A stretch of 21,575 nucleotides of DNA from a virus. The position numbers and the translations under genes were made by a program. Each line of letters begins with the position of its first letter. Position 1 is the first letter of the stretch. The notes beneath the pieces were generated by a model, which saw only the letters and a list, made by a program, of their open reading frames with translations, searched no databases and was not told the origin of the DNA. Shown here piece by piece: positions 1-21,575 of the stretch. The DNA lies in the IMG/VR virus record IMGVR_UViG_3300029995_000046, positions 1-21,575 of that record; one strand, given 5' to 3'.

Positions 1-26
1 AACTAAATGCCATAATTTTATATTTA

Positions 27-1184
27 TTATTGGTTTACAAAACTCAATACCACTTCAATCGGATTCAAATAACCCTTAGGAGTGATGTTCAGATAGATTT
101 TTTGAGCAGCTCCGGAAAGAACATCAACCGTAGTATCAATTTGCGCACTGAAGTTGGATATTTCACCGGCCATTGAACTGTTCACTTGGGTTTCAATCTT
201 TTGCTTCAGGTAAGCAGCTACAGCAGCGTTCAGCGTACCATCGTCATTTACCTCTACATCATCGTCAAGCTCTTCCACGTAGGTGTTATAAGCTATTTTC
301 AATGCTTTATCAATGGTTCTGATACGTGCAATTGTATTCAGGTCATCAGTCTGCGAAGTAGCTGTGAAGTCTCCATTAAAGTAGTAACCTGAACGGTTAG
401 GGAACTGACGGAACACGATATAACCTTTGTCGTGAATAGTACCTAAATCTTCGCGTTCTTTGATAGCTTTACCATCCGTCAAGTAGGCTGTGTCGATAGG
501 CAATGATCCATTCTTTACACGCGATATTTTGCGTTGTACCGGCAAAGCTGCAATCTGGCCTAATATCAACCCAATGGAAGCAGAACCGTTACTGAGCGTA
601 GAGCATAGGCCTATGGAAGTACGATATTTAGTATCTGTATGCAAATCGCGAAGGGAATCAGAATCGGTCATTTTACGACCTTCAATTACCAACACGAATG
701 GCATTATTTTGCCCAGGTACTCCATAGCCAATACTTGACCTTTAGTCATTGCTGTTGATACTTCAGTATCTAAGCCATCAAGTGTAACACCTGCATCAGC
801 TCCAACAGCAGTACCCAATGCCATGATTTCGCCGTTAGCTTTATTCAACAATATTTTCGCCGGACAAACTTCTAAGTCTTTATCAACAGTTTCAGACAAT
901 TTTACAGTGGCTGCCACAATTATAATCCAAAGCTTTGCACCTGTGGGAGCTATAGAGTAAAACTCTGAAATATGACGAAAAGCAGCTACATTCGCACCAC
1001 TGGCATCAATGCCCAGGGCTTTCGCTCCATCTGTGCTGTAAATAGCGTAAGGGGTATTCAATACCAACTTATCAGCTACAGCAACACCGGGCATAATAAA
1101 GCCCACAGTGTTATCGTTTGTTTCGGCTACCAAGCCCAATCCGTTACGGACAAGGCTTATTACTACATTAGGTAATCCAGTCAT
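27..1184 (-). CDS. DUF2586-type contractile tail sheath protein
   Basis: This 385-residue protein starts MTGLPNVVISLVRNGLGLV and continues with glycine- and valine-rich sheath-like segments. I recognise it as the DUF2586 family, the sheath-like protein of Mu-like phages of Bacteroidota. It would polymerise around the tail tube and contract during DNA injection. It follows the acidic protein at 1188-1736 by only 3 bases, so the two are probably co-transcribed as part of the leftward late operon. The frame is complete, with TAA at 27-29. The 26 bases to its left hold nothing I can identify, and further tail genes should lie beyond the edge. The family call comes from sequence feel and context. 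The sheath role follows from gene order and known Mu biology. Confidence 0.72.
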   Translation of the reverse strand: MTGLPNVVISLVRNGLGLVAETNDNTVGFIMPGVAVADKLVLNTPYAIYSTDGAKALGIDASGANVAAFRHISEFYSIAPTGAKLWIIIVAATVKLSETVDKDLEVCPAKILLNKANGEIMALGTAVGADAGVTLDGLDTEVSTAMTKGQVLAMEYLGKIMPFVLVIEGRKMTDSDSLRDLHTDTKYRTSIGLCSTLSNGSASIGLILGQIAALPVQRKISRVKNGSLPIDTAYLTDGKAIKEREDLGTIHDKGYIVFRQFPNRSGYYFNGDFTATSQTDDLNTIARIRTIDKALKIAYNTYVEELDDDVEVNDDGTLNAAVAAYLKQKIETQVNSSMAGEISNFSAQIDTTVDVLSGAAQKIYLNITPKGYLNPIEVVLSFVNQ

Positions 1185-1187
1185 GGT

Positions 1188-1736
1188 TTACAATTTATAA
1201 TGTTCCGGACTTTTGTCCACTTTCTTTGAGTGATCTAAAGCATTTTCAGCTTTAGTGAACCAATATCCTTTTACAGGACACCGCCAGATTTCTTTTACAT
1301 TTTGTGAAGCCATAAGTGTTTCGGCTTCTGTTTGAAAATTCAGATCCACTTTTTCTTCAGGTAAATCAGTAACCGTTTTTAGTTCTTCATCTGCTGTGTT
1401 AGCAGGAGATATTTCAGTATCAGTTACCTTAACTTCATCTGTTGTAGTCGAAGTTTCAACCGTTTCAGATGATTGACCAACTACATCTACTACAGAAGCT
1501 TCAGGTTTTACGACTTCAATTTCTGTTGATTTATCAGCTTCAATTGTTTCAGTCACTTGATCAGCTACAGCTGCTTCTGTTGAAGTTTCTACTTCCTTAG
1601 TTTCTTCAACTTCACCATCAGGTTTACTAGAAGTATTATCAATAACCGGTGAATGACATTCTGTATCAACTACAGCTTCTACAGTTGCATCCGCTTTTGC
1701 GGTTTCGTCAACTATTGGGTTTACATTTTTTGCCAT
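1188..1736 (-). CDS. Acidic Thr/Glu/Val-rich low-complexity phage protein
   Basis: Function not recognised. Of its 182 residues, about the first 140 are low complexity, dominated by Glu, Thr, Val, Ser and Asp, with no hydrophobic core and likely disordered. The last 40 are different, with a compact aromatic segment (EIWRCPVKGYWFTKAENALD) that looks like a small folded module. It sits between the lysis-type cassette and the tail sheath, 1 base from the gene upstream and 3 bases from the sheath gene, so it is part of the late operon. Mu-like phages often have an HI1506-like small protein just before the sheath, and this may occupy that slot. A structural or assembly role is inferred from position only. 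Confidence 0.55.
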   Translation of the reverse strand: MAKNVNPIVDETAKADATVEAVVDTECHSPVIDNTSSKPDGEVEETKEVETSTEAAVADQVTETIEADKSTEIEVVKPEASVVDVVGQSSETVETSTTTDEVKVTDTEISPANTADEELKTVTDLPEEKVDLNFQTEAETLMASQNVKEIWRCPVKGYWFTKAENALDHSKKVDKSPEHYKL

Positions 1737-1737
1737 G

Positions 1738-2316
1738 TTATTTTATTAAATTATAGCGTTTTAGAATTAGATATATGAATGATAATAAGGCTACAATCGA
1801 AACTGCAATAGAAACAGATACCCAAGTGGGCGTTTTCACCTCTTCAGATTGCTTTGAAACCTCTTTAGCATCAGCTTGAGTTTTGCTCTTGTCTGTAAGT
1901 GCTGAATTGGCTTTTAGTTTCGATTTATCTTCATTTGTAGCCTTAGACTTAATGTCTTTTTTTGAGTCTGCATTAGCAGTTGAATTGTTATTCTTACCAC
2001 GTTTAATCTTTCGGTTAGTGGTAGTAGTTTCAGTTGGATATTGTTTACCTGTGCTATCTGGTGGAGATAACTTTGTATTGGTACTCGTTTCTTCAACATT
2101 TTCTGAGCTAGTTCCTTTATCAGTAGTATTCAATGAACTTGTAATAGACTGATTAGTTTCTATTGACTGATTGATATTCAGCTTTGCATCACTCGACTGA
2201 TTAAGCTCTAAATTAGCGGCTGTTTTGGCCTTTACTTCAGTTGTATTTGATTGTTTGATAGTTTTACAACTAGTATAAAAACCAACAGACATCAGTACAA
2301 TACAAATAAGAATCAT
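1738..2316 (-). CDS. Lipoprotein with C-terminal membrane helix (u-spanin-like)
   Basis: I start this gene at the ATG at 2316. The frame is open further upstream, but that would overlap the preceding gene by about 50 bases. From 2316 the first residues form a lipoprotein signal (MILICIVLMSVGFYTSC) with the lipobox Cys at residue 17, and GAAAG precedes the ATG. Residues 18-160 are a hydrophilic Asn/Ser/Thr/Lys-rich linker with no predicted fold. Residues 166-185 form a membrane helix followed by a Lys/Arg-containing tail. An outer-membrane lipid anchor plus a C-terminal inner-membrane helix is the architecture of unimolecular spanins such as T1 gp11, which fuse inner and outer membranes at lysis. 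It lies just after the endolysin cluster. The spanin role is inferred from architecture and place, not sequence identity. Confidence 0.6.
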   Translation of the reverse strand: MILICIVLMSVGFYTSCKTIKQSNTTEVKAKTAANLELNQSSDAKLNINQSIETNQSITSSLNTTDKGTSSENVEETSTNTKLSPPDSTGKQYPTETTTTNRKIKRGKNNNSTANADSKKDIKSKATNEDKSKLKANSALTDKSKTQADAKEVSKQSEEVKTPTWVSVSIAVSIVALLSFIYLILKRYNLIK

Positions 2317-2320
2317 TCTT

Positions 2321-2698
2321 TCACCCAGTGATTTCTCTAGCCTCAAGCTTTTTCTGCTCCAAGTTTTCATGATTTATTGAGTTTAAAATTTTAATAATTT
2401 GTTTATTTGTTGCTGTAAGTTGCTTGACAGTTGCTTCCAAACTCCCAACTTTTGTTGCTAATTGAGAGTAATTTTCAAGTAGTAACTTATAGCGAGCCTC
2501 TGAAGCTTCAGCACTTTCGCGCCAAATCGCAATAGCCTTAGTTACGTTATCAAGTTCAGAACCCTCAGCTTTCGCATCTGCATCTTTCGCCTCAGCTCCA
2601 ACTTTTTTTTGTTGGCTTTTAAGTGTCAATACATTGATGAGCCATCCACCGCCAACGCTAGAACCCAATACAAGTCCTACAATTTCTATCCAGTTCAT
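2321..2698 (-). CDS. Membrane protein with coiled coil, lysis-cassette member
   Basis: This 125-residue protein has one N-terminal hydrophobic helix (about residues 4-26) containing a glycine-rich patch (GSSVGGG). Lysines follow the helix, then a long Ala/Glu/Lys-rich coiled coil covers residues 30-115. Positive charges after the helix favour an N-out, C-in topology, which argues against a classical i-spanin. A holin-like or membrane-scaffold role is possible. Its ATG overlaps the stop of the exported protein upstream by 4 bases, and the lipoprotein gene follows 4 bases downstream. Similar helix-plus-coil proteins are common next to endolysins in Bacteroidota prophages, but I know of no proven function. 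It is the best holin candidate in the cassette, though the evidence is weak. Confidence 0.6.
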   Translation of the reverse strand: MNWIEIVGLVLGSSVGGGWLINVLTLKSQQKKVGAEAKDADAKAEGSELDNVTKAIAIWRESAEASEARYKLLLENYSQLATKVGSLEATVKQLTATNKQIIKILNSINHENLEQKKLEAREITG

Positions 2699-2967
2699 AA
2701 TTCAAAAACTCTAGTTGACCAACCTTTATAGTATTTCCACTGAGTTGGTTTTCGTTTACAAATCTTATAGTATTTCAGCAACCGGTCATACTTATAAAGC
2801 AGAATAAATTGCTGTTTTGTCATTACCGGGCGTTGGTTCAATTTTACAATAGAATCATTCAGCAATGCAATTTTAGCATTCAACACTACAACAGTATCCT
2901 TTTTAATAGCAGTCTGCGATAAACAGAATGCCGGGATAAGAAGTAATAATAACAATAACTTTTTCAT
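2695..2967 (-). CDS. Small exported protein of the lysis cassette
   Basis: This 90-residue protein begins with a Sec signal peptide: MKK, then a Leu-rich core, then AFCLSQ, with likely cleavage before Gln18. The mature part of about 70 residues is basic and ends in a Tyr/Lys/Trp-rich segment (KRKPTQWKYYKGW) that I associate with a conserved Bacteroidota prophage family of unknown function. The Cys at residue 15 is preceded by Phe, a poor lipobox, so a lipoprotein is less likely. Its start overlaps the endolysin stop by 4 bases and its stop overlaps the next start, which indicates tight translational coupling. It probably acts in the periplasm with the endolysin, a role inferred from context alone. 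Confidence 0.6.
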   Translation of the reverse strand: MKKLLLLLLLIPAFCLSQTAIKKDTVVVLNAKIALLNDSIVKLNQRPVMTKQQFILLYKYDRLLKYYKICKRKPTQWKYYKGWSTRVFEL

Positions 2968-3374
2968 ATCAATGAGCTTAATTTTGTAACTAGCTCCGAA
3001 GTTATAACTCCAGTCTGAGCAATTGCCACAATTGCTTGAGCGCGTTTTATTGCTGGCTTAATACCTTCGTTAACTGCTGAGTCTACAAGCGTGTAAGCAA
3101 TATCTTGATCATCTATAAAGTCACCACCAATCTTGTCCCAAAAGTTATCTTTATAAAATGCAAAAATGAGTAGATTTAATTCTGCATCCCGTTTCAGATT
3201 TACTAAGAAATTAGGTTTACCATTATAACTGTCAATGATTTTCCAACCTTTCCAATTAGGCCAAAATTTACGAGCAATGCCCTTGTATGTTTCACCACCG
3301 GCATCATTAGGATCATTTGCATACCCACCTTCAGTCAATAATACTTTCAATATTGCATTTCTATATTCTGCCAT
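2964..3374 (-). CDS. GH108 endolysin (N-acetylmuramidase)
   Basis: This 136-residue protein carries the glycosyl hydrolase 108 signature near its N-terminus, EGGYANDPNDAGGETYKGIA, with Glu15 as the expected catalytic acid. The second half (LVDSAVNEGIKPAIKRAQ) matches the start of the PG_binding_3 domain that normally follows. Family members usually run to about 170-180 residues, so the binding domain looks truncated here. The enzyme would cleave peptidoglycan at the end of the lytic cycle. There is no signal peptide, so export would need a holin, or host lysis helped by the neighbouring membrane proteins. It overlaps the gene upstream by one base and the exported protein downstream by four. 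Confidence 0.85.
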   Translation of the reverse strand: MAEYRNAILKVLLTEGGYANDPNDAGGETYKGIARKFWPNWKGWKIIDSYNGKPNFLVNLKRDAELNLLIFAFYKDNFWDKIGGDFIDDQDIAYTLVDSAVNEGIKPAIKRAQAIVAIAQTGVITSELVTKLSSLI

Positions 3375-3874
3375 TATCCTTTGAATTTATATTTTGGAAT
3401 GATATCAGGTTCCGGTTTAGCCGTTGTTTTACGTTCAATCAATTTCTGATCTTCCACCGATGTTGAAAAGTCAACCCTGAACAAAATGAATTTTTCGCCA
3501 TACTGAGGTTTATATTCAGCTGATCTGTTTAGTGGTGTAAGGTTTTCAATCGAAAAACCCTCAAAGGTTTGATAAATATCATCGAACTTATCTAGGATGG
3601 CCAAACTGGCATCTTCGCGTTCTGAACCATTGAATGTATCGGAACCTGAATCAACATATAGGTAAGTACTTATAATCCCATTACCGATCTGATCAGTTTC
3701 GTCCAGGTTGCTAAACTTAAAATCTCCAAGTTCGATAAACAAGGCCGGTAACGGAACAGGATAGTTTTGTTTCTGAGCTTGCATTTGACCCTTTTGCAAA
3801 TCCACAAATTTCAGATACACCAGTTCGGTTTTAGCCAAATCCCGCAAGGCCTTGTATATATCGCTTCTTTTCAT
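3374..3874 (-). CDS. Probable tail terminator / head-tail completion protein
   Basis: This 166-residue soluble protein has a phage-morphogenesis feel: an N-terminal helix, then PLPALFIELGDFKFSNLD, then a strand-rich region (IISTYLYVDSGSDTFNGSE), and finally a long segment ending in a charged tail. Its place directly after the capsid gene and its size fit a tail-terminator or minor tail protein such as Mu gp37 or the DUF1834 type, but I cannot confirm a family. The stop of this gene and the start of the endolysin share bases at 3374. A strong hairpin separates it from the capsid gene upstream. The structural role is inferred, and the reading frame itself is secure. Confidence 0.5.
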   Translation of the reverse strand: MKRSDIYKALRDLAKTELVYLKFVDLQKGQMQAQKQNYPVPLPALFIELGDFKFSNLDETDQIGNGIISTYLYVDSGSDTFNGSEREDASLAILDKFDDIYQTFEGFSIENLTPLNRSAEYKPQYGEKFILFRVDFSTSVEDQKLIERKTTAKPEPDIIPKYKFKG

Positions 3875-3887
3875 CTCGTTTTATTTA

Positions 3888-3921
3888 AGCCACTCCAACT
3901 CATCACTGAGTCGAAGTGGCT
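3888..3921 (-). terminator. Strong intergenic hairpin after the capsid gene
   Basis: Arms at 3888-3902 and 3907-3921 form a 15-bp stem with a 4-base loop. In RNA from the minus strand, which carries the genes here, all 15 positions pair, two of them as G-U wobbles. In plus-strand RNA the same positions would be A-C mismatches, so the structure appears to be maintained for the leftward transcript. There is no run of U after it, so it is not a textbook intrinsic terminator. It may be a partial terminator or a 3' stability element that raises capsid mRNA relative to downstream genes. Confidence 0.6.
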
Positions 3922-3947
3922 ATCCAACCTATGAAAAACTAACCCTA

Positions 3948-4964
3948 TTATGCTTTAGCTTGATAAATCATTGCAGAATATTTCTGGCTATCTTTTGTGA
4001 AATCCGACTTAAATTTGTGCGAAAATCCAAATTCAGTAGCACGTCCAGCAGTGTTTTGGGATTTATTCACTAGGAACATTTCAAATGCACCACCGGCACG
4101 GAATACTTCTTCTTTACAAAAAACGAATCCAGCAGGCACCACGTCACCAATAATAACTGCACCCTGAGCTGCTTTGGCAGATGATGTAATATCATAGGCA
4201 ACTAAACTATTATCCGAGGCCTTGTGTATTTTGAAATTATAATATTCAACCACTGAAGGATTAATTACACCTGTATTTGCCTGCATGCCAAGCTGAGCCT
4301 TAAGAATCGTGTTGTTTTCAACCAAATCCCACCACAAATCAGATGGTAACACAAGGTTACGTCCACCAGGGAATCCGGCTTTATCCAAAATTCTTGCTAG
4401 GTTCAATACATCCTCCAACATCAGTGTTTTTAATCCTGCGCGTACCGGACCGGTTGTAGGAATAATAATACGCTTATTACCCGCATCGGAAGGAGCAAAT
4501 GAATAAGCAGCATCATTTATTTCTTTCAACACAATAGCCTCAGCTGATTTCTTTGTGTAATATTGAATTTTATCGAATGGTAACGCATGCATATTGATAT
4601 TACGCATCTTGTAGTTTTGGGAGTCGTAATGATCCAATGACACATCGTAAGTTGTTTCGGTTGGCTCTACACTATCAATATCCGTAGTCCTATTTTTATA
4701 CACTACTGGAGCAGCACCAGCTTCGGGGAATCGTAATGTTTGACCATCGACAACAAACGAGCTTAAATCTTGAGCCTCGTTAAGCCATGTATCAATTTTT
4801 ACATACTCTTCTTGCAAAGAGCGCATAAATACGATTTGCTGGGTGGATAACACAACCGGTCCTGTAGCCAATACAGTCCCGACAATTTGTGGAGCATAAG
4901 CCGCTCCAAATGCAGTAACTACTCCAATAAGTAGCAAACACAATACGCTTAAAATCTTTTTCAT
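3948..4964 (-). CDS. Major capsid protein with signal-peptide-like N-terminus
   Basis: This 338-residue protein has the pattern of an HK97/Mu-type major capsid protein: an N-terminal arm with a long helix (SLQEEYVKIDTWLNEAQDL), an E-loop region, then the P and A domains with NLVLPSDLWWDL and VIIGDVVPAGFVF, and a C-terminal GFSHKFKSDF segment. It directly follows the protease/scaffold gene, the standard order. The start at 4964 is supported by an AAGGAAAGAAAG leader. Residues 1-24 are odd: MKKILSVLCLLLIGVVTAFG reads as a Sec signal peptide or membrane anchor, not usual for a capsid protein. The prohead protease may remove it. The next Met, at residue 48, lies inside the arm and is a less likely start. 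Confidence 0.75.
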   Translation of the reverse strand: MKKILSVLCLLLIGVVTAFGAAYAPQIVGTVLATGPVVLSTQQIVFMRSLQEEYVKIDTWLNEAQDLSSFVVDGQTLRFPEAGAAPVVYKNRTTDIDSVEPTETTYDVSLDHYDSQNYKMRNINMHALPFDKIQYYTKKSAEAIVLKEINDAAYSFAPSDAGNKRIIIPTTGPVRAGLKTLMLEDVLNLARILDKAGFPGGRNLVLPSDLWWDLVENNTILKAQLGMQANTGVINPSVVEYYNFKIHKASDNSLVAYDITSSAKAAQGAVIIGDVVPAGFVFCKEEVFRAGGAFEMFLVNKSQNTAGRATEFGFSHKFKSDFTKDSQKYSAMIYQAKA

Positions 4965-5042
4965 CTTTCTTTCCTTGTTTTTTATTAAACTAATACCTAT
5001 TTAAAATACTTCGCAACATGTTTCGCAGGCTTCGCAAGACGT

Positions 5043-6110
5043 TTACTCCTCCACGGTGGTGGAAATGCCCAACTTCTGACTTTCTGACAAGAAACTCGCC
5101 TCTAATTTCTTGTATCGTTCTGGATCATCTTTTTTCATGGCCGACAATGCTTCATGATCTTTTTTGTAATAGTCCAGATAAGTCCATTTGGCACGTTCGT
5201 CAGTTTCCTTTTCTTTTCCATCACCCATACCTAGCACGAAAGTGTTCAAACCATCAGCTCCCTTCAAGAGCTCAAGCTGTTTTTTTGTACCATCGTAATC
5301 CAACATAGCTCCGGCACGGTAAATACCTTTTTGCGGTTCGGTGATAGCACCACGGTTAAAATGCAAAGCAACCAATGCATCCGCTTTCGCTTCAGCAGTT
5401 TCTGTGCTGGGTGTCTGCGCTTCCGGTTTCACACGGGCATTCAACATCTCACTGGTAGTACCATAATCGGAGAATGCCAGCTTTTTGAGTGACGGAATTT
5501 CTGTATCCTGAACTACGCCACGTTCTTTGTGTAGCAACACAAGATTGTCGGCAGCTAATTGTTTTGAGACTGCAAGCTCGGCTTGCATTTGCTCAACTGT
5601 TTTTTCTACTTTATCCATTTTTGGAGTGTTTGAGATTAAATCTAATTTATATTTGCCACCTTCCGGTGTTGATAATTTTACCGCATTTTTTTGTCCTGGA
5701 ACTGTGACCAACGAAACTTCGAGTAAGTCCCATTTCAAGACTGTTCGCCTTGTTTGTCCGGAAATAATATATTTGGGGTCTTCCGACTCTTCAATTGGGA
5801 TTATGTTCAGGCTGACAGCACTCATGTAGCCATCTTTATACTTCCAGTAAAGCTTCACGGCATCTTCGTCATTCCTGTCAAATTCCACAGAGCCTGTGAA
5901 TAATCCGTTTTCTTTTTTTAGATCAAGCCACTTACCAACCGGAATCATATAGGTGGAATGCTGAACACAACAAACTGGATTTTTTTCAAATCCTGAAATA
6001 TCACCACCTTCTACAAGCAATCTCCAACCATATCTATTAACCGATTCATCACATATAGTAAATGGAATTATCAAAGCTCCATCCGGTAATTTTCGTTCTT
6101 GTTTCGCCAT
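5043..6110 (-). CDS. Prohead protease with C-terminal scaffold (Mu gpI/Z-like)
   Basis: The frame extends to a TTG at 6143, but the ATG at 6110 (MAKQERKLPDGAL) is the more natural start and gives 355 residues. Residues 1-160 are an HK97-type serine protease. I see His51 in CVQHSTYMIPVGKW, Ser97 in GYMSAVSLNI, and Glu131 in LLEVSLVTVPGQKNA, matching the His-Ser-acid arrangement of the U35/S78 families. Residues 165-290 are a helical, charged scaffold-like region. The C-terminus is Lys/Glu-rich. An in-frame ATG at 5618 (MDKVEKTVEQ) marks the start of the scaffold part and could give a separate scaffold protein, as Mu Z nests in Mu I. It lies upstream of the capsid gene, as expected. Confidence 0.82.
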   Translation of the reverse strand: MAKQERKLPDGALIIPFTICDESVNRYGWRLLVEGGDISGFEKNPVCCVQHSTYMIPVGKWLDLKKENGLFTGSVEFDRNDEDAVKLYWKYKDGYMSAVSLNIIPIEESEDPKYIISGQTRRTVLKWDLLEVSLVTVPGQKNAVKLSTPEGGKYKLDLISNTPKMDKVEKTVEQMQAELAVSKQLAADNLVLLHKERGVVQDTEIPSLKKLAFSDYGTTSEMLNARVKPEAQTPSTETAEAKADALVALHFNRGAITEPQKGIYRAGAMLDYDGTKKQLELLKGADGLNTFVLGMGDGKEKETDERAKWTYLDYYKKDHEALSAMKKDDPERYKKLEASFLSESQKLGISTTVEE

Positions 6111-6333
6111 TTTGGTTCTAAATTTTGAGCAAAGTAAAACCAAAAAAAAACACGAAAAAAATGCTTGATTTGTAGTAAGTCAGTTTTCAAACAACTACTG
6201 TCGAAAAATCAAACAACTATAAATCAAACATTTTAAAACCACAGAAAAAAGGAAAACCTTTGTATCTAAATCAATGATAGTTTATAATTCAAACAACTAC
6301 TATCTAAAATACAACTAACTACAAATCAAACAA
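6111..6333. promoter_or_regulatory. Divergent late control region with repeated motifs
   Basis: This AT-rich region of about 220 bases lies between the two divergent late operons. The 11-mer TCAAACAACTA occurs three times on the plus strand (6187-6197, 6209-6219, 6289-6299). ATCAAACA occurs at 6208, 6223 and 6325. A 12-bp inverted pair, TTGATTTGTAGT at 6165-6176 and ACTACAAATCAA at 6318-6329, sits close to each gene start. This arrangement suits binding sites for a late activator of the Mor/C kind that fires both operons, but no such gene can be assigned here. A loose TTTG (6259-6262) and a TA-rich box (6278-6285) could be rightward promoter elements, although their spacing is short for a Bacteroidota promoter. 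Confidence 0.5.
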
Positions 6334-6819
6334 ATGGCACAATTCACTAAAGCTGAGCGAGAAATGAAAATTGAGCAAGCCCGGCGAATGTATTGCAAAG
6401 GATTCGACTCTCAAACCATTTCCGATATCATGGGTGATGTAACTAAACGGACACTGGACGGTTGGATACGCGACTATGATTTTGACCGTAGCAAAAAGAG
6501 TCAGATCATTGCTCTATCTGAAATTAGAAACTCCATACTCGAAAGTTATGCCGATTTGCTCGACGGTAAAAAACCAAAGATCACTCCTGATCAGGCTGCG
6601 AAGTATGCTACAGCTTTTGAGAAGTTCAGCAGCAAAAAACAAGTGCTTTCATATATGCACGAAGCTTTTGAGATGCTTAGCGAAGAGTTTATGAAGGATA
6701 TTCAGAAAACCGAAGGCAGGAAAGAGAAAGACAACCTATTGAACGATTTACGCGGGGTGCGTTCAAAAATGGAAAATGTATTAACCCGTCTAACAAATGA
6801 AGTATTAGGCAATGAATAA
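6334..6819 (+). CDS. Small terminase-like DNA-binding protein
   Basis: The first gene of the rightward packaging operon has 161 residues. Residues 8-48 form a helix-turn-helix (EQARRMYCKGFDSQTISDIM, then TKRTLDGWIRDYDFD) typical of phage small terminases and DUF1804-like proteins of Mu-type phages. The remainder is helical and charged, with a likely oligomerisation segment around residues 85-160. It would recognise phage DNA and hand it to the large terminase two genes downstream. It overlaps the next gene by 8 bases. The start ATG is 5 bases beyond the right copy of the inverted motif in the control region. I am fairly confident of the DNA-binding role; the exact family is less certain. Confidence 0.7.
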   Translation: MAQFTKAEREMKIEQARRMYCKGFDSQTISDIMGDVTKRTLDGWIRDYDFDRSKKSQIIALSEIRNSILESYADLLDGKKPKITPDQAAKYATAFEKFSSKKQVLSYMHEAFEMLSEEFMKDIQKTEGRKEKDNLLNDLRGVRSKMENVLTRLTNEVLGNE

Positions 6820-7075
6820 ACTAACAAATATCTTTCTTAAATGGCTTTCAGAACTGAATGAGTATAGAATTGGGTATAAAATAAAACGCCTAAAACATAA
6901 GGCGGATAAGTATCGCGAAGAATCAGGATCACAAATGTTTGTGATAAAACTTGAAGGTCATATTCGTATCATCAGCAAGCGTTGGTTCAAAGAACAACGC
7001 CAACTGGGAAAGTTCCCAAAAACAATGACATCAGATGATTTAAAGAAAATATCTTTCTATTACACACGTGTATAA
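6812..7075 (+). CDS. Small conserved phage protein between terminase genes
   Basis: This basic 87-residue protein has no clear catalytic motif. The middle, HKADKYREESGSQMFVIKLE followed by an Ile-rich strand and KRWFKEQRQ, resembles a small family often found beside terminases in Bacteroidota phages, where a short beta sheet is followed by a lysine-rich tail. Its function is unknown. It overlaps the small terminase gene by 8 bases, and its stop codon shares a base with the ATG of the large terminase (TAATG), so the three genes are almost certainly translationally coupled. A role in packaging is inferred only from that coupling. Confidence 0.6.
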   Translation: MNKLTNIFLKWLSELNEYRIGYKIKRLKHKADKYREESGSQMFVIKLEGHIRIISKRWFKEQRQLGKFPKTMTSDDLKKISFYYTRV

Positions 7076-8712
7076 TGACTAAAAAAGAATATAAAGACTT
7101 ACTAGATCGCTTCCGTGAAAAGTCTGATTTTATACGTAAAGCTACTATCGACTCTCTTATAAAAGAGACCGCCGAGCAACAGGAGACACGTATAGAATGG
7201 CTTTTCAAGCCTGAAAACTATGGTGACATGTTCAACTATTATTTCGGGAAAGATACAACCATACCTATGGCTGATAGCGATTGTGCATGGTATCATACAG
7301 CAATTTACAAAGACCTTTATAACGAATCTTTCATAACGTTATTCAATCTTATTTTTCGTGGTGGAGCTAAATCTACTCATGCTAACATGGGGTATGCATT
7401 CGGACTAAAGCAAACTAAAAAAGCCATGTTCCAACTGGTAGTTGGAGCCAATGAAGTTCGCGCTGCTATGTTGCTTCAGGACTTACAAGTACAATTTGAA
7501 TGCAACGAAAGGATAATAAAAGATTTTGGAATTCAGAAAAGCTATGGTAATTGGGCCGATGGTCAATTTGAGACAACCGACCGTTGCACGTTCATGGCGT
7601 TGGGTATTGATCAACCGTTTCGTGGATTGCGCCAAAATGGCGTAAGGCTTGAATATGTGTCGATTGATGATGTAGAGGATAAAAAGAAATCAATGAACAA
7701 ATCGCTCGTACAGGAGTATGCCGACAAAGTAACCGGTGATATTCAGGGCGCATTTTCAAAGAATTCCGAACGCACTATCATCAACAACAATTATTTTACC
7801 GAAAAGGGTTTTGTGTCCACACTGGCCGAACGTAAAGGTTTTGACCTTAAAAAAATTGATACCAAACAGAACCAAATCCGAAAAGAAAAGTACGCAACGC
7901 TCTACCTCGTAAACCTCACTACTGAGTATTACGATAAACTAAAGAATTCAACCGGGTGGAAACCTAGCTGGGAGGAGCGATACACTAAAGCTGATTGCCT
8001 ACGTAAGGTTGAACAATACGAACATGATCAGGCAACGCTTTCGGGCGAATTCTACAACACGCCTATAAATGTGGGTAAACGTATCAAGAAAGAATGGATT
8101 CGAATGGTAAAACCAAAGCCGTTTGATGCTTATCTCGTAATTGTAGGCAACTGGGATTTTGCCTACTCAGACAAAGCCTGTTACAAAGCACTGGCTACAG
8201 TTGGAGTTCGCGACTTGCACATGACCGTTATTGATATTTATTGCCGGCAAACAGCCGATATCGAAACCGCCCTGGAATATCATTATACACAGGCTAAAAA
8301 AATACTGAGCATAAATGGTTCAACTATCTACTACTTTGATGGTAGCGTTTCTCAGGAAGTTATTTATTACCCGATACTTATTCGGGCTGCTAAGAAATAT
8401 CAATCTATCAGTATTCCAATTTCGCAAAAAAGCCAAACGGATAAATATACAAAGATTGATACCACACTGGTAAGCGTACTAAGCACTGGTATTTTGGATT
8501 TCAGCGAAGAACTGGAGTTTAATCCGGATTGGGAAGAGGCCAAAGCACAAATGCTCAACTTTGAGAAAGGAGGTAGTTATCCGGTCGATTTTCCGGACTC
8601 ATTGACTGATGCAATTCTCAAAGCCCAGGAATATCTGAATGGTGGTGAAGAAGAGGATAATGAGAACGATAATAAACCGATAATCGGTAAACGAGAACGC
8701 GGTGGATATTAA
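7075..8712 (+). CDS. Terminase large subunit (Mu gp28-like)
   Basis: This 545-residue packaging motor has both expected domains. The ATPase has a Walker A variant, RGGAKST, at residues 95-101 and Walker B at 194-201 (YVSIDDVE). The C-terminal RNase H-like nuclease shows Asp361 (NWDFAYSDKA), Asp422 (YYFDGS) and Asp508/Asp512 (PDSLTDAIL) as likely metal ligands. It would cut host-flanked phage DNA and pump it through the portal encoded downstream. The length is normal for Mu-like phages. The C-terminal tail is very acidic and then basic (EEEDNENDNK, then KRERGGY). The DUF1320 gene starts 19 bases after its stop. Confidence 0.9.
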   Translation: MTKKEYKDLLDRFREKSDFIRKATIDSLIKETAEQQETRIEWLFKPENYGDMFNYYFGKDTTIPMADSDCAWYHTAIYKDLYNESFITLFNLIFRGGAKSTHANMGYAFGLKQTKKAMFQLVVGANEVRAAMLLQDLQVQFECNERIIKDFGIQKSYGNWADGQFETTDRCTFMALGIDQPFRGLRQNGVRLEYVSIDDVEDKKKSMNKSLVQEYADKVTGDIQGAFSKNSERTIINNNYFTEKGFVSTLAERKGFDLKKIDTKQNQIRKEKYATLYLVNLTTEYYDKLKNSTGWKPSWEERYTKADCLRKVEQYEHDQATLSGEFYNTPINVGKRIKKEWIRMVKPKPFDAYLVIVGNWDFAYSDKACYKALATVGVRDLHMTVIDIYCRQTADIETALEYHYTQAKKILSINGSTIYYFDGSVSQEVIYYPILIRAAKKYQSISIPISQKSQTDKYTKIDTTLVSVLSTGILDFSEELEFNPDWEEAKAQMLNFEKGGSYPVDFPDSLTDAILKAQEYLNGGEEEDNENDNKPIIGKRERGGY

Positions 8713-8731
8713 TTACTAACAAGCTACTATT

Positions 8732-9160
8732 ATGGCATTTCTAACTAAAGACGAACTTAAAACCGTCGGAGACTTGAATCTTATCAATATTCTTACTGAT
8801 ATGGATGATACGATTATTACCGACATTATCGATGAAAGTATTGATAAGATGAAAGGCTATTTAAGCCGGTATTACGACATTGATGTAATTTTCAATGCAA
8901 CTGGAGCAACCCGTAAAAAAGCTATTGTAAAACGCCTGAAGGATATTGTGATCTATGAGATTTATGAACGCCGTACACGCGATACAAATGCCGTTGCAGC
9001 GCGAAGATATTCAGAAACAATAGACTGGCTAGAAAAAGCATACACAGGGGAACTGGGAGATAGAACCCTACCGGAGAAGCCAACAGAGATAACCGACACC
9101 GAAGGAACCACCGGTGAAAACAGATACGGTGGAAATACACGATACAACTCAGCTTATTAA
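8732..9160 (+). CDS. DUF1320 head-tail connector protein (Mu gp36-like)
   Basis: This 142-residue protein begins MAFLTKDELKTVGDLNLINI and has the alpha-helical pattern of DUF1320: two N-terminal helices rich in Asp and Ile, a Tyr-rich middle (GYLSRYYDIDVIF), a basic helix (KAIVKRLKDIVIYEIYERR) and a C-terminal helix (YSETIDWLEKAYTGE), followed by a disordered Thr/Gly/Asn tail. In Mu the homolog is gp36, an adaptor at the head-tail junction. It lies between large terminase and portal, separated from the portal start by 9 bases. Family membership is confident. The exact structural role is from known Mu-like biology. Confidence 0.82.
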   Translation: MAFLTKDELKTVGDLNLINILTDMDDTIITDIIDESIDKMKGYLSRYYDIDVIFNATGATRKKAIVKRLKDIVIYEIYERRTRDTNAVAARRYSETIDWLEKAYTGELGDRTLPEKPTEITDTEGTTGENRYGGNTRYNSAY

Positions 9161-9169
9161 TTCATAGAT

Positions 9170-10441
9170 ATGAAAAAGCAAAAAGACTTCAATAAATTAG
9201 CATTCGCAGCAAAGCCAACGGCCAATACACAAACAACAGGGCGCAATGCTAAGAAACCACCAATAACCGACACACGCGGTTCTGATACTATGGAAATTGA
9301 TTATTTCCGTCTGTATGAATCTATGTACCGGAAAGAAGTAACAGACTGGCAAAACGCCCGTATGTCACGCTATGATCCGTTTAATCCAGTAACCTACCTG
9401 ATACAACAACTGTACAAAGATGCGATGTTAGATAACCACCTTCAGGGAGCTATCCAACAACGTATTTTGCGTGTTGTCAATAAAATTGCCGTATTCAAGG
9501 ATGCTGAAGGTAAACAGGACGATGAGCGTTCAAAACAAATCAATAAAAAGTGGTTTCGCCATGCCATTCGTAAAGCAATGGAGTCAAAGTTCTATGAATA
9601 TAGTATGTTCCTGATATCCGATTTCACTTCGGGAAGCATTCGCAAACTCATTGATATACCTCGCGAAAACATTATTCCTGAAAAAGGACTATTATTGAAA
9701 GAAGCCCATAACCCTTCGGGAATTGCTATAAGGTACGAAGATTTTTCAAACTTTCTTATTTACATTCAACTATCACCTGATAAAGGCGGTATCCTGGAAC
9801 GCATCGCTCCAATGACAATTTACAAACGTCATTCATGGGCTTCGTGGGATGAGTTTGAGCAAATATTCGGTGTGCCGATCCGTATTGCAAAAACAATGAT
9901 CAACACCAAAAAGCACAAAGATGAGCTTCAGGAGTGGCTTCAAATGATGGGAACGTCAAGCTATGGTATATTTGACAAACAAACTGAAATTGAAATAAAA
10001 GAGAATCAGAAAACTGATTCTTTCAATGTGTTTGACAAGAAAATTGAACGTATAAACAAAGAAATGTCCAAAGGTATTGTAGGGCAAACCATGACTATGG
10101 ATGATGGTTCTAGCAAGTCACAAGCTGATGTTCACCTTCAAATGTTCCAGGATATAACCGATGCTGACATAGCTGATGTTCAGGACTGGATTAATGATGA
10201 TTTCGTTCCTATTTTGCGTAATCTCGGTTTTGATATACCGGAAGGCTACACAGTGGAGCTTCAGGCTAAAAAGAACGTGAAAGCTAGTGAAAAGATTAAG
10301 GAAGACAGTGAGTTGCTTAAATATGGTTATAACCTTACAACTGAATACATCGAAAGTACTTACGGTGTAAAGCTTGACAAAGAGAACCCAAAAACCCAAC
10401 CGGCTAAATCAAGTAACCAGTCGCTCAGTTTTTTCGATTAG
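9170..10441 (+). CDS. DUF935 portal protein (Mu gp29-like)
   Basis: This 423-residue protein matches the DUF935 portal family. After a short disordered N-terminus it shows DYFRLYESMYRKEVTDW, MLDNHLQGAIQQRILRV, SMFLISDFTSGSIRKL, and the conserved stretch MTIYKRHSWASWDEFEQIFG with GVPIRIAKT. Twelve copies would form the ring through which DNA enters and leaves the head. It is shorter than Mu gp29 (about 510 residues). The gene ends with codons TTT TTC GAT TAG, where TTT TTC plus the preceding T form a -1 slippery heptamer, directly followed by a large hairpin. Most ribosomes should stop here, and some may shift into the MuF frame (see the frameshift entry). Confidence 0.88.
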   Translation: MKKQKDFNKLAFAAKPTANTQTTGRNAKKPPITDTRGSDTMEIDYFRLYESMYRKEVTDWQNARMSRYDPFNPVTYLIQQLYKDAMLDNHLQGAIQQRILRVVNKIAVFKDAEGKQDDERSKQINKKWFRHAIRKAMESKFYEYSMFLISDFTSGSIRKLIDIPRENIIPEKGLLLKEAHNPSGIAIRYEDFSNFLIYIQLSPDKGGILERIAPMTIYKRHSWASWDEFEQIFGVPIRIAKTMINTKKHKDELQEWLQMMGTSSYGIFDKQTEIEIKENQKTDSFNVFDKKIERINKEMSKGIVGQTMTMDDGSSKSQADVHLQMFQDITDADIADVQDWINDDFVPILRNLGFDIPEGYTVELQAKKNVKASEKIKEDSELLKYGYNLTTEYIESTYGVKLDKENPKTQPAKSSNQSLSFFD

Positions 10442-10516
10442 CCCCGGACTCTAACACGGCCTTTTCCAAAGTTTCTTCCTACTTTGGAAAAGGTCTAAAC
10501 CTAAGAGTACCCGGGG
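10429..10516 (+). promoter_or_regulatory. Predicted -1 programmed frameshift signal, portal to MuF
   Basis: The slippery heptamer T TTT TTC (10429-10435) is in the portal frame, two codons before the stop. After a 6-base spacer (10436-10441) comes a nested hairpin. Its outer stem pairs CCCCGG (10442-10447) with CCGGGG (10511-10516), and ACTCT (10448-10452) with AGAGT (10504-10508), leaving a 2-base bulge. Its inner stem is 13 perfect base pairs, 10460-10472 with 10481-10493, closing an 8-base loop. Slipping back one base leads into the MuF frame, open from 10417 to 11757 without ATG, GTG or TTG before 10567. All the standard elements are visible in the sequence; that frameshifting occurs is inferred. 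Confidence 0.75.
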
Positions 10517-10566
10517 TAATTGACACCGATCTACTTTATTTCAACAATGATTTAGAAACACGCCAA

Positions 10567-11760
10567 TTGGCTATTTCCGAATATCCAAGTTTGCAACTGG
10601 CAAACCGTCAAACGGATTTAAACGGTTCTATAGAGCAAATATGGCAGGGCAAAGGCAGTGAACTCATGCGCCCTATTTTCGACACGTACAACGACGATTT
10701 ACATCGTGCGGTTGCATCCGATAACGAAGAGACTGCGAAGCTATTTAAAAACAATGTGAGCCGTTTAGCAGCTGCAAAGGCCAATTATACCATTCAGCAA
10801 TTAGAACGCTGTAAAGCCGACATAAATGGCGTTGTACGAAGCAAAGAAGAGTATCAGAAAGCCGCTAAAGTAGTAATAGGCCGTGCAAACCGTGCCCAGG
10901 CAACTGAATACAATACCACTTCGCATCGGTGTCGTGTAGCCAAACAATGGGCGCAATTTACAAAGGAAAAACGCCTATTCCCAAACATTGAATGGTTGAG
11001 AACCCGATCAGCTTCACCGCGTGAACTTCACCTGACATACGTTGGCCGTATTTGGTCAATGGATGATTCGTTCCTGAAGGATAATTCACCGGGTTGTATT
11101 TACAACTGTAAATGCGATTGGAGAAATACCGATAAAGCAGCTACTGATAACACCGATATTACACCGGTTCCTGTTTCTCCAGGGCTCGAAGGTAATCCGT
11201 ATTACACCAATGAGATTTTTACGGATAAACACCCTTACTTCAGTCGTGTAGAAAAGCATATACCTGATGTTGGAGTTCTGTATAATCCGGATGAGGTTGT
11301 TTACTTAAACAAAACTACAGCTTCAGGAGTAAAATACAAGGAACATTTCCTTTGTTTGAAAGAGCCTGAAACGGTTGAAAATGCAAAGATTGTAGAAGCA
11401 TTGGTAAAAAATAAAGTGGTGAAAGAAGCTACTTTATTACCTCGTATTCACCAGTCTGAAGTTGAATTGAGAACACGTTACTATGGCAAAGCATACCAGT
11501 CAATACATAGAACAAAATGCCCTGATTGCATGGGTGATGGTAGTTTACTTGAATTTAAGTCGACTGATGCGAACCATTTGAGCAAAAATGTTTTAAAAGC
11601 CTCTCAACAGGCCGATATCGCCGTGATCAAATGTACTGATGTAGTTTCAAAATCATATTTGGAGCGTTTTGCATCATGGCAGTTTGCATTGAAAGATAGA
11701 GCAAACCTAAAAAAGATTGTAGTAATGACCGGGGAAGATGTTCACGTATTCATAAAATGA
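10567..11760 (+). CDS. MuF head morphogenesis protein with C-terminal nuclease-like toxin domain
   Basis: The first canonical start codon is the TTG at 10567 (397 residues), but coding-like sequence in this frame (RLAPDSNTAFSKVSSYFGKG and onward) runs back to the portal end, so translation is probably by -1 frameshift, giving an 863-residue fusion. Numbered from the TTG, residues 60-190 are the MuF domain, with PRELHLTYVGRIW and Cys177, Cys181, Cys183 of the usual C-terminal cysteine motif. Residues from about 270 are a separate domain: Pro319-Asp320, then Glu329-Phe-Lys331, then KASQQAD at 344-350. This PD...ExK...Q pattern resembles CdiA-type tRNase/nuclease toxin domains. MuF proteins enter the head and can be ejected with DNA. 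A short frame overlaps the stop. Confidence 0.8.
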   Translation: MAISEYPSLQLANRQTDLNGSIEQIWQGKGSELMRPIFDTYNDDLHRAVASDNEETAKLFKNNVSRLAAAKANYTIQQLERCKADINGVVRSKEEYQKAAKVVIGRANRAQATEYNTTSHRCRVAKQWAQFTKEKRLFPNIEWLRTRSASPRELHLTYVGRIWSMDDSFLKDNSPGCIYNCKCDWRNTDKAATDNTDITPVPVSPGLEGNPYYTNEIFTDKHPYFSRVEKHIPDVGVLYNPDEVVYLNKTTASGVKYKEHFLCLKEPETVENAKIVEALVKNKVVKEATLLPRIHQSEVELRTRYYGKAYQSIHRTKCPDCMGDGSLLEFKSTDANHLSKNVLKASQQADIAVIKCTDVVSKSYLERFASWQFALKDRANLKKIVVMTGEDVHVFIK

Positions 11761-11867
11761 ACCGTGGCGAACAAGTTATAAATAACCTATTCGCCACGGG
11801 TAGCGTCGAAGTACGCAACTCCGACTCCACAAAAGTACAATATATTTTGAATAATTGTACTCACTAA
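11757..11867 (+). CDS. Short reading frame overlapping the MuF stop
   Basis: A 36-residue frame begins MNRGEQVINNLF and shares ATGA with the MuF stop codon, a common sign of translational coupling. It ends in TAA at 11865-11867, before the gpG gene. It has no membrane helix or recognised motif, and is polar with a short helical start. Position makes it a candidate immunity or accessory peptide for the toxin-like domain upstream, but immunity proteins are normally larger, and a perfect 10-bp inverted repeat lies inside the frame. It may be a remnant. Confidence in coding is low. Confidence 0.3.
   Translation: MNRGEQVINNLFATGSVEVRNSDSTKVQYILNNCTH
11762..11799 (+). repeat. Perfect 10-bp inverted repeat after MuF
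   Basis: CCGTGGCGAA (11762-11771) and TTCGCCACGG (11790-11799) can pair over 10 bp around an 18-base AT-rich loop. It starts immediately after the MuF stop codon and lies inside the 36-residue frame. No U-run follows, so it is not a normal terminator. It could reduce expression of the downstream gpG gene or protect the MuF mRNA end. Confidence 0.55.
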
Positions 11868-11888
11868 CTGATATTTAATACAAAATTT

Positions 11889-12353
11889 ATGGACGGAGAC
11901 CAATTTGCAAGCCACTTACTAAACATGTCCGAAGAGGCCAGACGCTTCATTGATGACGATGCACCGGTGATAATGGGTAAGAATGCCAGGGATGTATTTA
12001 CAGAGAACTTCCAGAACGAAGGTTTTATGGACACACAAAACGAATCGTGGGAAGAGGTAAAGCGCCGGCTAAATCCAAAAACAAAAGGTGCAGCTGCTAC
12101 ACGTAAGATTCTAACCGGTGATACGGGTGATTTGGGAATGAGTATTGAATATCTAAACGCCGCTAATGGCGAAGTTCACATGGTTTCCGACAAAGAGTAC
12201 TCCAAAGCACAAAATGAAGGCACTACGAACGCCGGACGCAATCATAACGTCACTATTCCGGCTCGTAAGTTCATTGGTGATTCTGCTGAAGTGGATAAAC
12301 GGAACATTGAGGCCTTTGAAAGAAAGCTGAATGATTTAGACAAACAGCCCTGA
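11889..12353 (+). CDS. Phage virion morphogenesis protein (Mu gpG-like)
   Basis: The 154-residue protein matches the gpG/PF05069 virion morphogenesis family. Conserved segments visible are LTGDTGDLGMSIEY, then VHMVSDKEYSKAQNEGTTNA, then HNVTIPARKFIGDS near the C-terminus. Homologs act in tail completion or head-tail joining in Mu- and P2-like phages. It is the last gene of the rightward operon, and its stop codon overlaps the left side of the terminator hairpin. The 128 bases after MuF hold only a short frame and a hairpin. Length is normal for the family (about 150-160 residues). Confidence 0.88.
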   Translation: MDGDQFASHLLNMSEEARRFIDDDAPVIMGKNARDVFTENFQNEGFMDTQNESWEEVKRRLNPKTKGAAATRKILTGDTGDLGMSIEYLNAANGEVHMVSDKEYSKAQNEGTTNAGRNHNVTIPARKFIGDSAEVDKRNIEAFERKLNDLDKQP

Positions 12354-12375
12354 GCAGAATTGCCCAGGGCTGTTT
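12342..12375. terminator. Bidirectional terminator between convergent operons
   Basis: AAACAGCCCTG (12342-12352) pairs perfectly with CAGGGCTGTTT (12365-12375). Inside, GCA pairs with TGC around a 4-base loop. On the plus strand the stem is followed by TTTAATTTAAT. On the minus strand it is followed by a shorter U-containing stretch. It sits exactly where the rightward late operon meets the leftward early operon, and overlaps the gpG stop codon. Confidence 0.85.
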
Positions 12376-12384
12376 AATTTAATA

Positions 12385-12591
12385 TCAAAGTGGGATCCAG
12401 TGTAATACTTTAAAACTCAAATCCCAATCATTTGGTGTAAATTCAAATCCGACACAAAATAAATCATCTCCTGAACTAAACACACCTTCTTTCCATTCAT
12501 TATTATTAAAATCTTCATAGGTTTGCCATTTGATTTTTTGACCATTTTTAGGAAGTGTTTTCCTATCTATTTTTATTTCTACTAGTCTCAT
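12385..12591 (-). CDS. Small phage protein, DUF551-like ending
   Basis: This 68-residue protein is rich in Trp, Phe and Asp/Asn. It has a pattern of a short strand, LPKNGQKIKWQTYED, a GVFSSGDDLFCVGFEF core, and a closing VLHWIPL. The P-x-x-G beginning and HW(I/M)P ending recall DUF551-type small phage proteins, whose function is unknown. It is the last gene of the early operon, just before the bidirectional terminator, and follows the zinc-binding protein by 4 bases. The resemblance is only suggestive. Confidence 0.55.
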   Translation of the reverse strand: MRLVEIKIDRKTLPKNGQKIKWQTYEDFNNNEWKEGVFSSGDDLFCVGFEFTPNDWDLSFKVLHWIPL

Positions 12592-12595
12592 AATT

Positions 12596-12796
12596 CTATT
12601 TAAAAGCTTCTACAGTTATTTCAGTTTTCTTACTCACATATACCCGTCCACTCCCTTCGCAGACTTCGCAGGTTATTCGTATCGGTTCTTGGTGCAGTAA
12701 ATCATACTTCGCAAAAATATATCGAATCCCTTCACCTTCGCATTTTGTGCAGAGTTCAATATGTTTGTGGATGTATCTTTCATATTTCTCACTCAT
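12596..12796 (-). CDS. Small DnaJ-type zinc-ribbon protein
   Basis: The 66-residue protein has two CxxCxGxG motifs, CTKCEGEG (Cys16, Cys19) and CEVCEGSG (Cys43, Cys46), spaced as in DnaJ cysteine-rich repeats. Four cysteines should bind one zinc ion. No J domain or other DnaJ part is present, so it is a free-standing zinc ribbon, probably protein-binding, of a sort common in phage early regions. It lies between two accessory genes of the early operon with 1-4 base spacings. Zinc binding is well supported by the sequence; the biological role is unknown. Confidence 0.72.
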   Translation of the reverse strand: MSEKYERYIHKHIELCTKCEGEGIRYIFAKYDLLHQEPIRITCEVCEGSGRVYVSKKTEITVEAFK

Positions 12797-12797
12797 T

Positions 12798-13097
12798 TCA
12801 CTTATAATTTATTGTTATGTACTCGTTTAATTCGTCAATATCTAAGGCTCTACAACTAATTACTGTTTTGTATTTTGTTTTGCCATTAGTGCGAGTTCTT
12901 TCTGTTATTCCTAGGGTTTCAGAACTCATTGTGAAGCTTATTCGGATTATCTTGCTATCCCTGTCATCAAATACTTTACCATAGCTTAAAACCTCCGATT
13001 CTCCAGTCTGTAGATTAATGTCTTTTATATTTCTCCAACCAATAAACTTCCAGCATATTGGTGTTTTCAAATTTTCAAAGAAGTATTCAGGAGTCAT
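12798..13097 (-). CDS. Small accessory protein of unknown function
   Basis: I choose the ATG at 13097 (MTPEYFFENLK), giving 99 residues. The frame is open to 13169, but that would overlap the gene upstream by 71 bases, whereas from 13097 the gap is a single base. It contains TPICWKFIGWRNIKDINL and RISFTMSSETLGITERTRT, and ends in an acidic helix (DIDELNEY). The mix of strands and one Trp-rich segment suggests a small soluble fold. I recognise no family. It lies in the tightly packed accessory part of the early operon. Confidence 0.6.
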   Translation of the reverse strand: MTPEYFFENLKTPICWKFIGWRNIKDINLQTGESEVLSYGKVFDDRDSKIIRISFTMSSETLGITERTRTNGKTKYKTVISCRALDIDELNEYITINYK

Positions 13098-13098
13098 T

Positions 13099-13518
13099 TT
13101 AGTAGCGTAAATCAGTCCAGTGAATAAGTTTGCCTGTATAATCTGTATTGAACCACTTGAAAAAGTCATCTACTGAGTCGAACCCATCATTATATGCCAA
13201 TACTTTTAATAATCCTGAAGGATACATGTTTGTATAGCGACCAATACAAACGTTATCAATATATACAGCAGCGTTTGGTGCATCTTTGTATAAATTATTC
13301 CATTTAATCTCAATTTTCTGCGTACCTATACAATCATTATTGTAGAAGTTATCAAAGGCCTTGGTTCTTACACCATGACAGTGATTTATACGCCTTCCGG
13401 CACGCCAACGATCATGTTGATCAACACGGATTGTATGTTTCTTGTGACCGTTTATTATTTTGCGGTCGAATTCCGTTGGTTTATTCCAAGGAAATAGTTT
13501 TTTGTAACCTAGTATCAT
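13099..13518 (-). CDS. ASCH/PUA-like small protein
   Basis: The 139-residue protein has a layout like ASCH/PUA-fold proteins found in many Bacteroidota phages: KKLFPWNKPTEFDRKIINGH with KKHTIRVDQHDRWRAGRRI near the start, a strand-rich middle (CIGTQKIEIKWN), and a closing DGFDSVDDFFKWF plus KLIHWTDLRY. Such folds usually bind RNA or modified nucleotides. The KxHTIR and DRWxxGxxI segments correspond to the expected binding face, but this assignment is from pattern memory, not a search. It follows the next gene upstream by 2 bases, so it belongs to the same operon. Confidence 0.6.
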   Translation of the reverse strand: MILGYKKLFPWNKPTEFDRKIINGHKKHTIRVDQHDRWRAGRRINHCHGVRTKAFDNFYNNDCIGTQKIEIKWNNLYKDAPNAAVYIDNVCIGRYTNMYPSGLLKVLAYNDGFDSVDDFFKWFNTDYTGKLIHWTDLRY

Positions 13519-13520
13519 GA

Positions 13521-13778
13521 TTATTCTTTTATTAATTCAAAGTGAGTATAATCATAGAATCCACATACTTCAGGGATGGATGCCATGAAATCGCAGCCTA
13601 CGCCTACAGTACCATTTACTGTTACTGTATCACCCTCTTTAAATATATGGTGATCTATAGATTTGCTTCTTGGATTATCCTTTATGCATATTGCTTTACG
13701 TGGATTATTCCTAGTATTATGAAATTGCTCTAACTTTGGGTCGCTTGATTCAAACCCGAATGGACTTGTTATTGACAT
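13521..13778 (-). CDS. Small accessory protein of unknown function
   Basis: This soluble 85-residue protein contains PRKAICIKDNPRSKSIDHHI, then FKEGDTVTVNGTVGVG, and ends in a YDYTHFELIKE strand. The KEGDTVTV turn suggests a small beta barrel, of the sort seen in many short phage proteins. I recognise no family. It is separated from the next gene upstream (stop at 13875) by 96 bases holding a GC-rich stretch. Downstream, the ASCH-like gene begins 2 bases away. Confidence 0.55.
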   Translation of the reverse strand: MSITSPFGFESSDPKLEQFHNTRNNPRKAICIKDNPRSKSIDHHIFKEGDTVTVNGTVGVGCDFMASIPEVCGFYDYTHFELIKE

Positions 13779-13874
13779 GGTTTTGTATTTAAATAGTGTT
13801 TAAATGTTCCGGCCATCGCTATGGTTATCGGCTTGCAGTCACGTCGCGGTTCAGAGCAGCGTGATTGGTATTAT

Positions 13875-14054
13875 TTATCTGTATAATATGTACTTTTCTT
13901 CGCAATAAAAGCAACTATTTTCCTTACAAAAATTCTCTACAGCTTTACGGGTTTTAAAATCTTTTGATTTTCCGTTTTTAAGCTTGATATGCTCAAGATT
14001 ATCATCGACAAGCTTGAGTGGTACGAATCGCGTGTGTGTTCTGAATCGTTTCAT
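13875..14054 (-). CDS. Short basic protein with two-Cys motif
   Basis: A 59-residue frame begins with ATG at 14054 (MKRFRTHTRFVPLKLVD), overlapping the stop of the gene upstream by four bases (ATGA). It ends at TAA 13875-13877. It is Lys/Arg-rich and has ENFCKENSCFYCEEKYIL near the C-terminus, with three Cys that could bind a metal together with His or could be unstructured. The start-stop overlap and the operon position argue that it is real. No family is recognised. Confidence 0.6.
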   Translation of the reverse strand: MKRFRTHTRFVPLKLVDDNLEHIKLKNGKSKDFKTRKAVENFCKENSCFYCEEKYILYR

Positions 14055-14497
14055 GACATTACATTTGGGTTTCCGAAAAATGGTTTTTGATTTGGAACTG
14101 TAGCCCTGTATGGGATAATATCACTTGGACTCATTACTTTTGGTTTTCTTTCTTCACGCATTACAGCTACTAGAATGTAAAGCCTATATCTTTTTATCCA
14201 TGGAGGACGCTGACCTGTACAGTCTAAATTTTCTTTTTCAATATTGATAAGGTTTCGGTTATACACTTCCATACCGAATTGTCTACTAGCCTTATATTTC
14301 ATTTCATCAGCATAATCGACCCGAGTACTTCTTTCGTTAATATCAATTACCATAGTAAGCGGATAAAGATCGTATATGGCCGAATTCCACATTATATTTT
14401 CATTTACCGGATAAAGCCAGTTCTTAAGCTTATAGCGAAGCCAGTTCTTAAAACATGCTATTTGTTTATCAATCTTATTTTGAATCTGTTTTTTCAT
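14051..14497 (-). CDS. Phage early protein of unknown function
   Basis: This 148-residue protein has a basic N-terminal amphipathic helix (KNWLRYKLKNWLYP) followed by IYDLYPLTMVIDINERSTRV and a Tyr/Arg-rich middle. The end, VAVMREERKPKVMSPSDIIP, is strand-like. I recognise no family. It is in the leftward early operon, 17 bases from the gene upstream, and overlaps the 59-residue frame downstream by 4 bases. A nucleic-acid role is possible from the charge but not shown. Confidence 0.55.
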   Translation of the reverse strand: MKKQIQNKIDKQIACFKNWLRYKLKNWLYPVNENIMWNSAIYDLYPLTMVIDINERSTRVDYADEMKYKASRQFGMEVYNRNLINIEKENLDCTGQRPPWIKRYRLYILVAVMREERKPKVMSPSDIIPYRATVPNQKPFFGNPNVMS

Positions 14498-14514
14498 TTT
14501 TATTTATTGTTGAA

Positions 14515-14745
14515 TTAATAACTTGGGATTAAACTTTGTCTCATTCGTTGTCCTGTTTTAGTTGCTACCGTAACACTCAAGGCATTTTGCTCACTTACCA
14601 GTTCTTGAAATTTAGGGTCAGTAAACGGCATTTCTAACAGAATTTCATCTATCTCAAAAATTCGTTGGCGGGCATTTGCAAGCTTATCATTACTGCTTGA
14701 CCGCAAAATATCGCTTAGCGATTTTGTACGTGTTGGCTCTTCCAT
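14515..14745 (-). CDS. Small helical early protein
   Basis: This charged 76-residue protein has a Ser/Asp-rich beginning (TKSLSDILRSSSNDKLANAR) then a helical hairpin with EIDEILLEMPFTDPKFQELV. It is probably a two-helix coiled coil. No family is recognised. It lies 7 bases after the RecA/RadA-like ATPase stop, so it is likely co-expressed with it, and could be a small partner. Confidence 0.55.
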   Translation of the reverse strand: MEEPTRTKSLSDILRSSSNDKLANARQRIFEIDEILLEMPFTDPKFQELVSEQNALSVTVATKTGQRMRQSLIPSY

Positions 14746-14752
14746 ATTCTAT

Positions 14753-15376
14753 TTAAAATAATGTTGGATGTTGATTCGTTGATTTCTGAGGCATGAACAG
14801 CTGATGTTCTACAGGTGCTTCTAAATATCTACTTATTGAATAGACACGCCCATTTTTAAAGTACATTTTTACATCGGATGCATGAAGTAAGTCCTTACCG
14901 CTATCCGGGCTACCCTTTGAGCTTCCAAAGTCTACTATGCAGATACACAATAACCGTTTTGCGAAGCGTTTGCGAAGGTCGCGAAGTTGATTAAATGTAA
15001 ATCCCATATACTTCACCGAGTCGATTATAACAAGGCGGTAGTAGTTCTTTTCAATAGCCGTACACATCTCATCGAAAGTCATTGCATCAGCCACAAAAAG
15101 CTTTTGAGCATCAATGTTGAAATTGTTTATTCGGTTCTGAATAGTTTGATTCGCACCCTCTTCGTGCGAATTATAGAGCGACTTTCCAAATGTTTTTGCG
15201 AAGTAGTCCGAGAACTGCATAAGGAATACCGATTTACCTGATCCGCTTTCACCATAGCACATCATGGTGAATTTGCGTTCAGGTTTACCCATGAGTTTAG
15301 CGTAAAACTCATTAAATTCAAGTACATGAAAGCGTTTATCTTTCATACTCTTTACGCTGTAGATTTTTTTTGCCAT
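14753..15376 (-). CDS. RecA/RadA-like ATPase
   Basis: The 207-residue protein is a P-loop ATPase of RecA/KaiC type. Walker A is GESGSGKS at residues 42-49. Walker B is RLVIIDS at 114-120. Between them is the SHEEGANQTIQNRINNF segment often seen in RadA/Sak4-like proteins. The C-terminal part (GKDLLHASDVKMYFKNG) matches the strand after Walker B that closes a RecA core. It is too short to have extra domains. Such proteins in transposable phages are candidates for recombination mediators or DNA-handling ATPases in replication. The P-loop assignment is firm; the functional subtype is not. A short HTH-like gene precedes it. Confidence 0.7.
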   Translation of the reverse strand: MAKKIYSVKSMKDKRFHVLEFNEFYAKLMGKPERKFTMMCYGESGSGKSVFLMQFSDYFAKTFGKSLYNSHEEGANQTIQNRINNFNIDAQKLFVADAMTFDEMCTAIEKNYYRLVIIDSVKYMGFTFNQLRDLRKRFAKRLLCICIVDFGSSKGSPDSGKDLLHASDVKMYFKNGRVYSISRYLEAPVEHQLFMPQKSTNQHPTLF

Positions 15377-15391
15377 TGGTTGGTGGTGTAT

Positions 15392-15586
15392 TTAATTGGT
15401 TTGTTTATTCGCAGCCTTCATAATCTTGTTTATCGCACTTACCGAAACGCCATATTTAAGGATTATCTTTTCTTCAATGATTTCGTAGCGTAGACCCGTA
15501 TCCCAAAGCTTATTAAATTCATTTCGGATATTTTCATCCCTATTTCGTTTTCCCTGTAGTACGCGTTCGTCAATGATTTTAGGCAT
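15392..15586 (-). CDS. Small HTH-like protein
   Basis: The 64-residue protein is basic at both ends and has a C-terminal segment (EEKIILKYGVSVSAINKIM) with the spacing of a helix-turn-helix, preceded by a charged helix (QGKRNRDENIRNEFNKLW). This could be a small DNA-binding regulator of the early operon. It lies 15 bases before the ATPase gene. No specific family is recognised. Confidence 0.55.
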   Translation of the reverse strand: MPKIIDERVLQGKRNRDENIRNEFNKLWDTGLRYEIIEEKIILKYGVSVSAINKIMKAANKQTN

Positions 15587-15606
15587 ACGCGTTCAATTTT
15601 ATTGGT

Positions 15607-15900
15607 TTATTCTTTCTTCGAGTTTCCTTCAGGGTATTTAGTAACTTTTTCCTTCCACTTATTCACTATCGCTATCTTTTCCTGAAGCTCTTCTTTGGTC
15701 ATATTCCCAATTTCAATACCCCAATGTTTCAAGCAGTAAACCCTGATATTATTGAAGTCCGGTTGCTTCTTATTGTCGTGATAGCGAAATTCAGGATATT
15801 TGCTTTCTGCAAACGCGTACCATAGTCTCCATCTCATGCGAGTCATTGCCTTTTCAAGCAATTCATCTGCTTTGTCGGGTGTTACATTGATTTCTTTCAT
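15607..15900 (-). CDS. Early phage protein of unknown function
   Basis: This 97-residue protein has a helical N-terminus (PDKADELLEKAMTRMRWRLW), a central QPDFNNIRVYCLKHWG, and a C-terminal helix (LQEKIAIVNKWKEKVTKY). The pattern of an aromatic-rich middle with a short Cys/His/Trp segment reminds me of small proteins next to mobile-element genes in Bacteroidota, but I cannot name a family. It overlaps the gene upstream by four bases. A DNA-related role is possible and unproven. Confidence 0.55.
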   Translation of the reverse strand: MKEINVTPDKADELLEKAMTRMRWRLWYAFAESKYPEFRYHDNKKQPDFNNIRVYCLKHWGIEIGNMTKEELQEKIAIVNKWKEKVTKYPEGNSKKE

Positions 15901-16172
15901 AGTTTAAATTGAGTCTTTAATTGTTCAACTGCTATATTTACCATTTCAAAAGAGTCCGTCCAAAGAACCATTTCACATTCAACGAGTTGATAATCTTTAA
16001 ACTTCCGGACTAACCTCCAGTTGGAGAACCAACCGTTTTCAATGTCTGAATTCGGGGCTAAAATCCGTTGTTTGATAGCTATTATACTTTCATTTGGCAT
16101 GTGAACTGAATTCTTACATGTAATTCCATTCGAGGTTTGTGTTCTGAACACAGCTGTTAGTCTTTTTTTCAT
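15897..16172 (-). CDS. Early phage protein of unknown function
   Basis: This 91-residue soluble protein begins with a basic MKKRLTAVFRTQ and has TCKNSVHMPNESIIAIKQRI in the first half. The second half, WRLVRKFKDYQLVECEMV, looks strand-rich. No family is recognised. It is the first gene after a short hairpin (16189-16202) that separates it from the MuB-like gene, and it overlaps the next gene downstream by four bases. Confidence 0.5.
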   Translation of the reverse strand: MKKRLTAVFRTQTSNGITCKNSVHMPNESIIAIKQRILAPNSDIENGWFSNWRLVRKFKDYQLVECEMVLWTDSFEMVNIAVEQLKTQFKL

Positions 16173-16188
16173 ATTCGTACTAATTTAG

Positions 16189-16202
16189 TCCCCTTCAGGG
16201 GA
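16189..16202 (-). terminator. Intercistronic hairpin after the MuB-like gene
   Basis: TCCCC (16189-16193) pairs with GGGGA (16198-16202) around a 4-base loop. It lies in the 39-base gap between the transposition genes and the accessory early genes. No U-tract follows on the minus strand, so it is at best a weak terminator or pause site. It could lower expression of the accessory genes relative to the transposition genes. Confidence 0.4.
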
Positions 16203-16211
16203 TATGGGTTA

Positions 16212-17183
16212 TTACAGTACTTCAAACTCTTCAGCAGTAATCTGACTCAAATCAATTCCCATACGTTCAGCACGTTTAATTGCCTTGTCAGCTTCATCGT
16301 AATTCCACCAACGTGCAGATGCTAATGCCACTACTTTATTGTTTTTAATTCCTTTCTCTGCACAAAAAGCAGCAATGTCATCGGTGCTTATATTATCAAT
16401 CCTGAATACCGAAATACGGCGGGCAAATGTGGTGTAGATATTGCTGTTTTCGCGTGTTGGATACCATTTGTAACTATATCCGGTTGCAGTTTCATACGCT
16501 TTATACTCCAATCCTGCTATTTTACCAATTCGGGTTATAACCTCAGTAATACCCACAATTGCAATGCTCAATAGGCCTTCGGTAGCAGTTTGAAGATTCT
16601 TCATGTCTTTAAAAAATGAGTTCTTGACCACTTCGCTTTCGTCAACGATAAGCATTGGATTGCTGTCTACTCTTTCTTCAATCATTGCTACTATCTTATT
16701 CATTAGGTAGGACGTTGAGAAACGGAGACGTTTTTTGTCAAGTTTTACGCCCATTTCTTTGGCTAATTCCATCAGGAAGTTATTCCATGTCATTTCTTTG
16801 CGTACAATCTTGATATACCAACAACATTCATTCTCTTCAGCAAATTTTCGGAATACAACCGATTTACCAACGCCCGAATTACCGGCTATCAAGCGCATAT
16901 CGCTCATTTTCTTGCCGGAAGCAGCAATATTCCACATCTTATTGAATTGGCGCGTAGGGACAAGCGTTTCATCGCCCAGGTAATCCTTCAGACTATCATA
17001 GATCACATTCAATAATTTGTCTGAAAACGATTTTTTATCTCTCAATAGTTCGGAAATAGTTCCTTCCGAACGACCTGTTATACGTGCAATTTCAGCAGGT
17101 TTCAGGGCTTTCTTTTCCATCAATACTACCAACTTATCGCGTAAGCCGGATTGTTTTAGGCTGATTTCAATTTTGTTACTCAT
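16212..17183 (-). CDS. MuB-like AAA+ target-selection ATPase
   Basis: The 323-residue protein has an N-terminal helix-turn-helix (residues 28-66, with AEIARITGRSEGTISELLRD) and an AAA+ ATPase core. Walker A is GNSGVGKS at 101-108, and Walker B is MLIVDES with Asp181 and Glu182. These match MuB, which binds DNA, activates the transposase and chooses target sites while protecting phage DNA from self-insertion. It lies 25 bases downstream of the transposase gene, as in Mu. Length (Mu B is 312 residues) is normal. This is a confident call from motifs and gene order. Confidence 0.9.
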   Translation of the reverse strand: MSNKIEISLKQSGLRDKLVVLMEKKALKPAEIARITGRSEGTISELLRDKKSFSDKLLNVIYDSLKDYLGDETLVPTRQFNKMWNIAASGKKMSDMRLIAGNSGVGKSVVFRKFAEENECCWYIKIVRKEMTWNNFLMELAKEMGVKLDKKRLRFSTSYLMNKIVAMIEERVDSNPMLIVDESEVVKNSFFKDMKNLQTATEGLLSIAIVGITEVITRIGKIAGLEYKAYETATGYSYKWYPTRENSNIYTTFARRISVFRIDNISTDDIAAFCAEKGIKNNKVVALASARWWNYDEADKAIKRAERMGIDLSQITAEEFEVL

Positions 17184-17208
17184 AGGGTTGTTTTTTATAG
17201 GGTTATTA

Positions 17209-19380
17209 TCAATTTAATTCTATTCTGTGCTCTTCACCCGTATCCGGATCAACAAGTATTTTGTATCGTGTAGCTTCTTTTGCTTCAATTTCTTCAGTCA
17301 ACAAAGCTGATTTATCATATCGCCCTTCTACTCGTTTTTCAGTTTCTACACGGGCACGGCGTTTACCGGTTAGCATTTCATTTCCCAAGGCTTCAATACG
17401 CTCATAGTCAGGATGGCGTTTAACGCTATTCTTTATGTTTGCATTTATCTCTTTGGCTGTCTCTTCTACTCTGTATTGCAGTGCCATGTAGTTATTTAGT
17501 ACTGCCTTTTCTTGTTTTGTTTCGGCTATATAGGCTGTATTTGTTTTCAGTCCCCAAATGCCCAGGTATTTATTATCATGGCTGAATACCGGAGCTGGAT
17601 CACCACCCTTCAGGATGTATATTTTAAGCTTATTGGTAGTATTTGCGTCCATTGGAGTATAAGTGAAAATCTTATCTGCTATGGTACGTTGTTCCGGAGT
17701 TTCAATGCTTGGAAAATAAATATAATCACTGCCCTGATGTGAAATTTCTAATCCGGTGATAGTTAGTTTGCGTTCATGTAGCGTTCCACACATTTGGCAA
17801 AGCTGAGAATAACTCATTTTAGGTACATAGCTTTCCTTTTCATCCCAAAGCTCGAAAGGAGTTTTATTACACGGTTTACGTTCCAATGTTTCAATTACAC
17901 GCTCATTCCACGCTTTTATACCTTCAGTTTTTGCCCATTCCATTGCTATGGAAGCACTTCTTGCAACTTGTTTACCCTTTGTTTCTTTACTTTCAGCAGG
18001 TTTTGAGTTGATTGATCCGGTTGCAGTTCTATTCATTCCGCTAAATCCCTTCAGGAACTTCGTAATATCATTGTCGAACATATTGAAAAGTGACTCAATA
18101 GTTTTACCACGGGCGTTACCGGTTCGCGAAGCGTAAAGTCTAATCTCATTTTGTTCACACCAACGTTCCAATTCTTTGTAACTCGGACCGTGGTCACAGT
18201 GTATAATTGCCGGTTTGTAACCGGTTTCAATAATTCCCATCATAATGGCTTCTTTCACCGCGTAGAATGGCTCTTTTACACCAATCAATGTCGATACACC
18301 AACCATGCGAAGTGTGGCAACATCAGCCACTTTAATAGCATAAATATGTTGGCGTACTTTGCCTTTAAACTCTACATTTTCATTTTGTGCAGTACCATCT
18401 ATAACCCATACATGGTTTTTCTTTTCAGGCAGATCACGTGTGGCCGTTGGAACTGTATTCAGGTAATAATCTACACCATCAGTTTTAGCCAGTCGGTTCG
18501 GATTTTTAAGTGGAGCAAGAAGTTGGTATAAACGCGCTTCAGTTGGTGGGTTAAAGTTTCCGTTTCCATCCATCCACCATCCGTTTTCATGGCCATATTG
18601 CTTCCATTTCTTATACACGTTGGCAATACTCATGTTTACGCCGTTTATATGCCAAAAGGCAGCAATTTTGAATTGTTCATCTGTTACTTTCGATGCATTT
18701 TCATTGCTCATCCTCTTTGGTTGAATAATATCTTGAGGGCGTTTACCTTTGCTCATAGCAGAAAGCACTTCATCAAACCATTTATTAAATCGGGTTTCGC
18801 TCCGGGGTATTTTCACCTCAAATTCTATCTTTGTGATAGAGGTTAGTAAGTTCATACGGAAGCTTCGCACTAATACTTCGCAACGCTTCACATCCACTTC
18901 GCTAGTTTGTATTTTGCTTACAAAATCGAATATCCATTGCACCAATGCACACTGTTTTGCATACCCTTTTACCGAATTAGAGTGTAATCCAAGGTCAAGA
19001 TAAGAAGCCGTATAAAGCGTGTAATGTGTATTCATATAACTTTCAATCGTTGAGCGTATAAAAGGCTCATTGATATGTAGCGATTCGGCTGTGAACTCTA
19101 CAGCCATTGGTGCACAATCTTCACCGGCATTAGTAGCCGATAGCAACAATTGAGAGTATTCGTTTTTCAAGTTCGCAAACTTTTCAATAACTTTTGCCTT
19201 GGTAACACTTGTCAAGCTATCTACAAATACCCATCTACCATCATCATTCTTTACATCTTCCAAACGGCCTTTGCTCTTTTGGTTTCTATACGAAACTTCC
19301 GTATAAATACCTTTCAAAAGCAAATGCTGTTTGGAGATCATCAACCTACCTTGTGCATCTATAAAAAGTTCTTGTTGCAT
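17209..19380 (-). CDS. MuA-like DDE transposase
   Basis: The 723-residue protein has a retroviral-integrase-like core with Asp328 (VWVIDGTAQN), Asp396 (IIHCDHGPSYKELERW) and Glu429 (GKTIESLFNMFDNDI), which gives spacings of 67 and 32. MuA itself has 66 and 55, so the second spacing is nearer to IS3-type elements. The N-terminal 300 residues contain HTH-like and beta-rich parts for end binding. The C-terminal third has a strand-rich domain (HQGSDYIYFPSIETPEQRTI) and ends in a basic helix (GNEMLTGKRRARVE). It would insert and replicate the phage by transposition. It is followed by the MuB-like gene and preceded by a hairpin at 19408-19428. Confidence 0.93.
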   Translation of the reverse strand: MQQELFIDAQGRLMISKQHLLLKGIYTEVSYRNQKSKGRLEDVKNDDGRWVFVDSLTSVTKAKVIEKFANLKNEYSQLLLSATNAGEDCAPMAVEFTAESLHINEPFIRSTIESYMNTHYTLYTASYLDLGLHSNSVKGYAKQCALVQWIFDFVSKIQTSEVDVKRCEVLVRSFRMNLLTSITKIEFEVKIPRSETRFNKWFDEVLSAMSKGKRPQDIIQPKRMSNENASKVTDEQFKIAAFWHINGVNMSIANVYKKWKQYGHENGWWMDGNGNFNPPTEARLYQLLAPLKNPNRLAKTDGVDYYLNTVPTATRDLPEKKNHVWVIDGTAQNENVEFKGKVRQHIYAIKVADVATLRMVGVSTLIGVKEPFYAVKEAIMMGIIETGYKPAIIHCDHGPSYKELERWCEQNEIRLYASRTGNARGKTIESLFNMFDNDITKFLKGFSGMNRTATGSINSKPAESKETKGKQVARSASIAMEWAKTEGIKAWNERVIETLERKPCNKTPFELWDEKESYVPKMSYSQLCQMCGTLHERKLTITGLEISHQGSDYIYFPSIETPEQRTIADKIFTYTPMDANTTNKLKIYILKGGDPAPVFSHDNKYLGIWGLKTNTAYIAETKQEKAVLNNYMALQYRVEETAKEINANIKNSVKRHPDYERIEALGNEMLTGKRRARVETEKRVEGRYDKSALLTEEIEAKEATRYKILVDPDTGEEHRIELN

Positions 19381-19407
19381 AACTTAGTAATTTATTTTTT
19401 GAACCCT

Positions 19408-19428
19408 ACCGCGGACACGAACCGCGGT
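19408..19428 (-). promoter_or_regulatory. Hairpin in the transposase leader
   Basis: ACCGCGG (19408-19414) pairs with CCGCGGT (19422-19428) around a 7-base loop, and AACCGCGGTT (19420-19429) is itself palindromic. It is GC-rich within AT-rich DNA and ends 28 bases before the transposase ATG at 19380. It may slow or modulate translation of the transposase, or end a fraction of transcripts. No U-run follows. The structure is seen in the sequence; function is inferred. Confidence 0.5.
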
Positions 19429-19443
19429 TAATTCCAAATAGGG

Positions 19444-19713
19444 CTATTGTTGTTTTGTTACTTTGATATCTGTAAAAGTCATGCTTACACAGTTCCTTTT
19501 CAATTCATCCGGAACGATTCCCAGTAGTAACTCATTCAAATTATCATCCGACTCTTCGTTTACTTCATCTATTTCATTGCAATGATCAGCTTCATTGTAA
19601 GTAGAAGTACTGAATAGGATACTAAGCACTTCATCATCTTCAATCTCTACCTCTTTCTCAATCCTTACCTCCGTTTCTACCACGGCATTAAATGAAATTT
19701 TGTGTCGTTCCAT
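19444..19713 (-). CDS. Small acidic early protein
   Basis: This 89-residue protein has an N-terminal beta-like segment (KISFNAVVETEVRIEKEVEI) then a very acidic Asp/Glu/Asn-rich middle, and ends with VPDELKRNCVSMTFTDIKV. No family is recognised. It sits directly upstream of the transposase leader, 4 bases from the DUF3164 gene upstream, and is part of the early operon. DNA mimicry or an adaptor role is possible from the acidity but not supported by any motif. Confidence 0.5.
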   Translation of the reverse strand: MERHKISFNAVVETEVRIEKEVEIEDDEVLSILFSTSTYNEADHCNEIDEVNEESDDNLNELLLGIVPDELKRNCVSMTFTDIKVTKQQ

Positions 19714-19717
19714 ACTG

Positions 19718-20374
19718 CTAGAAACTTGAAAGGTTTAGTGGTATAGGTTCCCATTTTTTCGACATCTCAGACCGCTTGTAAAACTCCAGTCTCATTTTGC
19801 TATCAACTGGACGGTAACTTTCTTTGAATAACCGGATAGCTTCCACCCAACGAGGGTCATTAAATGTCTTTTCTCTAGCATACAGAGCCTGAACACGACC
19901 TAATTCCAATTTGCCTTCTTTGTTCTTTTCAATCAGACCCATGATTACTTCAAATAAATCTTTGTCGCGCTTCTTAACCACATCGCCCAAAAAGTCCTTA
20001 AGTAATTCTTCAGCTTTCACAGCCCTTTCATCCCAGTCGCATGAAGTTGAATATCGGTAGACAACTTTAAACTTACCATCATCTGTTTTCAAGTGGAATC
20101 CACCTTTAGAATTAGCTCTGATAGCTCCATATTCGTTTAGCTTAGTTCTCATTTCTTCCAATGTCTTAGTAGAATTCAGAAAGAATGTTGTCAGAATTGC
20201 ATTCAGTTGAACCGCTTTGCGAACCAATCGCGAAGTATTAGCTTCCACGTATTTTTCGTAGTCATTGCGTTTTTTGTTCATTTCTTCCACCGAAGTTTTT
20301 TTTCTTTCGGCCAAATAAACCTCTAACTCTTCGGTTGTCATCTGATCAACCGTTTTTACTTGATTTGTTTCCAT
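19718..20374 (-). CDS. DUF3164 protein of Mu-like phages
   Basis: The 218-residue protein matches DUF3164. After a charged coiled-coil N-terminus it shows GGFHLKTDDGKFKVVYRYST, an ERAVKAEELLKDFL helix, the conserved KEGKLELGRVQALYAREKTF, then NDPRWVEAIRLFKESYRP, DSKMRLEFYKR and a final PIPLNLSSF. DUF3164 occurs next to transposition genes in many Mu-like prophages; its function is unknown and may relate to transposition control or DNA handling. It is not Gam, although it occupies a similar place. Its start is 2 bases from the upstream gene. Confidence 0.82.
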   Translation of the reverse strand: METNQVKTVDQMTTEELEVYLAERKKTSVEEMNKKRNDYEKYVEANTSRLVRKAVQLNAILTTFFLNSTKTLEEMRTKLNEYGAIRANSKGGFHLKTDDGKFKVVYRYSTSCDWDERAVKAEELLKDFLGDVVKKRDKDLFEVIMGLIEKNKEGKLELGRVQALYAREKTFNDPRWVEAIRLFKESYRPVDSKMRLEFYKRSEMSKKWEPIPLNLSSF

Positions 20375-20375
20375 A

Positions 20376-20663
20376 TTATTCCTTGTTTAATTGTTTAGAT
20401 TCATTTTCTACTTGACAAAATTGAAAGCAAAGTTTATTTGCAATATGATTGAATTCTAAGTAGTCTACATCCTGTTTAGTAAACTTATTATAGATAAATG
20501 CAGGAGCTACACATGCCACAGCAAACATAAATTCAGTTATCTGATCATCCTCAATTAATTCTTGGAGATCAATTCCGCAAGCATCATCTTTATCGAATAA
20601 TTCTTGCAACTTAGCAGCTATTAAAGTTGCATAATAGGGGTACTTTTCGTTTTGTTTACTCAT
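20376..20663 (-). CDS. Small early protein of unknown function
   Basis: This acidic 95-residue protein has two hydrophobic helical segments (residues 10-20 and 42-57, with QITEFMFAVACVAPAFIYNK) and several Cys. It could be a small alpha-helical domain. No family is recognised. It lies between the membrane protein at 20675-21031 and the DUF3164 gene, with gaps of 11 and 2 bases. Only the frame and operon position are secure. Confidence 0.5.
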   Translation of the reverse strand: MSKQNEKYPYYATLIAAKLQELFDKDDACGIDLQELIEDDQITEFMFAVACVAPAFIYNKFTKQDVDYLEFNHIANKLCFQFCQVENESKQLNKE

Positions 20664-20674
20664 AATTTTGAATT

Positions 20675-21031
20675 TTATTGATGTATTTTTACTTGATTTC
20701 TAAAGAGTAAGCTAGTCAATCGGTCCGACTCAATTTGAGGATACACTATCTCAACCCATTCTCCTTTAGGATGAATGATCACATTCATGTTCAGCATTGA
20801 GATAGCTTTGCGAACACGATTAAATGAGTTGATGTGTACAGTGATTGATTTACGTGGAGTTTCGCGTCTATAATCGCGATAAATAGATAGAGTAATAATG
20901 GCCATTGCAAAGCTCATAGCGTACAAATGGTATCCATTAAACTTGATAGCAGCAATCAAACTAATAACACTAAATGCAGATGTAATACACATTAGTACTA
21001 TTGAGCATGTGGGAAAAAAGTGTTTTGTCAT
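20675..21031 (-). CDS. Two-helix membrane protein of the early operon
   Basis: The 118-residue protein has two predicted membrane helices (about residues 8-30 and 36-50), followed by a basic junction (YRDYRRETPRKS) and a soluble domain with ITVHINSFNRVRKAISMLNM and VIIHPKGEWVEIVYP, which read as strands. Topology is probably with the soluble domain in the cytoplasm, by the positive-inside rule. No family is recognised. Membrane proteins in the immediate-early position can act in superinfection exclusion, but that is only a guess here. Confidence 0.5.
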   Translation of the reverse strand: MTKHFFPTCSIVLMCITSAFSVISLIAAIKFNGYHLYAMSFAMAIITLSIYRDYRRETPRKSITVHINSFNRVRKAISMLNMNVIIHPKGEWVEIVYPQIESDRLTSLLFRNQVKIHQ

Positions 21032-21050
21032 ACAATTAATTATTTATTGG

Positions 21051-21248
21051 TTATTGAACTAAATCATAATATTTACTTGCAGCCTCTTCCACTATCGGTT
21101 TCAGAGTACGTGTACCATTTAATTGTTGGCGTACAATCGTTTCAGAATACTCTTTATGTCCCCGTTCAACAGCTATTTTATTAGCAATTTGCATTATTCG
21201 CAATGTGTCTCCGTGCTGTTTTTTTTGTTGTAATTCTTGCAGATTCAT
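21051..21248 (-). CDS. Ner/Cro-like early regulator
   Basis: I start this at the ATG at 21248 (MNLQELQQKKQHGDTLRIMQ), giving 65 residues; an open frame to 21311 would run into the operator at 21287-21302. The sequence RIMQIANKIAVERGHKEYSE followed by TIVRQQLNGTRTLKPIVEEA has the look of a small helix-turn-helix protein. Its position as the first leftward gene, opposite the repressor, is that of Mu ner or a Cro, which turns early transcription down after infection. The function is inferred from position and size. The HTH is not strongly recognisable. Confidence 0.55.
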   Translation of the reverse strand: MNLQELQQKKQHGDTLRIMQIANKIAVERGHKEYSETIVRQQLNGTRTLKPIVEEAASKYYDLVQ

Positions 21249-21286
21249 ATTTTTATGTACTTTTGTGTTGTAAATCGGTGCAAATA

Positions 21287-21356
21287 TCGAAATAAGTTTC
21301 GAATAAAACAAGATAAAGCGAAACTAATTTCGTTTTAAAATCGAAATAAATTGCGA
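21287..21356. promoter_or_regulatory. Three palindromic repressor operators
   Basis: Three 16-bp near-palindromes lie between the divergent early and repressor genes: TCGAAATAAGTTTCGA (21287-21302), GCGAAACTAATTTCGT (21318-21333) and TCGAAATAAATTGCGA (21341-21356). Their start spacings are 31 and 23 bases. The consensus half-site is CGAAA. A leftward promoter (minus-strand GATATTTG as a -7-like box with CTTG about 20 bases upstream) would straddle the first operator. The rightward box TAATTTCG (21325-21332) lies in the second. The arrangement resembles the Mu c/ner operator region. Repressor binding is inferred. Confidence 0.75.
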
Positions 21357-21358
21357 AT

Positions 21359-21575
21359 ATGGATGTAGTAACGGATATTTCTCAAAGAATAAGTGACTTA
21401 GTGGTACATTTTGCTGAAGGCAAAAACACTAAGTTTGCTGAGCTTGTAGGCACAAGTGAGGCTAATATCCGTAATTACAGGGGTGGTAAGATGCCCAAGT
21501 TCGATTTTATCTACAAAGTTTGCGAGAAACTCGAAATAAGTTTCGATTGGTTCATATTAGGAAAAGGAACAATGT
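21359..21575 (+). CDS. Prophage repressor, N-terminal part (XRE/S24 type), cut by the edge
   Basis: The frame begins with ATG at 21359 and is open for 72 residues to the window edge. Residues 22-62 form an XRE helix-turn-helix: TKFAELVGTSEANIRNYRGG, then FDFIYKVCEKL and ISFDWFILGKG, the last being typical of S24/CI-like repressors before their linker. It is divergent from the early operon and separated from it by three palindromic operators, so it should repress the early promoter and maintain lysogeny. A fourth identical operator lies inside this coding sequence at 21531-21546. The C-terminal half is outside the window, so I cannot say whether it has a self-cleaving peptidase domain. Confidence 0.85.
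   Translation, partial: MDVVTDISQRISDLVVHFAEGKNTKFAELVGTSEANIRNYRGGKMPKFDFIYKVCEKLEISFDWFILGKGTM
21531..21546. promoter_or_regulatory. Operator copy inside the repressor gene
   Basis: TCGAAATAAGTTTCGA at 21531-21546 is identical over all 16 bases to the first operator at 21287-21302. It encodes LEISFD in the HTH domain end, so the match may partly be chance, but an exact 16-base palindrome copied 229 bases from the others is not expected. It could let the repressor block its own transcription or form a DNA loop. Confidence 0.6.

What the first reader, a model, noticed from the sequence alone, without database searches (positions are those of the whole stretch)
10423..10516. Programmed -1 frameshift predicted to fuse the portal to MuF
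Seen: T TTT TTC in the portal frame, two codons before the stop; a 6-base spacer; then a nested hairpin with an 11-bp outer stem (2-base bulge) and a 13-bp perfect inner stem. The MuF frame is in -1, open from 10417, reads as protein across the hairpin, and has no ATG, GTG or TTG until 10567. Known: -1 frameshifts in phages are best documented in tail chaperone genes, and portal-MuF fusions occur as single genes. A frameshifted portal-MuF fusion is not something I know to be described. Inferred: one or a few of the portal subunits carry MuF plus its toxin-like domain (863 residues).
Basis: partly seen in the sequence, partly recalled or inferred. Interest (0 to 1): 0.87.

Follow-up and report, generated by a model that had tools for sequence, protein, structure and literature searches.

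The report
Ribosome slip fuses portal to MuF
In a large family of viruses that infect Bacteroidota bacteria, the ribosome is apparently made to slip back one letter at the end of the portal gene so that some portal proteins carry an extra MuF domain, often with a toxin; the signal is conserved across the family, including in well-studied gut phages where it had not been noticed.

Summary
T TTT TTC sits at 10429-10435 in the portal frame, then GAT TAG (6-nt spacer) and a nested hairpin (-44.2 kcal/mol, z -6.6). MuF is open in -1 with no start codon until 10567. I found 60 distinct related junctions with an in-frame slippery heptamer at exactly -10 from the portal stop: TTTTTTC in 47, against 0 of 723 other genes of the same loci. 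A stem starts 5-6 nt downstream in 52 of 60, with 44 different 5' arms and clear covariation. Heptamer Phe codons are TTT 52/52 and TTC 49/55, though usage elsewhere in these portals is 50:50. Eleven more junctions have the heptamer elsewhere upstream (nine convincing), including Bacteroides hankyphage. At least four lineages encode portal-MuF as one ORF; in Porphyromonas gingivalis phages heptamer and hairpin persist inside it, where a slip would truncate it. Outgroup Mu-like phages have separate genes and no heptamer. I found no description of a portal-MuF frameshift; one Brevibacillus phage record annotates such a slip without recognising the portal. Protein-level proof is lacking; slip rate and copy number are inferred.

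The parts
9170..10441 (+). Portal ORF (423 aa, Portal_Mu), the default product
   Evidence: PF06074 E 3.2e-70
10429..10435 (+). Slippery heptamer T TTT TTC, in the zero frame
   Evidence: Sequence; conserved at -10 in 60 junctions, TTTTTTC in 47
10436..10441 (+). 6-nt spacer GATTAG containing the portal stop codon
   Evidence: Sequence; spacer of 5-6 nt in 52/60 junctions
10442..10516 (+). Stimulatory nested hairpin: outer stem 10442-10452/10504-10516, inner stem 10458-10472/10481-10495
   Evidence: Fold -44.2 kcal/mol, z -6.58; covariation in the window clade
10435..11760 (+). MuF coding region in the -1 frame (441 aa plus stop), reached by the slip; joined to portal residues 1-422 gives an 863-aa fusion
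   Evidence: PF04233 27.9 bits, phrog_19194 E 2.7e-40; -1-frame coding selection before any start codon
11390..11757 (+). C-terminal domain of MuF, weakly CdiA_C-like
   Evidence: CdiA_C E 0.017, below cut-off; confident fold for residues 290-441 of the -1 part, no PDB match

Best explanation
The site is a canonical -1 programmed ribosomal frameshift signal. Ribosomes translating the portal gene reach T TTT TTC with the P- and A-site tRNAs on TTT and TTC; the hairpin whose base lies 5-6 nt downstream stalls them and a fraction slip back one nucleotide. Non-slipping ribosomes read GAT TAG and release the 423-aa portal. Slipping ribosomes continue CGA TTA GCC..., translate through the hairpin and make an 863-aa portal-MuF fusion. 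MuF has no start of its own, so the slip rate sets how many portal subunits in a ring carry MuF (inferred: about one or a few of 12, by analogy with SPP1 gp7, 1-2 copies per capsid, PMC6316719 and PMC5576092). The MuF C-terminal domain, in several relatives a recognisable toxin, is thereby tethered to the portal and placed to enter the cell with the DNA. Shown here: the signal, its conservation and covariation, purifying selection on the -1 frame upstream of any start codon, and repeated replacement by true gene fusion. Inferred: slippage itself, its rate, subunit stoichiometry and delivery.
For: 60 distinct junctions with an in-frame heptamer at exactly -10 (TTTTTTC 47, TTTTTTT 5, GGGAAAG 3, AAAAAAG 2, CCCTTTC 2, AAATTTT 1); the MuF frame is -1 and open through the heptamer in all. 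Controls: 0/723 TTTTTTC, 20/723 any heptamer; stem at 5-6 nt in 52/60; Mann-Whitney P 4e-29 (rows are related, so not a true probability). Covariation: 100% of 136 cells paired, 20 double changes, score 0.443 against 0.150 shuffled and at most 0.072 slid; window clade 0.178 against 0.072 shuffled. Heptamer wobble: TTT 52/52, TTC 49/55 against 527:518 elsewhere, and the preceding codon ends in T in 52/52 across seven amino acids. -1-frame peptide FFR[LIV][SAG]P conserved; in the window clade between hairpin and first start, syn:nonsyn 169:135 in the -1 frame against 50:262 in frame 0. First start as far as 308 nt past the stop (L037), inside conserved MuF. Tree: heptamer junctions across the whole Bacteroidota clade, outgroup without, fused ORFs at least 4 times independently. 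Pattern scan of 395 whole genomes hit 4 places, 3 of them portal-MuF junctions.
Against: No proteomic, ribosome-profiling or reporter data. A few junctions (L022, L015, and the long-loop L081, L101, L109) have weak or uncertain stems. Some members have a start codon near the portal stop (hankyphage ATG at -4; L015 TTG at +8), so reinitiation could add MuF there. Separate-gene relatives exist (L040, L096, L117, L118), so a fusion is not indispensable in all phages of this kind. Sampling was mostly by similarity to the window's portal, and the sequences are related.
Confidence: 0.93

Rival explanations
1. MuF is made as a separate protein by termination-reinitiation or internal initiation (TTG 10567 or a non-AUG codon); the hairpin only positions or slows ribosomes at the portal stop.
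For: Outgroup and some nested relatives do have separate MuF genes with overlapping or nearby starts (Mu gp29/gp30, Mushu, L040 TAATG, L117/L118 ATG). Hankyphage has ATG at -4.
Against: In the window there is no ATG/GTG/TTG in the MuF frame for 128 nt after the start of the stop codon; TTG 10567 is not conserved (first start +221 in L010, +209 in L038, +134 in L032), and conserved MuF sequence under purifying selection lies upstream of it. In L037 the first start is at +308. The hankyphage ATG is absent from homologues L119 and L077, which keep heptamer and hairpin. Reinitiation does not explain a heptamer fixed in phase and at synonymous sites.
Confidence: 0.04
2. Transcriptional slippage on the T run produces mRNAs with a changed number of T that join the two frames.
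For: The commonest site has six T; long T or A runs can cause RNA polymerase slippage (general knowledge).
Against: Several junctions use sites without a long homopolymer: CCCTTTC (L023, L123), GGGAAAG (L064, L066, L156), AAATTTT (L159). Six T is short for polymerase slippage, and polymerase slippage does not predict a fixed codon phase, a 5-6 nt spacer or a covarying hairpin.
Confidence: 0.02
3. The slip is real but efficient, so that the fusion is the major form and the short portal the minor one (a variant of the best explanation, not exclusive of it).
For: The hairpins are strong. P. gingivalis phages encode the fusion in frame 0 and keep the slippery site, which would make the short form by a slip. 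At least four lineages carry in-frame fusions, so rings rich in MuF must be tolerated there.
Against: In most members the default product is the short portal, and SPP1 MuF is present in only 1-2 copies (PMC6316719). Efficiency cannot be read from sequence.
Confidence: 0.2

Closest known systems
Tail-assembly chaperone -1 frameshift (lambda G/GT; SPP1 17.5/17.5*, UUUUUUC)
   Same: Tailed-phage late gene, -1 slip near the end of an upstream ORF; SPP1 17.5 uses the same heptamer (PMC6316719).
   Different: Different gene pair (portal-MuF, not chaperones), and here a covarying hairpin starts 5-6 nt downstream.
Phage A2 major head protein -1 frameshift (Garcia et al. 2004, cited in PMC10885494)
   Same: A slip makes a longer form of a capsid protein.
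   Different: Major head protein extension rather than the portal; no MuF or toxin-type domain (own knowledge; that paper was not read).
Brevibacillus phage Emery gp4/gp5 (KC595516, PMC4168068)
   Same: Annotated slippage join. My re-reading: gp4 is portal-like (Portal_T4 E 5e-4, below cut-off), the -1 extension is MuF (PF04233 E 3.5e-12), site T TTT TTA at -13.
   Different: Described in 2014 as a slip in a head morphogenesis protein, the portal not recognised; single case, different portal family, no obvious strong hairpin.
Portal-MuF single-gene fusions (Microbacterium phages, PMC7302621; P. gingivalis phages here)
   Same: The same two domains in one polypeptide.
   Different: No portal-MuF frameshift described; every subunit would carry MuF unless a slip truncates it.
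MuF polymorphic toxins (PMC5576092; Bxa and Gln deamidase MuFs, PMC11699363)
   Same: MuF with a variable C-terminal toxin next to the portal gene in temperate phages, also in Bacteroidales.
   Different: Those papers treat MuF as its own gene; 'frameshift' occurs in neither main text.
dnaX tau/gamma (own knowledge)
   Same: In-frame long product and truncated product by -1 slip: the arrangement implied in P. gingivalis phages.
   Different: Host gene, A AAA AAG site.

Membership tests
Canonical -1 programmed ribosomal frameshift | X XXY YYZ heptamer in the zero frame | tested here: met
   T TTT TTC 10429-10435; 60 related junctions at -10
Canonical -1 programmed ribosomal frameshift | Stable structure about 5-9 nt downstream | tested here: met
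   6-nt spacer, -44.2 kcal/mol, z -6.6; covariation; spacer 5-6 nt in 52/60
Canonical -1 programmed ribosomal frameshift | -1 frame open and coding from the site, conserved across relatives | tested here: met
Canonical -1 programmed ribosomal frameshift | Measured frameshift product | not testable with these tools
   Needs a reporter or mass spectrometry
Mu-type portal (PF06074) | Profile match over the curated cut-off | tested here: met
   237.5 bits against 23.9
MuF (PF04233) | Profile match over the curated cut-off | tested here: inconclusive
   Window 27.9 against 29.6 bits; relatives L015 32.6, L017 32.2, L106 62.6; phrog_19194 E 3e-40
MuF polymorphic toxin | Recognisable toxin domain C-terminal to MuF | tested here: inconclusive
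   Window: CdiA_C E 0.017, below cut-off; PADLOC none; no PDB fold match. Relatives: Gln_amidase (L119, hankyphage), PBECR2 (P. gingivalis phages)
Tail-assembly chaperone G/GT frameshift | Located between major tail protein and tape measure genes | tested here: not met
   Located between the gp36-like gene and the neck gene, in portal and MuF

The most novel reading that the evidence does not exclude
In Bacteroidota Mu-like phages a conserved ribosomal slip sets the ratio of plain portal to portal-MuF(-toxin), giving a mixed portal ring with a defined number of effector domains. The ratio itself is under selection: when the reading frames were rearranged, as in P. gingivalis phages, slippery site and hairpin were kept with inverted logic, so that the fusion is the default and the slip makes the plain portal.
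Probability: 0.6. Interest if true: 0.87.

Novelty: new variant of a known kind. Interest (0 to 1): 0.78.

Why it matters
It would explain how low-copy MuF proteins and their toxin domains are counted and attached to the portal. It implies that many annotated MuF genes of Bacteroidota phages lack their true N-terminus and are really the C-terminal part of a portal fusion. It gives a genetic handle (silent heptamer mutants) to test in a tractable gut phage (hankyphage) whether MuF is needed for DNA ejection or toxin delivery. It adds a structural-protein frameshift to the short list known in phages and supplies a new set for frameshift finders, which at present know mainly tail chaperones.

Tried and rejected
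Assembly error: rejected, the same arrangement recurs in many independent contigs and prophages. Folding with a fixed 50-nt window missed the long hairpins of the window clade and gave a weak median z of -1.7; replaced by an anchored-stem score with gene controls. L132 was first classed as -10 on a chance TTTAAAG; its real TTTTTTC is at -52. Structure prediction of MuF: only residues 290-441 confident (pLDDT about 90), and no PDB fold match at E<=0.001, so the toxin identity is unresolved. The fused ORFs L072, L133 and L161 also have in-frame slippery heptamers near the junction, but without a clear hairpin and with a chance expectation that is not small, so I give them little weight. Rfam found no family in the window. 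Ten literature searches found no portal-MuF frameshift; the library lacks most subscription papers and preprints. The single genome-contig scan gave only four loci.

Full report
CHECKING THE OBSERVATION. The sequence was read directly. The portal ORF 9170-10441 ends AGT TTT TTC GAT TAG, so T TTT TTC (10429-10435) is in the X XXY YYZ phase. Six nucleotides (10436-10441, including the TAG) separate it from a nested hairpin: CCCCGG ACTCT (10442-10452) with AGAGT..CCGGGG (10504-10516), and GGCCTTTTCCAAAGT (10458-10472) with ACTTTGGAAAAGGTC (10481-10495). The fold is -44.2 kcal/mol and none of 200 shuffles is as stable. The -1 frame is open from 10417 to 11757, and its first ATG, GTG or TTG is at 10567. 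The portal is Portal_Mu (E 3e-70). The -1 ORF is MuF: Pfam 27.9 bits, just under its cut-off, and phrog_19194 E 3e-40. One PHROG of 890 positions, phrog_35074, matches both proteins in order. A slip gives 422 + 441 = 863 residues.

NEAR RELATIVES. Eighteen viral contigs with 100 to 44% identical MuF all keep TTTTTTC, a stop one codon later, MuF in -1, and a hairpin whose sequence differs between groups. Examples: CCCCATCT...AGATGGGG in L007, GCCCTGAA...TTCAGGGC in L017.

WIDER SURVEY. I gathered portal loci from IMG/VR, named phages and genomes and classified each distinct junction. Of 85 junctions with a recognised MuF, 60 have an in-frame slippery heptamer at exactly -10 from the portal stop: TTTTTTC 47, TTTTTTT 5, GGGAAAG 3, AAAAAAG 2, CCCTTTC 2, AAATTTT 1. 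Eleven more have a heptamer at other distances upstream (nine with TTTTTTC at -22 to -52; L122 and L131, with A runs, are uncertain). Five are single fused ORFs and nine have separate genes. All 60 keep MuF in -1 and open through the heptamer.

CONTROLS. Among 723 other ORFs of the same loci, none has TTTTTTC at -10, 20 have any XXX(AAA|TTT)Z there, and 9.5% of a 400-gene sample have an anchored stem of the strength seen in 95% of the 60. The stem begins 5 or 6 nt after the heptamer in 52 of 60, and there are 44 different 5' arms. Counted pair by pair, the 8-bp stem of one clade is 100% paired in 17 distinct sequences, with 20 double-sided changes and a covariation score of 0.443 against 0.150 in shuffles and at most 0.072 in slid controls. 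The window clade's larger hairpin gives 0.178 against 0.072 in shuffles. A pattern of TTTTTTCG plus a GCCCC/GGGGC hairpin, run over 395 whole genomes, hit four places, three of them portal-MuF junctions.

SYNONYMOUS CONSTRAINT. Elsewhere in these portals Phe is TTT 527 and TTC 518 times. In the heptamer the first Phe is TTT in 52 of 52 and the second TTC in 49 of 55. The codon before it ends in T in 52 of 52 although it encodes Ser, Pro, Asn, Asp, Gly, Arg or Cys. Rows are related, so these are not independent events, but amino-acid selection alone cannot explain them.

CODING IN -1 BEFORE ANY START. The -1 frame reads FFR[LIV][SAG]P... directly from the heptamer in most of the family. In the window clade, after the hairpin and before any start codon, pairwise codon differences are 169 synonymous to 135 nonsynonymous in the -1 frame, against 50:262 in frame 0, which has stops. 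TTG 10567 is not conserved: first starts lie at +221 (L010), +209 (L038), +134 (L032) and, in another clade, +308 (L037).

EVOLUTION. A portal tree (quick search, some long branches) places heptamer junctions throughout one large clade. The outgroup of more distant Mu-type portals has separate genes; Mu and Mushu also have separate, overlapping genes and no heptamer. Among the loci from whole genomes, every readable portal scoring over 250 with the clade's profile was heptamer-type or fused, and none scoring below 150 had a heptamer joining a MuF. On the tree, fusion in one ORF arose at least four times and separate MuF about three times inside the clade. Replacement of the slip by a true fusion is what one expects if the fusion protein is the functional product.

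HANKYPHAGE. Bacteroides phage p00 is annotated with a separate MuF starting at an ATG that overlaps the portal stop. It has TTTTTTC at -46 followed by GCCCCG...CGGGGC, and the -1 frame reads FFRESPGERRGSFRMVINDLY through that ATG. Homologues L119 and L077 keep heptamer and hairpin but have no start codon there. I infer that hankyphage also makes the fusion. Its MuF carries a Gln_amidase toxin domain (E 1e-9). Elizabethkingia phage TCUEAP3, annotated with MuF starting about 275 nt downstream, has TTTTTTC at -22 and a perfect GCTCCTCA/TGAGGAGC stem.

PORPHYROMONAS GINGIVALIS PHAGES. Seven records encode portal and MuF in one ORF of about 853 residues; in the two scanned a PBECR2 nuclease domain follows. 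At the homologous position the ORF still contains T TTT TTC, a 6-nt spacer and GCCCCGTC/GGCGGGGC; the -1 frame begins FFRVGP or FFRIGP, as in the frameshift phages, and stops about 20 codons later. A slip here would make a plain portal. This inverted arrangement suggests that having both products matters; it is an inference from sequence.

WHAT IS KNOWN. Library searches found tail-chaperone frameshifts, SPP1 17.5 with UUUUUUC (PMC6316719), portal-MuF single-gene fusions (PMC7302621), MuF toxins (PMC5576092, PMC11699363) and the frameshift finder PRFect, which mentions MuF-like genes only in its discussion of false positives (PMC10885494). The nearest precedent is Brevibacillus phage Emery (PMC4168068, KC595516), whose annotated slippage join I re-read as a portal-like protein plus MuF at T TTT TTA. 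The mechanism is of a known kind; the gene pair as a conserved, family-wide strategy appears undescribed in what I could search.

LIMITS. No experiment shows the slip. Efficiency, copy number and delivery are inferred. Some stems are weak. The window's own C-terminal domain is only weakly toxin-like.

Noticed in passing
window 11758-11860: Strong hairpin CCGTGGCGAA...TTCGCCACGG directly after the MuF stop, in the 128-nt gap before the neck gene.
   Followed up: no
window 12345-12380: Terminator-like hairpin CAGCCCTG...CAGGGCTG followed by TTTAATTT at the end of the neck gene, between convergent gene blocks.
   Followed up: no
L194 3171-5350 (Brevibacillus phage Emery): Annotated slippage join that is really a portal-like protein plus MuF; an independent, unrecognised case outside Bacteroidota.
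   Followed up: partly
L121, L130, L185-L189: P. gingivalis phages: in-frame portal-MuF gene that still contains the slippery heptamer and hairpin.
   Followed up: partly
L127 5226-5273 (hankyphage p00): MuF start probably misannotated; slippery site and hairpin lie upstream, and MuF carries a Gln_amidase domain.
   Followed up: partly
L103 5191-7041: MuF ORF carries an intein/Hint-like insertion right after the MuF domain match.
   Followed up: no
L077: A -43-type junction and MuF inside a portal clade that otherwise has -10 junctions: MuF and its frameshift signal may move together by recombination.
   Followed up: no

Follow-up and report, generated by a model that had tools for sequence, protein, structure and literature searches.

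The DNA analysed here (the window) is a 21,575-base IMG/VR virus record corresponding to a fragment end of a Mu-like phage. Judged by its genes, this is a Mu-like transposable phage, encoding both a DDE transposase (rve, 2.1e-6 by hmmscan, below the cut-off, and over the cut-off in the profile search of genomes) and an AAA transposition protein (AAA_22, 1.8e-11; phrog_296 DNA transposition protein, 5.6e-23). The host probably belongs to the Bacteroidota, a phylum with little-studied lysogeny circuits, as suggested by relatives (Winogradskyella and Porphyromonas phages) and by promoter motifs. No match was returned by blastn of positions 20376–21575 against phages, by tblastn against plasmids or by phmmer against the PDB at E ≤ 0.01. 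A scan of genome contigs yielded one weak HTH relative (L011, in a Vallitalea MAG), which lacks the intragenic site described below.

The repressor gene starts with an ATG at 21359 on the plus strand, and its 5' part, encoding the HTH domain, occupies 21359–21575; the window ends within the gene. A complete copy in L002, with 100% identity over the 72 common residues, encodes 242 amino acids ending in a C-terminal Peptidase_S24 domain. The combined HTH and S24 architecture was recovered in P0001 (Peptidase_S24, 1.5e-10; HTH_19, 3.6e-5, below the curated cut-off), and HTH_19 was also detected below cut-off on the window fragment (3.4e-6). By eye, residues A113–G114, S149 and K193 of P0001 fit the LexA/CI pattern for RecA-stimulated self-cleavage. 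Divergent from the repressor gene, the early operon begins with a gene (21051–21248, minus strand) for a 65-residue protein that is Ner-like by position only and has no Pfam or PHROG match.

The Bacteroidota −7 promoter consensus is TAnnTTTG. A putative lytic (early) promoter carries its −7 element at 21281–21288 on the minus strand (GATATTTG), with a TTG 20 bp upstream (21309–21311, minus). The candidate repressor promoter faces it from the plus strand, with −7 at 21258–21265 (TACTTTTG) and a TTG 18 bp upstream (21237–21239). Both arrangements recur among the 36 loci compared: a minus-strand TAnnTTTG-like element (at least 5/6) abuts the first operator, O1, in 35/36 (null 0.24 per locus), and a plus-strand TAnnTTTG (6/6) lies 26–48 bp upstream of O1 in 28/36 (null 0.09 per locus). 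With these −7 positions, the lytic promoter would have O1 in its spacer, and the repressor promoter would read across three upstream operators, the ATG and a fourth, intragenic one.

O1 (21287–21302, plus strand; TCGAAATAAGTTTCGA) would thus lie within the spacer of the putative lytic promoter. It is followed by O2 (21318–21333; GCGAAACTAATTTCGT on the plus strand and ACGAAATTAGTTTCGC on the minus strand), which in its minus-strand reading differs from O1 at three positions, and by O3 (21341–21356, plus strand; TCGAAATAAATTGCGA), directly 5' of the repressor ATG, which differs at two. These agree with the imperfect upstream copies described in the initial annotation. That annotation had further reported an exact recurrence of the first 16-mer in the frame LEISFD, 244 bp from O1 centre to centre; both the letter-for-letter identity and the distance were confirmed. 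This intragenic site, O4 (21531–21546, plus strand; TCGAAATAAGTTTCGA, no mismatches to O1), spans repressor codons 58–63, written CTC GAA ATA AGT TTC GAT. The core CGAAA-N4-TTTCG is found at 21287, 21318, 21341 (one mismatch) and 21531. With up to three mismatches allowed, the 16-mer occurs at five places in the window against a shuffle mean of 0.41, and none of 100 shuffles reached five; the fifth match (6539–6554, three mismatches) lies outside the O1–O4 cluster. Once the protein is fixed, O4 in the window alone is moderately surprising (P = 0.014 under synonymous recoding), so the case for it rests on relatives.

Type-A relatives and silent-site conservation

Relatives sharing the window's HTH type, here called type A, were gathered from IMG/VR protein scans, a 16-mer scan, a scan for the upstream site only and tblastn of phage records, giving 22 distinct loci in which the window's own gene is represented by L066. 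Eighteen came from the protein scans, L046 and L103 from DNA patterns matching the upstream site, and L062 and L057 from tblastn. The alignment behind one protein scan included sequences that the 16-mer pattern had already turned up, and of the two peptide patterns used with it one demands [LF][ED]IS[FY][DE], which favours site-compatible residues, not codons. All the evidence considered is sequence, and its chief weaknesses are lineage dependence, an O1 chosen by hand and metagenomic contigs without hosts. Several loci were dropped before counting: L076 (= L075) and L080 (= L079) as duplicates; L117, L121 and L122 as the same contigs as L083, L073 and L084; L116 (no repressor ORF found) and L138 (no repressor identified); and L125, L128 and L135 (too little upstream sequence). 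L087 and L011, which have another HTH, were likewise left out of the counts and kept as contrasts.

Also dropped were L086, L100 and L118, which are one contig; its repressor frame is broken after about codon 53, with upstream sites present and no O4. In the last ~430 bases of this contig (L100, IMGVR_UViG_3300020045_010178) the repressor matches L083 to about codon 53 and gives way to unrelated sequence and then a transposase-like piece, which reads as a rearranged or chimeric end.

HTH identity to the window's repressor ranges from 38 to 97% in the 11 aligned type-A segments. Operator-like palindromes precede the repressor in 22/22 loci, those of L057 being variants (TCGCGA...), and every locus also holds an intragenic candidate. 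This matches at least 11/12 in 18 loci, 10/12 in three (L046, L062 and L103) and 9/12 in one (L057); these last four sites are degenerate. An exact intragenic copy is therefore a feature of the window and not a rule, several relatives having one or two mismatches. Against synonymous recodings that kept each locus's own protein and codon usage, the intragenic site reached P ≤ 0.05 in 18/22 (exceptions L062, L077, L081 and L082). The only other place matching at least 11/12 in the 22 repressor genes is at +4 in L075, besides an overlapping pair in L077 and L081, where both intragenic sites are present. L075 and L079 have the site 12 bp further upstream, where the residues encoded are others (IARSFD and IVKTFD). 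O4 was picked between two overlapping sites in L077, L081, L062 and L103. No conserved TAnnTTTG adjoining O4, as for a promoter inside the repressor gene, was seen by eye in the relatives' sequences.

Operators can overlap through a common TCGA half-site at 12-bp spacing, as seen at −49 and −37 in L047 and L078, at −50 and −38 in L042 and L084, and at +151 and +163 in L077 and L081. Nine of the 22 type-A records have no rve match (L046, L071, L072, L075, L077, L081, L082, L085 and L103); all nine have the type-A repressor and operators. Some of these contigs are fragments, and others may represent non-transposable phages with the same immunity module.

Silent positions were compared across the loci that keep the site in register. 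All 17 end codon 61 (Ser/Asn) in T, codon 62 (Phe, Tyr or Cys) in C and codon 58 (Leu/Phe) in C, the last as 11 CTC and 6 TTC. Synonymous changes destroying the palindrome in relatives, which the initial annotation had named as counter-evidence, were thus not what was found: C-ending codons 58 and 62 are kept in 17/17 despite varied residues. Among 130 relative pairs below 75% identity, the same codon was used wherever the residue was equal in 100% of cases at codons 58, 59, 61 and 62, whose wobble base falls in the palindrome arms or at an arm edge. The rate was 63% at codon 60 (wobble in the spacer), 45% at codon 63 (wobble outside) and 47% on average in the other columns, a contrast with a Mann-Whitney p of 0.0012 for columns that are not strictly independent. 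This silent-site conservation strongly supports the fourth operator proposed earlier, and O4 is very probably a real operator of the phage's own repressor. It would be kept inside the HTH-coding region by selection on the DNA sequence.

Intragenic sites in other immunity types

L009, a heteroimmune sister phage, shares its transposase (85% identical) and early protein (80%) with the window, and its repressor HTH is different (26% over 53 residues). Its operator, AGTATGATAATTTCATACT, has two upstream copies, of which the second is mismatched, and a further copy at +159 of the repressor gene, 211 bp away from O1. The motif TCGAAAN4TTTCGA is absent from the 9.7 kb of L009, as is the L009 motif from the window. 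Since L009 keeps both proteins and changes the motif with the HTH, the site follows the repressor and not the transposase or early protein.

Other Mu-like phages were collected via transposase alignments and subjected to a shared-motif test, in which 110 bp of upstream sequence was aligned without gaps to codons 20–85 in either orientation, with 200 synonymous recodings as the null. Eleven of the 21 non-type-A Mu-like repressors gave P ≤ 0.05 (L009, L058, L119, L120, L123, L129, L130, L131, L132, L133 and L137), a proportion with a binomial probability of 1e-9 if the loci are independent. The other ten were not significant (L059, L060, L061, L109, L110, L124, L126, L127, L134 and L136); suggestive palindromes are present in L059, L061, L126 and L110 despite failing this ungapped test. 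None of seven repressors from phages of unestablished type passed (L064, L065, L087 and L105–L108). The test is blunter than the type-A comparison, and 14/22 type-A loci pass it.

A first dyad test, based on codon-order shuffles, was replaced by synonymous-codon nulls. In the synonymous version, five loci that pass the ungapped test were not significant (L123, 13/40; L119, 25/40; L120, 7/40; L058, 32/40; L137, 16/40), and three scored better than in the ungapped test (L110, 2/40; L126, 4/40; L061, 0/40). In single-linkage clustering of the HTH domains at 45%, the non-type-A loci that pass form five groups separate from type A; L129 clusters with type A at this threshold although its motif differs, and linkage at 35–40% merges nearly all XRE domains. 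The C-terminal parts also differ, with Pfam S24 in the four type-A repressors checked, whereas L009, L119, L123 and L133 have short repressor proteins whose tails look coiled-coil-like by eye. The same layout across unrelated operator types points to repeated selection.

Four Porphyromonas gingivalis phages (L057, L058, L060 and L061) have nearly identical S24 C-termini, four different HTHs and differing upstream operator-like sequence. Read from these sequences, the HTH has been exchanged while the C-terminal domain stayed the same. The Rhodobacter phage RcapMu (L110) carries AACAG-N7-CTGTT at −45 and +177 of the c-repressor start used, 222 bp apart; this palindrome pair stands at 2/40 against the null in the dyad test and at P = 0.30 in the ungapped test. 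In phage D3112 (L140), GATTGGCTGATCAA lies upstream of cI and GATTGGCTTATCAA at +240 within it (13/14), a match that does not reach significance when the protein sequence is kept constant.

Helical phase, proposed function and known systems

Centre-to-centre distances from O1 to O4 in type A fall at 212, 221–224, 231–233 and 242–246 bp. A scan of periods from 6 to 20 bp gave a best value of 10.5 bp (n = 21, R = 0.82), or 10.6 bp for 16 lineages. At 10.5 bp the 16 type-A lineages are clearly phased (R = 0.79, Rayleigh p = 4e-5), in counts that exclude L057, use an O1 chosen by hand and treat lineages that are not independent. In type A the O1-to-ATG distance shows phasing too (R = 0.70), so the phase might have a purpose unconnected with O4. 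Eleven other types share the mean phase of type A (0.18 vs 0.19 turn) with R = 0.54 and p = 0.04, a strict set of seven non-A types gives R = 0.37 and p = 0.38, and L119/L120 (216 bp) and L131/L137 (176 bp) are out of phase. Strong phasing in type A and weak phasing outside it suggest that looping is favoured in type A, and we consider it somewhat better than an even bet that looping is part of O4's job.

The site might instead be a consequence of the protein, the codons for LEISF[DE] merely happening to look operator-like. The residues do fix about half of the site, and the P from the window alone is 0.014, but the wobble bases are invariant only within the site and the shifted site overlies different residues. 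Moreover, L087, with its other HTH, encodes LEISYE as TTA GAA ATT TCT TAC GAA and has neither site. Such a coincidence is very improbable, and we give similarly little credence to another protein reading O4, either the transposase at a Mu-like enhancer or the 65-residue early regulator. Mu operators do double as a transpositional enhancer. Against this, L009 retains both proteins while its motif and HTH both differ, and the 9/22 type-A records lacking an rve match carry the site too. Less credible still is an RNA element, in which an mRNA hairpin (UCGAAA-UAAG-UUUCGA) would act on translation or stability: the window offers a perfect 6-bp stem, yet L068, L069, L070 and L072 have arms that no longer pair fully (TTACGA, TTGCGA) in a site that is still operator-like, and the shared motifs of L119/L120 and L058 are non-palindromic. 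On the wobble, L009 and broken-arm evidence, these three readings were set aside.

A roadblock deserves more weight. Here, repressor bound at O4 would halt RNA polymerase arriving from the repressor promoter, with no contact to O1. The putative repressor promoter is upstream of all four sites, which makes this conceivable, and such a promoter precedes O1 in 28/36 loci. A roadblock, however, needs no phase with O1, whereas type-A distances step by ~10.5 bp, and O1–O3 would already serve the purpose; we regard a roadblock alone as rather unlikely. The initial annotation had offered either a roadblock or a looping site limiting repressor synthesis. Of the two, helical phasing favours looping, and the limiting of repressor synthesis is something we infer, as we do binding at O4.

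We therefore put a probability of roughly 0.6 on O4 being an auxiliary operator that loops to O1 and contributes to negative autoregulation. In this model the repressor would bind O1–O3 and also O4, ~20–23 helical turns away; O1–O3 overlap the putative lytic promoter, and the repressor promoter that faces it is upstream of them. Repressor on O4 would most likely join that on O1 through a short DNA loop. The loop might raise O1 occupancy, giving tighter lysogeny, and might close off the 5' region of the repressor gene, giving negative autoregulation. More tentatively, and with the odds somewhat against it, the layout may be a general design in Mu-like phages of Bacteroidota, a matched operator embedded in the HTH-coding segment at whole helical turns from the lytic operator, the two forming one swappable cassette. 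If so, HTH exchange would bring its own loop partner. A single odd repeat would thereby become a testable rule on looping and autoregulation in compact phage switches, and the layout may make it easier to predict operators and immunity groups with nothing but sequence to go on. Silent mutations cleanly separate DNA function from protein function, which makes for a simple test.

Coliphage 186 has a comparable arrangement, with the CI site FL (22726–22742) inside cI (22433–23011), +269 from the ATG (NC_001317); the record's annotation gives the function of FL as unknown. One report describes distal-site regulation by 186 CI and looping in vitro, and an inconclusive test of looping in vivo (PMC8053113). 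Phage 186 also resembles the window in its convergent pR and pL, pL crossing the pR operators before cI, the window's promoters being recognised at motif level only. In contrast, 186 CI consists of Phage_CI_repr and Phage_CI_C without S24, and its BLASTP match to the window's repressor is marginal (E = 0.043); the HTH of L075 touches Phage_CI_repr (E = 2e-4). The two repressors are thus not homologous over their full length; as the repressor family differs on this comparison, we do not assign the phage to the 186 family. FL lies ~300 bp from the pR sites and is unlike them in sequence. It was not recovered by the shared-motif test, which thus misses operators of unlike sequence.

Mu is like the window in that its repressor gene diverges from a Ner-type gene and transposase, and its operators lie between the repressor gene and the Ner-type gene. 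Unlike the window, Mu and D3112 have no significant intragenic copy by the same kind of test; nor does lambda. Mycobacteriophage stoperators are repressor sites that are numerous, asymmetric and scattered genome-wide, a pattern that differs from the four clustered palindromes and one three-mismatch match in 21.6 kb. TP901-1 is like the window in having several operators, one of them distal, and unlike it in its hexameric repressor with a helical C-terminal part; its distal operator, OD, is located in mor, not cI. One paper describes TP901-1 CI acting at OL, OR and OD in a loop or wheel model (PMC4941734). Another places an attP, not an operator, in a repressor gene (PMC4557955), and two further papers provide context (PMC7708051, PMC8776804).

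Searching open-access full text with a few phrases, we recognised no account of a Bacteroidota phage whose repressor gene contains an operator. New here, on sequence comparison, are the silent-site conservation, the reappearance of the layout with operator motifs unrelated to one another, and a position within the segment that encodes the HTH. By analogy, the topology works like that of 186 FL or lac O2. The lac operator O2 lies within lacZ, as gal OI does within galE; both are auxiliary operators, each paired with a promoter operator in a phase-dependent loop. They sit in a regulated structural gene, whereas O4 sits in the segment for the regulator's own DNA-binding domain, where the same bases would encode that domain and serve as its binding site.
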